Below, in pieces: positions 1 through 64,000 of a stretch of DNA of 64,000 nucleotides. Under the pieces are notes generated by a model that worked only from the letters and a program-made list of their open reading frames with translations, did not search any database and was not told the origin of the DNA. This DNA comes from Noviherbaspirillum sp. Root189 (GTDB lineage Bacteria; Pseudomonadota; Gammaproteobacteria; Burkholderiales; Burkholderiaceae_D), in contig NZ_LMHZ01000023.1 in NCBI RefSeq assembly GCF_001428545.1, positions 126,467-190,466 of the forward strand, in the 5' to 3' direction. Made by a program: the position numbers and the translations under genes. Position 1 is the stretch's first letter; the number at the start of each line of letters is the position of its first letter.

Positions 1-989
1 TGCACCGCCATCGGGTTGAACATGAAGAAACCGAGAGTGACGAAGCCCATGTGCGCAATCGATGAGTAGGCAACCAGCTTTTTCATGTCGGTCTGCACCA
101 GCGCAACCAGGCCGATATAGATAACGGCGATCAGCGACAGCGTGATGATAAAGCCGGACAGGTAGTGGCTGGCGTCCGGTGCGATAGGCAGCGAAAACCG
201 CAGGAAGCCGTACGCACCAAGTTTCAGCATGATTGCAGCCAGTACGACAGAGCCGCCGGTCGGTGCTTCCACGTGGGCGTCAGGCAGCCAGGTATGCACC
301 GGCCACATCGGCACCTTGACTGCAAAGGCCATCAGGAAAGCCAGGAAGATCAGGACCTGAACGTTCATTGGCAACGCCAGCTTGTGCCAGGTCAGAATTT
401 CAAAGCTGCCGCCGGAAGTAAAGTACAGGTACAGGATGGCAACCAGCGTCAGCAGTGAGCCGAGCAGCGTGTACAGGAAGAACTTGATCGCCGCATACAC
501 GCGATTTGCGCCGCCCCACACGCCGATGATGATGAACATCGGGATCAGGGTCGCTTCGAAGAACACATAGAACAGCAAACCGTCGAGGGCGCAGAAGACG
601 CCGATCATGAGGCCCGACAGAATCAGAAACGCGCCCATGTACTGGGCGACCCGCTTTTCAATGACTTCCCAGCCTGCGATGACCACGATCACCGTGATGA
701 ATGCGGTGAGCAGGACAAACCAGACGGAAATGCCGTCGACGCCGAGCAGGTATTGAACGTTGAAGCGTTCGATCCAGCTTGCCTTTTCGACGAACTGCAT
801 GCCGTGAGCGGCCTTGTCGAACTGGTTATACAAGGGCAAGGTGACGAGGAAGCTGACAATCGAACCGATCAGCGACACACCGCGCACCAGGCCGGGGTTT
901 TCGTCCCGGCCGAATGCCAGTACGAACAGACCAAACGCGATCGGACACCAGATCGCGAGGCTCAGAAGAGGAAAAGTTGACTGCATCAT
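1..989 (-). CDS. nuoM: NADH-quinone oxidoreductase subunit M (partial, N-terminal part)
   Basis: Proton-pumping membrane subunit of respiratory complex I, related to Mrp-type antiporters. Only the first 329 codons are present; the gene continues past the left edge (the family is about 490 residues). The start is the ATG at 989, followed directly by a second ATG, giving MMQSTFPLLSLAIW. Close to the edge the frame reads DMKKLVAYSSIAHMGF, a strongly conserved NuoM segment. It lies 27 bases downstream of the nuoL stop and is the last visible gene of the nuo operon; nuoN would be expected beyond the edge. Confidence 0.95.
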   Translation of the reverse strand, partial: MMQSTFPLLSLAIWCPIAFGLFVLAFGRDENPGLVRGVSLIGSIVSFLVTLPLYNQFDKAAHGMQFVEKASWIERFNVQYLLGVDGISVWFVLLTAFITVIVVIAGWEVIEKRVAQYMGAFLILSGLMIGVFCALDGLLFYVFFEATLIPMFIIIGVWGGANRVYAAIKFFLYTLLGSLLTLVAILYLYFTSGGSFEILTWHKLALPMNVQVLIFLAFLMAFAVKVPMWPVHTWLPDAHVEAPTGGSVVLAAIMLKLGAYGFLRFSLPIAPDASHYLSGFIITLSLIAVIYIGLVALVQTDMKKLVAYSSIAHMGFVTLGFFMFNPMAV

Positions 990-1016
990 GGTTTTTATTT
1001 GCTTTACTTCGCCAAC

Positions 1017-3071
1017 TTATTTGGCAAACGACGGGAACGGCATGAAATAAATCAGGAAACCCAGCACACCGAGAATCATCACAAAAGCGTAGTGATAGAT
1101 ATAACCGGACTGCAGGTGGCGGATCATCCCGGAGAACCAGCCCACTGCCTTCGCGCTTCCATTCACGAACAGTCCATCAATGATCGCGCGATCACCCACC
1201 TTCCACAGCCCGCCTCCCAGCAGGCGTGCGCCGGAGGCAAACACGACTTCGTTGATCTTGTCCATGTAGTACTTGTTATCCAGGATCGTAAAGATGCCAT
1301 GGAAATGCTTGTAGAACCAGGCAGGCACCTTGCGATTTACCATGTAGCAGTAATAGGCGGACACTACGCCAGCCAATGCCAGCCAGAATGGCGCTGTACT
1401 CAATCCATGGATGCCCATTGCGACAGCGCCATGGAATCCTTCAGTCAATGCACGCATCGCATGATGAGATTCACCAACGAAGATGACATTCTTGAAGAAA
1501 TCACCATGCAGCATCGGACCAATGGCGATCGCGCCGATCACAACTGAAGGAATGGCCAGCAGAATCAGGGGCAAGGTCACTACAGCGGGCGCCTCATGCG
1601 GCTTCTCGCCCGGAGCGAGGCCATGGTGGTGATGCGCATCGTGAGCATTATCATGCTCTTCGTGGGCGTCATGATGATGGTTGTGCGCCTTGCCGAAACG
1701 CTCTTCCCCGTGGAACACCAGGAAGTACATCCGGAACGAATAGAAAGCCGTGACGAATACGCCGGCCAGGACAGCGAAGTTGGCGAAGCCCGAACCAAAG
1801 ATGTGGGTGTCGTGCACCGCTTCGATGATGCTGTCCTTCGAATAGAAGCCAGAGAAGAACGGGGTACCGATCAGTGCGAGCGAACCCAGCAGCGAAGTAA
1901 TCCAGGTGATCGGCATATATTTGCGCAGACCGCCCATGTTGCGGATGTCCTGATCGTGGTGCATGCCGATGATCACCGCGCCGGCGCCCAGGAACAGCAG
2001 TGCCTTGAAGAAAGCGTGGGTCATCAGGTGGAACACCGCAACCGAGTAGGCCGATGCGCCGAGCGCCACGGTCATGTAGCCGAGCTGGGACAGCGTTGAA
2101 TACGCCACCACGCGCTTGATATCGTTCTGGATAATGCCCAGGAAACCCATGAACAGCGCGGTGATCGAACCGATAATGAGGATGAAGGACAACGCGGTAT
2201 CGGACAGTTCGAACAGCGGAGACATGCGCGCCACCATGAAGATGCCGGCGGTCACCATCGTCGCCGCGTGAATCAGCGCGGAAATCGGCGTCGGGCCTTC
2301 CATCGAATCCGGCAGCCAGACGTGCAACGGGAACTGCGCCGACTTACCCATCGCGCCGATGAACAGGCAGATACAGGCAACCGTGATCAGCATCCAGTCG
2401 GTGCCTGGCAACAGCAATTTGGCAAGTTCTTCGCGCTTGGCAAACACTTCCGTGTAGTTCATGGAGCCGGCATAGGCGAGCAGCAAGCCGATGCCGAGGA
2501 TGAAGCCGAAGTCACCGACGCGGTTGACCAGAAAGGCTTTCATGTTCGCGTAGATCGCCGTCGGACGGGTGTACCAGAAGCCGATCAGCAGGTAGGACAC
2601 CAGACCCACGGCTTCCCAGCCGAAGAACAGTTGCAGGAAGTTGTTGCTCATGACGAGCATCAGCATCGAGAACGTGAACAGGGAAATGTAGGAGAAGAAG
2701 CGGTTATAACCTTCGTCGTCCGCCATGTAGCCGATTGTGTAGATATGCACCATCAGTGACACGAAGGTCACCACGCACATCATCATCGCGGTCAGGCTGT
2801 CGACCATGAAGCCGATCTCCAGCTTGAGGCCGTTGACTGTCATCCAGTTATAGATGGTGCCGTTGAACGTCGCACCTTCCATGACCGCCATCAGCGTCTG
2901 GATGGAAATGATGAGCGCGACCAGCACGCCCAGGATCGTCACTGAGTGTGACGCTGTGCGGCCGATCTTGTTGCCGAAAAACTTGGTTCCGAACAGGCCT
3001 GCAATTACAGAACCTGCGAGGGGTGCCAGCGGCACAGCCAAGAGTACGTGTGGGTTAAGTTGCCCCGCCAT
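1017..3071 (-). CDS. nuoL: NADH-quinone oxidoreductase subunit L
   Basis: Largest antiporter-like membrane subunit of complex I, 684 residues, forming the distal proton channel with a long lateral helix at the C-terminus. Characteristic segments are AFLVNRVGDFGF, HVWLPDSMEGPTP and the antiporter-type Lys/His helices. The C-terminal 60 residues are a membrane helix rich in Gly/Phe. Between transmembrane helices, at about residues 460-483, there is an unusually His- and Asp-rich loop (many HHH and HDAH runs). Start ATG at 3071, 27 bases after the nuoK stop at 3099. Part of the nuoA-N operon. Confidence 0.97.
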   Translation of the reverse strand: MAGQLNPHVLLAVPLAPLAGSVIAGLFGTKFFGNKIGRTASHSVTILGVLVALIISIQTLMAVMEGATFNGTIYNWMTVNGLKLEIGFMVDSLTAMMMCVVTFVSLMVHIYTIGYMADDEGYNRFFSYISLFTFSMLMLVMSNNFLQLFFGWEAVGLVSYLLIGFWYTRPTAIYANMKAFLVNRVGDFGFILGIGLLLAYAGSMNYTEVFAKREELAKLLLPGTDWMLITVACICLFIGAMGKSAQFPLHVWLPDSMEGPTPISALIHAATMVTAGIFMVARMSPLFELSDTALSFILIIGSITALFMGFLGIIQNDIKRVVAYSTLSQLGYMTVALGASAYSVAVFHLMTHAFFKALLFLGAGAVIIGMHHDQDIRNMGGLRKYMPITWITSLLGSLALIGTPFFSGFYSKDSIIEAVHDTHIFGSGFANFAVLAGVFVTAFYSFRMYFLVFHGEERFGKAHNHHHDAHEEHDNAHDAHHHHGLAPGEKPHEAPAVVTLPLILLAIPSVVIGAIAIGPMLHGDFFKNVIFVGESHHAMRALTEGFHGAVAMGIHGLSTAPFWLALAGVVSAYYCYMVNRKVPAWFYKHFHGIFTILDNKYYMDKINEVVFASGARLLGGGLWKVGDRAIIDGLFVNGSAKAVGWFSGMIRHLQSGYIYHYAFVMILGVLGFLIYFMPFPSFAK

Positions 3072-3098
3072 GATGGACCTTATCCGTTATTTTTGTGA

Positions 3099-3407
3099 TT
3101 AACCTTTGAGGCTGTCGAGATCTTCCACATTGATGGTGTCCAGGTTACGGAACAGCACCACCAGAATGGCAAGACCAATCGCGGATTCCGCGGCAGCCAC
3201 AGTCAGGATGAAGAAAACGAAAATCTGCCCGGCCGCATCGCCCAGGTAATACGAGAAGGCGATGAAGTTCATGTTCACCGCCAGCAGCATCAGTTCGATT
3301 GCCATCAGCAACACGATGATGTTCTTGCGGTTCAGAAAAATACCCACGATCGAGATCGCAAAGAGGATCGCGCCGAGAATCAGATAATGAGCGAGCGATA
3401 TTGCCAC
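3099..3407 (-). CDS. nuoK: NADH-quinone oxidoreductase subunit K
   Basis: Small three-helix membrane subunit of complex I, 102 residues, the usual length. The membrane-embedded glutamates are seen in the segment [14 protein letters not shown], and the C-terminus ends in a soluble tail. It sits 12 bases after nuoJ and 27 before nuoL, the standard order. Nothing unusual was seen. Confidence 0.96.
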
Positions 3408-3419
3408 GGTGGTTTCCCC

Positions 3420-4079
3420 TTATTGTTTTTCTGCGGCCGGTGCAGCCGGCTGCACACCGCCGATACTGCCGCCGCCGTTGGCACGCTCGGACTCAGCCTT
3501 CATGCTGACGATACGGATACGGTCGTTACGCTTGACCTTGACCGCATCTGCCGGATTGAAATACTTGCTGTCCTTGCGACGGCGCAGAGTCAACGCAACG
3601 GCTGCGACGATAGCGACCAGCAACACCACGGCAGCGATTTCAAACGCGTAGATGTACTGCGTATAGATGAGCTTGCCGAGTTCCTTGGTATCACCAAGGT
3701 GGGCCGATACCGCCGGCACCTGTGTTTCGGGAGCCCAGAAGCCATGCAGCAGGACGGCTGCCATCTGCAGCACGATCAGGACACCAACAAGAGCGGCGAG
3801 CGGGAGATATCCCCAGAAGCCTTCCCGCATTTTACCGATATCGATATCCAGCATCATCACCACAAAGAGGAATAGCACCATCACCGCGCCCACATAGACG
3901 AGGACGAGAACAATGGCAAGGAATTCCGCTTTCAACAGCAGCCAGACCGCGGCGGCAGAGAAGAACGACAGGACCAGGAAGAGTGCGGCATGTACCGGGT
4001 TCCGGGCGGTGATGACGCGGATCGCGGCGAAAATCAGAATCGCCGAGAACGCGTAGAACAAAGCAGTTTTAAATTCCAT
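3420..4079 (-). CDS. nuoJ: NADH-quinone oxidoreductase subunit J
   Basis: Membrane subunit of complex I with five predicted helices, 219 residues. Conserved core YVGAVMVLFLFVVMMLDI lies at about residues 60-77. The last 60 residues are hydrophilic and low in complexity (Ala/Pro/Gly-rich), as often seen in betaproteobacterial NuoJ. It is 45 bases downstream of nuoI and 12 upstream of nuoK. Confidence 0.95.
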   Translation of the reverse strand: MEFKTALFYAFSAILIFAAIRVITARNPVHAALFLVLSFFSAAAVWLLLKAEFLAIVLVLVYVGAVMVLFLFVVMMLDIDIGKMREGFWGYLPLAALVGVLIVLQMAAVLLHGFWAPETQVPAVSAHLGDTKELGKLIYTQYIYAFEIAAVVLLVAIVAAVALTLRRRKDSKYFNPADAVKVKRNDRIRIVSMKAESERANGGGSIGGVQPAAPAAEKQ

Positions 4080-4124
4080 AATCGACCAAGTGAGTCAGCT
4101 TTACGCAGGCCAGGACAGCCTAAA

Positions 4125-4613
4125 TCAACGGTATGCAGCATCGGCTGCGCGGGCAGCTGCGATATCCTTTTCATAACGATCGCCAACCGCGAGCAACATC
4201 TCCTTGGTGAAGTAGAGGTCGCCACGCTTTTCGCCGTGGTATTCGAGGATATCGGTTTCGACAATCGAGTCGACCGGGCAGGATTCTTCGCAGAAGCCGC
4301 AGAAAATGCACTTGGTCAGATCGATGTCGTAACGCGTGGTACGGCGTGTACCGTCGTCGCGCTCCGTCGATTCGATCGTAATGGCCATTGCCGGGCAGAC
4401 TGCCTCACACAGTTTGCACGCGATGCAGCGCTCTTCGCCGTTAGGATAACGACGCAGTGCATGCAAGCCACGAAAACGTGGCGACAAGGGGGTCTTCTCT
4501 TCCGGGAACTGCACGGTAATCTTACGGGCGAACATATAACGCCCGGTCAGAGCCAGTCCTTTGAGCAGTTCTCGCAGCATCAAGCTGCCGAAAAAATCTT
4601 TGATGGCTTCCAT
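4125..4613 (-). CDS. nuoI: NADH-quinone oxidoreductase subunit I (two 4Fe-4S clusters)
   Basis: Peripheral-arm ferredoxin-like subunit that holds clusters N6a and N6b and passes electrons towards N2. 162 residues. Two C-x2-C-x2-C-x3-CP motifs are complete: C63/C66/C69/C73 ([12 protein letters not shown]) and C102/C105/C108/C112 ([12 protein letters not shown]). It sits between nuoH (18-base gap) and nuoJ, as in other nuo operons. Confidence 0.97.
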
Positions 4614-4631
4614 AGCGATCAGCCTCTTTCT

Positions 4632-5699
4632 TTACTTCCAAATGTTCCAGGGTGACTGTATCCAGGCCGCCACGATCACCAGATAAGCCAGCGTCAGCGG
4701 AATAAACACTTTCCAGCCGAGACGCATGATTTGATCGTAGCGGTAACGTGGGAACGAAGCACGTGCCCAGATGAACAGCGATACAACGAAGAATGTCTTG
4801 ATGCCGAGCCATATCCAGCCCGGGATGAAATCAAGGAAGGACACCGGCGCAGCCCAGCCGCCGAGGAACATCAGCGATGCGAGCATGGAAATCAGGATCA
4901 TGTTCGCGTATTCGGCGAGGAAAAACATCGCGAACGACATGCCCGAATATTCCACCATGTGTCCGGCGACGATCTCTGATTCGCCTTCGACGACGTCAAA
5001 CGGATGGCGGTTGGTTTCCGCGATGCCCGAGATCACGTAGATCACGAAAATCGGCAGCAACGGCAGCCAGTTCCAGGACAGGAAGGTCAGACCCTTGTCA
5101 GCGAAAAAGCCCCTGCTCTGTACCATGACGATCTCGGTCATGTTCAGGCTGCCGGAAACCATCAGGACGATAACCAGGGCAAAACCCATCGCGATTTCAT
5201 AGGACACCATCTGTGCCGATGCGCGCATGGCGCCAAGGAAAGCGTACTTCGAGTTGGATGCCCAGCCGGCGATGATCACGCCGTAGACTTCCATCGAAGT
5301 AATTGCCATCACAAACAGCAGACCGGCATTGACGTTGGCCAGTACGGTCTCGGGTCCGAATGGAATCACTGCCCATGCCGCCAGTGCAGGCATGATGGTC
5401 ATGATCGGGGCGATCACGAACAATGCCTTGTTGGCGCGCGCAGGAACGACGATTTCCTTGAGCAGCAGCTTCAGTGCGTCCGCGATAGGCTGCAGCAAGC
5501 CGGCCGGACCGACACGGTTCGGGCCAAGGCGGATGTGCATCCATCCGATCATCTTGCGTTCCCACAGCGTCAGGTAGGCAACACAACCCATCAGCGGCAA
5601 GACAATCACGACGATCTTGACCATGGTCCAGATCAGCGGCCACACCATCCCGAAGAGGTTCTGGCCGGTGCTGTTAATGTTCAGGAACAGCTGATCCAT
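4632..5699 (-). CDS. nuoH: NADH-quinone oxidoreductase subunit H
   Basis: Membrane subunit at the quinone-binding interface of complex I, 355 residues with about eight hydrophobic segments. Diagnostic sequence includes [18 protein letters not shown] at about residues 57-74 and the acidic loop [19 protein letters not shown] that contacts the quinone cavity. The ATG overlaps the nuoG stop by one base (TAATG at 5699), so translation is probably coupled to nuoG. Confidence 0.97.
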
Positions 5700-8035
5700 T
5701 ACGCTTTCTCCACACTGATGGGGCCGAACATGCCACCGAGACCGATGGTGCTCGGGTGTGCGGCTGAGACACGGACCACGTTGGCGGGCAAGGTGACATC
5801 GATAGCGACCGGCAATACGGCGCTGCCCTGCCCTTGCATGATCTTGAGTTGCGCGCCTTCTGCAAGGCCAAGCTGCTCCGCGAGAATTACTGAAACCGAC
5901 GCTTTCGGTGCCTTGGCATCGGTCGTCAATTGCAGCGACTCGGCGCGACGCACGATGGCGTCTGTAAAGTAGATCGGCACATCGGCAATACGCTCAAGTT
6001 CCGTAGCCTCGCTCGGCTTTGCCGCCTGCAGCGTTGTGTTGACCACATTGTTTAACTTGCTGCCGAGATCGGCTTCCTCTGCCATCTTGGTACCGAGCAC
6101 CTCGACGCGGATCTGTTCGGAAGTATCGTAGTTGAAGCCCCCGATATCGAGCAGGTTGCCGAGGACACGCAGGACCTTCCATGCCGGGCGTGTTTCGCCG
6201 AGTGGCTTGGTGGTGCCGTTGAAGCCCTGGGCACGGCCTTCACAGTTAACGAAGGTGCCGGCAGTTTCAGCGAACGGCGCAATCGGAAGCAGTACGTCGG
6301 CATACTCGGCGCCGTGCTTGTACGGCGACATGACGACAACCATTTCAGCCTGATTCAGTGCGGCGCGTGCCGCCTGCGGATCGTAGCAATCGTACTCCGG
6401 CTCGGCGTGCATCACGACATAGGCCTTACGCGGCTGTGCAAACATTTGCAGTGCGTTGGCACCTTTGCCGGGAATTGCGTTGGCGATATAACCGCCGACC
6501 GTATTGGCTGCTTCGGTCAGGTAACCGAATTTGGCATCCGTGTTCTGCGCAATCCATTGGGCTGCAGCGTGTAGCTGCGACGCTTGCGGATGCTGGGCAG
6601 CGGCATTGCCGAGAACGACTACTTTTCGTTCGCCGGACAACAGGCTGGCCGCGATGCCCTTGGCGACTTCACCCGGTTCGATACCGGCAAAGCCGGCCGG
6701 TGCCGCGATTCCCTTGGCGGCAGCGATGGCGACCACAACTTCACTCAATCCGGACAGCCATTCGGACGGTGCCTTGATCATGCGATTGGCGATCGGCAAC
6801 AGCAGCTCGTCGTCGGTTGCGTTCAGAATGCTGACCTTGGCACCACGCTTGGCGGCATGGCGCAGACGAGCGGCCAGCAAGGGATGATCTTTGCGCAGGA
6901 AGGAGCCGATCACGAACGCGCGTTGTGCCTGGCCGAATTCGTCGATCGACATACCAAGCCAGGGAGTGACTTTGCCGTCAAGGCTGAAGTCGGACTGGCG
7001 CAGTCGGAAGTCCACGTTGTCGGAGCCGAGGCCACGTACCAGCTTCTGCAGCAGGGTCAGTTCTTCCAGTGTCGAATAGGGTGCGGCCAGTGCAGCAATC
7101 GCATCGGCGCCATGCTCGTGGCGAATGTTACGCAAACCATGGGCAACATACTCAAGCGCAGTCTGCCAGTCGGTTTCCAGCCACTTGCCGTCCTGCTTGA
7201 TCATTGGAACGGTCAGACGGTCGGCGCTGTACAGGCCTTCATAGGAAAAGCGATCCTTGTCCGACAACCAGCATTCGTTGACTGCTTCATTCTCGAGCGG
7301 CAGAACGCGCATGACTTTACCACCCTTGACCTGCACCATGAGGTTCGAGCCCAAGCCGTCGTGCGGACTGACCGAACGGCGACGGGACAACTCCCAGGTA
7401 CGGGCGCTGTAGCGGAATGGCTTGGACGTCAACGCGCCGACCGGGCACAGGTCAATCATGTTGCCCGACAATTCGGAGTCGACACTATTGCCGACGAAAG
7501 TCGTGATTTCGGAATGTTCGCCGCGGTTCAGCATGCCGAACTCCATGACGCCGGCGACTTCCTGGCCAAAACGAACGCAGCGTGTGCAATGAATGCAGCG
7601 CGCCATTTCACGCATGGAAATCAGAGGACCGGCATCCTTGGGGACGACGACGCGCTTCTCTTCCTCGTAGCGGGACGCGGACGGACCGTAACCAACAGCC
7701 AGATCCTGCAACTGGCACTCGCCACCCTGATCGCAGATCGGGCAATCCAGCGGGTGATTGATCAGCAGGAACTCCATGACGCTCTTCTGCGCCTTGACCG
7801 CCTTTTCGCTGTTGGAGCGAACGATCATGCCGTTGGTGACCGGTGTCGCGCACGCGGGCAAGGGTTTGGGTGCCTTCTCGACTTCGACAAGGCACATGCG
7901 GCAGTTAGCCGCAATCGACAGTTTTTTGTGATAGCAAAAGTGCGGAATATAGGTGCCGAGCTTGTTGGCAGCGTCCATCACCATGCTGCCCTCTTGCACC
8001 TCTACTTTTTTGCCGTCAATTTCAATTTCAACCAT
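5699..8035 (-). CDS. nuoG: NADH-quinone oxidoreductase subunit G
   Basis: Large iron-sulfur subunit of the NADH dehydrogenase module, 778 residues. The N-terminus is a 2Fe-2S ferredoxin domain (cysteines around residues 34-61, including CRMCLVEV), followed by the His-Cys3 cluster region and a CIHCTRC 4Fe-4S motif, then a molybdopterin-oxidoreductase-like domain that in complex I carries no cofactor. A 98-base gap separates it from nuoF, the largest gap inside the operon, holding a 7-bp inverted repeat at 8060-8076. It ends on the first base of nuoH. Confidence 0.97.
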
Positions 8036-8059
8036 GGCTATTTGCCTAAGTATTTGTAG

Positions 8060-8076
8060 GGTACGTTATACGTACC
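8060..8076. repeat. Inverted repeat in the nuoF-nuoG gap
   Basis: Perfect inverted repeat GGTACGT-TAT-ACGTACC, 7-bp arms around a 3-base centre, about 25 bases upstream of the nuoG start codon. It could form an RNA hairpin in the operon transcript or be a protein-binding dyad. There is no T-run, so it is not an intrinsic terminator. Confidence 0.5.
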
Positions 8077-8133
8077 GCTTGTAATCGAATTCGGGAACGC
8101 AACGCGCTGCGTACCGGGTATTGCGTACTTCCG

Positions 8134-9429
8134 TCAGACGTAAGCCGGAACGATGCAGCGCTTGTGCTCGATGTGGTACTCAAACTCGTCGCGGAAAACC
8201 TTGACCATCGCACGAACCGGCATCGCCGCCGCATCGCCGAGTGCACAAATCGTGCGCCCCTGAATGTTGTCGGCAATGGAGTTCAGCATGTCAAGGTCGT
8301 CCGCACGGCCCTGGCCGTGTTCGATACGATGCACCATGCGGTAAAGCCAGCCGGTACCTTCACGGCATGGCGTGCACTGACCACAGGATTCTTCGTAATA
8401 GAAGTACGACAGGCGCAACAGCGACTTGACCATGCAGCGCGTCTCGTCCATGACGATCACCGCGCCGGAGCCGAGCATCGACCCTGCTTTGGCGATCGAG
8501 TCGTAATCCATGTCGGTCGCCATCATCACATCACCAGCCAGCACAGGCATCGACGAGCCGCCTGGAATCACGGCCTTGATCTTCTTGCCGTCTCGCATGC
8601 CACCGGCCAGTTCCAGCAACTTGGCAAACGGCGTGCCGAGCGGAACCTCGTAATTGCCAGGACGGGCCACGTCGCCGGACATCGAGAAAATCTTGGTGCC
8701 ACCGTTATTGGGCTTGCCCAGTGCCGCGTAGGCTTCGCCGCCCATGCGCAGGACGAACGGCACCGCCGCGAAGGTTTCGGTGTTGTTGATCGTGGTCGGT
8801 TTGCCATACAGGCCAAAACTTGCCGGGAAAGGCGGCTTGAAACGTGGCTGGCCCTTCTTGCCTTCCAGTGATTCGAGCAGCGCGGTTTCTTCGCCGCAGA
8901 TATAAGCGCCATACCCATGGAAAGCATGCAACTGGAAGTTGAAATCGCTGCCCATGATCTTGTCACCGAGGTAGCCCGCGGCGCGTGCTTCCTCAATGGC
9001 TTCCTCAAAGCGTGCGTATTCGGCCCAGACTTCACCGTGGATATAGTTGTAGCCAACCGTGATGCCCATTGCATACGCGCCGATGGCCATGCCTTCGATG
9101 AGGGCATGCGGATTGTAGCGAATGATGTCGCGATCCTTGAACGTGCCCGGTTCGCCTTCGTCGGTGTTGCAGACCAGGTATTTCTGGCCCGGGAACTGGC
9201 GCGGCATGAAGCTCCACTTCAGGCCCGTCGGAAAGCCGGCACCACCGCGGCCACGCAAAGATGACGCCTTGAGTTCGGCGATGACCTGTTCCGGCGCGAT
9301 CTTTTCGTTCAGGATGCGCTTGAGCGCTTCATAGCCACCGCGCTTGACGTAATCAGCGAGGTGCCAGTTATTGCCATCGAGGTCGGCCAGGATCAGCGGA
9401 TTGATATGGCGGTTATGCAGGCTGGTCAT
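8134..9429 (-). CDS. nuoF: NADH-quinone oxidoreductase subunit F (NADH- and FMN-binding)
   Basis: Catalytic entry subunit of complex I: oxidises NADH, holds FMN and 4Fe-4S cluster N3. 431 residues. NADH/FMN-binding glycine-rich segment [10 protein letters not shown] is at residues 60-69; [17 protein letters not shown] is the second conserved nucleotide-site segment; the N3 ligands are in CGQCTPC at C349/C352/C355 with a further Cys in TICALGDAA. The start overlaps the nuoE stop by four bases (ATGA at 9426-9429). Confidence 0.98.
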
Positions 9430-9917
9430 TTCTTCAATTCCTCTACCAGCGCATCAATTTTGTCATTCGACATGAAGCTGCACATGCGCTTGTTGTTCAC
9501 CAGCATGACGGGTGCGTCGCCGCAAGCGCCCATGCATTCGCCTTCGACCAGTGTGAACTGGCCGTCAGCGGTGGTTTCCCTGTAGTCGATTCCGAGACGC
9601 TCTTTGAGGTGGTGAGCAGCTTTTTCACCGCCCGAGAGCTGGCACGGCAGGTTGGTACAGACCGAGATCTTGTACTTGCCTACCGGCTTGGTGTTGTACA
9701 TGTTGTAAAACGTGGCGACTTCCTGCACCGCGATCGGCGCCATGCCGATGTATTTGGCAACGTCGAGCAGCACTTCCGGCGGGAGCCAGCCTTTTTCATC
9801 CTGCGCGATCGCCAGCGCCGCCATGACGGCGGACTGCCTTTGATCAGCAGGGAATTTCGCGAGTTCGCGATCGATTTTTTTGTACGCTTCTTGACTTAAC
9901 AGCATATCGTCAGCCAT
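9426..9917 (-). CDS. nuoE: NADH-quinone oxidoreductase subunit E (2Fe-2S)
   Basis: Thioredoxin-fold subunit of the NADH module with one 2Fe-2S cluster (N1a). 163 residues. The four ligands are visible: C87 and C92 (CTNLPC) and C128 and C132 (CMGAC). Located between nuoD (21-base gap) and nuoF (4-base overlap). Confidence 0.97.
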
Positions 9918-9938
9918 CCGTGCGCAATGTATGCGCGG

Positions 9939-11192
9939 TTATCGGTCAATCTCACCGAACACGATGTCTTGCGTGCCGATGATCGTTACTGCGTCTGCAA
10001 TCATGTGGCCCTTGGCCATCTCGTCCAGTGCTTGCAGGTGTGGGAAACCCGGAGCACGGATCTTCATGCGGTAGGGTTTGTTCGCGCCGTCCGAAATCAA
10101 GTAGATGCCGAACTCGCCTTTCGGATGTTCCACCGCGGCATACGCTTCGCCTTCCGGAACATGAAAGCCTTCCGTGAACAATTTGAAGTGATGGATCAAC
10201 TCTTCCATGTTCGACTTCATGTTCACGCGGGACGGCGGTGCGACCTTGTGGTTGTCGATCATGACCGGGCCCGGGTTATTGCGCAGCCACTCAATGCATT
10301 GCTTGATGATACGGTTGGACTGGCGCATTTCTTCAACACGCACCAGGTAACGGTCATAGCAGTCGCCATTCACGCCAACCGGAATATCGAAGTCGAGCAA
10401 GTCATACACTTCGTACGGCTGCTTCTTGCGCAAATCCCATGCAATTCCGGAACCACGCAACATCGGCCCGGTAAAACCCATGGCCTTCGCACGCTCGGGC
10501 GTTACAACGCCGATACCGACGAGGCGCTGTTTCCAGATGCGGTTATCGGTCAGCAATGTCTCGTATTCATCGACGTAACCCGGGAAGCGATTGGTAAAGT
10601 CTTCGATGAAATCCAGCAGCGAACCCTGGCGGTTTTCGTTGAGCTGGCGAATGGCCTTTTCATTACGGACTACCGACGCCTTGTACTGCGGCATGGTATC
10701 AGGCAGATCGCGATAAACGCCGCCCGGACGGTAATACGCCGCATGCATGCGTGCACCTGACACGGCTTCGTAGCAATCCATCAAGTCTTCGCGCTCACGG
10801 AACGCGTAGAGAAAGACCGCCATGGCACCAACGTCGAGACCGTGCGCGCCGATCCACAGCAAGTGGTTCAGGATGCGCGTGATCTCATCGAACATGACGC
10901 GGATGTACTGCGCGCGCAGCGGGACTTCGATACCCAGCAGCTTTTCGATGGCGAGCACATAGCCGTGCTCATTGCACATCATCGACACGTAGTCCAGGCG
11001 GTCCATGTAGGGCACGGACTGCAGGAAGGTCTTCTGCTCGGCCAGCTTCTCCGTCGCGCGATGCAGCAAGCCGATATGCGGGTCGGCTCGCTGAATCACT
11101 TCACCGTCCAGTTCCAGCACGAGACGCAGCACGCCGTGCGCTGCCGGGTGCTGCGGACCAAAGTTCAGGGTGTAATTCTTAATCTCAGCCAT
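9939..11192 (-). CDS. nuoD: NADH-quinone oxidoreductase subunit D (49-kDa type)
   Basis: Subunit that forms the quinone pocket with NuoB, 417 residues. N-terminal [20 protein letters not shown] (residues 12-31) carries the quinone-site His; [11 protein letters not shown] is also diagnostic. It is a separate gene, not fused to nuoC as in Escherichia coli. The ATG shares one base with the nuoC stop at 11192, so the two are translationally coupled. Confidence 0.98.
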
Positions 11193-11788
11193 TATTTCAT
11201 CCCGTACTTCTCTTCACGAATCACACGCGGAACGATTTCACGCGGCTCAATCGTTACGGGTTGGTAAATTACGCGCTTCTGTTCGGGGTCGTAGCGCATT
11301 TCGACGTAACCCGATACCGGGAAGTCCTTGCGGAACGGATGACCGATGAAGCCGTAGTCGGTGAGGATGCGGCGCAAGTCGTTGTGGCCTTCGAACAGGA
11401 TGCCGAAGAAGTCGAACGCTTCACGCTCATACCAGTTTGCGGCGGACCAGATATCGACCAACGAGGCCACCACAGGCATTTCGTCATCTGGTGCAAATAC
11501 GCGTACGCGCAGACGCCAGTTGTGAGTGACCGACAGCAGGTGGCTGACGGCGGCAAAACGCGGACCGTCCCAGGCGCCATCGCCATAGGTCGAGTAGTCC
11601 ACGCCGCACAGGTCGATCAACTCTTCAAAGCGCAGATCGGCATGATCACGCAGTACACGCATCGCGGACAGATAATCGGAAGCACCGACAACCACCGTCA
11701 CTTCGCCCAGTGCCACCTTCAGGTCCTGGATCTGGCTACCAAGCGCGTTACGCAAGGCAGCTTCGAGGGTTTCAATTTTCGTCGTCAT
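11192..11788 (-). CDS. nuoC: NADH-quinone oxidoreductase subunit C (30-kDa type)
   Basis: Peripheral-arm structural subunit, 198 residues. Conserved signature segments [17 protein letters not shown] and [18 protein letters not shown] are present. It stands alone, as is usual outside enterics. It lies 22 bases downstream of nuoB and overlaps nuoD by one base. Confidence 0.97.
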
Positions 11789-11810
11789 ATCACTTTTCTA
11801 AGCGGCCCTC

Positions 11811-12287
11811 TTATCGCGCGATGGTGTTGGTACGCTTAATCTTGTTTTGCAACTGGAGAATGCCGTACAGGAGCGCCTCGGCGGTCGGCGGGCATCCGGG
11901 CACATACACGTCAACTGGAACAATGCGATCGCAGCCACGCACAACAGAGTACGAGTAGTGGTAATAGCCGCCGCCGTTTGCACAGGTGCCCATGGAGATC
12001 ACCCAACGGGGCTCGGCCATCTGGTCGTACACCTTGCGTAGCGCCGGCGCCATCTTGTTGCACAGTGTGCCGGCAACAATCATCACATCGGACTGACGCG
12101 GCGACGGACGGAATACGATCCCGAAACGGTCGAGGTCATAACGCGAAGCGCCCGCATGCATCATCTCAACAGCACAGCAGGCCAGACCAAAAGTCATCGG
12201 CCACAGCGAGCCGGTGCGAGTCCAGTTAATCAGCTTGTCAGCAGTGGTGGTGACAAAGCCTTCGTTCAATACGCCTTCAATAGACAT
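11811..12287 (-). CDS. nuoB: NADH-quinone oxidoreductase subunit B (cluster N2)
   Basis: Holds the terminal 4Fe-4S cluster N2 that reduces ubiquinone. 158 residues. The unusual tandem cysteine pair C37/C38 plus C102 and C132 ([14 protein letters not shown] and VPGCPPT segments) supply the cluster ligands. It follows nuoA with a 3-base gap. Confidence 0.98.
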
Positions 12288-12290
12288 GTC

Positions 12291-12650
12291 TTACTCCCAA
12301 TCCAGGGCACCTTTCTTCCAGATGTACCAGAAGCCCACAATGAATTCGACGATAAACACCATCATCGTGATGAAGCCCTGCCATCCGAGGTCTCGCATTG
12401 CGACGCCCCATGGGAAGAAAAACGCGGTTTCCAGATCGAACAAAATGAACAGGATGGCAACGAGGTAGTAGCGCACGTCAAACTTCATGCGTGCATCTTC
12501 AAATGCCTCAAAGCCGCATTCGTACGGCGACAGTTTCTGCGCGTCAGGCTTATGCGGAGCCAGTACGCGACCTAGCACCTGCGGTACGACACCAACGCCG
12601 ATTCCGACAAGAATGAAAAGAAGTATGGGGAAGTAGTTTTCGAGGTTCAC
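12291..12650 (-). CDS. nuoA: NADH-quinone oxidoreductase subunit A
   Basis: Three-helix membrane subunit, 119 residues, first gene of the operon. The start codon is GTG at 12650 (GTG AAC CTC GAA), giving [10 protein letters not shown], the usual N-terminus; no ATG is available near it and no clear Shine-Dalgarno sequence precedes it. Conserved [16 protein letters not shown] contains the loop cysteine at the quinone site. Upstream lies the terminator of the secG/tRNA-Leu transcript, leaving only about 57 bases for a nuo promoter and leader. Confidence 0.95.
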
Positions 12651-12706
12651 GATGGGAGCGGATGTTGGTTAGTTGAATGATTGGCAAATCAAACCAAGAT
12701 TCCTCG

Positions 12707-12742
12707 TTAAAAAGCCAGCTTGGGCAAATCCCTTGCTGGCTT
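12707..12742 (-). terminator. Intrinsic terminator after secG-tRNA-Leu
   Basis: On the minus strand an 8-bp stem AAGCCAGC/GCTGGCTT (with an inner GGG/CCC pairing in the loop) is followed by a T-run. It lies just past the tRNA-Leu 3' end and ends 57 bases before nuoA, so the nuo operon either has its own promoter in that stretch or depends on read-through. Confidence 0.8.
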
Positions 12743-12750
12743 CAAATTAT

Positions 12751-12835
12751 TGGTGCCGACGGCGAGACTCGAACTCGCACAGCTTTCGCCACTACCCCCT
12801 CAAGATAGCGTGTCTACCAATTTCACCACGTCGGC
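12751..12835 (-). tRNA. tRNA-Leu (anticodon GAG)
   Basis: 85-base minus-strand tRNA with encoded CCA (12751-12753). Acceptor stem GCCGACG pairs with CGTCGGC; the anticodon stem CTATC/GGTAG encloses the loop TTGAGGG with anticodon GAG; T arm GCGAG-TTCGAGT-CTCGC is standard, and a long variable arm of class II type is present. It reads codon CUC (and CUU). Position between secG and nuoA is typical for betaproteobacteria. Confidence 0.96.
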
Positions 12836-12911
12836 TCAAAGACTGCTATTTTAACCTGTTTTGGAGCGTTTGTTCAATGCACAATTGCTCACTACCAAGC
12901 TGTACCGAGAT

Positions 12912-13328
12912 TTATTTTGGAATCTGGTTTGCCTGACCTGCATTGCCAGCTGGTGCAGCAGGAACCGGTGCCGGTGCCGCATTACCTTGGGCCGCCGGTG
13001 CATTGGCAGGCGCGGGAGTCGTTGCCGGCGCGTTCGGCACGGCAGGTGCGACAGGCAGGTTTTCCATCACACCACCACTAACAGGTGCGCGGTTATTTCC
13101 AATAAAGGCAAGGGCCAGCGTGGCACCAAAGAAGACTGCAGCTGCAACTCCGGTCGACTTGGACAGGAAGTTGGATGACCCGGTCGCGCCAAACAGGCTG
13201 CCGGAAGCTCCGGAGCCGAATGCGGCGCCCATGTCGGCACCCTTGCCATGCTGTAGTAAGACCAGGCCGATAATCGTCAAAGCGGAAATGACCTGTACTA
13301 CGACGATGACTGTGAACAAAGCGTTCAT
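12912..13328 (-). CDS. secG: Preprotein translocase subunit SecG
   Basis: Small membrane subunit of the SecYEG channel, 138 residues. N-terminal helix (residues 3-22), then the conserved LVLLQHGKGADMGAAFG loop and a second helix at about residues 55-75. The last 50 residues are Pro/Ala/Asn-rich and low in complexity, which makes it longer than E. coli SecG (110). It is 39 bases downstream of tpiA, so it is probably co-transcribed with tpiA and the tRNA. Confidence 0.95.
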   Translation of the reverse strand: MNALFTVIVVVQVISALTIIGLVLLQHGKGADMGAAFGSGASGSLFGATGSSNFLSKSTGVAAAVFFGATLALAFIGNNRAPVSGGVMENLPVAPAVPNAPATTPAPANAPAAQGNAAPAPVPAAPAGNAGQANQIPK

Positions 13329-13367
13329 TTGTTACTTTCCAATAAGGTAAAAATTCTGCCGTGCTGT

Positions 13368-14114
13368 TTATGCAGCGCGGATAATGGCAAGGAAATCGGC
13401 AGCCTTCAATGATGCACCACCAATCAATCCACCATCGATGTCGGCCATCGCCAGCAACTCGCCGGCGTTGTCCGGCTTCATGCTGCCGCCGTACAGAATC
13501 TGCACGTTTTCAGCAGCCGCGGAATTCCTGGCCGCTATACGGGAGCGCAACATTGCATGCACGTCCTGCGCCATTTGCGGCGTTGCCGTCCTGCCCGTAC
13601 CAATGGCCCACACAGGCTCATAGGCAATGACGATTTTCGCCAGATCCGCTGGCCCAAGCAACGCCAGTACCGCATCGATCTGCTCGCCGACCACAGCGTC
13701 GGTGCGACCTGCTTCGCGATCTTCAAGCGACTCCCCTACGCACACGATAGGCGTCAGGCCCGACTTGATCGCACGTTCGGTCTTCTTTGCCACGACTTCA
13801 CTGGTTTCACCGTGATAGGAACGGCGCTCCGAATGGCCTACGATGGCATAAGTGCACGCAAAATCGGCAAGCATGGCACCGGAAATTTCACCGGTGTAGG
13901 CACCCGACTCATGCACGGAAACATCCTGCGCTCCCCAGGCGATCGCAGTGCCCGCCAATGCAGCCTGGCACTGCGCGAGATAAGGAGCGGGAACGCAGAC
14001 CGCGACGGAACTCTTCGTTTCGCGAATTTCGTCCTTAAGTCCATTGAGCAGAACGGCATTGGCAGCAAGACTGCCATTCATTTTCCAGTTTCCGGCAATT
14101 AGTTTGCGACGCAT
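13368..14114 (-). CDS. tpiA: Triosephosphate isomerase
   Basis: Interconverts dihydroxyacetone phosphate and glyceraldehyde 3-phosphate in glycolysis and gluconeogenesis. 248 residues, a TIM barrel. Catalytic Lys in NWKMNGS near residue 10, catalytic His in GHSERR at about residue 95, catalytic Glu in [11 protein letters not shown] at about residue 165. A good sigma-70 promoter lies at 14142-14171. First gene of the tpiA-secG-tRNA-Leu transcript. Confidence 0.98.
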
Positions 14115-14141
14115 AAGGGCCTAAAAATTCAATAACCCTTG

Positions 14142-14171
14142 ATTTTAGCGCGGCGCAACAGGGATGGTCAA
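14142..14171 (-). promoter_or_regulatory. Sigma-70 promoter of tpiA
   Basis: Minus-strand TTGACC (14166-14171) and TAAAAT (14142-14147), each 5 of 6 to consensus, separated by 18 bases, about 30 bases upstream of the tpiA ATG. Best promoter match in this part of the window. Confidence 0.75.
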
Positions 14172-14242
14172 ACGCAAGCAACTGACTATGACCGCATTCA
14201 GGCCTTTGATGTTCCGCAAACAGCGACCGGAGACCAGAAAAT

Positions 14243-15223
14243 TTACTGCAGTTGAAGCACGATCTTACCTACATGCGTACTGCTTTCCATTAATGTGTGG
14301 GCAGCGACCGCTTCTTCCAGAGGAAAAACCCGGTAAATCACAGGCTTGATCTGTCCCGCTTCGATGAGCGGCCATACGCGGGTCTGCAGATTACGTGCAA
14401 TGGCTTCCTTGAATTCGACTGAGCGCGGACGCAGCGTCGAACCGGTAATGCTGAGGCGCCGTCGCAATACCTGCCCGAAGTCAATATTGCCTTTTGCGCC
14501 ACCCAAAATAGCGATCACGACGATACGGCCGTCGTCTGCGAGGCAATTGATTTCCCGCCCCACATAGTCACCAGCCACCATATCGAGAATGACGTTGACA
14601 CCTTTGCCTTGCGTTTCCGTCTTGATTACTTCGACAAAATCTTCGTCACGGTAATTGATGCCGCGTACCGCACCGAGTTCTTCACAGGCGCGTCGCTTGT
14701 CTTCGCTTCCGGCGGTGGCGAACACCTTATGGCCCAGTGCAGTGGCAACCTGAATCGCAGTGACACCGATTCCGGACGTGCCGCCCTGTACCAGCAGTGT
14801 CTCATTGGCGGAAAGATTTGCGCGATCGAAAACATTACTCCACACCGTAAAGAAGGTTTCAGGCAGTGATGCCGCTTCGGCCGCACTCAATCCCTTGGGA
14901 ATGGGTAGGCACTGCCTGAGAGGAGCCGCGCAATACTCTGCATAGCCACCGCCCTGAACAAGCGCACATACGAGGTCGCCTTTTTTGAATGGCCCGACGC
15001 TGAGATCACCATCCACGATTTCTCCCGCGACCTCCAGCCCTGGCAAATCCGACGCACCGGGCGGCACCGGGTAGTGACCGAGCCGCTGAATGACATCCGG
15101 GCGGTTGATTCCTGCGGCGTGTACCTTGATCAGCACTTCGCCTTCTTTTAGCGAAGGGATAGGACGCTCGCAAAGTTGCAAAACGTCCGGAGGGCCGGGA
15201 CGTGTGATTTCGATAGCTCTCAT
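14243..15223 (-). CDS. Zinc-free NAD(P)H:quinone oxidoreductase (MDR family, PIG3-like)
   Basis: Cytosolic medium-chain reductase, 326 residues, related to quinone oxidoreductase QorA and tumour-protein PIG3. The start chosen is ATG at 15223 (MRAIEITRPGPPDVLQL), which begins exactly where family members do; the frame is open 36 codons further upstream but that part is not family-like. The NAD(P)H-binding GTSGIGVTAIQVA segment lies at about residue 150; the catalytic-zinc ligands of true alcohol dehydrogenases are absent. Substrate not predictable. Transcribed divergently from the diguanylate cyclase gene. Confidence 0.88.
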   Translation of the reverse strand: MRAIEITRPGPPDVLQLCERPIPSLKEGEVLIKVHAAGINRPDVIQRLGHYPVPPGASDLPGLEVAGEIVDGDLSVGPFKKGDLVCALVQGGGYAEYCAAPLRQCLPIPKGLSAAEAASLPETFFTVWSNVFDRANLSANETLLVQGGTSGIGVTAIQVATALGHKVFATAGSEDKRRACEELGAVRGINYRDEDFVEVIKTETQGKGVNVILDMVAGDYVGREINCLADDGRIVVIAILGGAKGNIDFGQVLRRRLSITGSTLRPRSVEFKEAIARNLQTRVWPLIEAGQIKPVIYRVFPLEEAVAAHTLMESSTHVGKIVLQLQ

Positions 15224-15303
15224 GGTCGGAATAAAAGTTGAATGGTCAGAAATGCATTCTACGTCAGACGCGAAATTCAGTTTTATCGCCCATAGACCGA
15301 TGT

Positions 15304-15319
15304 TTGCGCCAAGGCGCAA
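15304..15319. promoter_or_regulatory. Inverted repeat between divergent genes
   Basis: Perfect dyad TTGCGCC-AA-GGCGCAA in the intergenic region shared by the quinone oxidoreductase gene (minus) and the diguanylate cyclase gene (plus). Such placement suits an operator for a dimeric regulator, but no regulator gene is adjacent. Confidence 0.4.
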
Positions 15320-15389
15320 TTTCGCCTGCATTTAGTTGACTACACGCAACAATGCAGAAGATCAGAGCCCGGACAATCTTAATTGCTCC

Positions 15390-17846
15390 ATGCCAATTCG
15401 CATGCCAAACACTAAAGATAAAGTTGTAACGAAAATGCCTGAAACAGTTACAAAAACATTGGGAACTATTCAACCGGATTTTATTTCCAAATGGCAATAC
15501 AGTTTCGTGCAGGCAAACCTTATGCAGTGCCTTTCCCCTTCAGTGTCGGTCACTAGCAATACGCTGCGTGCAGGCTCCCCCCTCCTGCTTGATGAAAGTA
15601 TCAGCCTCGCGCTTGCCGCTGCCAGCCAGATCGCATTTGATTGGCAAATAGCTGATGATCGCTTGTATTTGAACGGCCGCGTCACTGAAGAACTCAAGTC
15701 GCTCATCCCGGGAAATGGCACAGTGTGGCGCACCGCTACGCTGGCAACGTTGATCCATGATTCTGACAAGCCGACGTTTTACAGAAAACTCCATGAAGCA
15801 TTGCGCGGCGGAGTGGACAATGACGGAGCGATGCACCGCATCAGGCTACGCCTGCAAGACAGTCAATTGGGGTGGCGCCATATCGAGATCAGCGGCAAGG
15901 TCATCGAACGCGGCGAATGCGGACGCGCCCTGCGTATGGCCGGCATTTTTGCCGACCTGGAGCACGTCGCTTCCCGTGAATCGAAAGACAACGTCAACGC
16001 ACAAGAGAAAATCAATGGCGCCATTCTCACTGCCGCCTTGGATTGCATCGTATCGATCAACCATCTTGGTGAAATCATTAGCTTCAACCAGTCTGCGGAA
16101 CAGACGTTTGGCTACGCCAGCACCGATGTCATCGGCAAAAAGCTGGCAGATGTCATCATTCCAGCCGAGTGGCGGGAGCATCACCAACAAGGCCTGAAAC
16201 GTTATCTTGCTACCGGCGAAAGTACCCTTCTTAATCGCCGGATCGAAGTGACGGCTCAGCACGCAGACGGCTCGCTTTTTCCAGTCGAGATGGCGGTGGT
16301 GCCGGTGACTGTGGACAACAAGCCTGTGTTCACAGCGTTTATCCGCGACATCTCCGAACTCAAGCAGACACAGGCGATGTTGAAGGACAGCGCGCGACGT
16401 TACCGCCAGCTAGTGGACTTGTCGCCGGAAGCCATCCTGGTGGTCCAGCATGATGCTCTGGCGCTGCTGAATCGTGCTGCACTTCGGTTGTTCGGCGTAA
16501 GCAAATCCGACGAACTGCTTGGCAGGAACATCTTCAATTTTATTGATGCCGACTTCCATGCCCTGTTTCGGGAATGCGCGTACCACGGTCGATCCGATGT
16601 GCCGCCGCCCTCTTTTGTCGAGCAGCGCTGGACCCGTCCGGACGGTGCGACGCTGAATGTCGAAATCGGTATCAGTAAAGTGATTTTTGACGATGCGCCT
16701 GCTCTTCAGGTTGTCGTGCGGGACATCACGGAACGCAAACGGGCTGAAGCCATACAACTTGGACAAAACCGCATCCTCAACATGGTAGCGACCGGCGTCG
16801 CGCTACCGGAAATCCTGACGGAAATCGCACGCTTCGTAGAGGGTCAGTCGGAGCGCGGGCTGTGCGCCATTATGCAGTTGGATGCGGAGCGCAACGTGCT
16901 TGGCGCACCCATCGCGCCAAGCTTGCCGCCAAGCTATCTCAGTGGCATAGGCGAACTCCCGGCGACCCCCGGCAAAGGGTCTTGCGGGACGGCCGCATAT
17001 CGTGGCGAACCCGTGATCGTAAAGAATATCGAGACCGATCCGTTGTGGGCAGAACACCGTACAGTGGCCCTGACGCACGGCCTGAAGGCATGCGCCTCAT
17101 GGCCAATCTTTGGTCGTAACCGGAAAGTGCTGGGCACCTTCGCCTTGTACATGCGTGAAGCTACGTCACCGACCCTGGAAGATCTCCAACTGTTTAGCAT
17201 CTGCACTGACCTCGCCGGCATCGCCATCGAAAGCCGTGCCTCGGAAGAACGGATTCGCTATCTTGCACATTACGACGGCCTGACCGGCCTGCCCAACCGC
17301 TTTCTGTTCAAGGAATATCTGGATCTCGCGCTGCGCAATGCGCAGCGCCATGGCAACAGGTTTGCGGTACTGTTTCTGGATCTCGACAAATTCAAGGAAA
17401 TCAACGATACCTTGGGCCATGATGCGGGTGACCATGTGTTGCGCGAAATTGCCAAACGTATGCGCAACTGCCTTCGAGAGACGGACAAGATCGCGCGCAT
17501 GGGTGGCGATGAATTCTATGTACTGATCGAAGAGCTGGGGCATGGCCGTTATGCCGCCGAAGTCGCACAGAAGCTGCTGCATGAAGCGGCACGACCGATC
17601 ATGATCAACGGAACGGAATGCCGCTTAAGCGTCAGCATCGGTATCGGCATTTATCCTGAAGACGGCACCACGTCAACCGCTCTGCTGAAGAATGCTGACA
17701 ACGCGATGTATGGCGCGAAGGAACGCGGCAAGAATGCCTTTCAATTCTTTTCAACCCCGGCGGCGAACGACTATGATGCAGCGACATCGTTCCAATGTAC
17801 GTCGGCACCCCACTGGCTCGATGGCAAACGGATTGGCGTGAGCTGA
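15390..17846 (+). CDS. Diguanylate cyclase, PAS-PAS-PAS-GAF-GGDEF
   Basis: Makes c-di-GMP from two GTP in response to an unknown signal. No membrane segment is seen, so it is probably cytoplasmic. Counting from ATG 15390 (818 residues): a PAS_3-like domain at about 65-190, PAS at about 210-330, PAS at about 332-450, GAF at about 460-610 and GGDEF at about 615-790. The active-site GGDEF is intact (705-709), with an inhibitory I-site RETD five residues before it. No EAL domain. The start is uncertain: TTG 15336, ATG 15390, 15402 and 15435 are all in frame and none has a strong ribosome-binding site. Confidence 0.9.
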   Translation: MPIRMPNTKDKVVTKMPETVTKTLGTIQPDFISKWQYSFVQANLMQCLSPSVSVTSNTLRAGSPLLLDESISLALAAASQIAFDWQIADDRLYLNGRVTEELKSLIPGNGTVWRTATLATLIHDSDKPTFYRKLHEALRGGVDNDGAMHRIRLRLQDSQLGWRHIEISGKVIERGECGRALRMAGIFADLEHVASRESKDNVNAQEKINGAILTAALDCIVSINHLGEIISFNQSAEQTFGYASTDVIGKKLADVIIPAEWREHHQQGLKRYLATGESTLLNRRIEVTAQHADGSLFPVEMAVVPVTVDNKPVFTAFIRDISELKQTQAMLKDSARRYRQLVDLSPEAILVVQHDALALLNRAALRLFGVSKSDELLGRNIFNFIDADFHALFRECAYHGRSDVPPPSFVEQRWTRPDGATLNVEIGISKVIFDDAPALQVVVRDITERKRAEAIQLGQNRILNMVATGVALPEILTEIARFVEGQSERGLCAIMQLDAERNVLGAPIAPSLPPSYLSGIGELPATPGKGSCGTAAYRGEPVIVKNIETDPLWAEHRTVALTHGLKACASWPIFGRNRKVLGTFALYMREATSPTLEDLQLFSICTDLAGIAIESRASEERIRYLAHYDGLTGLPNRFLFKEYLDLALRNAQRHGNRFAVLFLDLDKFKEINDTLGHDAGDHVLREIAKRMRNCLRETDKIARMGGDEFYVLIEELGHGRYAAEVAQKLLHEAARPIMINGTECRLSVSIGIGIYPEDGTTSTALLKNADNAMYGAKERGKNAFQFFSTPAANDYDAATSFQCTSAPHWLDGKRIGVS

Positions 17847-17895
17847 CGTGCTTTGCACGCGGGGCGCACGCGTCGCCGTTCAAATGTACCGTCAA

Positions 17896-17934
17896 TAAAA
17901 AACCGCCCGGGATTGCTCCGTGGGCGGTTTTTAT
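17896..17934. terminator. Bidirectional intrinsic terminator between diguanylate cyclase and pnp
   Basis: Stem AACCGCCC/GGGCGGTT around a 13-base loop, with an A-run on the left and T-run on the right, so it works for both convergent genes. Stem 17901-17929. Confidence 0.88.
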
Positions 17935-17941
17935 CAAGCGC

Positions 17942-17965
17942 GGTTTGCCTGGTAGACGGCAAACC
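17942..17965 (+). terminator. Second hairpin, backup terminator
   Basis: Stem GGTTTGCC/GGCAAACC with loop TGGTAGAC, followed by CTTTTG on the plus strand. It stands in tandem with the previous hairpin and also lies in the pnp 3' untranslated region, where it may protect the mRNA end. Confidence 0.55.
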
Positions 17966-17980
17966 CTTTTGCTTGTCGTA

Positions 17981-20119
17981 TTACTGCTGTTGCTGTTGCT
18001 GCTGTGCTGCACCGGCTTCTTCAGCGGCGACAGCTTTCATCGACAGCTTCAGGCGCCCGCGGTCATCGGTTTCGAGGACCTTGACGCGAACCTGCTGACC
18101 TTCCTTCAGGTAATCAGCAACGGCGTTCACACGTTCATTGGCGATCTGGCTGATGTGCAACAGACCGTCCTTGCCCGGCATGACCTGAACGATCGCACCG
18201 AAGTCGAGGAGTTTGAGCACGACACCGTCGTAGCTCTTGCCCACTTCGACTGACGCGGTCAGTTCTTCAATGCGGCGCTTGGCTTCCTGCCCCGCAGCGG
18301 CGTCAACGGAAGCGATGGTGACCACGCCTTCATCGCTGATGTCGATCTGGGTACCGGTTTCTTCAGTCAGTGCACGGATTACCGCTCCACCCTTGCCGAT
18401 CACGTCACGGATTTTTTCCGGATTGATCTTGATGGTGATGAGACGCGGCGCAAAATCGGAAAGCTCTACTTTGCCGTTCGGCATGGCTTCCTGCATCTTT
18501 GCGAGGATATGCATACGGCCTTCTTTCGCCTGTGCGAGAGCGACTTGCATGATTTCCTTGGTGATCCCCTGGATCTTGATGTCCATCTGCAGTGCGGTAA
18601 TGCCATTGGCAGTACCGGCAACCTTGAAGTCCATGTCGCCGAGGTGATCTTCGTCGCCCAGAATGTCGGTCAGAACCGCAAACTTGCTGCCATCCTTGAT
18701 CAGGCCCATTGCGATGCCGGCGACATGCGCCTTCATCGGCACGCCGGCATCCATCAGCGCGAGACAGCCACCGCACACCGAGGCCATCGATGACGAACCA
18801 TTCGACTCGGTGATTTCGGACACCAGGCGAACCGAATAGCTGAACTCTTCTGGCGACGGCAGCGCTGCTTGCAGGGCGCGCTTGGCCAAACGACCGTGGC
18901 CGATTTCGCGGCGCTTCGGTGTACCTACGCGGCCGGTTTCGCCGGTGGCGAACGGAGGCATGTTGTAGTGAAGCATGAAGCGGTCGGAGTATTCACCCAT
19001 CAGGGCGTCGATCTTTTGTTCGTCACGTGCAGTACCGAGGGTGGCGACGACCAGTGCCTGGGTTTCGCCACGGGTGAACAGTGCGGAGCCGTGTGTACGC
19101 GGCAACACGCTGTTACGGATCGAAATCGGGCGCACGGTGCGCGTATCACGACCGTCGATACGTGGTTCGCCTTCAAGAATCTGCGAACGAACGATCCTGG
19201 CTTCCAGATCGAACATCACGCTGCCGACTTCGGCGGCATCCGGCGGGTTCATGCCAGCTTCGGCAGCCTGGGCTGCCAGCGCGGCGTTGACTTCCGCTGA
19301 AACAGTATTCAGCTTGGCAGTACGCGCCTGCTTGTCCTTGATCTGGTATGCCTCGCGCAGCTTGCCTTCGGCCAACTCGGTGACGCGGGAAATCAGCGCT
19401 TCATTCTTTGCAGCCGGAGCCCACTGGACTTCCGGCTTGCCGCCGTCGCGCACCAGTTCATGGATGGCGTCGATGACCGCCTTCATTTGCTCATGGCCGA
19501 ATACGACTGCGCCGAGCATGATTTCTTCAGACAACTGGTTGGCTTCGGATTCCACCATCAACACTGCCTGCTCGGTACCGGCAACCACCAGATCCATTTG
19601 CGACTGCGGCAATTGCGTTGCGGTCGGATTGAGAACGTACTGGCCATCGATATAGCCGACGCGAGCAGCACCCAGCGGACCACTGAAAGGAATACCGGCA
19701 ACGCTGATCGCAGCGGAAGCACCGATCATTGCGGGAATGTCTGGATCGATTTCCGGGTTGACGGACAGGACGTGGATGATGACCTGAACTTCATTCAGGT
19801 AGCCTTCGGGGAACAGCGGACGAATCGGACGATCGATCAGGCGGGATGTCAGCGTCTCCTTTTCGGATGGACGGCCTTCGCGCTTGAAGAAGCCACCGGG
19901 AATACGGCCCGCGGCATAGCTCTTCTCGACGTAGTCAACGGTCAGGGGAAAGAAGTCCTGGCCTGGCTTGGCATCCTTGCGGGCAACGACGGTTGCGAGC
20001 ACGACGGTATCTTCGATCGATACCACGACGGCGCCGGACGCCTGACGGGCGATTTCACCTGTTTCTAGCGTAACGGTATGCTGCCCGTACTGGAAGGTCT
20101 TGGTAACTTTGTTGAACAC
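17981..20119 (-). CDS. pnp: Polynucleotide phosphorylase
   Basis: Phosphorolytic 3'-5' exoribonuclease of the degradosome, 712 residues. Two RNase PH-like domains (about 1-230 and 310-540), a KH domain with [18 protein letters not shown] at about 560, then an S1 domain containing [20 protein letters not shown] at about 630-649. The protein ends in seven consecutive Gln encoded by mixed CAG/CAA codons, an unusual tail. It lies downstream of rpsO, the standard pairing. Confidence 0.98.
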
Positions 20120-20293
20120 GGTGTTTCCTTTCTATTTTTGCCGACAGATTTTCAGGCGCTGTCGTTCGCCTCACCACAGATAGCCTGCCACGCATGGCCA
20201 GCCATCTTTCATTTTCGTACGCTTTGATTCAAACGCTGACTGAAACTGAATTCAACGACACACACGACAAACTCTACAAATCGCCAAATGACA

Positions 20294-20327
20294 AAATGCC
20301 CGCATCAGGAAACTGACGCAGGCATTT
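20294..20327 (-). terminator. Terminator/processing hairpin between rpsO and pnp
   Basis: Long minus-strand hairpin: 15-bp stem (two G-U pairs) with a TTTC tetraloop, followed by TTTT. It lies 31 bases after the rpsO stop. In E. coli the rpsO-pnp interval holds a partial terminator and RNase III processing site; this hairpin is in the equivalent place. Confidence 0.85.
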
Positions 20328-20358
20328 CTTCTATAAATCTGGCGAGTGCCGCAACAGA

Positions 20359-20628
20359 TTACTTACGCAGACCGAGCTTCTCGATGAGGGCGCGATAACG
20401 GGTTGCATCTTTGCCCTTCAGGTAGGAGAGCAGGCTCTTGCGGCGGTTAACCATCATGATCAGGCCACGGCGGGAGTGGTGATCCTTTGCGTGTGCCTTG
20501 AAGTGGCCGTTGAGCTCGTTGATACGGGCGGTCAGGAGTGCAACCTGCACTTCCGGTGAGCCGGTATCATTGGTACCGCGAGCGTTGTCCGCAATGATTG
20601 CGGCCTTGTTGATATTTTCTACTGACAT
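20359..20628 (-). CDS. rpsO: 30S ribosomal protein S15
   Basis: 89 residues, the exact family length. Conserved [20 protein letters not shown] and [20 protein letters not shown] are visible (residues about 21-40 and 50-69). Binds 16S rRNA and nucleates the platform of the small subunit; in several bacteria it represses its own mRNA. Its promoter is at 20721-20749, giving a leader of about 85 bases that starts with a hairpin. Confidence 0.98.
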
Positions 20629-20689
20629 GACTTACCTTTCACATGCGGTGTACGGAGTCGCAACCCACAACACACCGTGAACAATTAAC

Positions 20690-20713
20690 AAAAAAATTTG
20701 GTCAAACGACCAA
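20690..20713 (-). promoter_or_regulatory. Hairpin plus U-run at the 5' end of the rpsO mRNA
   Basis: Minus strand TTGGTC-GTTT-GACCAA followed by a run of seven T (plus-strand A-run 20690-20696). The predicted transcription start (about 20714) is directly before it, so the transcript would begin with this stem-loop. It may stabilise the 5' end or be part of S15 autoregulation; it is too close to the start to be an ordinary terminator. Confidence 0.5.
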
Positions 20714-20720
20714 GACGCGC

Positions 20721-20749
20721 AGTATATAGGAATTGGCCCGTTTATTCAA
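20721..20749 (-). promoter_or_regulatory. Sigma-70 promoter of rpsO
   Basis: Minus-strand TTGAAT (20744-20749) and TATACT (20721-20726) with a 17-base spacer; the -10 is 5 of 6. Located 93 bases upstream of the rpsO start codon. Confidence 0.7.
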
Positions 20750-20804
20750 ATACTTAGGCATTTCGGGGCACAGCGAATACTCCGCTCCCGGCGAAGGAAT
20801 AAAA

Positions 20805-21323
20805 ATGAAAAAATCCGGATATCTCTCTGTTCTTGCCATTTTGTTCATGCTTGGCGGCTGTGCAGCCATCATGCCGGCCCCGGTCAATGTCGGTGACAGC
20901 GCTGCTGACGTGATAGCCAAACGCGGGGAACCAACGCATCGCATCAAGGACATCGGGGGCGGCGAAATTTTTGAATATGGCGCTGGTGCGTGGGGGCAAA
21001 AGGCGTATCTGGCGCGAATCGATACTGCCGGGCGCGTTATGTCCTTTGAACAGGTCCTGACCAATGAAAAATTCGCCTCGATCAAGGTGGACGAAGCAAC
21101 CAAGGATTCCGTGCTGCGGACCATCGGCTATCCGATTGAAACCAGTTACCTGCCCCTTCGCGACCTTGAAGTCTGGACCTACCCTTACAAGGAAAGCAAC
21201 GTCTGGAACTCCATGATGCACGTGCATTTCGACCACTCCGGCGTGGTCAGGCAAATGATGAATGGTCCTGATCCACGATTTGATCCCGACCTGCGTTTTC
21301 CATTCGCACGCGGCCTGCGCTAA
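20805..21323 (+). CDS. BamE/SmpA-like outer-membrane lipoprotein
   Basis: 172 residues. Start ATG 20805 is preceded by a GAAGGA ribosome-binding site and gives a lipoprotein signal peptide with lipobox LGGC (Cys at residue 18). The mature part resembles the SmpA/BamE fold (VGDSAADVIAKRGEPTHR, and later VDEATKDSVLRTIGYP, look like two copies of the same helix-turn motif), but it is not the standard BamE of the Bam complex. Probably a periplasm-facing lipoprotein; precise role unknown. Followed by a shared terminator at 21331-21351. Confidence 0.75.
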   Translation: MKKSGYLSVLAILFMLGGCAAIMPAPVNVGDSAADVIAKRGEPTHRIKDIGGGEIFEYGAGAWGQKAYLARIDTAGRVMSFEQVLTNEKFASIKVDEATKDSVLRTIGYPIETSYLPLRDLEVWTYPYKESNVWNSMMHVHFDHSGVVRQMMNGPDPRFDPDLRFPFARGLR

Positions 21324-21351
21324 AAGAAAAAAGCGCCTCGCTGAGGCGCTT
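21322..21351. terminator. Terminator shared by lipoprotein gene and leuA
   Basis: Stem AAGCGCCTC/GAGGCGCTT with a 3-base loop (21331-21351). On the minus strand it is followed by a long T-rich run (plus-strand A-run before 21331), making it a strong terminator for leuA; on the plus strand TTGTTTG follows, giving weaker termination. Confidence 0.85.
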
Positions 21352-21394
21352 GTTTGTTGAGCTATCTATCGGTTGAGAAAACGGTGCAAACTGT

Positions 21395-22933
21395 TCACAA
21401 CTGCGGATTGACGCGCTCCGCCTTGGATTGCAGCTTGTTCAATGCCGACAGGTAAGCTTTTGCCGAGGCCACAACGATGTCCGGATCGGCGCCGACGCCG
21501 TTGACGATACGCCCTGACTTCGACAGACGCATTGTCACTTCGCCTTGCGACTCGGTACCGGTGGTAATGGCATTCACCGAGAACAGCAGCAACTCGGCAC
21601 CGCTCCTGGCCTCCGATTCGATCGCATGCACAGTCGCATCGACCGGACCATTTCCCTGGCCGGCGCAGGTCAGTTCCTTACCGTCCATGGTAAATACCAC
21701 TTTGGCTGTCGGCCGCTCGCCGGTTTCAGAATGCTGTGCCAGCGAGACAAAGCGGTAGAATTCTTTATCATGTGAGTGCTGCTCATCGGCCACAACGGCA
21801 ATGATGTCCTCATCAAAGATTTCGGCCTTGCGATCAGCAAGTTCCTTGAAGCGTGCGAAGGCCGCATTCACCTCGGTTTCTGACTCCAGTTCGATCCCGA
21901 GCTCCTCAAGGCGTTGCTTGAAAGCATTGCGGCCGGAGAGCTTGCCGAGGACGATTTTATTGGCGGTCCAGCCCACGTCTTCCGCACGCATGATTTCATA
22001 GGTGTCGCGTGCCTTGAGCACACCGTCCTGGTGAATACCAGACGCATGGGCAAAGGCATTTGCGCCCACCACCGCCTTATTCGGCTGAACGGCGAATCCG
22101 GTGATCTGCGACACCAGCTTGGATGCCGGGACGATTTGCGCGGCGTCGATCGACAGGTCGAGATTAAAATGGTCCTTGCGGGTACGCACCGCCATGACGA
22201 TTTCTTCGAGTGCGGTATTGCCAGCACGTTCGCCCAAGCCGTTGATGGTGCACTCGACCTGACGCGCGCCGCCGATCATTACGCCGGCCAGCGAATTTGC
22301 CACGGCCATGCCCAGATCGTTATGGCAATGGACCGACCAGATTGCCTTGTCCGAATTGGGGATGCGTTCGCGCAGGGTCTTGATCATATTGCCGTACAGC
22401 TCGGGGACACCGTAACCGACAGTATCCGCAAAGTTGATGGTACTGGCACCTTCGGCGATAACGGCTTCAATCACGCGGCACAGGAAATCCATATCCGAAC
22501 GGCTGCCGTCTTCCGGGCTGAACTCCACATCGTCGGTGAACTGGCGCGCAAAGCGAACCGCCTGTTTAGCCTGCTCAAACACCTGGTCGGGCGTCATCCG
22601 CAGCTTCTTTTCCATATGCAGCGGCGAGGTCGCAATGAAGGTATGGATGCGCTTGCGCTCGGCACCGGCAAGGGCTTCCGCCGCGCGGGAAATATCGCGG
22701 TCGTTCGCACGGGAGAGCGAGCAGACTGTGGATTCCTTGATAATGCCGGCGATGGCCTTGATCGATTCGAAATCGCCAGGTGACGCCGCTGCGAATCCGG
22801 CTTCAATGACGTCGACACGCAGTCGTTCCAGCTGCTTCGCAATCCGGATTTTTTCATCCTTGGTCATCGAGGCGCCAGGCGACTGTTCGCCGTCTCGCAA
22901 GGTGGTATCGAAAATAATCAGTTTGTCGGCCAT
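21395..22933 (-). CDS. leuA: 2-isopropylmalate synthase
   Basis: First committed step of leucine synthesis: 2-oxoisovalerate plus acetyl-CoA to 2-isopropylmalate. 512 residues. Catalytic TIM barrel with [16 protein letters not shown] at residues 8-23 and the metal-binding HCHNDLG motif near residue 203; a C-terminal LeuA allosteric domain (about 385-500) for leucine feedback. Ribosome-binding site CAGGAG is close before the ATG. A 33-codon leucine-rich reading frame (23057-23158) and pairing segments upstream suggest leader-peptide control. Confidence 0.97.
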
Positions 22934-23056
22934 GCTGCACTCCTGTCAGGAAAATTCGGAAATCGGATCGTCGTCAATGGGTTTTCGCCTGCCCTTGCCG
23001 TGAATGGCAGGAGCCAGAAACTACGCGAATTGTGGGGGTATGGGATTTAGCGCGCG

Positions 23057-23158
23057 TTAACGCACTAGTAGCAGCAGGCCTAGCAGGAGGCCGCCGAAAA
23101 AAGCGGATGCGGAAATGTGGATTTCGCGGAACATGCGAAAAACTATAAGCGGATTCAT
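23057..23158 (-). CDS. Putative leucine-rich leader peptide of leuA
   Basis: Unreported-looking 33-codon frame, ATG at 23158 and stop TAA at 23057-23059, about 120 bases upstream of leuA. Its last eleven residues are LLLGLLLLVR preceded by L: eight leucines using CTC, CTG and CTA codons, the hallmark of a leu attenuator peptide. The stop lies in palindrome GCGTTAACGC. A segment GCCTGC inside the Leu codons can pair with GCAGGC near 22985, which can alternatively pair with CCTGCC just before it: two mutually exclusive structures. Against it: no clear ribosome-binding site and no classic U-run terminator before leuA. A short membrane peptide is the alternative. Confidence 0.5.
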   Translation of the reverse strand: MNPLIVFRMFREIHISASAFFGGLLLGLLLLVR

Positions 23159-23221
23159 GGAAAAGTGCAATGCTTTGATGTATCCATGGCCCAAGGGTAT
23201 TTCGTGGCATCGTTGAAAACG

Positions 23222-23246
23222 AAGGCGCCGGCATGGCCGGCGCCTT
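23222..23246 (-). terminator. Terminator after pssA
   Basis: Near-perfect hairpin AAGGCGCCGGC/GCCGGCGCCTT with a 3-base loop, followed on the minus strand by CGTTTTC. It lies 20 bases after the pssA stop and separates pssA from the leuA leader. Confidence 0.8.
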
Positions 23247-23266
23247 GCATCTTGACTATCTATCCA

Positions 23267-24160
23267 TCAATCCTTGTGGTCCATTACGTCATGCTCACTG
23301 GTATCCACAATGCTGACCGGCTTCCCCTTGAACAGCCGCCAGAAATAAATCACATAGCCGGAAAGCCCGTACAGTACGAACATGCCGAACAGGACCTTCG
23401 GCGGATCACTGGATATCAGTACAAATATCAGGACGATGACAAAGATGGCAATAAACGGTACCGACTTGCGAAAATTGATTTCTTTGAAACTATAGAACGG
23501 GACGTTAGTCACCATCGTCAGTCCGGCATACAAGGTAATCGTCCAGGCGAACCAGGTCAGGTCAGTGCCGACGAAGCGCAGGTCATCCATCAGCCAGATA
23601 AACCCAGTCACCAACGCTGCGGCGGCCGGGCTAGGCAAACCCTGGAAATACCGTTTATCAACAACAGTAATATTGGTATTGAAGCGTGCAAGACGCAGTG
23701 CCGCCCCCGCACAATACACAAATGCAGCCAGCCAGCCGAGTTTACCCATGCCGCGCAGCGACCATTCATACACGATCAGCGCCGGTGCCGCGCCGAACGA
23801 CAACATATCCGACAGACTGTCATATTGCGCGCCGAATTCGCTCTGGGTGTTCGTAAGCCGGGCTACGCGTCCGTCCACGCTATCAAGAAGCATGGCAGCA
23901 AAGATGGCGACCGAAGCCTGATCGAACTTCAGGTTCATGGCCATGACAATGGCAAAGAAGCCGCAGAACAGATTGGCTGTCGTGAATGCATTGGGTAACA
24001 GGTAGATACCGCGACGACGCGGCGCCTGTGTGACGGCAAGATTGTCATCGTCGACGCCGTCACGCTGCGCAGCATGAATGGAAGCCCGCCTGCCAAAACG
24101 CGACGCCTTGGGGAATAACCCGGCGCTGCTTTTCGCCTTGCGACGATTGAAGGTTGCCAT
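23267..24160 (-). CDS. pssA: CDP-diacylglycerol-serine O-phosphatidyltransferase
   Basis: Makes phosphatidylserine, the precursor of phosphatidylethanolamine, at the inner membrane. 297 residues with about seven hydrophobic helices. The CDP-alcohol phosphatidyltransferase signature D-G-x2-A-R-x8-G-x3-D-x3-D is intact (DGRVARL ... GAQYDSLSD, about residues 95-117). The first 45 residues are basic and hydrophilic. Gene order pssA-leuA is common in betaproteobacteria; psd, often next to it, is missing here and a SIMPL-domain gene stands in its place. Confidence 0.95.
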   Translation of the reverse strand: MATFNRRKAKSSAGLFPKASRFGRRASIHAAQRDGVDDDNLAVTQAPRRRGIYLLPNAFTTANLFCGFFAIVMAMNLKFDQASVAIFAAMLLDSVDGRVARLTNTQSEFGAQYDSLSDMLSFGAAPALIVYEWSLRGMGKLGWLAAFVYCAGAALRLARFNTNITVVDKRYFQGLPSPAAAALVTGFIWLMDDLRFVGTDLTWFAWTITLYAGLTMVTNVPFYSFKEINFRKSVPFIAIFVIVLIFVLISSDPPKVLFGMFVLYGLSGYVIYFWRLFKGKPVSIVDTSEHDVMDHKD

Positions 24161-24412
24161 GCTGATTCCGTCTAAATAAAAGTAGAAATAATTAAGCTAA
24201 TTGTTGACCGGCACCGCCTTGCGATGAGGTTTCCATTTCGCCATGAACCGCCGCGCGTTTTTGATGCATTCTGTCAATGAAAATTCAAAGCGTGGCTATT
24301 CTAGACGACTGGGCATTAAATGTAACCTGCAAAATAAGTGTGCATCCTCATCGTGAAGCTAATCGTATAGGCGTATGAGGGATATCACTATCCTCGACAT
24401 GGAAATCGATGT

Positions 24413-25192
24413 TTATCGAAAACGCACTTTGCCAACCACGCGCATGTTGAGTGTCGTTTCACCCGGCTCAAAGCTCGGCTCTTCCACTGGGGCAGCCTCC
24501 ATGGCGGAAGCACGCATATTTTTCGCCATCATCGCATCCTGCGGGGCATAAGCACCCGATGCCTCAAAATCTACCGTCTCCATCATTGCATCGGCGACGT
24601 TGCGCCCCATGGCCTTGGCAACCGCAGCAACCCGCTCAGTCAGGTTCTGATATGCGGCGGCGATACGTTGCTCTTCAAGCTTCCGATTGCTTCCCGGTGA
24701 CAGACCAAAGGAAAGGCCATTCAACGCAAGCAACTTTTGTGCAGCCGCGACCGTCTTCGGCAATCCCGCCAGATTCATTGTCGTCACATCAAGGTATTGG
24801 CCGACACGCCAGCCGACTGGCTGCCGTGCCTTGCTGGTCGTTCGCGGCTGTGCCTCGTCGGCATACACCGGGTAAGTGTAATAACCACGTGTTTTCAACT
24901 GTGCCTGAGGGTCTTCCTTGCGCACGATTTCCGTACCCTGCTTCATTTTTTGGTTGACGCGGGAAGCAGCGGCCGACTTGTCCTTGTCTTGCTCCTCGAT
25001 CATGAATGTCGCACGCGCCTCATCGTTTGGATAACGCACTTCGCCATAGGCGGGAATAATGACCAACGTCCCTGTCATCTGTGCAGGGGCTTGGGGAGAT
25101 ACCGGGGTGGATGGCGTAGCATGCTGCGCATAGGCACTATTCAGGCTGGCTGAAAGCAGGCAAATCAGAAAACCAATCTGGGCACGTCGCAT
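24413..25192 (-). CDS. SIMPL-domain (DUF541) periplasmic protein
   Basis: 259 residues with a Sec signal peptide (MRRAQIGFLICLLSASLNSAYA, cleavage after AYA). The body matches the SIMPL/DUF541 family (LVIIPAYGEVRYPNDEA early; GLSFGLS and EEQRIAAAYQNLTERVAAVA in the middle). Family function is poorly known; E. coli YggE is linked to oxidative-stress resistance. Start ATG 25192 is chosen for its perfect GGAGG ribosome-binding site at 25198-25202. That site directly abuts the T-run of the ilvC terminator. Confidence 0.82.
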   Translation of the reverse strand: MRRAQIGFLICLLSASLNSAYAQHATPSTPVSPQAPAQMTGTLVIIPAYGEVRYPNDEARATFMIEEQDKDKSAAASRVNQKMKQGTEIVRKEDPQAQLKTRGYYTYPVYADEAQPRTTSKARQPVGWRVGQYLDVTTMNLAGLPKTVAAAQKLLALNGLSFGLSPGSNRKLEEQRIAAAYQNLTERVAAVAKAMGRNVADAMMETVDFEASGAYAPQDAMMAKNMRASAMEAAPVEEPSFEPGETTLNMRVVGKVRFR

Positions 25193-25201
25193 AAACACCT
25201 C

Positions 25202-25231
25202 CAAAAAAATGGGGCCGCACATTGCGGCCCC
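25202..25231 (-). terminator. Terminator after ilvC
   Basis: Stem GGGGCCGC/GCGGCCCC with loop AATGT followed by A and seven T on the minus strand, a textbook intrinsic terminator. It ends against the ribosome-binding site of the next gene (SIMPL protein, ATG 25192). Confidence 0.92.
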
Positions 25232-25325
25232 ATGCATTTTACGCAATCACAGCGAACTGAATGTTTGCTGGATGGTAATGATTATCTGACGCTGTTACAA
25301 GAACGTGAGCGTCGACCTGGCTTTC

Positions 25326-26369
<1,044 letters not shown>

Positions 26370-26384
26370 TTATTGGTTGCAGTA

Positions 26385-26876
26385 TCAGACTTTGAGAATG
26401 CGCTCGCCGCGGCCGATGCCCGAGCCGCCGGTACGGACGGTTTCGAGGATGGCGGTACGGTCGATCGATTCAATGAAGGCATCGAGCTTTGATTTGTTAC
26501 CCGTCAGTTCGATGGTGTAAGTCTTCTCGGTGACATCGATGATGCGGCCGCGGAAGATATCCGCAGTACGCTTCATTTCTTCGCGCTCCTTGCCGACGGC
26601 ACGGACCTTGATGAGCATGAGTTCACGCTCGATATGTGCGCCTTCCGTCAGGTCGACCACCTTGATCACTTCAATCAGGCGGTTCAGGTGCTTGGTGATC
26701 TGTTCGATCACGTCGTCCGAACCGCTGGTGACAATGGTCATGCGCGACAAGGTCGCATCTTCGGTCGGTGCAACGGTCAGGGTTTCGATGTTGTATCCGC
26801 GGGCCGAAAACAGGCCCACCACGCGCGACAGGGCGCCCGCTTCATTCTCGAGCAGTACAGAAATGATGTGACGCAT
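26385..26876 (-). CDS. ilvH: Acetolactate synthase small (regulatory) subunit
   Basis: 163 residues with an N-terminal ACT domain (MRHIISVLLENEAGALSRVV) that binds valine for feedback, and a C-terminal ALS_ss domain. The start shares one base with the ilvB stop at 26876, so the two subunits are translationally coupled. Confidence 0.97.
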   Translation of the reverse strand: MRHIISVLLENEAGALSRVVGLFSARGYNIETLTVAPTEDATLSRMTIVTSGSDDVIEQITKHLNRLIEVIKVVDLTEGAHIERELMLIKVRAVGKEREEMKRTADIFRGRIIDVTEKTYTIELTGNKSKLDAFIESIDRTAILETVRTGGSGIGRGERILKV

Positions 26877-28594
26877 TACAGATCCTCCGAACCCAGAAGC
26901 ATTTCAGTCAAGCCCTTGCCGGCTTTCACCATCGGCCAGACGTTTTCTGTTTGATCCGTAATGAAGTTCATGAACACCAACCGGTCTTTCATGCCGAATG
27001 CCTCTTTCAGCGCACCTTCGACATCGCCCGGGTTTTCGATTTTCATGCCGACGTGGCCGAAAGATTCCGCAAGCTTGTTGAAGTCCGGCAGGGAATCCAT
27101 GTACGACTCGGAATAACGCGAGCCGTAATCGATCTGCTGCCACTGGCGCACCATGCCGAGGAAGCGGTTGTTCAACAGGATGATCTTTGGCGTCAGGTGA
27201 TACTGCTTGCAGGTCGCCAGTTCCTGGATGCACATCTGGATCGATGCTTCACCAGTGACACAGGCCACTGTCGAATCCGGGTTGGCCATCTGCACGCCCA
27301 TTGCGTATGGCAGGCCGACACCCATGGTGCCCAGGCCGCCGGAATTGATCCAGCGACGCGGCTTGTCGAAGTTGTAGTACTGCGCTGCCCACATCTGGTG
27401 CTGACCAACGTCAGAAGTAATAAAGGCATCGCCCTTGGTCACTTCCCACAGCTTCTGCACCACGGCCTGCGGCTTGATCACGGTATCGGAAGTCTCAAAC
27501 TTCAGGCACTCGCGGCCGCGCCATTCATTGATCTGGCGCCACCAGGCAGAGAGTGCATTCGCATTCGGCCTGGTTTCGGCAGCATCAAGTTGCGACAGCA
27601 ATTCGACCAGCACGTCCTTGACGTTGCCGACGATGGGGATATCTACCTTGACGCGCTTGGAAATCGACGACGGGTCGATGTCGATGTGAATGATCTTGCG
27701 CGGATGCGATGCGAAATGTTTCGGGTTGCCGATCACACGGTCATCGAAGCGCGCGCCGATGGCGATCAGCACGTCGCAGTGCTGCATGGCCATGTTGGCT
27801 TCATAAGTGCCGTGCATACCCGGCATGCCGACGAACTTGTCGCTCGACGCCCTGTAGCCGCCCAGACCCATCAAGGTGTTGGTGCAGGGATAGCCAAGCT
27901 TGTCGACCAGCTTGTTGAGTTCGCCGGAAGCGTGCGCAAGAATCACGCCGCCGCCGGTGTAGATCATCGGGCGCTCGGCGTTCAGCAGCAGCTGCACAGC
28001 CTTGCGGATCTGGCCCGCGTGTCCCTTGTCGACCGGCTTGTAAGAACGCATTTCGAGTTCCTTCGGATACTCGAATGCAGCCTTATGCATGCTGATGTCT
28101 TTGGGAATATCGACCAGCACCGGGCCGGGACGGCCGGTAGTGGCGATATAGAATGCTTTCTTCATCGTCGAGGCGAGGTCCTTGACATCCTTGACGAGAA
28201 AGTTGTGCTTGACGCACGGACGGGTAATGCCGACCGTGTCGCATTCCTGGAATGCATCCTGGCCGATGGCGCTGGACGGCACCTGACCGGAAATGATCAC
28301 CATCGGGATCGAATCCATGTAGGCCGTGGCCAGACCGGTCACCGCATTGGTGACACCCGGGCCGGACGTAACGATGGCGACGCCGACCTTTTGCGAACTG
28401 CGCGAATAGGCGTCAGCCGCGTGGATCGCCGCCTGCTCGTGGCGTACCAGGATATGCTGGAATTTGTCTTGATTGAAGATTGCGTCGTAGATGTAGAGGA
28501 CTGCGCCGCCCGGATAACCGAATACGTGCTCAACACCCTCTTCTGCGAGGCAGCGGACGACGATCTCCGCGCCGGTGATTTCATTGCTACTCAT
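26876..28594 (-). CDS. ilvB: Acetolactate synthase large (catalytic) subunit
   Basis: Thiamine-diphosphate enzyme that condenses pyruvate with pyruvate or 2-oxobutyrate. 572 residues: N-terminal TPP domain with FGYPGGAVLYIYDA and the catalytic Glu in ILVRHEQAAIHAADAYSR, central FAD/NAD-like domain, C-terminal TPP-binding domain. The usual ThDP-metal motif GDGS reads GEAS here (VTGEASIQMC). Start ATG 28594 has an AAGGAA ribosome-binding site; in-frame codons further upstream lack one. A leader of roughly 300 bases separates it from a candidate promoter. Confidence 0.97.
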   Translation of the reverse strand: MSSNEITGAEIVVRCLAEEGVEHVFGYPGGAVLYIYDAIFNQDKFQHILVRHEQAAIHAADAYSRSSQKVGVAIVTSGPGVTNAVTGLATAYMDSIPMVIISGQVPSSAIGQDAFQECDTVGITRPCVKHNFLVKDVKDLASTMKKAFYIATTGRPGPVLVDIPKDISMHKAAFEYPKELEMRSYKPVDKGHAGQIRKAVQLLLNAERPMIYTGGGVILAHASGELNKLVDKLGYPCTNTLMGLGGYRASSDKFVGMPGMHGTYEANMAMQHCDVLIAIGARFDDRVIGNPKHFASHPRKIIHIDIDPSSISKRVKVDIPIVGNVKDVLVELLSQLDAAETRPNANALSAWWRQINEWRGRECLKFETSDTVIKPQAVVQKLWEVTKGDAFITSDVGQHQMWAAQYYNFDKPRRWINSGGLGTMGVGLPYAMGVQMANPDSTVACVTGEASIQMCIQELATCKQYHLTPKIILLNNRFLGMVRQWQQIDYGSRYSESYMDSLPDFNKLAESFGHVGMKIENPGDVEGALKEAFGMKDRLVFMNFITDQTENVWPMVKAGKGLTEMLLGSEDL

Positions 28595-29114
28595 TGCCTG
28601 GTTCCTTTCAAGGTCCATTGGAGATTGATCGGATGCTCTTTCCTTGCGAAGTCGCATGGGATGACAGGGCCGGGGCTTCCCTTCTTTGTGCGGTCACGCC
28701 ACCTCGTTGCGCATCCGTAGATGCGATTCAAAATGACGCTTAACGCGACTCGTTCAGCCGGGGTATCTGAAATACCGTTACGAATTTCTCACGCTTGTGG
28801 CGTGGGTTAGAGCAAACAGCTTTTTAGGTAAAGCGCGTCTTGCCGTAAAGCGGCATCATGCGCCGCGGGACAAGACAATTCCTTCAAGGTGAGAAGGGAG
28901 TGATACGTTAATAGCTCACACCCTTTTGGTCAAGCTAAATTCCGGCAAACCCGTTAGAAATCAAGCGGTTTCCGCAAAAACTATGCACAATACGGGTCTT
29001 TTTTGCTAGCATGCGCACTGTTTTACGGGTAGCCCGCCTGTAAAGCAACCCACCTATTTCAACGCGCCCTCCGCGGCCGCACAGCTTCCAGACATATGGA
29101 GTCCGCCACATCGA
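28595..29114. other. Long divergent intergenic region, ilvB / ECF sigma gene
   Basis: 520 bases without a convincing gene. On the minus strand, hairpins CGCATC-TACG-GATGCG (near 28715) and TGCCG-CTTTA-CGGCA (near 28850) lie in the ilvB leader. Short frames such as MMPLYGKTRFT occur, but none has a run of Ile/Val/Leu codons, so no ilv leader peptide is claimed. Confidence 0.6.
28905..28933 (-). promoter_or_regulatory. Candidate ilvBHC promoter
   Basis: Minus-strand TTGACC (28928-28933) and TAACGT (28905-28910) with a 17-base spacer. The -35 is good (5 of 6), the -10 weak (3 of 6). It would give a leader of about 300 bases. Confidence 0.4.
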
Positions 29115-29684
29115 ATGGCAACCGACAAAGAACTCTCCGACTTCCTCGAAAACGTGGAACGCCGGGCCTTCAAACAAGCCGTGTACGCGGTCAGGAAGGA
29201 TGAGTCGGCGCTGGATATTGTCCAAGATGCAATGATCAAGCTGGCCGAGAAGTATGGCGACAAGCCGGTAGCCGAATTACCGCTGCTTTTCCAGCGCATC
29301 CTCCAGAACACTATCCACGACTACTTCCGGCGCGAGAAGGTACGCAGCACCTGGGTCAGCCTGTTTTCCTCGCTAGGGAGCGATAGCGAGGATGCCGACA
29401 ACTATGACGTTCTGGAAACCTATGAGGCCGAAGAAGGTTCGCAAGCCGCCGAATCCAGCGCCGACAAGGTCGAGCGAGATCAGGTGCTGGCAATTATCGA
29501 ACAAGAAATACAGAAGCTGCCGGGGCGTCAACGGGAAGCTTTCCTGATGCGTTATTGGCAGGATATGGATGTAGCCGAGACCGCCGCCGCAATGGGGTGC
29601 TCGGAAGGCAGCGTCAAAACGCACTGTTCTCGTGCGACGCATACGCTGGCCCAGGCGTTGCGAGCCAAAGGAATCACCTTATGA
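29115..29684 (+). CDS. ECF-type RNA polymerase sigma factor
   Basis: 189 residues with sigma region 2 (SALDIVQDAMIKLAEKYG ... FQRILQNTIHDYFRREKV, about 30-78) and region 4 helix-turn-helix (LPGRQREAFLMRYW ... AAAMGCSEGSVKTHCSRA, about 134-178). An acidic linker rich in Asp/Glu/Ser (about 85-118) joins them. The ATG at 29115 has a GGAG site about 12 bases upstream. Its stop overlaps the next gene by ATGA, pointing to coupled expression with that small membrane protein. Target promoters unknown. Confidence 0.9.
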   Translation: MATDKELSDFLENVERRAFKQAVYAVRKDESALDIVQDAMIKLAEKYGDKPVAELPLLFQRILQNTIHDYFRREKVRSTWVSLFSSLGSDSEDADNYDVLETYEAEEGSQAAESSADKVERDQVLAIIEQEIQKLPGRQREAFLMRYWQDMDVAETAAAMGCSEGSVKTHCSRATHTLAQALRAKGITL

Positions 29685-30091
29685 ATACCAGAGAAATCAA
29701 TTTCGCGTACAAGGTACGCCACGCACTGAACGAGAACCTTGACAATCTGCCATCGTCGACGACCGACCGGCTTGCCAGTGCGCGCAAGTTGGCACTGTCC
29801 CGCAAGAAGAATGCCGTCGCCCCGTTGCGCGCCTTCATCCCCCAAGCGATCCTGTCCGGCCAGGCGGGAGCGGGCTTCCCAGGCAGCCGGCTTTCCTGGC
29901 TGGCACGAATGGGCGTCGCCGTGCCGCTGGTAGTGCTGGTTGTTGGCCTGACCGGCATGTATCAATATGAGCAAAAGCGCCGCATTGCCGATACAGCGGA
30001 AATCGACGCTGAAGTGCTGTCGGATGAACTTCCCTTATCAGCCTATCTCGATCATGGATTCAATGCGTTCCTCGCGAAGCGAGGCGATTGA
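29681..30091 (+). CDS. DUF3619 single-pass membrane protein, candidate anti-sigma factor
   Basis: 136 residues. A soluble N-terminal part (about 1-70), one transmembrane helix near residues 77-96 (ARMGVAVPLVVLVVGLTGMY) and a short C-terminal tail that would be periplasmic. Sequence looks like family DUF3619. It starts inside the stop of the ECF sigma gene (ATGA overlap). Size, topology and coupling are those of many anti-sigma factors, but no zinc-binding HxxxCxxC motif is present, so that role is an inference. Confidence 0.75.
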   Translation: MNTREINFAYKVRHALNENLDNLPSSTTDRLASARKLALSRKKNAVAPLRAFIPQAILSGQAGAGFPGSRLSWLARMGVAVPLVVLVVGLTGMYQYEQKRRIADTAEIDAEVLSDELPLSAYLDHGFNAFLAKRGD

Positions 30092-30092
30092 G

Positions 30093-30788
30093 ATGACCGG
30101 TAAGACATCGTCTCACGCTGCCCGCACCTTGCGGGCAGCGGTCATTTCAGTGGCTGCAGTTGCGGCAACGGCGCTCGGCGCAATCGCAGCGCCCACCGAC
30201 ACGCTGAAGGAAGCCGCTGCCCCTGGTCCTGTGCAAGCGACGACTGCGCACGGAGTGGACGGCGCGCAGATATCCCCACCCACAAAATCTCAGGTTGCCA
30301 TCAAGCCGCTGTGGGCAGAGCTCAACCCTGCGCAACAACAGGCTCTCGCGCCCCTGGCTGGTGAATGGGACAAGATGGACGGCTTTCGCAAGAAAAAGTG
30401 GCTTGCCATCGGCAATAAATACGCTTCCATGAAGCCGGATGAACAGCAGCGCGTACAGGAACGCATGCGCGACTGGGTCAAGTTGACCCCCGAGCAGCGA
30501 CGCATCGCGCGTGAAAGCTATGCTCGTGCCAAGAAACTTGGACCGGACAAGAAGAGCGAGGAGTGGGAGCGTTATCAGCAGTTGCCGGATGAGCAGAAAA
30601 AGAAGCTTGCTGAAGCTGCTGCTTCAAGGAAGAAAGTGACTACCCTGCCCTCACCCAGCGCCCAGAGTGCAACAAGTAAAACCATTCCTCCGATCAAATC
30701 GGCGCACAAGCCCGTGCTGGAACAATCCGTGACGCCTCAGGCGACCACGCAATCCGCGATTCCGGCCGCTACTCAACCCTCCAAATAA
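30093..30788 (+). CDS. DUF3106 exported protein
   Basis: 231 residues from ATG 30093, one base after the preceding stop. An N-terminal hydrophobic segment (AARTLRAAVISVAAVAATAL) acts as a signal peptide or anchor. The middle (about 75-150) has the DUF3106 pattern of repeated Trp/Pro-rich units: PLWAELNPAQQQALAPLAGEW and MKPDEQQRVQERMRDWVKLTP. The C-terminal 70 residues are Lys-, Ser-, Pro- and Thr-rich and look disordered. Function unknown; it resembles periplasmic stress sensors of the Spy/CpxP kind only in general build. Confidence 0.75.
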   Translation: MTGKTSSHAARTLRAAVISVAAVAATALGAIAAPTDTLKEAAAPGPVQATTAHGVDGAQISPPTKSQVAIKPLWAELNPAQQQALAPLAGEWDKMDGFRKKKWLAIGNKYASMKPDEQQRVQERMRDWVKLTPEQRRIARESYARAKKLGPDKKSEEWERYQQLPDEQKKKLAEAAASRKKVTTLPSPSAQSATSKTIPPIKSAHKPVLEQSVTPQATTQSAIPAATQPSK

Positions 30789-30796
30789 GTACAAAG

Positions 30797-31309
30797 TTGA
30801 ACACTACCGCAATACCGTCACTGAGGCGCCGGCTCGCCAGCATGTTGTATGAATCCATGCTGCTGTTCGGTGTCGTCTTCGTTTCCGAATGGCTCTTTTC
30901 CACCATGCTTGAGCAACGGCACGCACTCTATCTGCGCAACATATCGCAGGTTTGGCTGTTCCTGGTGATCGGCGTGTATTTCGTCTGGTTCTGGACGCAC
31001 GGCGGCCAGACGCTGGCCATGAAAACCTGGCGTATTAAACTGGTCACGGCCGACGGCAATGCAATCGGCTTCAAGCGTGCTGTGGGACGCCACCTTCTGG
31101 CATGGATGTGGATATTGCCGGGATTTGCTGCAGCATGGGCTACCGGCGCCAAAGGCTGGATGCTGATTCTGATCCCGGCTGCCAATGTTCTCTTGTGGAC
31201 CCTAACGGTCTTGCTTGATCCGAACCGCCAGTTTTTGCATGACCGCATCGCAGGTACACGCGTAATCGGCGTGTCCGATCAAGCGGTGAAATCCAAGGCT
31301 GCAGCTTAG
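30797..31309 (+). CDS. RDD-family membrane protein
   Basis: 170 residues, three or four hydrophobic helices. The family's Arg and Asp residues are seen in SLRRRLASMLYE (N-terminus) and DPNRQFLHDRIAGTRVI (C-terminus), with TLAMKTWRIKLVTADG between. Start codon is TTG 30797, 8 bases after the DUF3106 stop; the conserved SLRRRLAS precedes the first ATG (30842), so the TTG start is favoured. Function of the family is not well defined. Last gene of the sigma-factor block. Confidence 0.82.
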   Translation: MNTTAIPSLRRRLASMLYESMLLFGVVFVSEWLFSTMLEQRHALYLRNISQVWLFLVIGVYFVWFWTHGGQTLAMKTWRIKLVTADGNAIGFKRAVGRHLLAWMWILPGFAAAWATGAKGWMLILIPAANVLLWTLTVLLDPNRQFLHDRIAGTRVIGVSDQAVKSKAAA

Positions 31310-31360
31310 GTCGGACTCGACCTTGTACCGCAAGAAAACTCCTTTGGGGGCATGAAGCTT

Positions 31361-31386
31361 CAATCTAGAGTCTGGCCTCTAGATTG
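31361..31386. promoter_or_regulatory. 10-bp inverted repeat upstream of the Tat/GMC/lipase genes
   Basis: Perfect arms CAATCTAGAG and CTCTAGATTG around a 6-base centre, about 60 bases before the start codon at 31446 and 52 bases after the RDD gene. No T-run follows on the plus strand, so an operator is as likely as a terminator. Confidence 0.45.
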
Positions 31387-31445
31387 TCTAAAAAACTCGT
31401 GCTTTCATTGGAGTACACTCGATCAAACCCATTTCCGATCGAGAC

Positions 31446-31970
31446 ATGGCAGGCACTTTTCCTCATCCATCCCGTCGCAGCTTCCTCAAGACCGGCCTGA
31501 TCGGCACACTGGCGCTCGCGACCGCCGGCGGCATTTACCGCGCATTGCAGCCATCTGCCCCACCGGCGCGTTTCACTCTGGATGAAAAAGCGCGATCCGC
31601 GCTGACGGCTATTGCACCGGTCATGGTCGGCAACATCGACGCTGCCCCTGCGGAAAGAGATCGTGCCGTTTCCCTGGTGGGAGATGCCATTGCCGGCTTG
31701 CCACTCACCACGCAAAAAGAAATTCAGGATTTGTTTGCATTGCTGACCCTCGGCCCCACGCGCCGCTTTCTCGCCGGCGTGCCGGATGAATGGGAGAAAG
31801 CACGTCCCGAAGACGTGACAGCCTTTCTGCAAAGCTGGCGTCACAGCCGCATCGGCTTACTGCAGACCGCTTACCACGCATTACACGACCTGATCATCGG
31901 GCCCTGGTATGCCGACGCGTCCAACTGGGCATCGATCGGTTATCCAGGCCCATTGAAAGAGTTGCGCTGA
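31446..31970 (+). CDS. Tat-exported gluconate 2-dehydrogenase subunit 3-like protein
   Basis: 174 residues. The twin-arginine signal SRRSFLK (residues 9-15) with hydrophobic core TGLIGTLALATAGG predicts export of a folded protein, possibly together with a cofactor-bearing partner. The remainder (LDEKARSALTAIAPVMVG ... FLQSWRHSRIGLLQTAYHAL) resembles the small subunit that accompanies GMC-type membrane dehydrogenases. The GMC flavoprotein gene follows 27 bases later and itself lacks a signal peptide, which suits hitch-hiker export with this subunit. Confidence 0.82.
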   Translation: MAGTFPHPSRRSFLKTGLIGTLALATAGGIYRALQPSAPPARFTLDEKARSALTAIAPVMVGNIDAAPAERDRAVSLVGDAIAGLPLTTQKEIQDLFALLTLGPTRRFLAGVPDEWEKARPEDVTAFLQSWRHSRIGLLQTAYHALHDLIIGPWYADASNWASIGYPGPLKELR

Positions 31971-31997
31971 ATTGTTTGAATCGCGTCCGGGGCCTGC

Positions 31998-33638
31998 ATG
32001 ACATCAAATGTTTCCTCACCTGTTATTCCCGATCCGATCCAGGCAGGACTTGCCGCCGGCTGGAACGTGATCGATGCCTCGACACTGACAGCTGATCGCA
32101 CGTTCGACGCGGATGTTGCGATCGTCGGCACGGGTGCAGGCGGCGGCGTGACGGCTGAAATTCTCACGCTTGCCGGGCTCAAGGTGGTGCTGATTGAAGA
32201 AGGTCCGCTCAAATCGTCGCGCGACTTCAAAATGCGTGAAGCCGATGCGTATCCAACGCTGTACCAGGAATCCGCCGCACGCAAGACAAAAGACAAAGCG
32301 ATCAATATCCTGCAGGGACGCAGCGTGGGCGGTTCGACGACGGTTAACTGGACGTCGAGTTTTCGAACACCGCCGGCCACGCTCGCCTATTGGCAAAAAA
32401 CATTCGGCTTGCACGCGTATTCCGCGGAGGCACTGGCGCCTTGGTTTGCAATGATGGAACGCCGCCTTCACATTGGTACGTGGACGGCGCCGCCAAATGA
32501 AAACAATGATTTGCTCCGCCGAGGCGCGGTGCAACTCGGCATTCCTGTCGGCGCTATCCTGCGCAACGTCAAAGGCTGCTGGAACCTCGGTTACTGTGGC
32601 ATGGGCTGTCCGACCAATGCCAAGCAGTCGATGCTGGTCACGACGATTCCCTCCGCACTGTCACACGGTGCAACCTTGTTGGCCCGTACGCGTGCGGATA
32701 GACTTCAGTTCAGCGGCGATAAGGTCAGCGGCTTGTCCTGCGTGGCAATGGACGCGAGCGGTCTGGCGGCCACCGGGCGAACCATTCAGGTCCGCGCCAA
32801 ACACTATGTGGTTGCCGGGGGTGCCATCAATTCGCCGGCACTGCTGATGCGCTCAAAAGCGCCTGACCCGAACGGATTGCTGGGTAAGCGCACGTTCCTG
32901 CATCCCACGCTTATCTCAGCCGCATTGCACGATCACCAGGTCGACGGCTTTGCCGGCGCACCGCAGACCATTTACTCTGACCACTTTCTGGAGACGCAGC
33001 CGATCGATGGACCGATAGGCTACAAGCTTGAAGCACCACCGCTCCACCCGTTATTGTTTGCGTCCACAATGAGCGGGTTTGGGAAACAACATGCTGCCAT
33101 GATGAAAGAGTTTGCCCGCACGCATGCCTTGCTGGCCCTGTTGCGCGATGGCTTCCATACGGATTCCCCTGGAGGCTCCATCGCATTGCGTAACGACGGT
33201 TCGCCTGTACTGGATTATCCGATCTCGGATTTTGTCTGGGATGGCGTCCGGCGAGCCATGCTGAGCATGGCAGAGATACAGTTTGCGGCCGGGGCCAGAA
33301 CCGTCTACCCGGTCCACGAGCAAGCGGAAGGCTATTCGAGCTGGAGCAGCGCTCGCAAGGCGATTCAAGACCTGGCCTATACGCCGCTGAAAACGCGTGT
33401 CGCATCGGCGCACGTCATGGGTGGCTGCATCATGTCCGACGACCGCAAGCTGGGGATTGTCTCCTCAGAGGGTCGCTATCACAATGTCGCCAACCTGTCG
33501 GTTCACGACGGATCCTTGTTCCCCACATCGATTGGCGCAAATCCCCAGTTGTCGATCTACGGAATCACCGCTAAGCTGGCAAGCGGACTGGCTACCGAAC
33601 TGACAGGAAAGCCGGCATCGCCGTTGCCTACACTCTGA
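31998..33638 (+). CDS. GMC-family FAD-dependent oxidoreductase
   Basis: 546 residues. FAD-binding dinucleotide motif VGTGAGGG at 43-50 after a 38-residue leader, second GMC signature GRSVGGSTTVNWTSSFRTPP near 111-130, and C-terminal active-site pair His472 (SAHVMGGC) and Asn515 (IGANPQLSIYG). An internal cysteine-rich segment KGCWNLGYCGMGCPTNAKQS resembles long-chain alcohol oxidases and related dehydrogenases. Substrate is probably an alcohol or sterol-like compound but cannot be fixed. The electron acceptor is not encoded nearby (no cytochrome c subunit). Confidence 0.88.
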   Translation: MTSNVSSPVIPDPIQAGLAAGWNVIDASTLTADRTFDADVAIVGTGAGGGVTAEILTLAGLKVVLIEEGPLKSSRDFKMREADAYPTLYQESAARKTKDKAINILQGRSVGGSTTVNWTSSFRTPPATLAYWQKTFGLHAYSAEALAPWFAMMERRLHIGTWTAPPNENNDLLRRGAVQLGIPVGAILRNVKGCWNLGYCGMGCPTNAKQSMLVTTIPSALSHGATLLARTRADRLQFSGDKVSGLSCVAMDASGLAATGRTIQVRAKHYVVAGGAINSPALLMRSKAPDPNGLLGKRTFLHPTLISAALHDHQVDGFAGAPQTIYSDHFLETQPIDGPIGYKLEAPPLHPLLFASTMSGFGKQHAAMMKEFARTHALLALLRDGFHTDSPGGSIALRNDGSPVLDYPISDFVWDGVRRAMLSMAEIQFAAGARTVYPVHEQAEGYSSWSSARKAIQDLAYTPLKTRVASAHVMGGCIMSDDRKLGIVSSEGRYHNVANLSVHDGSLFPTSIGANPQLSIYGITAKLASGLATELTGKPASPLPTL

Positions 33639-33641
33639 CGC

Positions 33642-34613
33642 ATGGTTTCACGGATTACACGATTCTTATTGGCATTGCAGTTGCTGGCAGCCATTGCTCT
33701 CTATTTTCTGTTCCGCCACGTTTGGTCAGGCGCAGGGATAACGAGCGCAGTGGTTTCAAGTGCACTGTCGGTCGTCCTGGTACGCATGGCAATCTCGATC
33801 AACAACTTTGTGATGGCCTCGCGTACACGCAGTCAATTGCCTGCGCAATATCGGATTGGCTTATGGGACACAGTCCACCTGTTCATGGGCGAGTTCAGCG
33901 CGTCCATGATCACCTCATCCTGGACCATGCCCTTCCGTAGCTTCTCGACGCGCGTACCAGACCACCCGCAAGGGCTACCGGTTTTACTGGTGCATGGATA
34001 CGGTTGCAACAGCGGCTACTGGCATTCCATGAGCAAAGCCTTATCAAATGCGCATGTCATTCATCATGCAATCGATATGGAACCGGTGATTGGCAGTATC
34101 GACGACTATGCCGTACAGATTCATGAAGCGGTGGAGGTCTTATGCCAAAAGACCGGCCAGCAACAACTGGTCATCGTGGCGCACAGCATGGGCGGCCTGG
34201 CGACGCGTGCTTATCTGCGCGATTATGGCAGCGCACATATTGCAAAGGTCATTACCCTCGGCACCCCGCACCATGGCACAGCGCTGGCCCACTTTGGCGT
34301 CGGCATCAATACACAGCAGATGCGCTGGACGGCCACCGAAGAGGAAGGCCTTGCCAGCGACTGGTTGCGTCAGTTGACCAATGACGAAGATGCGCAGGTA
34401 TATCGCCTTTTCGTATCGCTCTATTCGCATCACGACAATATCATTTCACCGCAAACTTCATCCCATCTTGATGGGGCGAAGAACATCGAATTCCATGCGA
34501 TCGGTCACGTCGCCTTGGGAATGCATCCGGTGATCCAGGCTGCGGTCATACGGGAGATTCGCGACGCATCGCGTCATCTGCTTGGAGCACCCGGTTGCCA
34601 CGCATCCGCGTAG
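33642..34613 (+). CDS. Membrane-anchored alpha/beta-hydrolase (lipase/esterase)
   Basis: 323 residues; ATG follows the GMC stop by 3 bases, so the two are one transcription unit. Two N-terminal hydrophobic helices (about 5-27 and 33-55) precede a lipase fold with oxyanion segment LLVHGYGCNSGYW and nucleophile elbow AHSMGG with Ser182; the catalytic His is probably in AIGHVALG near the C-terminus. The sequence resembles triacylglycerol lipases (PGAP1/lipase class 2-like). Context suggests ester cleavage that releases an alcohol for the GMC enzyme. Confidence 0.82.
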   Translation: MVSRITRFLLALQLLAAIALYFLFRHVWSGAGITSAVVSSALSVVLVRMAISINNFVMASRTRSQLPAQYRIGLWDTVHLFMGEFSASMITSSWTMPFRSFSTRVPDHPQGLPVLLVHGYGCNSGYWHSMSKALSNAHVIHHAIDMEPVIGSIDDYAVQIHEAVEVLCQKTGQQQLVIVAHSMGGLATRAYLRDYGSAHIAKVITLGTPHHGTALAHFGVGINTQQMRWTATEEEGLASDWLRQLTNDEDAQVYRLFVSLYSHHDNIISPQTSSHLDGAKNIEFHAIGHVALGMHPVIQAAVIREIRDASRHLLGAPGCHASA

Positions 34614-34659
34614 GCCAGGTGTTGGATTGACATTGCCTTGATATCTGCTGGTCGATCCG

Positions 34660-35625
34660 CTATAACCATCCTGCCTTGCGGAAACGATAGTACAGATAAG
34701 CGCATAGCAGCGTGATGAAGCCGACTGCTGCGGGATAACCGTATTTCCAGTGCAGTTCCGGCATGACCTCGAAGTTCATCCCCCATATGCCGACGAAAGC
34801 GGTCGCGACGGCAAAGATTGCAGCCCATGCTGCGAGCCGCTTATTGATTTCGCTGTCGTTGATTGCCACCATGGAAAGATTGACCTGAATTGCGGTGCCT
34901 ATCGTATCGCGGATGGTATCGATCGATGCATTGATGCGATACAGATGGTCATACACATCGCGGAAGTATTCCTGCGTATTGACGCAGATGTGCGGGACAC
35001 GTCCGCCATACAGCTTGCCGACCGCTTCCATCAGCGGCGTGACCGCGTGCTTGAGTGTCGTCACCTTGCTTTTGAGCTGATAGAGCCGCTCTATATTGGC
35101 GCGTTCGGTACCGCTGGCGAAGATATTTTCTTCGATCAATTCCAGCTCGGATTCAATGGCATCAAGGACGGGAAAATAGCGATCGACTACGGCATCCATC
35201 AGCGCATAGAACACAAATGCGGATCCCTGCTTCAGCAGTTGCGGCTCGCGCTCGCAACGTGCCCGCACACCCAGAAATCCCTGGGTGCTGTGATTGCGTA
35301 CCGACACGACATAGTTTTCCTCGACAAACACGTCCAGTTCGCCAACAACGAGTTCGCCGCCGACCATTTCCACCGTGTGCATGACACCGAACAACGATTC
35401 GCCATACTCTTCAATCTTGGGTCGCTGGTTGCCATGCAACGCATCCTCCACAGCCAGCTCATGCAATGAAAACTGATCCTGCATGTACTTGAGTTCATCG
35501 GGCTCCGCATCCTTCAAGGCGACCCAGACAAAGCAATCTGGGCGGTGAAGATAAGTGCTGATTTCGCCCATGGCAACATCGGCCAGACGCGTTCCGTGCT
35601 GATATGCAACGCAGTTGATAAGCAT
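34660..35625 (-). CDS. corA: Magnesium/cobalt transporter CorA
   Basis: 321 residues: large cytoplasmic N-terminal domain, long stalk helix, then two C-terminal transmembrane helices joined by the selectivity motif GMN (WGMNFEVMPELHWKYGYP) and a basic C-terminus. Homopentameric inner-membrane channel for Mg2+. Convergent with the lipase gene (46-base gap, no clear terminator). Confidence 0.93.
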   Translation of the reverse strand: MLINCVAYQHGTRLADVAMGEISTYLHRPDCFVWVALKDAEPDELKYMQDQFSLHELAVEDALHGNQRPKIEEYGESLFGVMHTVEMVGGELVVGELDVFVEENYVVSVRNHSTQGFLGVRARCEREPQLLKQGSAFVFYALMDAVVDRYFPVLDAIESELELIEENIFASGTERANIERLYQLKSKVTTLKHAVTPLMEAVGKLYGGRVPHICVNTQEYFRDVYDHLYRINASIDTIRDTIGTAIQVNLSMVAINDSEINKRLAAWAAIFAVATAFVGIWGMNFEVMPELHWKYGYPAAVGFITLLCAYLYYRFRKAGWL

Positions 35626-36011
35626 GGATGAACTCCGAAAATGTTTGTTAAACCGCGATACCTGAGCGCATGCCGGTCAGCAGATACGGATTAATCTACT
35701 TACCCTATCGAAGAAAATCCAAGTTTCTGAAGGGTACGTACACTGCTTCTTCGGCGTGTTTACCGAAGCTTACCTTTAAACAAACTAAATTTTCCGAGAG
35801 AAATCAAATCCTGAGAGTTCATGATTACGTGTAACGCATGGTCGCATTGCATGCATTTCTGAAAATCCAATGTATCAACATCTTTGTATGACCAAAATGG
35901 AACTTTATCGGACAAATGCAAACTGACTTGCATGACGCGATACGCCGCCAGAGTTGCGGCTCCATCGATGCCGCGCATAGCCCTTTTATTTCTTCACTAC
36001 AAGGAGCCAAC
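35626..36011. other. Intergenic region between corA and fasciclin gene
   Basis: 386 bases shared by two divergent genes. It contains an RpoE-like promoter for the plus-strand gene (35899-35926) and an AAGGAG ribosome-binding site at 36001. No gene is recognised in it. Confidence 0.6.
35899..35926 (+). promoter_or_regulatory. RpoE-like (extracytoplasmic stress) promoter of fasciclin gene
   Basis: GGAACTT (35899-35905), a perfect match to the RpoE -35 element, is followed after 16 bases by ACTGA (35922-35926), 4 of 5 to the TCTGA -10 element. Predicted start is near 35933, giving an 80-base leader before the ATG at 36012. Confidence 0.5.
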
Positions 36012-36482
36012 ATGAAGCGAATTATCGCTGCGATCGCATCGACCGTTGCCTTGTCGCTTGCCAGCTCTGCCAGCTGGGCGGCCGACCTGATCGAAACTGC
36101 TTCCACGGCAGCCACGTTCAAGACTTTTATCTCTGCAGCCCAGGAATCTGGCGTAGCCGACAAACTCAAGAACTCGGGACCCTACACGGTGTTTGCCCCA
36201 ACCGATTCCGCGTTCAAGAAACTTCCCCCTGGCACCATGGACGACCTGATGAAAGATAAGGAAAAACTGGCCGAAGTCGTGACCCATCACGTGGTGCCTG
36301 GAAAGATCGCCGTAGCGGATGTCAAACCCGGCAAGGTGAAAACCATACAGGGAGATGAAGTCACTCTCACGTCGGACAACGGCAAAGTTACTGTCGAAAA
36401 CGCAAATGTCATCCAGAGCGACGTCATGGCGGATAACGGCGTCATTCATGAAATCGACACCGTCATCCTGCCGCAAAAGTAA
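36012..36482 (+). CDS. Secreted fasciclin (FAS1) domain protein
   Basis: 156 residues. Start ATG 36012 with AAGGAG ribosome-binding site; signal peptide KRIIAAIASTVALSLASSAS, cleavage after SWA. One FAS1 domain fills the mature protein: TAATFKTFISAAQESGVADKL, then the family motif YTVFAPTDSAF and the closing segment GVIHEIDTVILP. Family members are periplasmic or extracellular adhesion-type proteins. Followed by a terminator at 36501-36527. Confidence 0.92.
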   Translation: MKRIIAAIASTVALSLASSASWAADLIETASTAATFKTFISAAQESGVADKLKNSGPYTVFAPTDSAFKKLPPGTMDDLMKDKEKLAEVVTHHVVPGKIAVADVKPGKVKTIQGDEVTLTSDNGKVTVENANVIQSDVMADNGVIHEIDTVILPQK

Positions 36483-37083
36483 GCTCCTGCCCTAAGGAAC
36501 AATGCCTGCGTCAGAAGCGCAGGCATTCCCCCTTCTGACCACGCCCGCAGCGAGTAGTGACCATAGCTTGCGGTCCACGCGGCTCCTTGCCTCTTTACCG
36601 TCGTACTGGAAAACTACAACGGTGTACCTCCGGTACGCCATTCAGTCCGACTTCAGTCCAACTCAAGACATCATGCCGTATTTTCGGACGCGTGAAGCTT
36701 CCCGCACCGGACATCATTTCCAGCGCTCCCCGCCGAGCTTTTTTATTTCCATTAACTATCATTGCCAGCTGTATTGCCACCATGCACAATAGGCGGGATT
36801 AGAACGACGATTCGATTTGCCATCACGGAGAACCTCATCAGCGGCAAAGAAAGCCGTAAAAAAGGCATCACGTGTTGCGACTCAATCCAGGCCTGCTACA
36901 AAGCCCGCTGCAAGGAAGTCAGCAAAACAAAAGGCCGGATAATCTCATGATGGCGAAATGAGCAGTCGCCACTTCTCAAGCCCGATACAAATGGCTACCA
37001 TCCAAAGCCCGCGACTGCATCTTGTCCGATTTATCAATGATATCCTTGCCGGAGAACGAGAATAGAAATGGGAGGCAGCCAGC
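36483..37083. other. 600-base region without recognised gene
   Basis: Apart from the hairpin at 36501-36527 and a GGGAGG ribosome-binding site for the TetR gene near 37071, nothing was recognised. Short open frames exist (for example 36762-36950) but have no family resemblance, codon signal or ribosome-binding site. It may hold regulatory sequence for the TetR gene or a decayed gene. Confidence 0.5.
36501..36527 (+). terminator. Terminator after fasciclin gene
   Basis: 10-bp perfect stem AATGCCTGCG/CGCAGGCATT with a 7-base loop, 18 bases after the stop codon. The following CCCCCTTCT is a poor U-run, so termination may be partial. Confidence 0.6.
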
Positions 37084-37749
37084 ATGCAACATAAAGCCCC
37101 TCGGCGTACACGGGAGCGTATCCTCGAACTGTCGCTCCGACTGTTCAACGAGTTTGGCGAGCCCAATATCACGACCACGGTCATTGCTGAAGAGATGAAC
37201 ATCTCCCCCGGCAACCTGTACTATCACTTCCGCAACAAGGACGATATCGTCAACTCGCTGTTTGCCCAGTTCGAGGCGGAGATCGGCCGCATGCTCGCCG
37301 TACCTGCCGATCGCCGGCCAAACATCGAGGACGTCTGGCTTTACCTGCACCTGATGTTTGAACTGGTATGGCGTTACCGCTTCTTTTACCGCGACCTGAG
37401 CGACCTGCTCTCCCGTAACCGCAAGCTGGAACTGCACTTCAAGCAGATCCTTGCGCACAAGATCAAGGTGGCGCAGCAACTGTGCCTCGGTTTGCGTGCC
37501 GACCAGGCGCTGGAAGCCAATGACCTCGAGATCGATGCGCTGGCGACTAACATGGTGGTCGTGGCAACCTACTGGCTGTCGTATGAGTATGTGCGCAATC
37601 CGCGAAAATACAGCGAGCAGGAAGCGATGGCCGAAGCGCTGGCGCGCGGTTGTTACCAGGTGCTTTCCCAGATCGGGCCTTATTTGCGGGGCGAGACACG
37701 ACTCCTGTTTGAGAAGCTGGCGGAAGAGTATCTGAAGAAGCTTAAATAA
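37084..37749 (+). CDS. TetR/AcrR-family transcriptional regulator
   Basis: 221 residues. N-terminal helix-turn-helix (RTRERILELSLRLFNEFG ... MNISPGNLYYHFRNKDDIVN, about 8-58), then an all-helical ligand-binding domain. Ribosome-binding site GGGAGG precedes the ATG. No neighbouring pump or enzyme gene is divergent from it, so its target and ligand cannot be inferred from context. Confidence 0.9.
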   Translation: MQHKAPRRTRERILELSLRLFNEFGEPNITTTVIAEEMNISPGNLYYHFRNKDDIVNSLFAQFEAEIGRMLAVPADRRPNIEDVWLYLHLMFELVWRYRFFYRDLSDLLSRNRKLELHFKQILAHKIKVAQQLCLGLRADQALEANDLEIDALATNMVVVATYWLSYEYVRNPRKYSEQEAMAEALARGCYQVLSQIGPYLRGETRLLFEKLAEEYLKKLK

Positions 37750-37867
37750 CCGCTGGTTCCTCTTTCGTCAATCCGCATTCCTTACATTGGTCATGATCGT
37801 TATAAGCTTGTTCCTGCGCCCATTCCGCTGCTCGCGATGACGCTTATCGCTATACTTCAGAACACGA

Positions 37868-37893
37868 CGCCGTACGGTACGGCGCATCTTTTT
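37868..37893 (+). terminator. Terminator-like hairpin in front of LOG gene
   Basis: Odd palindrome CGCCGTAC-G-GTACGGCG (37868-37884) followed by CATC and five T. It ends 10 bases before the LOG start codon. It may end the TetR transcript (118 bases upstream) or attenuate the LOG gene. Confidence 0.5.
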
Positions 37894-37903
37894 CAAAGCT
37901 AAA

Positions 37904-38497
37904 ATGAAATCTCTCTGTGTTTATTGCGGGTCTTCCGCCGGCGCCTCTCCGGTCTATGCGGAGGCGGCGCGCCGACTGGCCAAAGTCATGGTCGATGACA
38001 ATATTGCGCTGGTCTACGGCGGTGGAAACGTTGGCCTGATGGGTGTGATCGCCGATGAAGTGCTTCGCCTTGGCGGCGACGCAACCGGGATCATTCCGAA
38101 AGCATTGATGGACAAGGAAGTGGGCCACCGCGGCCTCACCCGCCTGCATATCGTCAAGGATATGCATGAGCGGAAAGCCATGATGGCGGAGCTGTCGGAA
38201 GGATTTGTTGCCATGCCGGGCGGGATCGGCACGCTGGAAGAACTGTTTGAGGTATTCACCTGGTCACAGCTCGGTTTTCATGAGAAGCCGATCGGACTGT
38301 TGAACGTCAATGGGTTTTACGATGGCTTGATCCGCTTCCTCGATCACGTCATTCAGGAGCGTTTCCTGCGTGCCGAGCAGGCGAGCTTGCTGGTGCATGC
38401 GCCGGAGCCCGATGCGCTGGTCGAGCTACTGAAGAATTATCGTCCGCGGCGATATGAGAAAACATTCGATCGAGTAACGGCAGGTAAGATTATCTAA
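37904..38497 (+). CDS. LOG-family cytokinin-type riboside 5'-monophosphate phosphoribohydrolase
   Basis: 197 residues. Family TIGR00730/LOG: nucleotide-binding YGGGNVGLMG at about 38-47, catalytic Arg90 in MHERKAMM, and the signature PGGIGTLEE at 105-113. Such enzymes cleave nucleoside monophosphates to free base and ribose 5-phosphate; in bacteria they act as purine nucleotide salvage or house-cleaning enzymes. The stop codon's last base is the first base of the palindromic element that follows. Confidence 0.9.
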   Translation: MKSLCVYCGSSAGASPVYAEAARRLAKVMVDDNIALVYGGGNVGLMGVIADEVLRLGGDATGIIPKALMDKEVGHRGLTRLHIVKDMHERKAMMAELSEGFVAMPGGIGTLEELFEVFTWSQLGFHEKPIGLLNVNGFYDGLIRFLDHVIQERFLRAEQASLLVHAPEPDALVELLKNYRPRRYEKTFDRVTAGKII

Positions 38498-38640
38498 TAC
38501 CAATCCCAAGCTATAACGTGACAAATGAGATCGATGGATTTTTTTGACTGGCAAGGCGCAGGAGGAGTCAATAGCGGGCTATTGACGACGAGTGGAAAAA
38601 AGACGCGATCTCATGTTGCGTTATGGGTTGGGATTGGTAT
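38497..38640. repeat. 144-bp palindromic repeat element (MITE/BIME-like)
   Basis: Terminal inverted repeats ATACCAATCCCAA (left 38497-38509, right 38628-38640), continuing as imperfect arms that share a TATAACG/CATAACG block and TGAGATCG, and closing on a perfect central hairpin GTCAATAGC-GG-GCTATTGAC. Each arm has a T- or A-run (TTTTTTT left, AAAAAA right). It has no coding frame. It begins on the last base of the LOG stop codon and ends 47 bases before the mshN stop, so it may also serve as a bidirectional terminator. Copy number elsewhere is unknown. Confidence 0.75.
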
Positions 38641-38687
38641 AAGGCGAACCGCCGGAAGCGCGGCCTGCGATGCGATCGCAGGCTAGT

Positions 38688-39938
38688 TCAGCGCTGCTGA
38701 AGTTGCGCCAATCTCGCATCGACAAAAGAGAGTAATTCGGGGGATAGTCCGTTACTGGATTTCGCCCGGCGGAAAGCCTCCTGCGCATCGGCATTACGCT
38801 GTTCTGCCTGCAGCGAAATACCCAGGCCCATCCACCAGACGCCATTCTGTGGCGACTTCTGGAGCGCCACTAGATATTGATCGGCAGCCCTCTTGTGCTG
38901 GCCATCCCGTTGCAGTAAAGCTGCCAGGAAGGCCAAATAGTCGGCCCGTTCCCTGGCATGCGCAAGTCCGCGATCCAGGGTTTCGATGGCCGAGCGCAAT
39001 TCACCTTTTTCCAGCTGAAGACGGGCAAGGATCATTGCCAGGCCGGGCTGAGCGGGGTCGAGGGCGATGCCCTCACGGGCAATGTGCAAGGCGTCCTCAG
39101 TGCGCCTGTTATCGATCAGCACACCGAGCAGTGTCTGCCGGGCCGCCGCATGCCTGGGGTCCAGTTGCAAAGCATTATCCAGACCTGCGACCGCTTCTGT
39201 CGTCCTCCCCTGCTGGAGTAAATCAACCGACTTCCGGTATTCGTTTTCGGCACGTTGCTGCGCGGTGAACTCCTTGATCTGCTTGCCGGCGTTCGGCTGT
39301 GAGGGCGCCTCAGCTGACATAGCGGGGGTATTGACAGCAGGTCGTCCGGCGGAGACAGGTTTTACCCGTTCTGGCTCAGGTATTTCTACCCGTTTCTCTC
39401 GCCTATCGCGTACAGCTTCCGGGGGCTGCGCTTCCGCCGCCTTCGAAACCACAACATTGGAAGGACTTGTCACTGGCTTTGAATCAGGGCCTTGATTGCC
39501 CCTGGAATTTTCGGTGACTTCAGCAGCGGCTGACGCCGAAGGCTTCGAAGGAACGGTCACCCCTTGCGGAACCGCTTGTGCCCGCACCACCGCAGGATCA
39601 GGTGCCAACGCCTGAGTCGCTGAGCTGTCAATCGCCGGAGGTGCCGACGCGCTTTTCGCCTCGTCAGCCGACAGGGCTACAGGAGCAGTTGCGTTCGTTG
39701 TCGCATCCAGCTTGAGGGACAATTTTGCCTCCGACACGGGACCAGCAAGAGGCGGACGCGACAGTACCCACACCAGAAGGCCGGACGATACTACTGCCAG
39801 TGATCCCGCCACCCACCAGGCCGGATGCACGCCTTTGCGGTCTGGCACGGCACGGATTTGCTGGCCGTACGAATCGGATCCTGTCACTTCCGAGCGCCGC
39901 GCGTCCAGATCTTTGAGCATTTGATTGATCAGGCTCAT
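38688..39938 (-). CDS. mshN: MSHA biogenesis protein MshN (TPR protein)
   Basis: 416 residues. Start ATG 39938 overlaps the mshM stop (ATGA) and gives MSLINQMLKDLDARR, the typical MshN N-terminus. One transmembrane helix at about 42-60, a long Pro/Ala/Glu-rich low-complexity stretch (about 75-240), then TPR repeats (about 245-410: EYRKSVDLLQQGRTTEAVAG, LDPRHAAARQTLLGVL and so on). Bitopic inner-membrane assembly factor of the pilus. Last gene of the operon. Confidence 0.8.
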   Translation of the reverse strand: MSLINQMLKDLDARRSEVTGSDSYGQQIRAVPDRKGVHPAWWVAGSLAVVSSGLLVWVLSRPPLAGPVSEAKLSLKLDATTNATAPVALSADEAKSASAPPAIDSSATQALAPDPAVVRAQAVPQGVTVPSKPSASAAAEVTENSRGNQGPDSKPVTSPSNVVVSKAAEAQPPEAVRDRREKRVEIPEPERVKPVSAGRPAVNTPAMSAEAPSQPNAGKQIKEFTAQQRAENEYRKSVDLLQQGRTTEAVAGLDNALQLDPRHAAARQTLLGVLIDNRRTEDALHIAREGIALDPAQPGLAMILARLQLEKGELRSAIETLDRGLAHARERADYLAFLAALLQRDGQHKRAADQYLVALQKSPQNGVWWMGLGISLQAEQRNADAQEAFRRAKSSNGLSPELLSFVDARLAQLQQR

Positions 39939-40828
39939 TGGAAATACACCCATCCCATTCCTGTGCCAGCCACGACCAGCGCAGCGGCGCCAAGCCATAT
40001 CCATGACGACAACCGCTTTCGAGCCGATCCTGTATCGTTTGCAGCAGCCTTGACATGGCGAGCATTCACCTGCTGCTTGCCCTCCCCGTATGTCAGCATC
40101 AAGGCCTTGTGCGAGAGAATATTGACAAGGCGCGGTATGCCTCCGCTCGCGACAAACATTCTCTTGACAGCACCGCGGTCGAACAGGCGACTGCCGGCAT
40201 ATCCGGCGACACTTAGCCGATGCGACACATAAAATTCCGTGTCTTCCTGTGACAGTGGGCCGAGGTGGTAATGAAACGTAATGCGCTGATTCAACTGGCG
40301 TATCGCTTCCTGGTTCAGTTTCTTGTCAAGCTCAGGCTGACCGAACATGACAATCTGAAGCAGCTTGCGCTTTTCCGTCTCCAGATTGGTCAGCAGACGT
40401 AGCGCCTCGAAGGTTTCCAGCGGCATCGCCTGTGCCTCGTCCAGGCACAGCACGGTACGCTTGCCCTCGCGCGCCAGTATCAGCAAACGATGATTGAGTG
40501 ACTTGAGCAGCTGATGCTGATCCACATCCTTTTCCTGCGGGATTTCGAGCTCTTCGGCCAGTGCCAGCATCAAGGTACGCGGCTCAAGATAGGGATTAGG
40601 GATGTAGGCCGTCACGAAGCTCTGGTCAAGCGTCGCCATGAACTTACGGCAAAGCAGCGTCTTGCCAACGCCGACCTCGCCTGTAATCTTGATGAAGCCT
40701 TCACCATTCTTGATAGCGACCAGCAGCGTGTTAAGTGCTGCCTGGTAATTGGTACAGGCGAAGAAAAAACTCGTGTCCGGCGTAATGCCGAACGGTAGTT
40801 CGCGGAGGCCGAAATGGGACGTGTACAT
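39935..40828 (-). CDS. mshM: MSHA biogenesis ATPase MshM (ExeA-like AAA)
   Basis: 297 residues. Start ATG 40828 gives MYTSHFGLRELPFGITPD, the family N-terminus, 5 bases after the mshL stop. Walker A TGEVGVGKTLLC at about residue 46, Walker B TVLCLDEAQ, sensor RLLTNLETEKRKLLQIVMFG. A hydrophobic helix at the C-terminus (about 277-294) anchors it in the membrane. Related to ExeA, which helps to insert secretins. Confidence 0.87.
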   Translation of the reverse strand: MYTSHFGLRELPFGITPDTSFFFACTNYQAALNTLLVAIKNGEGFIKITGEVGVGKTLLCRKFMATLDQSFVTAYIPNPYLEPRTLMLALAEELEIPQEKDVDQHQLLKSLNHRLLILAREGKRTVLCLDEAQAMPLETFEALRLLTNLETEKRKLLQIVMFGQPELDKKLNQEAIRQLNQRITFHYHLGPLSQEDTEFYVSHRLSVAGYAGSRLFDRGAVKRMFVASGGIPRLVNILSHKALMLTYGEGKQQVNARHVKAAANDTGSARKRLSSWIWLGAAALVVAGTGMGWVYFQ

Positions 40829-40833
40829 ACTGA

Positions 40834-42603
40834 TTACTGCGAGGCCTGATTTTTTGGAGCCATTCCCTGCACTCGTTGTTGGGTCTCCATCACGTCCTGC
40901 GCCCACGTTGCGCTTCCCTGGACAATGGTGGGTTTGAGGAGAATGACAAGTTCCCGTTTCTGTGTCGCCTGGCTGGTATTGCGAAACAGTGCACCGACGC
41001 CAGGCGCGTTTCCCGCACCGGGCAACTGAGATCGGTCGGATGAAGTGGCCTGTCGCATCAAGCCGCCAATGGCGACGATCTGTCCATCCTGGCCACGAAC
41101 GACGCTATCGGTTTCAGAAATCGTGCTGGAGGCGAGCGGCAAACTGAAGGAACCGGCAGCGCCCAGGTTCAACGGTTTATCAACGGTTGTCACATTGCTG
41201 ACGGAAGGATGAATATGCAACGTGATATTTCCACTGTCGTCAATCTGTGGCGTTACGTCGAGCGCGACGCCCGAGAAGAATGGTTGAACGGTGACCGTGG
41301 GACTGGTCGTACTGCTGGTGCCTACCGCCGTTGTCGTCGTACTTACGTTGGTCACGAAGAATTCGTCGCGACCGACCTTGAGCACCGCCTTCTGGTTGTT
41401 GAGCGTCGCGATGCGCGGACTGGACAACACATGCACGTTCCCCTGGGTCTCAAGGAAGGATATCAACGCAGCAAAATTAGCCGTCTGAAAGGCAAGCCCG
41501 AACAAAGAGCCGGCAGCTGCTGCGGGTGCAGCAAGGGTAAATCCGGGAATGCCATTGACTGAATTAGCGTTGCCACCAGTGAGCGCAGGCGAAGTGCTGC
41601 CGTCGCGCGGACGCGGCGACAGGGTGGCGCCCGGAGAAACCATGCCCAGCGAAGACCGGCTGTTGCTCGACGCGTTGATGGATGCAAAGGAGGCCCAGTT
41701 GATACCGGACTGGAATCCGTCGTTCAACTCGACTTCCAGAATTTTGGCATCGATAATGACCTGGCGGTCGACCGCGAGCTGGGTCGCTTTCAGATAAGCT
41801 GACACATTGCGCAACTCGTCCCACATTCCCCTGACCAGCACGATGCCGGACTGCGGGCTGACGACGACGCTGCGTCCTTCCTTGTTGCCAATGATCGCCT
41901 CAAGCGACTGACGAAGCTCGCCCCAGAAGTCGTTGGTCGACGTAGTGCTGATCTTGCTCGAATTAAGCGTCGTGGACGTCACGCCGGCCGGCTGTCCCCC
42001 TATGGGTGAAGTTCCGGTGTTGTTGCTTGCGTTAGTGCCAGTGCCTGTGCCGGCGGACGAAATATCGCTGACTGAGCCGGAGGTAACGCGAATATCGGAC
42101 GTACCCCTGCGGCTCCCCGTCAGGTAATTGACCTGGAAGACCTTGGTTTGCAGCGTCAGAGGCTTGACATAAATCCGGTTGCCTTCGACCTTGTAGTCAT
42201 AGCCATACAGTTCCCGAATCGCATCGAGCGCTTCGAGAACCGTCACATCCTTCAGGTTGACCGAGATATTGCCCGTCACATCCGGATGGACCAGCATGCT
42301 GTACTGCGTACCAGAGACGATCCCCATGAAAAACTGGGCAGCCGGCACATTGTTGAACGTGACGCCGAAACGCTCTTCCAGCGGCTGCCGGGTTCTGGGC
42401 ACTTCAATCTGGATAGGAGGAAGCAAGGCCGCGGCGACCGCATCAGGCTGGGCAACCTGCGCCGAAGGCTGGGTGGACGCCCTGGACAATTCGGCATTGA
42501 TCAGATCGAAGGTTTCGTGTTTTGGAGGTGCGGATGTACATCCGGCCAATCCCAGAATCACTATGGCTGACGTAATTTTTTGCACGCTGTACCTTACCAT
42601 CAT
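40834..42603 (-). CDS. mshL: Outer-membrane secretin MshL
   Basis: 589 residues. Lipoprotein signal with lipobox LAGC (Cys22). STN/N0-type domain (about 70-130), N1-like domain, a flexible Ser/Thr/Gly-rich linker (about 185-215), then the secretin domain with VVSPQSGIVLVRG and a C-terminal VAIGGLMRQATSSDRSQLPG ... ELVILLKPTIV. Forms the outer-membrane pore for the pilus. Its ATG overlaps the mshK stop by four bases. Confidence 0.92.
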   Translation of the reverse strand: MMVRYSVQKITSAIVILGLAGCTSAPPKHETFDLINAELSRASTQPSAQVAQPDAVAAALLPPIQIEVPRTRQPLEERFGVTFNNVPAAQFFMGIVSGTQYSMLVHPDVTGNISVNLKDVTVLEALDAIRELYGYDYKVEGNRIYVKPLTLQTKVFQVNYLTGSRRGTSDIRVTSGSVSDISSAGTGTGTNASNNTGTSPIGGQPAGVTSTTLNSSKISTTSTNDFWGELRQSLEAIIGNKEGRSVVVSPQSGIVLVRGMWDELRNVSAYLKATQLAVDRQVIIDAKILEVELNDGFQSGINWASFASINASSNSRSSLGMVSPGATLSPRPRDGSTSPALTGGNANSVNGIPGFTLAAPAAAAGSLFGLAFQTANFAALISFLETQGNVHVLSSPRIATLNNQKAVLKVGRDEFFVTNVSTTTTAVGTSSTTSPTVTVQPFFSGVALDVTPQIDDSGNITLHIHPSVSNVTTVDKPLNLGAAGSFSLPLASSTISETDSVVRGQDGQIVAIGGLMRQATSSDRSQLPGAGNAPGVGALFRNTSQATQKRELVILLKPTIVQGSATWAQDVMETQQRVQGMAPKNQASQ

Positions 42604-42995
42604 TGAGGCCCGCTGCCTGTTCTTGAGCTGTTGCGGTCCTGCCCGGACCGTCTTTGGACCTGAGGCAAGAGCTTCAAAGTCCTTGATTCCTTTCCATTGC
42701 GCAGAACGACCTCGTTTTCCGTTATTTTCACAACTTGTGCCTCACCGACCTTGTCCCCCACATGAACAATCTGACCATTGATTGTAGCGACGCGTCGCTT
42801 GGGCGAAATCAGCACGGATTGCAATTCTGGCGCGGCCGGCACGTTTTCCGTTTCCCGCTCATCCTTCTGCAAAGCCGCGGGCGGTCGCGTCGGATCCGGC
42901 AATGCCTGCGCTCCAGCATTCATCGCTTGAGTTGCCATCAAATAAATTGCGGCCATTGTGACTGTTTTAATTTTTTTACTCAAATGTTGAGCCAT
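42600..42995 (-). CDS. mshK: MSHA biogenesis protein MshK
   Basis: 131 residues; PilP-like periplasmic protein. Signal peptide region with basic start (AQHLSKKIKTVTMAAIYLMA), mature part DPTRPPAALQ and a short beta domain (LQSVLISPKRRVATINGQIV, HVGDKVGEAQVVKITENEVV). The start at 42995 lies within the mshJ end (16-base overlap). Assignment rests on size, topology and gene order. Confidence 0.72.
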   Translation of the reverse strand: MAQHLSKKIKTVTMAAIYLMATQAMNAGAQALPDPTRPPAALQKDERETENVPAAPELQSVLISPKRRVATINGQIVHVGDKVGEAQVVKITENEVVLRNGKESRTLKLLPQVQRRSGQDRNSSRTGSGPQ

Positions 42996-43702
42996 TTTTT
43001 ATCCAGACTCAGCGTAAAGAGAGTCAGCGTCAGACTCGAATCGGGATAGGCGTCGACATTCAACCTGGCTTTTGCCCAAAAAAGCTGCCATGGCATGCGC
43101 TCAAGCTGCTCAAGGTAATGTGTGATATCCGCATAGCTGCCTACAACGACAATCTCGACGCCATGCTTGTAGACGGCGCCCTTGGGCTCCGCCTGATCGG
43201 CCTTGTCCGTCTTTTCCTTTTGCGCTGGCCTGCTTGCCGGGGCGCTGCCCTGAGCAGGAACAGCCTCCAGGGGCTCGTTCAGCAGTGAGACCGACAGTGT
43301 CTTCAACGATTTGAGGCGGAGGCGTCCATCGCGCCTGAGCAAATCCTCCAGCAGCATGGGCATCTTGTCGGGAGAAACGAGGCCATTTTGCATGCCTGCC
43401 AGCTCATCTTTCATTTTCGCCGACTGCTGCAGCAATTGCTGCAGCCGCAGCCGGGTTGATGCATCCGGGTCTACGTCATGCGACATCACACGCTGCCGGA
43501 TTTCGGCCTGCATTGCGGCAATCTGCTGCTGGTCTTCGTTGACCTTCTGGGCCAGTTTCTTTTGTTGCGAAAACTGCGGATCAACCAGAAAGCTGTTGAC
43601 CAACGATACCAGCACCAGCGCCGCAATACCGAACGCCATTGCGCGCTCGCGCAAGCTCAGTGCATCTATCCTGGACGCGAGTTTTTCCCAGTATTCCTTC
43701 AT
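42980..43702 (-). CDS. mshJ: MSHA biogenesis protein MshJ (PilO-like)
   Basis: 240 residues. One transmembrane helix at about 24-42 (AMAFGIAALVLVSLVNSFLV), followed by a coiled coil (about 50-105, Gln/Lys-rich) and a ferredoxin-like periplasmic domain (HGVEIVVVGSYADITHYLEQ). This is the PilO/GspM pattern of the inner-membrane alignment complex. Overlaps the PilN-like gene by four bases. Confidence 0.8.
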   Translation of the reverse strand: MKEYWEKLASRIDALSLRERAMAFGIAALVLVSLVNSFLVDPQFSQQKKLAQKVNEDQQQIAAMQAEIRQRVMSHDVDPDASTRLRLQQLLQQSAKMKDELAGMQNGLVSPDKMPMLLEDLLRRDGRLRLKSLKTLSVSLLNEPLEAVPAQGSAPASRPAQKEKTDKADQAEPKGAVYKHGVEIVVVGSYADITHYLEQLERMPWQLFWAKARLNVDAYPDSSLTLTLFTLSLDKKWLNI

Positions 43703-44397
43703 TGCGCTACCGCTCCCGAATCGACCTGCTTGTTGGCATCCGAGGTCGCCCCCGAAGACTTCAGTACGAACTCGACATAGCGCGCTGGCACCGGCTTGGC
43801 CGCAGCGGCTTCCGGTGCGTTCGCAGCGGCGCCGGGCGGTGCGTCCACCTCCGGGTTCACCATCATCAGTTGCGAAAATGATTTGCCCTGCATGACCGTC
43901 TCTTTCTTGAGACGGCTGATATACGCGGGCACAAGCTCAGGCTGAAGAGCGCGTCCGCGTAACTCGAATTCGTTGGCGACGCCGTCGATTCCGAAACTGG
44001 TCAGCCACAGTCCATCGACAATCTGGCGCGAAAACGCGCGCAGGTACGCGGAATAGCCATTCGTATTCCCTACGCCACCGCCGCGTACGAAATCGTATGC
44101 CTGGGTTTGTGACCGCAATTCCGCCTCCACATGGTGCAATTGCGCTTCAATCTCCTTGCTTTTCTGCCGGGGAGGATAATCTGCGCTGACCTTTGCCAGC
44201 TGGGCCTTGGTAGCGCCAAGCTGATTTGCCGTGGCGGCGGCCTGTTCCTGCATCGCGCCCAGTTGCATCTGCGCATAACCGGCGACGACAAATGAGCCAA
44301 GCAGGATTGCGCCCAGACCCTGGGCCATCGTAATCGCTGAGAAGTGCTTTTTCTGTTTAAGAAAGATCGGATTGAAGAGATTGATCTGCTGACTCAC
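43699..44397 (-). CDS. PilN-like pilus assembly protein (MshI2)
   Basis: 232 residues. N-terminal QQINLFNPIF matches the PilN motif that docks onto the actin-like PilM/MshI partner; one helix at about 22-42, a coiled coil (about 45-90) and a periplasmic ferredoxin-like domain. The start overlaps the mshI stop by four bases (44394-44397). Some MSHA clusters name this gene mshI2. Confidence 0.8.
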   Translation of the reverse strand: MSQQINLFNPIFLKQKKHFSAITMAQGLGAILLGSFVVAGYAQMQLGAMQEQAAATANQLGATKAQLAKVSADYPPRQKSKEIEAQLHHVEAELRSQTQAYDFVRGGGVGNTNGYSAYLRAFSRQIVDGLWLTSFGIDGVANEFELRGRALQPELVPAYISRLKKETVMQGKSFSQLMMVNPEVDAPPGAAANAPEAAAAKPVPARYVEFVLKSSGATSDANKQVDSGAVAQ

Positions 44398-45344
44398 AGC
44401 GTCTTCTCCTTGTGCCGCAAGGCCGCGCCCAGTGTCATGAAATAACGCTGCTGCGACTGTACTGATCCCAGGTCGGGGATTTTTGTGATATCGACTATCG
44501 ATCCCAGATCGACGTTTTCTACGGGAATATACAGGTTCGACGAAAGGTAATTCCGCAAGGACTCGCCCCCCTCGCCAAGCGGCGCGAGAAAAAGCCTTGA
44601 TACCGTGACAAACTGGTATTGCCGTTCAAAGTGATCCAGCGAGCGCTGCAGTTCGAGCGTGATTCTCTCGTGGCAGGCAACGCGGTCATCGCCATAGGTC
44701 TGCTGCAACTGGGATAACGGCACATCAATCCGCCGCGTCAGATAGAGTTCCCCCGCATACGTGACCGTCAACAAGCCTCCTTCTGCATCAAAGGAAAGGA
44801 ATGCCACACCGCGTCCTTCCGGCTCCAGCAAAGCCGAGATATTGCGTTGTGCCATGTCGGGAATATCGATGACCGACAAGGGGATCTTGACGCTTCCCAG
44901 CAATTCCTGCCGCGTCTGGATCACGTTATTACGTGCAGCCACTGCATACATGGTGTGCGTGCGGCTTGACGAATTTTTATCCGCGGGAACGTCAAGCACA
45001 TCAATGGTGGCATCATCGATGTGAAAGTCCAGCATATCCTTGATACGCCAGCGGATCGCCGCTTTGAGTTCTTCGGGCGGTACGGAGGGTGCCTCGACTG
45101 ACAGCATCTGATATTCGCGCGGACCCAGCAGCGTGGAACAGTGGTAACGCGACAGGTTGAGCCCTTTGCCAAGCTTGTCCAATGCATCACCGACAGGGAG
45201 ATTTTCCAGTGGCTGGAAGACCGCAGACTCGACGCTGGGCCTGGCATTCGGCGGTCGAACAACATGGACTGCGCAAATGCCGTCTGCGTGCAAACTAACG
45301 GCCATCCATCCCGGATTTTTTTTAGTTTTTGCAAAGGAAAACAT
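44394..45344 (-). CDS. mshI: MSHA biogenesis protein MshI (PilM-like)
   Basis: 316 residues. Actin/FtsA-like fold: WMAVSLHADGICAVHVVRP opens the first beta sheet, REYQMLSVEAPSVPPEELKA and VAFLSFDAEGGLLTVTYAGE are typical of PilM-like proteins. It is the cytosolic base of the alignment complex with the next three genes. Start ATG 45344 is chosen; a GTG nine codons upstream (45371) is also possible, and neither has a clear ribosome-binding site. A 120-base gap to mshP suggests a separate promoter or a break between two msh blocks. Confidence 0.8.
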   Translation of the reverse strand: MFSFAKTKKNPGWMAVSLHADGICAVHVVRPPNARPSVESAVFQPLENLPVGDALDKLGKGLNLSRYHCSTLLGPREYQMLSVEAPSVPPEELKAAIRWRIKDMLDFHIDDATIDVLDVPADKNSSSRTHTMYAVAARNNVIQTRQELLGSVKIPLSVIDIPDMAQRNISALLEPEGRGVAFLSFDAEGGLLTVTYAGELYLTRRIDVPLSQLQQTYGDDRVACHERITLELQRSLDHFERQYQFVTVSRLFLAPLGEGGESLRNYLSSNLYIPVENVDLGSIVDITKIPDLGSVQSQQRYFMTLGAALRHKEKTL

Positions 45345-45491
45345 GCTGTCGAAGTAAGGATGAGAAACCACCTGAACTTATGGGAATAAACCCTTGCTGT
45401 CAATCAATTTCCCTATGCCAATCAGCAAACCAACAGACTTGTTTTAATCTATTTCCATATAGAAACTAAAGTGGATGATAGTGGAATTCCC

Positions 45492-45986
45492 TTATGGGCA
45501 ATCACCTGGATTTGTGCCTCTCGGACAAAAGGCAATTACCTGTCGCGCACGCTCAACGTAGCTCGCTGTGGTGGCGGCATTGTTATCCGGACAGACTGAG
45601 GAATTGCATGCTATCGCCTCAACCCGATAACCGCGTACTGATTGTGGCGTACCCGCCGCCGTTTCACCCTCAACAAAATTATTCGTTGCCGTGCAGCGCA
45701 CGGTAACGCGGAAGCCATTTGCCGCAGTCAGGTCTAAAGTTTGTACCGCCGCATTGCAGTTGCCCGCAGTGCGCCAGATACCCGCTGGCTGGAAGATTTG
45801 AAAAAGCCCCCAATCCGTCCCGGCCTTCGCCGCCTGCCAGGCGCGGGCCGATTCAATGTCCTGGGCCGAACCAAGCTGCTGCGCCGTCCCGAATTTGACG
45901 ATTGCCCCCGCAAGCGCGGCGAGAATAACAAGCACGACGATTGCTGCGATGGCACCGAAGCCTTTTTGCGCTTGCTGTCTTCTCAT
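45492..45986 (-). CDS. mshP: MshP-like minor pilin/pseudopilin
   Basis: 164 residues. Short leader RRQQAQKG then a hydrophobic helix FGAIAAIVVLVILAALAGAI. The mature protein has no Glu at position 5, like PilX/GspK-type tip proteins. Several cysteines (in FRVTVRCTA, IACNSSVCPDN and FCPRGTNPGDCP) suggest disulfides. ATG overlaps the mshO stop (ATGA). Confidence 0.75.
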   Translation of the reverse strand: MRRQQAQKGFGAIAAIVVLVILAALAGAIVKFGTAQQLGSAQDIESARAWQAAKAGTDWGLFQIFQPAGIWRTAGNCNAAVQTLDLTAANGFRVTVRCTATNNFVEGETAAGTPQSVRGYRVEAIACNSSVCPDNNAATTASYVERARQVIAFCPRGTNPGDCP

Positions 45987-46921
45987 GGCACATTATCTAC
46001 ATGAGCCCCAAACGACAACGATACGGTTTCGTTGCTGTCGCTCAGGTCGAGTTGCATCCAGACGAATCCGCGTTGCTGCGTAGTGCCGATAGCGGGGCTA
46101 TAAACAAAATTGCAGCTTCTGACATTCCTGGTCACCACGGCAGCATCCGCTGTCGTCGGACAGACTGTCGGATAAGCCGGCGTAAAGCCACGATGCAGCC
46201 GATACAGCGTGCCCTTTCCGTTGCCTTGCGCATCGACGGTGCCGTCCGCTCCGTCACAGACATAAAAGACTGCGGGCGCATTGCCATTATTGGCAACGAT
46301 GCTGAATCGTCCGCCTGCATAACCGAGCGGGAACTGATGGGTGTTGAACGAGAGCCGCTGCTGCCCGAACGTCGCCTGCGGCGAACTGGCAATCGCTGTA
46401 ATTGCGGCCCTGGTTGTACCCGCGTAGACGTCATTCGGATTCTGATTGCCGACCACAACCCAGTCGCCGACCGCAGGCAAGGTCGACATTGGCGACAACA
46501 CGTCGAAACCGGTCGATGGCTGCGATGTGTCGAGCGGCATGCTGCAGGTGGCAGTCGTACAGGTGGCGGCGTCGTTGGTGACATCCGGCGCCAGGCGATA
46601 GCGCCCTCCGGTGGTCGTTGGCAGCAACTCAAAGCAATGGTCGCTAGGGCTGCGGATCGAATTCGGCACGGCCATCCGGATATCGCGCGCCATGCGCCGC
46701 AGTGCGGTATCGGCATTATCGGTCAGGCCCGCCCTGCGCCGCGCATCGAAATAGCTGTTTGTTGCCGGAATGAAGAAGACCATCAGCCCCGCCGCAATAA
46801 CACCGGTAAGGGCAATAACGATCACCAGTTCGACCAGAGTGAAGCCGCGAACGCACATGCGGAAGCTTGCCCTCCTGTGCTCATGTACTTCTACTCTCGT
46901 ATGCATGGCAGGATTCTTCAT
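45983..46921 (-). CDS. mshO: MshO-like minor pilin (PilW type)
   Basis: 312 residues from ATG 46921, which overlaps the mshD stop (ATGA). The prepilin site is RG/FTLVELVIVIAL with Glu5. An internal ATG at 46858 gives a five-residue leader MCVRG and lies 11 bases after a strong AGGAGG, so it may be the true start. The large C-terminal domain carries several Cys. Probably a minor pilin in the tip complex. Confidence 0.8.
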   Translation of the reverse strand: MKNPAMHTRVEVHEHRRASFRMCVRGFTLVELVIVIALTGVIAAGLMVFFIPATNSYFDARRRAGLTDNADTALRRMARDIRMAVPNSIRSPSDHCFELLPTTTGGRYRLAPDVTNDAATCTTATCSMPLDTSQPSTGFDVLSPMSTLPAVGDWVVVGNQNPNDVYAGTTRAAITAIASSPQATFGQQRLSFNTHQFPLGYAGGRFSIVANNGNAPAVFYVCDGADGTVDAQGNGKGTLYRLHRGFTPAYPTVCPTTADAAVVTRNVRSCNFVYSPAIGTTQQRGFVWMQLDLSDSNETVSLSFGAHVDNVP

Positions 46922-47433
46922 GGTTCGCCAGGCGGCAGTCCCGCTGCATAATTGGTACGCCAGCCGGCCAGTGCCAAGGATTCAGTACCGTGCGTCACCG
47001 TCACCGTAATCTGATACACGTTGCTGCCTGCAAGATTGCCATTGCCCGAGACCGTATTCAGAATGCCTGCCTGATCTACCACTACAGCGACGTTATAACC
47101 GGACAGCGCCGGAATCAGCGTGCCAGTCGTATCACAAAAACCGCCTGTGGTTTGCAGACCGTTATAGTCGAGAATGTCATTGAACGCCATCCTCGCCGGA
47201 CAAGGTCCCGGCGCGTTGGCCTGCGCAGGCGCGGCGGCTGCAAAGGGCTGCAAGGTAATTTCTTCCATCATTCCTTCGGCAATCGCCAGCATCTGCTTGC
47301 GGATCATCGGATCGGCGCTGCTCCTGACCACGGTCGTAAAAGCGCTCATCACTCCCGCGATGCCCACACCAAGGATAACGATCGCCATCACCAGCTCGAT
47401 CATCGTCATGCCGGTTTGCCGTCTAATTGACAT
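46918..47433 (-). CDS. mshD: MshD-like minor pilin (PilV type)
   Basis: 171 residues from ATG 47433, chosen because the class III-type leader MSIRRQTG directly precedes the cleavage site MTMIELVMAIVILGVGIAG (Glu5 present). The frame is open further upstream but that part overlaps mshC. It overlaps the mshC end by 11 bases. Confidence 0.8.
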   Translation of the reverse strand: MSIRRQTGMTMIELVMAIVILGVGIAGVMSAFTTVVRSSADPMIRKQMLAIAEGMMEEITLQPFAAAAPAQANAPGPCPARMAFNDILDYNGLQTTGGFCDTTGTLIPALSGYNVAVVVDQAGILNTVSGNGNLAGSNVYQITVTVTHGTESLALAGWRTNYAAGLPPGEP

Positions 47434-47959
47434 AACCGGTTGCCCCCACCACGGTGATTGATGTGAGGCCAGTGATGCCGATCGAGTAATCGGTAATGAC
47501 CCCCTCGCTTGACGTGACCACGCCGGAAGGCTGGAAGTAGATTGGTCCCCTGCCGGACGAAATCCGGTCGCCTGAAGTTTTTGCATAGACACTTTGCCCG
47601 TCTGGCGCATTCAGGGTCTTATCCGTACAGCTTGTGGCAGGGTTGGCGGATGCAATATGCAAGGTAATGCTGTCGGCGGCGACATCCGCGCACACCAGCC
47701 TGCGGTGGCTGACCGCGGATTTTTGCGCGTAGCGCAGCGCGGCGACCGCTTCATCACGAAACGCCGTCGCCCTGAAGTCATCGGTATTTGACATGCGCGG
47801 CAAGGCGACCACCGCGAGAATGCCGATCAGCACCATGATCATCACCAGTTCGACAAGAGTGAACCCGGTCTGGCGATGGGCTGACCAGCTGCAGGCCGGC
47901 CACCGGCGCATTTGAATCTGATGCTGGCTGCGTCGGCCATGCGGAATAATGCAGCCCAT
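47423..47959 (-). CDS. mshC: MshC-like minor pilin (GspH/FimT type)
   Basis: 178 residues from ATG 47959, which shares one base with the mshQ stop and has a GGGAG ribosome-binding site. The prepilin site QTG/FTLVELVMIMVLIGILAVV has Glu5, but the leader is long (about 32 residues). ATG 47911 would give a 16-residue leader. The mature protein has the GspH pattern FRDEAVAALRYAQKSAVSHR. Confidence 0.8.
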   Translation of the reverse strand: MGCIIPHGRRSQHQIQMRRWPACSWSAHRQTGFTLVELVMIMVLIGILAVVALPRMSNTDDFRATAFRDEAVAALRYAQKSAVSHRRLVCADVAADSITLHIASANPATSCTDKTLNAPDGQSVYAKTSGDRISSGRGPIYFQPSGVVTSSEGVITDYSIGITGLTSITVVGATGYVN

Positions 47960-50900
47960 CAGAACAGCTCCCGGATGTGGACTGCTCTTCTTGTCTCGGG
48001 CGTATAGATGCCAAAGGTAGCGCTTGCCGCCGGATCGTTTTGAAAAGTGGCTCCCGGCGCCCATTTTCCCTTAAGATAATCGTGGTTCCCGGCGGTTGCC
48101 GCGCATGCGACACCGTCGCTCGGATCCGCGCCTAGGTCAGCGCAGATATCGACGGTGCCGGTGTAGCCCGTACCGGGTTTGGTCAATGTGATCGCTCCCA
48201 GGCCATTGGTAATCTGAACATCGCCTCCCAGCGTCACCGGCCATGCCGACATCGTGTTGCTCTTGGCATCCCGGTAGTTCGCCGCGCGCAACGCGCCGGC
48301 AGCAATGCGCGTGCAACTGTCGGCGTTGTTGAGTATCCACGACTTTCCACTCCAGTACTGTGCTTGCACGGGCAGCGTGACGTTTGTCTGCCCCTGTGCG
48401 GACGCGCTGAACAGTGCGAGACGGCCAAAGCGAAGATTGTTGTTGGCCAGCGCAACCCGATTGGCATTCAGGTTCAGATCGCTTGCTTTGACCGTAATGC
48501 CATCGGTGTCGCGGGGTACGATACCCAGCGCCAGGGTTGCGAACGGACCGTCCTGCACCGCAACTCTCTCGAATCTCACATCCCCGCTGATCGTGGTGGC
48601 GCCATTGACCCAGCCACCGGCAGCCGCTGAAACAGCCCTCATGCGGGTCGAATAATCCGTTGAATTCTGGACAGCGGCGAGACCAAAGGAACCATCGGTT
48701 CCAGCCGACGTAGACGCCCACTGCGTAGCGAATCTGGCATTCCGGTCTGCTACCGACATGGAAGACCACTTTGCATCGTTGGGATCAAACAGATTGAGGA
48801 AAGCGTAGCTGTTGCGGTAATTTTGTGTCACGTCGCCGCTTGTGTTGCGTGCCGTCAGCGTAAAACCTAGACGGAAGGTTTCATCCATGTAAGTGAAGGT
48901 TGAATCGGGCAAATCAGGCAAACATATCGGCCGCCGGATAATGCTTGGTGCCGCCACCGTGAAATGGTCGGGCGTGATCCGGCCGACCACGTCGCTGAGA
49001 ATCGGTACATTGAGCTCTGCTGCGCCCAGATAATTCGTCACCGCATAGGCGCTGCCACCACTACCCCCGATCTTGAAGTTGCCGACTTCGCTATAACTGA
49101 TCGCATTTGTTAGTGCCGCCGCGCCGGACGCCAGCGTTACCGTAGTGGGCGACAGCGTACCAAGAGTGTAGGTAGTCGTATCCGTGGGAGCGTTCGCAGG
49201 AGGTGCCAGCACAGGCGCCAGGCTGACCACTCCTGCGTTATTGGTCGTGCCATTGAAACGCGCGGTCAGTCCGGGATTGGCCGTGGCGATGGTTGCGGTA
49301 GTAATACCTGTATCCGGTATCCCGTCGCCGCGTTGCGCACTCGTACCATCGGTATTTTGGGTATCAGCACTTGCCACCCAGCGCCATGCGCTTAAGGTCC
49401 CGCTGAATGGCGCTCCGGCTTTGGCGAAGGCACTCGCTCCAGCAGAGTTAGTGATTGAGCCGGAAGCGAATCCCGTTGCGGTAATGACAAAAGGACGCAC
49501 TGTGAAATTGGAAGAAATTCCCGTCACCGTACTGGTTCCGCTAGGCATACCGTTCAAGCTCAGACGCAGCGCATATTGTCCGACATCGGTTGAGCACAGA
49601 TAGAACGTCGCCTGACCTGCCGAGAAATTAAGCGTGATCGGCGTGCCGCCGGTCGTCAATGGCGGAACTACGGAACCGGGGCAGGACGCCGAACTGGTAT
49701 TGATTGTCGGGCCTGTGGCCCCGGCGGGATGGTTCAATCCGGGAACGTAATAGATGGTTCCGCTGTACTGGCCCGTCGTCGTCGCAGTGCTCCCACAAGT
49801 CGAGACGGTGGCTCTTACGGTATGCGGCCTGCCAGCGACCGCGCCATACGCCGGCGTCAGCATATCGACGTCGGTGAGCGTCACTCCAGTCGAATTGTCT
49901 GTGAACGTGATATTGCCTGACGACCCCTGCATCACATTAGGTGATGCATACACGGCGTCGACCGCCGAGACCGTGAAGGTTTCCTCAACGGTGTCGCCGA
50001 GGTACAAAGTCACCGAGCCATTCGTCAATGTCACCGTATTGCCGGACAAGCGGACGCCGGCTGTGTTATACCACCGTGGATTAGGCGTTGACGCAGTCAG
50101 GGTAACGGTGCCGTTGTAGCTGGTCAAAGGCGTACCGGTGCCGTTGGCGGCACTCATTGCAGTGATCGTTACCTTGGGTCCGAGTAGCGCCGGCGTACAG
50201 GTCGTGGATGTCGCCGGACTGACGCTGATGGCAAAACTGGGCGTATTCGGAGACCCGATGGTGACGTTGGCAAAATCCGTCTGGTTATTAGTAAGTCCCG
50301 CCGTCGTCTGGGCCGTATTGACATAGGTGTGCCCTACCGTCGCATCGGCCGGAACCTGCATCTTGATATTCAGCTTGGAGACGGTTCCGGCAGTGACCGT
50401 GGCAGGAGACCAGGTAATTGTAGTCGCTGTGCTGGAAGCCCCGGTATTGGGATCTGTCGCTGTATAGGTGCCCGTGGTGATCGGAGGATCAAGCGCATTG
50501 GACGGCGTGGATGAAATATAGGTCAATACCGGCGGCAGGAAGTCGGTGATCTTGACGCCTGACATTGTGGAGTCGCCCGTATTGGCAAAATTAAGTGTAA
50601 ATGTGACCGTACTGCCCGGCGTAGGTGTGGCATTGTCGACGGTTTTGGTGAAGTTGGCGTTGTTGCTCACGCACTGCGTATATGTCGTCCCAGAGCCGGT
50701 GTTACTCGTCAGGTCCCATTTGGATCCGCCATCGGGGTCGCGCGCCATATCCTTATTGCCGTAGTTATTCAGCACCAGCATGTTGAACTGCTTGGGCGTG
50801 GAGGCGGAGGCTCCTGCCTGGGACGTCAGCGATGTCGCGAGCGCGGGACAGCCTGTCGTGCTATTGGCAAGGCCTGGAAACCAGCTGCTCGCCGCCGACC

Positions 50901-51381
50901 CCGGCCATGGTTCGGGCGGCGATGAATTATCGAACACAAAGGCATCGACATAAGCGCCGTCTTCATCCTTGAGCAGCACGAGCGCATTTTGCTGGCGCAA
51001 GCCACCAGGCACGTTCGATGTAAGCCAGGTCTTGTTGCTGACGGTGCAGGCGGTTGCCGTCGATGTATTGAGCGGATACGTGGTCTTGGTATTGATACCG
51101 GTATAGACGTCAATACTCCAGTTTTGCCAGCTCGCCGGGAAGGCGTTACTGGTGGAATAGACTTCAAGGAAGTTGGGTGGCGCGCTTCCGCCGGAGCCGA
51201 AGAAGTATTCGTTGAACCAGGCTTTTTGGGGGGAACGCCAGCTGGAGCAGGCGGCGTGGGCGGAGCTGCTAATAAAAACAAGAGATATGAGAAATGCCCA
51301 TAGAAACTGTCCGCATAAAAACTTGTAGCGGAATCGGCCAACAAAAAATGTCGACTTGAAACTCATCAGCCTAGATGTCAT
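47959..51381 (-). CDS. mshQ: MshQ-like giant surface protein (DUF11 and DUF6701 domains)
   Basis: About 1140 residues (ATG 51381; ATG 51366 is an alternative). Signal sequence with core FLWAFLISLVFISSSAHA. The mature N-terminus (FNEYFFGSGG ... FLEVYST) resembles a lamin-tail-type beta domain. A DUF11 repeat follows (NFTKTVDNATPTPGSTVTFT, then SGVKITDFLPP, about residues 265-375), further Ig-like stretches, and a C-terminal DUF6701 region (about 560-1140) typical of MshQ. Probably secreted and pilus-tip associated, an adhesin candidate. In Vibrio mshQ ends the cluster; here it directly follows mshA. Confidence 0.78.
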   Translation of the reverse strand: MTSRLMSFKSTFFVGRFRYKFLCGQFLWAFLISLVFISSSAHAACSSWRSPQKAWFNEYFFGSGGSAPPNFLEVYSTSNAFPASWQNWSIDVYTGINTKTTYPLNTSTATACTVSNKTWLTSNVPGGLRQQNALVLLKDEDGAYVDAFVFDNSSPPEPWPGSAASSWFPGLANSTTGCPALATSLTSQAGASASTPKQFNMLVLNNYGNKDMARDPDGGSKWDLTSNTGSGTTYTQCVSNNANFTKTVDNATPTPGSTVTFTLNFANTGDSTMSGVKITDFLPPVLTYISSTPSNALDPPITTGTYTATDPNTGASSTATTITWSPATVTAGTVSKLNIKMQVPADATVGHTYVNTAQTTAGLTNNQTDFANVTIGSPNTPSFAISVSPATSTTCTPALLGPKVTITAMSAANGTGTPLTSYNGTVTLTASTPNPRWYNTAGVRLSGNTVTLTNGSVTLYLGDTVEETFTVSAVDAVYASPNVMQGSSGNITFTDNSTGVTLTDVDMLTPAYGAVAGRPHTVRATVSTCGSTATTTGQYSGTIYYVPGLNHPAGATGPTINTSSASCPGSVVPPLTTGGTPITLNFSAGQATFYLCSTDVGQYALRLSLNGMPSGTSTVTGISSNFTVRPFVITATGFASGSITNSAGASAFAKAGAPFSGTLSAWRWVASADTQNTDGTSAQRGDGIPDTGITTATIATANPGLTARFNGTTNNAGVVSLAPVLAPPANAPTDTTTYTLGTLSPTTVTLASGAAALTNAISYSEVGNFKIGGSGGSAYAVTNYLGAAELNVPILSDVVGRITPDHFTVAAPSIIRRPICLPDLPDSTFTYMDETFRLGFTLTARNTSGDVTQNYRNSYAFLNLFDPNDAKWSSMSVADRNARFATQWASTSAGTDGSFGLAAVQNSTDYSTRMRAVSAAAGGWVNGATTISGDVRFERVAVQDGPFATLALGIVPRDTDGITVKASDLNLNANRVALANNNLRFGRLALFSASAQGQTNVTLPVQAQYWSGKSWILNNADSCTRIAAGALRAANYRDAKSNTMSAWPVTLGGDVQITNGLGAITLTKPGTGYTGTVDICADLGADPSDGVACAATAGNHDYLKGKWAPGATFQNDPAASATFGIYTPETRRAVHIRELF

Positions 51382-51408
51382 ATGCCAAAAGTTCTTGTTT
51401 ATATATGC

Positions 51409-51430
51409 AAAGCCCGCCGAAGCGGGCTTT
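51409..51430 (-). terminator. Terminator/attenuator hairpin between mshA and mshQ
   Basis: Minus-strand stem AAAGCCCGC/GCGGGCTTT with a very stable TTCG tetraloop, then TTT and an AT-rich stretch. It lies 57 bases after the mshA stop and about 28 before mshQ. It could end most mRNAs after the abundant pilin gene, letting only a fraction read on into mshQ and the minor pilins. Confidence 0.75.
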
Positions 51431-51487
51431 GGAGACATCATGCCATTACGTCGCATGGTCTACTATGCGACGTTCTTGTTATCGCTA

Positions 51488-51901
51488 TTAAGATCCTGAA
51501 CCGCCGGCTGGAGGAGTTGCAGCACCTGCCACATAGTGGCCGGTAAACGTAGCAGTCGCACTATCAGCCGTAGTCACGGTACATGTACCGCTACCAGTAG
51601 TAGAATCAATTGTCCCGCTAATCGAAAACCCAGCAGGCAAACCTCCTTCGAGCAAAGGACCAAGGTCGGCACATGCAGCAACAGGAGTTTTTGCATTTGA
51701 ACCTGCTTTGCTCGCCGCTAAATTCATAGCAGACGCCGATGCTAGGGCACCAGCAAAGCCTTTAGCGGATGCAGTTGCCGCATCCGATTTAAGATCGATA
51801 AATTTTGGCAATGCCGTCGCTGCCAAAATCCCCAAAATAACGATAACCATCACCAGTTCAATCAGGGTAAATCCCGACTGGGCATTTTGCTTAATTTTCA
51901 T
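51488..51901 (-). CDS. mshA: MSHA major pilin MshA
   Basis: 137 residues. Start ATG 51901 with AAGGAAA ribosome-binding site; leader [10 protein letters not shown] is cut before [20 protein letters not shown] (Glu5 present). The mature pilin has two Cys (ACADLG and SGTCTV) that can form the C-terminal disulfide loop. A candidate promoter at 51984-52012 and two hairpins in the leader precede it; a strong hairpin follows it. Confidence 0.88.
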
Positions 51902-51922
51902 TTTATTTCCTTTAATCAAGTA

Positions 51923-51959
51923 AAGGCCGCAGCCTTGTGAAGTTGGAGCCGCAGCTCCA
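51923..51959 (-). promoter_or_regulatory. Twin hairpins with identical loops in the mshA leader
   Basis: Minus strand: TGGAGC-TGCG-GCTCCA (51944-51959) and AAGGC-TGCG-GCCTT (51923-51936), eight bases apart, both closing on the same GC-TGCG-GC apex, just upstream of the ribosome-binding site. The repetition suggests a protein or RNA target, or mRNA stabilisation for an abundant pilin. Confidence 0.5.
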
Positions 51960-51983
51960 TCCGGGGAATTTCCCAGTGAAAAG

Positions 51984-52012
51984 ATGTTTGCAGCTTTTTT
52001 TCCTAGTGTCAA
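51984..52012 (-). promoter_or_regulatory. Candidate separate promoter of mshA
   Basis: Perfect -35 TTGACA (52007-52012, minus strand) with a weak -10 AAACAT (51984-51989) at 17-base spacing, giving a leader of about 75 bases that contains the twin hairpins. Confidence 0.4.
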
Positions 52013-52047
52013 TTAAGTGTAATGCGAACAATGCAGATTTCGACGAT

Positions 52048-52674
52048 TCAGAGCTTCCAATCGCCTTTCAGCAACACTATTCCTAAACGGACAGACACAT
52101 ATAGGCCACAGCCTATAAGAACAAACGCCGAAAACTTTCTTCGTTGAAAGATATATGCATCTATACAAAAGTACAGACCGTTGCATCTCTCAAATAAATT
52201 CTTTGAAGAAATAGATTTATTCAATGCAACTTCCAGGTCGCGCAAGATACTCGGCTTGAAAGCGATGACGGCACCAAAGAAGGCACTTAGAACCCCGGCA
52301 ATCACAAAAAACACCCACACCGCGTCAACAAGACCAAACGGATCCATGCTGGCCAGACGCTCGATCTTCAATCTTCCCGTCCGCAGCAGGAAAGCATTCA
52401 ACACATACAGTGAACCGAACAGGATCAAACCGCCGACAATCCGATGATGCCGGTAGACCCATCGTTCAAGCTGCTGCGGTTTGCCGATCGTCCTCGTCAT
52501 TCGGCTGACATCAACCCAACGGCTCCAATACCGGTTGATTTTTTCTGTTTGTGCCGGCGCGATCAGCAGTCCTATCCCAAGCAGTACCGCAATCACGCTG
52601 CCGCCCCATAACAGGAGCAAAAACGAGCGCCAGACAATATCGTTGAACAGGTCCATATCCAAAGTGGGCAGCAT
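52048..52674 (-). CDS. Uncharacterised four-helix membrane protein in the msh operon
   Basis: 208 residues, not recognised. Four predicted membrane helices at about 17-40, 78-100, 116-140 and 181-203. Between helices 1 and 2 a hydrophilic loop has YWSRWVDVSRMTRTIGKPQQ; between 3 and 4 it has Cys (FERCNGLYFCID). The start at 52674 follows the minor-pilin stop by four bases, so it is firmly inside the operon, between a minor pilin and the major pilin. No known Msh protein of this size and topology comes to mind. Role in assembly is only suggested by position. Confidence 0.7.
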   Translation of the reverse strand: MLPTLDMDLFNDIVWRSFLLLLWGGSVIAVLLGIGLLIAPAQTEKINRYWSRWVDVSRMTRTIGKPQQLERWVYRHHRIVGGLILFGSLYVLNAFLLRTGRLKIERLASMDPFGLVDAVWVFFVIAGVLSAFFGAVIAFKPSILRDLEVALNKSISSKNLFERCNGLYFCIDAYIFQRRKFSAFVLIGCGLYVSVRLGIVLLKGDWKL

Positions 52675-52678
52675 CGCT

Positions 52679-53239
52679 TTACCTGATCTCCCATGTATAG
52701 GGCTGGACTACACGGAACGTGACACCGCCGACATCCTTCGATCTGTCGCCCTGCTCTCCCGGCAAAGGGCTGTTGTAGACCAGCTCCGTTTTAAAACGGA
52801 TCGCTTTGCCGCCACCAGAAGAGGAAAAATGATCGCTGCGCTGGACCAGATACACAACCTGCCGCGCCTTCAGGTCGTAGTACCAGCTTCCAGTCGATAT
52901 GCTGTCCGCCTGCACGTCGTAATGTTCACCGGCATAGTTCTTCTGCTGCTCGTTCAGCAAGGTGAACGGATTGATTTCAAGCAGTTTGCCAGCGTCCTCG
53001 CTGCGTCCCCTTGCCACGAGCGCCGCGATCCGGATATTGAGCGCGCTGCGGATCGAACCGACGGTTTGTTCCATGGCGGCCTTTTCTGCCTGTTCCTGAT
53101 AATCCACGAAACGCTCGGCCAGCTTCCCTGCAAACAGGGACACGACCATCAGGGAAAGAATCAATTCGAAAAGGGTAAAGCCCAGAGCGCGCGCTCTGGA
53201 ACGGACTGCCGTCGTTGCCTTCCCTTTTTCAGTTTGCAT
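52679..53239 (-). CDS. MshB/MshF-like minor pilin
   Basis: 186 residues. Basic 19-residue leader ends in LG, then FTLFELILSLMVVSLFAGKL with Glu5. The mature part is a single globular domain. In Vibrio two genes, mshF and mshB, occupy this spot after mshG; here there is one prepilin-like gene plus the unknown membrane protein. Starts five bases after the mshG stop. Confidence 0.75.
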   Translation of the reverse strand: MQTEKGKATTAVRSRARALGFTLFELILSLMVVSLFAGKLAERFVDYQEQAEKAAMEQTVGSIRSALNIRIAALVARGRSEDAGKLLEINPFTLLNEQQKNYAGEHYDVQADSISTGSWYYDLKARQVVYLVQRSDHFSSSGGGKAIRFKTELVYNSPLPGEQGDRSKDVGGVTFRVVQPYTWEIR

Positions 53240-53244
53240 AAGGT

Positions 53245-54474
53245 TTATTTGTTCAACGCTGCCTTGCCAAGATCCCAGATCGGCAGGAAGATGCCAAGCG
53301 CCAGAATCAGCATCAGTATGCCTAGGCCAATCAGCAGGATAGGTTCGATCTTTGCGCTCAGGGCTTTAACTTCGTAGTCCACTTCACGTTCGTACATGGC
53401 GGCGATTTCCTCCATCAGTTCGTCGATCTCGCCGGTTTCTTCGCCGACTGCAATCATCTGAAGAACAATGGGCGTAAAGACACCGGTCGTGGTTGCGGTT
53501 CGAAGTACGCTTTCGCCGCGTTCGACGCCGTCACGCATCTGCTCGATGCGTCCGGCGATGTAGGCATTATCGACGACCTGCGACACAACACTCAAGCTCT
53601 GTACGATAGGAACGCCGCTACGCGAAGCCAGCGCAAAACTGCGTGCAAAGCGCGCCAGCGTGCCTTTATGAATAATGACGCCAGCGAGAGGAATCCGCAG
53701 CTTCAACCGGTCCCACTTGTATCTTCCTGCTGGCGTACCGATGTACATTTTGAAGCCGATGGCGGCAGCCGTTATCAAGGCAAGCAGAAGCGGCCACTGA
53801 TTGACCATGAAGTTGGAACTGCCGATCAGGATCTTGGTCATGATCGGCAGCTCTGCCTTGAAGCCTGCATACACGCGTGAAAACGCCGGTATGACGAAAA
53901 TATTGACGACGACGATCGCAATGCCAAGCGCGATGACGACAAACGATGGATACCGCGTCGCCGATCGGATTCGCTCGCGCATGTCGCGCTCAAATTCCAT
54001 ATGGTTGAACAAGCGTAGGAAGATTTCGTCGAGCCGCCCCGTCATCTCCCCGACTCTTACCATGCTGACGTAATAAGAGCTGAAGATATTGGTATGTCTT
54101 CGCATCGCAGCCGACAACTCACGGCCCGCATCAAGGCTTTCTCGCAGGTCTTTGAGCACCTTGGCAAAGCTTTTGTTGATCGCCGATTCCTGCAGCCCGG
54201 CCAGCCCGCGAAAGATGGGCACACCGGATTTGAGCAGTGTGTACATCTGCCGGCTAAACAGTTGCACATCGATGGGACGAATCTTTGGCTCGAAAAGCTT
54301 TGCAAGCGCATTGCTTTCGGACGCCGAAGCGGGCTTTCTGGTGACGACAATCTCAACCGGCGTCACACCGGTATTGAGCAGCTGTTCTGCAACGGCATTG
54401 CTGTCGATGCTTTCGAGTACGCCCTTGAGTAGCTCTCCCCTGGAATTGCGCGCTTTATATGAGAAATACGGCAC
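53245..54474 (-). CDS. mshG: MSHA inner-membrane platform protein MshG (GspF/PilC family)
   Basis: 409 residues. The start is GTG 54474, one base after the mshE stop, with GAGGAG provided by the mshE end; it yields VPYFSYKARNSRGELLKG, the GspF-family N-terminus (ATG-based upstream starts fall inside mshE). Two T2SF domains, each ending in membrane helices (VVIALGIAIVVVNIFVIPAF; PILLIGLGILMLILALGIF). Confidence 0.9.
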   Translation of the reverse strand: MPYFSYKARNSRGELLKGVLESIDSNAVAEQLLNTGVTPVEIVVTRKPASASESNALAKLFEPKIRPIDVQLFSRQMYTLLKSGVPIFRGLAGLQESAINKSFAKVLKDLRESLDAGRELSAAMRRHTNIFSSYYVSMVRVGEMTGRLDEIFLRLFNHMEFERDMRERIRSATRYPSFVVIALGIAIVVVNIFVIPAFSRVYAGFKAELPIMTKILIGSSNFMVNQWPLLLALITAAAIGFKMYIGTPAGRYKWDRLKLRIPLAGVIIHKGTLARFARSFALASRSGVPIVQSLSVVSQVVDNAYIAGRIEQMRDGVERGESVLRTATTTGVFTPIVLQMIAVGEETGEIDELMEEIAAMYEREVDYEVKALSAKIEPILLIGLGILMLILALGIFLPIWDLGKAALNK

Positions 54475-54475
54475 G

Positions 54476-56182
54476 TCACTCCTCGAACTGGTTACTGACG
54501 CGCATTGCTTCCGAAACCGTGGTGCGACCGGCAATGACGAGTGCGACCGCGTGCCTGCGAAGGGTCTCGCCGCCCATTGCGGCTTGCGCCACCTTCATGA
54601 AACGCGCGGGGTCTTCCTGACCTGCGGCGTCGGCGACTGCTTCGGTCATTTCGAGCATTTCATAGACGCCGGTACGTCCGCGATAACCGGTGCCATTGCA
54701 GTGCGAACACCCGCGACCATGGACATATTTTCGTGCAGCGACCGTATCGCCCAGCTCAAATTTTAGCCACTCGGCTTCGTTCGGCTTGAGTTCATAAGGC
54801 GTCGCGCAGCTTTCACACACGACACGCACCAGGCGTTGTGCCAGTACCGCCTGCAAGGAGGTCGACACCATATACCGTGGCACGCCCATGTCCATCAAGC
54901 GCACAGGTGTACTGACAGCGTCATTGGTGTGCAATGTCGACAGCACCAGGTGGCCGGTCAATGCGGCACGCATGCCGATCTGCGCGGTTTCCTGGTCGCG
55001 CATCTCGCCGACGAGAATGACGTCGGGGTCTTGCCGCAATGCCGAGCGAAGCACGCGTGCGAAAGTAAGCTCGATCTTTTCGTTGACCTGCACCTGGTTG
55101 ATGCCGGGAAGACGGTATTCGACCGGATCTTCAACGGTGATCAGTTTTCTTTCAGGCGAGTTCAGTTCGGCAAGAGCACCGTAGAGCGTTGTGGTTTTGC
55201 CGCTACCTGTGGGCCCTGTTACAAGCACCAGACCGTTGGGCCGCTCCAGGATGGTGCGCAGCCTCTTGACCATTTTCGGCGGCATGCCGATCGAATCGAG
55301 CTTGAGTGTCCCGCTTCCCTGATTGAGCAGACGCATGACGATGGATTCGCCGAACTGCGTGGGCATGGTCGAGATACGTACATCGATCGGCTGCTGCTTT
55401 ACTTTTACCGCGAAGCGGCCGTCCTGCGGCAGACGCTTTTCCGAGATGTCGAGGTCGGACATCAGCTTCAGGCGCAAGGCCAGTGATGGAGCGATCTTGA
55501 TATCGGCTTCGGTCTGCAGGTGCATGACACCGTCGATACGAAACCGGATCTGCAGTCGTTCCGCCTGCGGCTCGATATGGATATCGGAAGCGCGTACCTG
55601 GGTAGCATCATCAAACACCGACTGCAGCAGCTTGACGACCGGCGCCTCCTCCGCACCGGTTGTTGCACCGGCGAGTGCGCCGAAATCCACGTAGCTGTCG
55701 CCGAGTTCCTGTTCCAGCTCGCGTGCCAGATCGGTAATTTCTTCCGTACGGCGATAGATGCGGTCGACGACCTGCAGCAGTTCGCCTTCATTGACCACGG
55801 CAAGCTCAATGTTGCGCCTGACCGAACGTGCGATTTCATCGTACGCAAAGAGATCCGTCGGATCGGCCATGCCGATTACAAGAGAACTGCCCCGGTCCTC
55901 CAGCGCGATCGCCCGGAATCGGCGTGCCTGAGTCTCAGGCAACAGCCGCACGACCTCGGAACGAACGTTAAAAAACTTGAGATTGATGTAGGGGATGTTG
56001 AGCTGCTTGGCGAGCGCGCCCGAGATCTGCTCTTCGGTGACGAAGCCATTTTCGATGAAAACACGTCCGAGTTTGCGTCCGGTCCGCTTTTGCTCACCCA
56101 GCGAAAACTGTAGCTGCTCTTCTGAGAGCAGCTTTTGTTGCACCAGAATTTCACCGAGGCGGACCTTTTCCGGCCGTGCCAT
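54476..56182 (-). CDS. mshE: MSHA extension ATPase MshE (GspE/PilB family) with c-di-GMP-binding MshEN domain
   Basis: 568 residues. The N-terminal MshEN domain has the 24-residue c-di-GMP motif twice: RLGEILVQQKLLS (from residue 7) and KLGRVFIENGFVT (from residue 37), each followed by the L-x3-L-x2-Q end. The GspE domain has Walker A TGPTGSGKTT (Lys329), Asp/His boxes and the C-terminal zinc motif CESC ... CSHCNGTGYRGR. First gene of the msh block, with GTAAGGAG ribosome-binding site. An array of repeats lies 120-170 bases upstream. Confidence 0.93.
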   Translation of the reverse strand: MARPEKVRLGEILVQQKLLSEEQLQFSLGEQKRTGRKLGRVFIENGFVTEEQISGALAKQLNIPYINLKFFNVRSEVVRLLPETQARRFRAIALEDRGSSLVIGMADPTDLFAYDEIARSVRRNIELAVVNEGELLQVVDRIYRRTEEITDLARELEQELGDSYVDFGALAGATTGAEEAPVVKLLQSVFDDATQVRASDIHIEPQAERLQIRFRIDGVMHLQTEADIKIAPSLALRLKLMSDLDISEKRLPQDGRFAVKVKQQPIDVRISTMPTQFGESIVMRLLNQGSGTLKLDSIGMPPKMVKRLRTILERPNGLVLVTGPTGSGKTTTLYGALAELNSPERKLITVEDPVEYRLPGINQVQVNEKIELTFARVLRSALRQDPDVILVGEMRDQETAQIGMRAALTGHLVLSTLHTNDAVSTPVRLMDMGVPRYMVSTSLQAVLAQRLVRVVCESCATPYELKPNEAEWLKFELGDTVAARKYVHGRGCSHCNGTGYRGRTGVYEMLEMTEAVADAAGQEDPARFMKVAQAAMGGETLRRHAVALVIAGRTTVSEAMRVSNQFEE

Positions 56183-56304
56183 ACGCGCTCCTTACCATGG
56201 ACTTTACACGCGTATTTTAGCCAGATTCCCTTTGCCTTAGTGAATTGTTTTTATTGGGAAAATCCGCAATTGTGCCTTTGTAATGCCATCCCGATATGGT
56301 CCAC

Positions 56305-56355
56305 GGTCATATGACCTGCATGGGCCATATGACTCGCATGACCCGATCGGGTCAT
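56305..56355. promoter_or_regulatory. Tandem 18-bp repeats and palindromes upstream of mshE
   Basis: Two tandem 18-base units, GGTCATATGACCTGCATG (56305-56322) and GGCCATATGACTCGCATG (56323-56340), 15 of 18 identical, the first containing the perfect dyad GGTCATATGACC. They run into the perfect palindrome ATGACCCGATCGGGTCAT (56338-56355), which ends on the stop of the cystathionine gamma-synthase-like gene. Either a cluster of operator sites for the msh promoter or part of that gene's 3' end structure. Confidence 0.55.
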
Positions 56356-57596
56356 CAGCCGCTGAGAGCGTCGCGGAAGTCTGCTAACAGATCGTCCGTA
56401 TCCTCGATGCCAACAGAAACCCGGATCAACGATTCGGCGATCCCCATTTCAGCACGGCGCTCTGGACCCATCTCATAGAAGATCGTATGTGCGACCGGGA
56501 TAACCAGTGTCCTGGTGTCGCCGAGATTACTGGCCGGGATAGCAAGCTTCAGACGGTTAAGGTAATCGAAACAATCGATATCTTTTCTTAACTCGAAGCT
56601 AAACAAACTGCCGTAGCGTGAAAACAACTCGCTGGCAATGGCATGCTGGGGATGTGACTCGAGACCGGGGTAATACACGGCGGCGACACGGTCGTCAGCT
56701 TCGAGCATACGCGCGAGGGCAAGCGCGTTGGCGCACTCGCGGTCGAGACGCAAGGCCATGGTTTCGGAGCCGACCGAGATATGGTGGGCCGCTTCCGGCC
56801 CGAGGGTACCGCCGAAGTCACGCAAGCTTTTGGCGCGGATCTGGGCCATGCCCCATTGGGCCGGCGCATACTTTTTGTACGAATCGAAAATATTCGGAAA
56901 CTTAGTCCAGTCATACAGGCCGGTGTCGGTCAGGCTGCCGCCCAGGGCGTTGCCGTGTCCGCCAATGGATTTGGTTAGTGCATTGACAACCAGGCCTGCC
57001 CCGACCATCTTCGGACGGAAGAGATACGGTGAGGTCATCGTGTTGTCGACCACATACAGAATGCCGCGGTCGCGGCATAACTGGCCTATACGTTTGAGGT
57101 CGGCGATCTGTGTACGCGGATTGGCGATCGTCTCGACAAAGACGATGCGCGTCGCCGGGGTGATGGCGGCCTCGACGTTCTTGACGTCGGTGGCGTCAAC
57201 CATTGACACCTTGGCGCCCTGCCCGTTGACTGTTTGCCAGAGGCTATTGGTATTGCCAAAAAGGAAAGCGGAAGAGACGACGTGATCACCTTCACGGAGC
57301 AGCGCCTGCGCCACGGCACCGATCGCAGCCATGCCAGTTGAAAAACAGATGGTCGCCAGCCCCTGTTCCATCTTGGTGATCTTGTCTTCTAACGCGGACA
57401 CTGTCGGATTACCTTGACGGCCATAACGGTAACCAGGCTGTTTACCCTGAAAGACTTCGGCGAGCTGGCGTGCATCGCGATACCCGAAGGCCACCGAGGT
57501 ATGAATCGGCTTGTGCAAGGATCCATGCTCGATCGGCTTCTGGCGATCGCTATGCAGGATGGTGGTGGTGAATCCGTATTTTTTTATCTCGGTCAT
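56355..57596 (-). CDS. Cystathionine gamma-synthase-family PLP enzyme
   Basis: 413 residues, fold type I Cys/Met metabolism enzyme. The PLP lysine is K209 in NALTKSIGGHGNALGG; the phosphate-binding FSTGMAAIGAV and the YRYGRQGNPTVSALE segment are typical. It differs from the canonical MetZ (O-succinylhomoserine sulfhydrylase) of betaproteobacteria in these motifs, so substrate (O-succinyl/acetylhomoserine, cystathionine or methionine) is left open. Start ATG 57596; no ribosome-binding site, and a terminator-like hairpin ends six bases upstream. Confidence 0.85.
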   Translation of the reverse strand: MTEIKKYGFTTTILHSDRQKPIEHGSLHKPIHTSVAFGYRDARQLAEVFQGKQPGYRYGRQGNPTVSALEDKITKMEQGLATICFSTGMAAIGAVAQALLREGDHVVSSAFLFGNTNSLWQTVNGQGAKVSMVDATDVKNVEAAITPATRIVFVETIANPRTQIADLKRIGQLCRDRGILYVVDNTMTSPYLFRPKMVGAGLVVNALTKSIGGHGNALGGSLTDTGLYDWTKFPNIFDSYKKYAPAQWGMAQIRAKSLRDFGGTLGPEAAHHISVGSETMALRLDRECANALALARMLEADDRVAAVYYPGLESHPQHAIASELFSRYGSLFSFELRKDIDCFDYLNRLKLAIPASNLGDTRTLVIPVAHTIFYEMGPERRAEMGIAESLIRVSVGIEDTDDLLADFRDALSG

Positions 57597-57602
57597 GGCA
57601 AT

Positions 57603-57633
57603 AAAAAACCCGTTTGGCCTGCGCTAAACGGGT
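57603..57633 (-). promoter_or_regulatory. Terminator-like hairpin directly before the start codon (putative attenuator)
   Basis: Minus strand: 11-bp stem (ACCCGTTTAGC with GCCAAACGGGT, one G-U pair), tetraloop GCAG, then six T ending six bases before the ATG at 57596. No minus-strand gene lies upstream until purF at 63520, so this is unlikely to be a terminator of another gene. It would stop transcription before the coding region unless disrupted. The 57634-57938 stretch further upstream holds no recognised gene. Confidence 0.65.
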
Positions 57634-57721
57634 CGTAGGAAATTTAGGGCCGTTTTAGCAGAATTTGTTATGGGACTTTACCCTGGCGCCCGCAATCAGT
57701 TACAAATCGGCGCGAGCCTCC

Positions 57722-57757
57722 ATCGTATCGTAAAAATGAATGAACGCAAACTGTCAA
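57722..57757 (-). promoter_or_regulatory. Candidate promoter of the cystathionine gamma-synthase-like gene
   Basis: Perfect -35 TTGACA (57752-57757) with TACGAT (57722-57727, 4 of 6) at a long 19-base spacing. Transcription would start near 57715 and give a leader of about 120 bases that ends in the hairpin at 57603-57633. Confidence 0.4.
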
Positions 57758-57938
57758 GTTTTCAGCACTTTGGGGGACCAAGTATGCACTTCGTGGTCCT
57801 GCGAAGACGTAAATATTTTGCACTAAATCCTGAGCTAGTGATCCTAATCAAATAACAGCACCCCTTTTATGTGCATCTGGCAATCAGGCGAAATTTGCAT
57901 CGAAGACATGGGATACAGCAACGGGATTTGTAACATTC

Positions 57939-59426
57939 ATGCCAATCGATTTTAACCAGCTCGTTCTTCAGGAAACGCCGGACGCGATTATCGTAATGGC
58001 GCCAGACGGGAAGGTTGTACATTGGACAAGGGGCGCGGAGTTCGTGTTTGGATATACCGCAGCGGAGGCGGCAGGCCGCTCCCTGATGGAATTGCTGGTG
58101 CCCGCGGATCGCCTCGGTGAGGAACGCCGTTATATGGAACTAGCGCGTACCGCGGGACTGTGCAGCTATGAATCGATCCGCCGCAGGAAAGACGGCTCAT
58201 TGGTACATGTCGCTATCTCGATCAAGCTCATCCACGATCCGCAGCACGAAACGACTTACTTTCTGACGACGCAAAAAGACGTCACTTCACTCAAGGTGCT
58301 CCGTGATGCGAAGCTGCTGGAGGCAAAGTTCCGTGATCTGCTTGAATCGACACCGGATGGCATCGTGATGTCGAACTCGACCGGCCACATTGTGCTGGCC
58401 AATAGCCAGGCCGAGCGGCTGTTCGCCTATGAGTCTGGTGAAATGCGGGGACGTCCCGTTGAGAGCCTCCTGCCTGCGCGCTTGCGCGCCGGGGATGTCG
58501 GCCAGCGATCAAGTTATTTCGCGCAATCGCGTCCGCGCGCGATGGAAGACGGCCTGGAGCTTTACGGCTTGCGCAAGGATGGCACCGAGTTCCCCGTCGA
58601 GATCAGTCTAAGTCCGCTCGAAACGGAAGAAGGCGTATTGATATCGATCGCAATCCGGGACATCACGGAGCGCAAGCGCTTTGAGCGGGCCTTGTACGAA
58701 AAAAATCTTGAACTGGAAAAAGCGAACCAGGCGAAGGACCGGTTCCTTGCCAGCATATCGCACGAATTGCGCACGCCGCTCAACGCCATTATTGGCTTCA
58801 CCGGCACCCTGCTCATGCGCTTGCCCGGCCCCCTCACCAAGGACCAGGAGAAGCAACTAAGGACTGTGCAGCTCAGCGCCAAGCATCTTCTTTCGCTGAT
58901 CAATGATTTGCTGGATCTGGCGAAGATTGAATCCGGAAAGGTGGAACTGCTGGAGGAACCTGTGTCTTGCACCATGCTTCTACACAGTCTGGCTGACACC
59001 CTGATGCCGCTCGCACAGCAGAAAGGACTGCAGTTCCGCCTGGAGATGCCGGACAAGGAGATTCAGCTCAACAGTGACCGGCGAGCGATCAACCAAATCC
59101 TCATTAACCTTGTCAATAATGCCATTAAGTTTACCGAGACGGGAGAAGTCAGTGTTCATCTTGATGAAGTGACACATGAAGAATCCTCACTTGTCACCAT
59201 CCGCGTCTGCGACAGCGGAATGGGAATACCCGAGTCGGACCAGGAGAAACTCTTCGAGGCTTTTTCACAGATTGACTCGAGTTCGACCCGGCGATTCGAA
59301 GGAACCGGACTCGGGTTATACCTGAGTCAAAAGCTTGCAACCCTACTTCGAGGAAAATTGACTTTTAGCAGCGAGTTCGGCAAGGGCAGCATCTTTACGT
59401 TGACCATACCCAGAGACATGCAATGA
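57939..59426 (+). CDS. Soluble PAS-PAS sensor histidine kinase
   Basis: 495 residues, no membrane segment. PAS 1 at about 7-120, PAS 2 at about 130-250, a short coiled coil, HisKA with phosphorylated His275 (SHELRTPLNAIIGF), and HATPase_c with N box NQILINLVNNAIKF, G1 DSGMGIP and G2 GTGLGLYLSQ. No receiver domain of its own. The response regulator gene begins 73 bases downstream, so both likely form one signalling unit with the next gene. Confidence 0.93.
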   Translation: MPIDFNQLVLQETPDAIIVMAPDGKVVHWTRGAEFVFGYTAAEAAGRSLMELLVPADRLGEERRYMELARTAGLCSYESIRRRKDGSLVHVAISIKLIHDPQHETTYFLTTQKDVTSLKVLRDAKLLEAKFRDLLESTPDGIVMSNSTGHIVLANSQAERLFAYESGEMRGRPVESLLPARLRAGDVGQRSSYFAQSRPRAMEDGLELYGLRKDGTEFPVEISLSPLETEEGVLISIAIRDITERKRFERALYEKNLELEKANQAKDRFLASISHELRTPLNAIIGFTGTLLMRLPGPLTKDQEKQLRTVQLSAKHLLSLINDLLDLAKIESGKVELLEEPVSCTMLLHSLADTLMPLAQQKGLQFRLEMPDKEIQLNSDRRAINQILINLVNNAIKFTETGEVSVHLDEVTHEESSLVTIRVCDSGMGIPESDQEKLFEAFSQIDSSSTRRFEGTGLGLYLSQKLATLLRGKLTFSSEFGKGSIFTLTIPRDMQ

Positions 59427-59499
59427 AGGCATATCCATCCACATTAACTGTCTCGATCAACTCAATCGGGGTCCGGCGCTGCGCTTCGGGAGGTGTGCG

Positions 59500-59997
59500 T
59501 TGACAGCAAGGATTTTGCTCATTGAAGACCATCCCGCCAATTTGGAGCTGATGGCGTATTTACTTCATGCTTTTGGCCATACCTGTTTATGTGCGCCGAA
59601 TGGCACGGCCGGATTGGAACTGGCATTGAAAGAGTCGCCGGATCTGGTCATCTGCGACGTGCATTTACCCGTGCTTGACGGGTACGGTGTGATCCGGAAG
59701 ATCCGCAGCGATCCACACCTGCAGCATCTCCCGGTGGTAGCGGTGACCGCGCTGGCCATGGTTGGTGACCGCGAAAAGTTGCTTGCCGCGGGCTTCGATG
59801 GTTATATCAGCAAGCCTATCGAACCAGAGACTTTTGTCGGGACGATTGAAGAATTCTTACCGATTCCCTTGCCTGCTCCTGCCTCATGGAACGGTCCACA
59901 CGACGAAGGCCTTGCCAAGGCGCAAACCGAGGAGCAGCGCGCAACGCAAGCTGCGGAAAAAAACAGGAGTCCAGATGGCGACCATATTGATCGTTGA
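59500..59997 (+). CDS. Single-domain response regulator (CheY/DivK-like)
   Basis: 165 residues. Receiver domain at 1-125 with acidic pair ED (9-10), phosphoacceptor Asp53 (LVICDVHLP), Thr in VVAVTALAM and Lys in YISKPIEP. The last 40 residues are Glu/Gln/Ala-rich without a fold. No output domain. Start codon TTG 59500, supported by GGGAGG six bases upstream. It overlaps the next gene by 23 bases. Confidence 0.92.
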   Translation: MTARILLIEDHPANLELMAYLLHAFGHTCLCAPNGTAGLELALKESPDLVICDVHLPVLDGYGVIRKIRSDPHLQHLPVVAVTALAMVGDREKLLAAGFDGYISKPIEPETFVGTIEEFLPIPLPAPASWNGPHDEGLAKAQTEEQRATQAAEKNRSPDGDHIDR

Positions 59998-62900
59998 CGA
60001 TCACGTCCTCAATCGACAATTCCTCATGGCCCTGCTTGGGTATAGCGGCCACGATCTTATCGAGGCGGCAAACGGCGCGGATGGCCTCATGATGGCGAGC
60101 GCACGCCGACCGGACCTGATCATTGCCGACATCCTGATGCCGAATATGGATGGCTACGAATTTGTTACCCGCTTGCGCGCCCTGCCCACGATCGCCAATA
60201 CGCCCGTGATTTTTTACACGGCGACCTATCATGAGCGAGAGGCAAGCATCATGGCAATGGCTTGCGGCGTGCGCTGGATACTTCCCAAGCCATCCGACCC
60301 CGAACTCATTCTAAAAACCGTACATGAAGCGCTCGGCCAGCCGAATCCCGTCGTCGCACCGCTGGACACGCAACCGGCATTATCGGATGCGGGACCTCGC
60401 ACCGGACTCGACAACCAGCTCAATGAGTACCTGGTCGAACTCGAAACCAGCAGCAATCTCGTCTCTGAATTTGCGGAGAAGCAGGGAGGTGCCGCCGGTG
60501 ATGTGCAAGGGTTGCAACATGTGGTGCAACGTTTGTCGAATGCCTTGTCGAGCCTGCAGGCTGTCAGCCTTCGACTGACGGCACTGATCGAGTTGGGTAT
60601 CGAGCTGACCGCCGAACGTGAACCCAAGCGGCTGCTGGCTAGCTGCTGCCGCGTGGTCCAGGATATCTGTGTGGCGCGTTACTCGGCGATCGGCATCCTC
60701 AGCGAAGACGGAACGCGCGTCGATCAATACGTCACGCGTGGAATGGACGATGCTACTGTGGCACAACTGCTGCCGCCCGCACCGGATGCAGGTATCTTTC
60801 GTGACGTGCTTTCCGGGCGAGTACCGTGCCGGCTGACCGTGCTCGATGGCAGTCCGGAACGCGTCGGATTGCCGCGCAAGCATCCGGCGGTGCATTCCAT
60901 CCTCGTGGTACCCATTACGTCGCAGGACAAAGTGTTCGGCTGGCTTTATCTGGCCGACAAGCTGGAAGCGGGAGAATTCAGCGAAGTCGACGAACGCGCC
61001 GCGTCCACTGTCGCGGCTCAGCTTGCGGTGGTCTATGAAAACCTGCTGCTGTACGGTGAAATCCAGCGCCAGCACAAGCAGCTCACGACGGAAGTCAATG
61101 ACCGCAAGCAGGTACAGGATGCCTTGCGTCGAACACTGCGTGCCCGTACGGTAATGGCGGAATGCAATCACGTGATGGTGCATGCAACCAGTGAAAAAGG
61201 TCTGCTGGACGACATGTGCCGCACCGTCGTGGAATCCGGCGGTTATCAGATGGCCTGGATCGGCTATACCAACCCGGATGGCAGCCTGACCTCCATGGCG
61301 CGCTGTGGTTCCTTGCCAGGCCGGGATCATCAGATGGCGCAGAAGATACCCGGCGCGTCGATCGTGGCGCGTGAGCATGTAAGCAGTCCGGACATGTCCC
61401 GCTCGTGGGTGGTGATTGACGTCCCTCCCGACAGTTATGCACGTGATTCCGCTTCATTGGCTTCATTGGCTTCCTCGGCTTCATCAACGTCTTCACCGAC
61501 GACTGCTTCTGCGAGTGAACGAACGGACGAAACCGAGTTCGCGGTATCCCTCCCGCTGAAGTACGATGGTGAAGTCTTCGGTGTCCTGACCATTCACGAA
61601 GCCGACTCTGGCGCGTTCGATGCCGAGCAGATCGCCATGCTGGAAGAGCTGGCCGATGATATTTCATACGGCGTCAATAGCCTGCGTACGCGCGCCGCAC
61701 GCGAAAAGGCGGAACGCGATTTGCGAGCGACGGAAGAGAAGTTGTCGAGCATTCTCGATTCGATTGACAATGTGGTCTGGTCAGCCAGTGACAAGGGCTT
61801 CATCTACCTCAACTCGATTGCGGAGAAATTGTACGGCCGGCCACTGGAACAATTCTTTGACAATCGCAATACATGGTTCGAGGTGATTCATCCGGAAGAC
61901 CGCGAACGCATTCGCGACGCCCATCACCGGCTTGCCGTGACCGCAACCTTTACCGGGGAATACCGGATCGTGCGGCCAGACGATTCCGTGCGCTGGGTTG
62001 AGGAGCGCGCCAGGGCGATTCGCAGCAGCGACGGCAAACTCCTGCGCTATGACGGCATCGTGATCGATATCAGCAAGCGCAAGGAATACGAGGCGCGTAT
62101 TGAATACCTTGCCGATCACGATGCATTGACGTCGCTCGCCAATCGTAATCTCCTCGCTGACCGTATCATGCAGGCGATGGCCCATGCGCGGCGCAGCGGC
62201 GACATGCTGGCCCTGTTGTTTCTTGACCTCGACCGCTTCAAGAGCGTCAACGACAGCTTTGGCCATAGCCTGGGTGACAGTCTCCTGCTCGAAGTCGCGG
62301 GGCGTCTCAAACATGTCGTGCGCGAAGGCGATACCGTCGCACGGCAAGGCGGCGATGAATTCATCATCTTGCTGACCGACGTGCAAAGGCCGCAAGACGT
62401 GACCGCGGTAGCGCAGAAAATATTCGAGGCGTTTTCGACACCCTTCCATGTACAGGGTCATGAGCTGTTTATCTCGACGAGCATCGGCGCCACCATGTTC
62501 CCGGATGATGGCGACGACATTCAAGCCCTGCTGCGCAACGCCGATACCGCGATGTACCGGGCGAAGGACGAGCATGGCAACGCTTTCCAGTTCTATTCCC
62601 GCGAAATGAGCGAGCGCGCGTTGGAGCGTGCGGAACTGGAAAGCGCTTTGCGCCGTGCGCTTGACCGCAATGAATTTGAGCTGTTCTATCAGCCCAAGGT
62701 TGATGGCATGTCGGGTCGCATCATTGGCGCGGAGGCGCTGATACGCTGGCATCATCCGGTGCTCGGCATGGTGTCGCCTACCCGCTTCATCCCCATGGCC
62801 GAGGAGATCGGGCTGATTGTCCCCATCGGGGATTGGGTCATCCATACTGCCTGCGCGCAAAACAAGGCCTGGCAGGATGCCGGACTGCGGCCGATCAGCG

Positions 62901-63391
62901 TGTCGGTCAACCTGTCGGCGCGCCAGTTCAATCAGGAAGGGCTGGTCGACTCGATAGCGGAGGCACTCTGTTCCATGGGGCTGGATGCCAAACACCTGCA
63001 GCTGGAGCTCACGGAAAGCATGGTAATGAACAGCGCGGAACTATTCATTACCAAATTGCAGGAACTTAAAGACCTGGGCGTCCAATTGTCGATCGATGAC
63101 TTTGGGACCGGCTATTCCAGCCTGAGCTACCTGAAGCGCTTTCCGCTGCACCAACTGAAAATTGACCAATCCTTTGTGCGGGATATTGCGACCGATGCTG
63201 ACGACGCAGCGATTACCAGCACCGTGATATCGCTCGGGCACAGCCTGAATTTGAAGGTGATTGCGGAAGGTGTCGAGACCGAGGAACAGGTAGCGTTCTT
63301 ACGCGAACATCAGTGCGACGAAATGCAGGGGTACTTTTTTAGCAAGCCGTTGCCGGCTCATGATTTTGCGTCGCTGTTGCGGACGCATTGA
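59975..63391 (+). CDS. Response regulator with GAF-GAF-PAS-GGDEF-EAL (bifunctional c-di-GMP enzyme)
   Basis: 1138 residues from ATG 59975 (AGGAG ribosome-binding site; 23-base overlap with the previous gene). REC at 1-120 with Asp52; GAF at about 205-360; a second GAF-like domain at about 385-570 interrupted by a Ser/Ala-rich insert (about residues 490-515); PAS at about 590-700; GGDEF at about 710-880, intact at 792-796 with I-site REGD; EAL at about 890-1138 with EAL at 920-922, ELTESMVM, DDFGTGYSSLSY and AEGVETEEQ. Both cyclase and phosphodiesterase residues look intact, so it may make or degrade c-di-GMP depending on phosphorylation. Confidence 0.95.
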   Translation: MATILIVDDHVLNRQFLMALLGYSGHDLIEAANGADGLMMASARRPDLIIADILMPNMDGYEFVTRLRALPTIANTPVIFYTATYHEREASIMAMACGVRWILPKPSDPELILKTVHEALGQPNPVVAPLDTQPALSDAGPRTGLDNQLNEYLVELETSSNLVSEFAEKQGGAAGDVQGLQHVVQRLSNALSSLQAVSLRLTALIELGIELTAEREPKRLLASCCRVVQDICVARYSAIGILSEDGTRVDQYVTRGMDDATVAQLLPPAPDAGIFRDVLSGRVPCRLTVLDGSPERVGLPRKHPAVHSILVVPITSQDKVFGWLYLADKLEAGEFSEVDERAASTVAAQLAVVYENLLLYGEIQRQHKQLTTEVNDRKQVQDALRRTLRARTVMAECNHVMVHATSEKGLLDDMCRTVVESGGYQMAWIGYTNPDGSLTSMARCGSLPGRDHQMAQKIPGASIVAREHVSSPDMSRSWVVIDVPPDSYARDSASLASLASSASSTSSPTTASASERTDETEFAVSLPLKYDGEVFGVLTIHEADSGAFDAEQIAMLEELADDISYGVNSLRTRAAREKAERDLRATEEKLSSILDSIDNVVWSASDKGFIYLNSIAEKLYGRPLEQFFDNRNTWFEVIHPEDRERIRDAHHRLAVTATFTGEYRIVRPDDSVRWVEERARAIRSSDGKLLRYDGIVIDISKRKEYEARIEYLADHDALTSLANRNLLADRIMQAMAHARRSGDMLALLFLDLDRFKSVNDSFGHSLGDSLLLEVAGRLKHVVREGDTVARQGGDEFIILLTDVQRPQDVTAVAQKIFEAFSTPFHVQGHELFISTSIGATMFPDDGDDIQALLRNADTAMYRAKDEHGNAFQFYSREMSERALERAELESALRRALDRNEFELFYQPKVDGMSGRIIGAEALIRWHHPVLGMVSPTRFIPMAEEIGLIVPIGDWVIHTACAQNKAWQDAGLRPISVSVNLSARQFNQEGLVDSIAEALCSMGLDAKHLQLELTESMVMNSAELFITKLQELKDLGVQLSIDDFGTGYSSLSYLKRFPLHQLKIDQSFVRDIATDADDAAITSTVISLGHSLNLKVIAEGVETEEQVAFLREHQCDEMQGYFFSKPLPAHDFASLLRTH
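61451..61486 (+). repeat. In-frame 9-bp repeats inside the GGDEF-EAL gene
   Basis: Two exact copies of GCTTCATTG, then two diverged copies (GCTTCCTCG, GCTTCATCA), encoding repeated Ala-Ser-Leu/Ser units. Copy-number change would alter the length of the Ser/Ala-rich insert without a frameshift. Confidence 0.6.
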
Positions 63392-63439
63392 TGGTGTAAG
63401 TGTTACTGCGCATTCAGAATGAATGAATGGCACGCGGCT

Positions 63440-63462
63440 CCTTCCCCCTGGCAGGGGGAAGG
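63440..63462. terminator. Hairpin between GGDEF-EAL gene and purF
   Basis: Stem CCTTCCCCCT/AGGGGGAAGG with loop GGC, followed by TTGGGATGGGGGTTGAG. It lies between the two convergent genes. There is no U-run on either strand, and the form recalls REP-type repeats common in proteobacteria, so it may be both a repeat and an mRNA 3' end. Confidence 0.5.
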
Positions 63463-63519
63463 TTGGGATGGGGGTTGAGTGTCTCAAGTAATTACCGAGC
63501 TCTCAACTGCCGACGAAAG

Positions 63520-64000
63520 TTAATCCACCCTTGCCAGATTCAGATTCAGCTGCGAACGAACTGCATCTTCCACTTCAGGCTTCGGGTTGTTGCGCACCAC
63601 TTCGATACGATCGAGGTAATCGCGCGAAATGTCGCCGGTGACATAGACGCCATCGAAGCACGATGCCTCGAAGTTCTTCAGCAGCGGGTTCACGTCGGCG
63701 ATCGAACGCTTCAGCGATTCCACGTCCTGGTACACCAGCGCATCTGCCGTGATTTCGCGGCAGACCTCTTCTTCGGTACGACCATAGGCGATCAGCTCGT
63801 TGCGTGTCGGCATATCGATGCCATACACGTTGGGGAACATGACCGGCGGCGCTGCGGAGGCAAAGATCACGCGCTTGGCGCCGGAGTCACGCGCCATCTG
63901 CACGATTTCACGACTGGTCGTGCCGCGAACGATGGAGTCATCGACCAGCAGAACGCTCTTGCCCTTGAATTCGCTGCCAATCGCATTGAGCTTCTGTCTC
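63520..64000 (-). CDS. purF: Amidophosphoribosyltransferase (partial, C-terminal part)
   Basis: First enzyme of purine synthesis, transferring glutamine nitrogen to PRPP. Only the last 159 codons and stop are in the window; the frame is open to the right edge. The PRPP-binding loop VLLVDDSIVRGTTSREIVQM is visible near the edge, followed by ASAAPPVMFPNVYGIDMPT. In other betaproteobacteria metZ follows purF on the same strand; here a plus-strand signalling cassette follows. Confidence 0.95.
   Translation of the reverse strand, partial: RQKLNAIGSEFKGKSVLLVDDSIVRGTTSREIVQMARDSGAKRVIFASAAPPVMFPNVYGIDMPTRNELIAYGRTEEEVCREITADALVYQDVESLKRSIADVNPLLKNFEASCFDGVYVTGDISRDYLDRIEVVRNNPKPEVEDAVRSQLNLNLARVD

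Follow-up and report, generated by a model that had tools for sequence, protein, structure and literature searches.

The leuA locus and its leader frame

The window analysed here is a stretch of 64,000 nucleotides from Noviherbaspirillum sp. Root189 (contig NZ_LMHZ01000023.1), and the question it raises lies on its minus strand between pssA and leuA, where a small reading frame ends in a run of leucine codons: is this frame the sensor of a leucine attenuator, and by what means would it act on leuA? A short frame rich in codons for the product of a pathway, standing before a biosynthetic gene of that pathway, is what one looks for in an attenuator, and that arrangement is present here. The features of the locus, all on the minus strand and in the order of transcription, are as follows.

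23216..23246, pssA terminator, which sets the leader promoter apart from transcription arriving from upstream
23165..23170, TTGCAC, putative -35 element of the leader promoter by sequence, with a 17-nt spacer
23142..23147, TATAGT, putative -10 element by sequence, 7 nt ahead of the leader ATG
23057..23134, leader peptide ORF MFREIHISASAFFGGLLLGLLLLVR, 25 codons and TAA
23073..23095, P0, possible hairpin within the ORF (GGCGGCCT with GGCCTGCT), imperfect in the window and weakly evidenced
23066..23089, control region of eight codons, seven of them for Leu and three of these CTA
23048..23067, P1 hairpin at the ORF end (UAGUGCGU / GCGCGCUA), its loop holding the stop codon
23027..23050, G-free C-rich stretch of 24 nt with CCACAATTC, candidate Rho loading site
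22991..23014, P2, distal hairpin (GCUCCUGCC / GGCAAGGGC), interrupted by an internal mismatch and not followed by a U-run
22987..22990, AGGC 3' of P2, which with the GC of P2 makes up a GCAGGC able to pair with the Leu run
22940..22944, AGGAG, leuA Shine-Dalgarno sequence (assigned by sequence)
21395..22933, leuA, 2-isopropylmalate synthase, the presumed regulated gene (NCBIfam matches)

The leuA product scores 908.9 bits against NCBIfam NF002087 (cutoff 729) and 692.6 bits against TIGR00973 (cutoff 598.7). In folding, the pssA terminator is a hairpin (23246-23222) of -23.5 kcal/mol, flanks included, followed by UUCGUUUU. The leader comes after it, and 123 nt lie between its TAA (23059-23057) and the leuA ATG at 22933, so that the placement given in the original prediction, which counted 120, is borne out by the sequence. 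The same genome codes for a second LeuA-like protein of 32% identity (G000:C12:54144-55688). Elsewhere in the window, upstream of ilvB, there is a long stretch with apparent inverted repeats (28658-28990), in which no Leu leader was found by the calling rule applied to leuA.

Start codon and promoter

The frame had originally been drawn with 33 codons (23158-23057) and with eight Leu within eleven codons near its end. It is indeed open over that length and closes at the same TAA, but its start was probably set too far upstream, and the Leu run is in fact seven codons in eight (CTC CTG CTA GGC CTG CTG CTA CTA, 23089-23066), the sole further Leu of the longer frame being its fourth codon. The ATG at 23158 is an unlikely start because it is located in the promoter spacer, between the -35 (23170-23165) and -10 (23147-23142) elements, and an ATG at this place occurs in only two of the 40 leaders of the Oxalobacteraceae type, those of the window and of L084. 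As judged from sequence, the start is most likely ATG 23134, for a peptide of 25 codons.

The promoter boxes recur in relatives. Among 125 accepted leaders the -10 box stands 6-7 nt before the ATG in 113, 8 nt in seven and 9 nt in five, and a Shine-Dalgarno-like tetramer precedes none of them, versus 119 of the 125 leuA genes, although the calling rule, which permits spacings of 5-9 nt, fixes that range in advance and is biased against Shine-Dalgarno-like letters. TTG at the 17-nt spacing was seen in 81 of 127 leader calls, and 34 had none at 15-19 nt; boxes resembling TTGCAC-17-TATAGT are conserved ahead of the leader, which would have a promoter of its own. Since TATAGT stands 7 nt before ATG 23134, transcription probably starts on the start codon or right beside it, and with this spacing and the missing Shine-Dalgarno sequence in mind we regard a leaderless transcript as highly probable. 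There is a precedent for such an arrangement in B. cenocepacia, for which passages of PMC4603805 describe a TA-rich motif immediately upstream of leaderless genes. The leader would add a conserved leaderless peptide to such cases, one whose sole visible start signal is its promoter.

Spread of the leader among leuA-upstream regions

A run of this density is rarely produced by chance: Markov resamples of the interval held at least seven Leu within an open 10-codon stretch in 0.16% of cases. Three short ORFs of the whole window lie 6-8 nt behind a -10 box with at least five of six matches, and at least four Leu in ten codons are found only in the leader. Over L001-L080 (1.165 Mb of strand-bases), none of the six non-leader ORFs behind such a box has at least five Leu, and 15 leader calls do.

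Regions upstream of leuA were drawn from 80 named genome records, from a family sample of 195 genomes (30 loci and 80 stretches), from three genomes of the genus and from 150 genomes sampled from the order (28 new loci and 20 stretches). The 241 regions so gathered comprised 230 distinct ones, which gave 127 leader calls, of which 125 were accepted, L139 and L143 being dropped for their resemblance in sequence and distance to pssA C-termini. The conserved Leu runs that the original prediction had proposed to look for in relatives were found: a Leu-rich leader was accepted in 125 of the 230 distinct regions across Burkholderiales. Between relatives the frame and the Leu run are kept while the length and the non-Leu residues vary widely; the stop codon lies 78-190 nt before leuA, and GLLLRPAR, GLLLRLAR or a similar sequence closes the peptide in many other families of the order. 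The leaders were sorted into an Oxalobacteraceae type (40, including that of the window), a terminator type (35), a Burkholderia type (nine), a Cupriavidus type (two) and a rest (39), the first of these having been hand-picked from leader-positive loci, with L112, L011, L157 and L163-L165 assigned to the rest. On a LeuA tree of 136 rows these types cluster, with 23 changes between them.

What counts against an attenuator is that 103 of the 230 regions, including Collimonas, Massilia, Duganella and Janthinobacterium records, gave no leader call by the -10 rule. Several of these have short pssA-leuA gaps, and some may contain leaders that the rule missed, the C-rich motif described below being found in four of the 103. 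In L001, L002 and L005 (Collimonas) and most of L093-L103, where pssA and leuA are about 740-765 nt apart, no Leu leader was found. Several of these gaps contain a frame reading MLKSPDLIYPGQMLRIPP, which we take to resemble a piece of LysM.

Choice of Leu codons

In the leader of the window CTA makes up three of the seven Leu codons versus one of 221 in seven genes of the window (binomial 3.2e-6). Its share among the Leu codons of the leaders is 34% in the Oxalobacteraceae type, 48% in the terminator type, 45% in the Burkholderia type and 14% in the rest, versus 0-1% in the leuA genes of these four groups (available from 25, 35, 9 and 17 loci), and every leader of the first three types has at least one (40/40, 35/35 and 9/9), as do 17 of the 39 in the rest. 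The control for composition was the share of A-ending codons among the other four-fold codons, which is 22%, 9%, 6% and 14% in the same order. The terminator and Burkholderia types show a clear preference for the rare codon, and so does the leader of the window. For the Oxalobacteraceae type taken together, the 22% of A-ending codons, and a CTA share that drops to 24% without the last five codons, mean that the excess may be partly or wholly, and perhaps mostly, compositional, and in the rest families, where CTA and the other A-ending codons both stand at 14%, no preference was seen. That CTA matters to a leucine sensor is known from the leu attenuator of S. typhimurium, in which, according to passages of PMC1183508, the control codon is CUA and its change to CUG reduces sensitivity.

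Might the Leu run merely encode a hydrophobic peptide with a function of its own, or be left over from one, with no sensing of leucine? The C-terminal half of the peptide is hydrophobic, and leader peptides can act in trans, as passages of PMC7298713 describe for peTrpL of S. meliloti. Such a role is very unlikely indeed, given the wide variation in length and non-Leu residues, the enrichment of rare CTA, the place of the leader before 2-isopropylmalate synthase genes, one of them non-orthologous, and the lack of any match in Pfam for the five leader peptides searched or in NCBIfam for four.

A probable leucine attenuator of leuA

The conserved frame, the promoter boxes, the rare CTA and the position before leuA across Burkholderiales give strong support to the claim with which this work began, that a Leu-codon leader controls leuA, and from these sequences we consider it very probable that the leader is a leucine-responsive, ribosome-mediated leader-peptide attenuator. 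Transcription, to judge from the promoter, would start at or beside ATG 23134, and the leaderless mRNA would direct the synthesis of a 25-residue peptide with seven Leu codons near its end, part of them the rare CTA. With charged tRNA-Leu scarce, the ribosome would stall on the Leu run and leuA would be expressed; with leucine plentiful, it would finish and depart, and the transcript would end before leuA. How the transcript would end is a question to which the leader types suggest two different answers.

Leaders with an intrinsic terminator

The terminator type (the 'coma' set) consists of the 35 leaders with a GCCCG..CGGGC hairpin of -14 kcal/mol or better, so that its terminator is the means of its selection rather than a result and only its other differences count; those that carry names are mostly from genera of Comamonadaceae. 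Full equilibrium folding, run on 12 of the 35, was uninformative, with the terminator at 0.97-1.00 throughout, and for that reason all 35 were folded as an RNA ending just before the 3' arm of the terminator, with a ribosome footprint placed at each codon. The median probability of the antiterminator was 0.87 with the first Leu codon in the A site, 0.94 with the second and 0.67 with the last, versus 0.48 once the ribosome had reached the stop codon and 0.42 if none was placed. In 29 of the 35 leaders the mean over Leu codons exceeded the value at the stop; that it did not in the other six counts against the attenuator reading. In these models the terminator type comes close to textbook attenuation, so the leader in the window has relatives in which terminator and antiterminator fold much as in classical attenuation, a further point for control of leuA by the leader.

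No such terminator was found before leuA in the window. The original prediction had noted the absence of a U-run before leuA, and a terminator scan of 22500-23600 likewise found no U-run terminator, though the scan also missed that of pssA. A threshold of -8 kcal/mol or better was passed by four of the 40 Oxalobacteraceae-type leaders, two of the nine Burkholderia-type, seven of the 39 others and both of the Cupriavidus type. In the Cupriavidus leaders, L066 and L071, the U-run terminator is a strong one of another sequence (ACGCCCCGGC..GCCGGGGCGT), and pssA and leuA lie about 1 kb apart.

Hairpins of the window's type

In the window P1 is predicted at -10.6 kcal/mol (z -3.0 against shuffles) and P2 at -12.6 kcal/mol (z -1.6). 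Over the 40 Oxalobacteraceae-type leaders the in-ORF region of P0 has a mean folding z of -1.46, and the means for the P1 region and the distal hairpin are -1.58 and -1.94; the corresponding pairs are -1.62 and -2.49 in the nine Burkholderia-type leaders, -1.10 and -1.99 in the 39 others, and 0.00 and -3.36 in the 35 of the terminator type. When arms were swapped between leaders, own P1 arms paired at -10.6 kcal/mol and swapped ones at -8.8, and for P1 as for P2 none of 5000 permutations did better. In an alignment of 41 leaders 92.6% of P2 cells are paired versus 80.2% in shuffles, with 40 double-change cells versus 13.5, and versions of P2 slid out of register pair in 30-44% of cells. Both swap results hold in 24 thinned rows. 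By these comparisons P1 and P2 coevolve, and covarying stems, another of the checks proposed at the outset, exist in relatives for these two hairpins.

They were not seen for the switch that had been proposed, in which bases of the Leu run pair with GCAGGC (22992-22987) in competition with CCTGCC (23011-23006). Both elements are in the sequence as described, and the pairing with the Leu run is kept in 87.7% of cells, but its covariation is about that of shuffles and own and swapped arms hardly differ (-13.3 and -13.5 kcal/mol, p 0.78), hence without a sign of coevolution. The covarying register of P2 is another one, GCUC.UGCC with GGCA.GGGC. In whole-leader folds the switch pairing has a median probability of 0.00-0.02, and it was rejected. 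A weak trend in its favour appears if the RNA is made to end 9 nt past P2, where AGGC pairs with the ORF at a median of 0.38 for a ribosome on the first Leu codon and 0.22 for one at the stop (higher in 17 of 40 leaders, lower in eight).

Could P2 itself be an intrinsic terminator that does without a U-run, P1 and P2 then being the 1:2 and 3:4 hairpins of a classical attenuator? P2 covaries and occupies the place of the Comamonadaceae terminator, and in one of the 40 leaders, L166, a hairpin that contains P2 is followed by an A/T-rich tail. Of the four Oxalobacteraceae-type leaders that pass the terminator threshold, three do so with a hairpin other than P2, and the -12.6 kcal/mol of P2 in the window, at z -1.6, argues the same way. 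A partner whose pairing depends on the ribosome is also wanting: no ribosome-dependent antiterminator appeared in the folds of the window's type, the P2 medians staying at 0.65-0.76 across ribosome positions, and a classical 2:3 antiterminator was rejected, as the 5' arm of P2 pairs upstream about equally at every position (medians 0.44-0.48). We think P2 distinctly unlikely to terminate in this way.

Much the same can be said of translational control, in which a stalled ribosome would free or hide the leuA Shine-Dalgarno sequence through pairings among it, P2 and the Leu run, and which we likewise hold to be improbable. In the window CTCCTG (23012-23007) matches CAGGAG as its complement, and over all 40 leaders the pairing of the 5' arm of P2 with its own Shine-Dalgarno sequence slightly beats swapped pairings (p 0.009), but the advantage fades in the 24 thinned rows (p 0.11). 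In 20 of 40 leaders the Shine-Dalgarno sequence pairs with the leader to an extent that depends, by more than 0.1, on whether the ribosome is on Leu codons or at the stop (13 higher, seven lower); its accessibility, on the other hand, has medians of 0.16-0.21 at any ribosome position and changes by more than 0.1 in only four of 40, and P2 lies about 50 nt ahead of it across a stretch that varies. Sequestration of the leuA Shine-Dalgarno sequence thus finds little support in the swap test and the folds. That P2 and the Shine-Dalgarno sequence barely respond to the ribosome in the folds of the window's type also counts against the attenuator reading.

The structure that does respond, and more than any other in the folds of Oxalobacteraceae-type leaders, is P1. 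Its median of expected pairs is about six while the ribosome occupies the first or second Leu codon or is absent, and 0 once it sits on the last Leu codon or the stop; in 35 of the 40 leaders the first Leu codon gives a higher value than the stop.

The C-rich stretch and a possible Rho output

Behind P1 the window's type has C-rich, G-poor RNA, predicted to be unpaired, downstream of which no U-run follows. The longest G-free run after the stop codon has a median of 21.5 nt in the Oxalobacteraceae type versus 13 nt in the terminator type (p 4e-13) and 12 nt in shuffles, the motif C[AC]CAATT occurs in 32 of 40 leaders of the former and in none of the 35 of the latter, and in the folds the stretch is unpaired in every ribosome state (medians 0.76-0.78). 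The two types differ as well in the distance from the last Leu codon to the stop, with medians of three codons (2-3 in 35 of 40) versus eight (p 2e-13). With stall and stop 2-3 codons apart, the presence of a ribosome would be distinguishable and its position hardly so, and hence the proposal that in the window's type Rho loads onto the G-free stretch just past the stop codon, and that this site would be masked as long as a ribosome is parked on the final Leu codons, which stand 2-3 codons ahead of the stop. On these sequence features a Rho-dependent output gated by the parked ribosome is quite possible, a little short of an even case. The original prediction had hinted, from the missing U-run, at translational control or at Rho; Rho fits best, by inference, and the translational switch gains little, with Shine-Dalgarno access at 0.16-0.21 throughout.

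Several points weigh against Rho. A ribosome at the stop codon would also reach the C-rich stretch, and the stretch might have another role. In the Burkholderia type the G-free run has a median of only 6 nt and yet just two of the nine leaders pass the terminator threshold, so that neither output is explained there. One such other role would be that of a protein-binding site, or of a pause site for RNA polymerase that couples it to the ribosome, in the C-rich CCACAATTCGnGTAGT (23034-23021 in the window, minus strand), which is conserved between P1 and P2 in relatives and for which none of the pairings tested accounts. In the 44 cases aligned on the motif, CAATTCG followed by GTAGT-like bases is conserved, as such a site would be; the sequence presumably does not fit the pause consensus, which counts against a pause site. 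We judge this alternative unlikely.

If Rho does provide the output, the window would hold an amino-acid attenuator that reads the residence time of the ribosome and not its position. A wider reading, which we offer with more doubt than confidence, is that a single leaderless leucine attenuator serves much of Betaproteobacteria and works through either of two interchangeable outputs: an intrinsic terminator, where the position of the stall would be sensed and the last Leu codon stands about eight codons before the stop, or a Rho site, where a parked ribosome would be sensed and the last Leu codon stands about 2-5 codons before it. One sensor with two outputs could, if confirmed, show how attenuators shift between intrinsic and Rho-dependent termination in either direction.

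RNA model and database searches

An RNA model built from 40 sequences, from the ORF end through P2, matches its own genome once (E 1.4e-21, the next match having E 1) and, among 399 genomes of the order, has matches in 22, a count kept low by strict filters and by the origin of the model in one family. Twenty loci were fetched, four of them among the sequences of the model itself; 19 precede leuA, and a Leu-rich leader frame is present in 19. In L268 the match leads into a non-orthologous 2-isopropylmalate synthase, above the cutoff of TIGR00970 and 27.6% identical to the LeuA of the window; the same kind of leader with a C-rich CCCACAATTTG stretch stands ahead of it (L268:1447-1625), and upstream on the opposite strand there is a frame that we take to be argB-like. 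Among 185 genomes of the class there was one further match (G695, E 7e-4), outside the order, which had no leuA match or Leu leader nearby and was judged to be due to chance.

The leader sequences scanned had no match in Rfam 15, Pfam or NCBIfam. The Rfam family Leu_leader, presumably that of enteric leuL, had no match at gathering score in ten relatives, and searches of the window with E limits of 5 and 10, and of L055 with a limit of 10, gave none either. Two of the ten loci scanned carry Rfam ilvH RNA (RF02993), which in these stands some 2.6-2.9 kb ahead of leuA (L055:24-91 and L050:346-413).

In the literature, the titles and first parts of abstracts among the matches listed describe no betaproteobacterial leu leader; the Vitreschak 2004 survey, which is said to treat gamma- and alphaproteobacteria, may include relatives of the terminator type. 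The passages drawn on from PMC2965389, PMC4603805, PMC5688073 and PMC6123439 do not name one either. As far as these sources go, the leader is of a known kind, the leucine attenuator, in a variant without a description in the literature searched, and it puts forward, for a large group of bacteria, a way of controlling leucine synthesis that can be tested.

Comparison with known systems

The closest likeness is to enteric leuL, whose leader peptide in E. coli has 28 residues with four Leu in passages of PMC6123439: both are short peptides with a Leu run before leuA and with CUA control codons. The leader described here differs in its probable leaderless start, its sequence and its hairpins, and in the window's type also in having no U-run terminator. 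For the leaderless start there are likenesses farther afield. The leaderless polycysteine short ORFs of mycobacteria, which attenuate operon expression (Canestrari et al. 2020, as reported in passages of PMC9094748 and PMC13236596), share with it a run of a single amino acid, although the amino acid is cysteine, the phylum is another, and the likeness drawn is one of description. The mRNA of the S. meliloti trpL leader peptide, in passages of PMC7298713, starts at its ATG, for tryptophan rather than leucine, and is likened here without regard to the structure of the attenuator.

For the proposed output, passages of PMC12121999 provide a precedent, in which ribosomes stalled on uORFs change the sites where Rho loads. 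The masking of a Rho site as proposed for the window would be driven by tRNA-Leu and otherwise be much like that of the tna operon. In tnaC-rut of E. coli a ribosome held at the end of the leader ORF masks the adjoining Rho site, its arrest being caused by tryptophan and the TnaC peptide and not by a shortage of charged tRNA. In the leuA leader, where Rho itself is a matter of inference, the signal that parks the ribosome would be precisely such a shortage.
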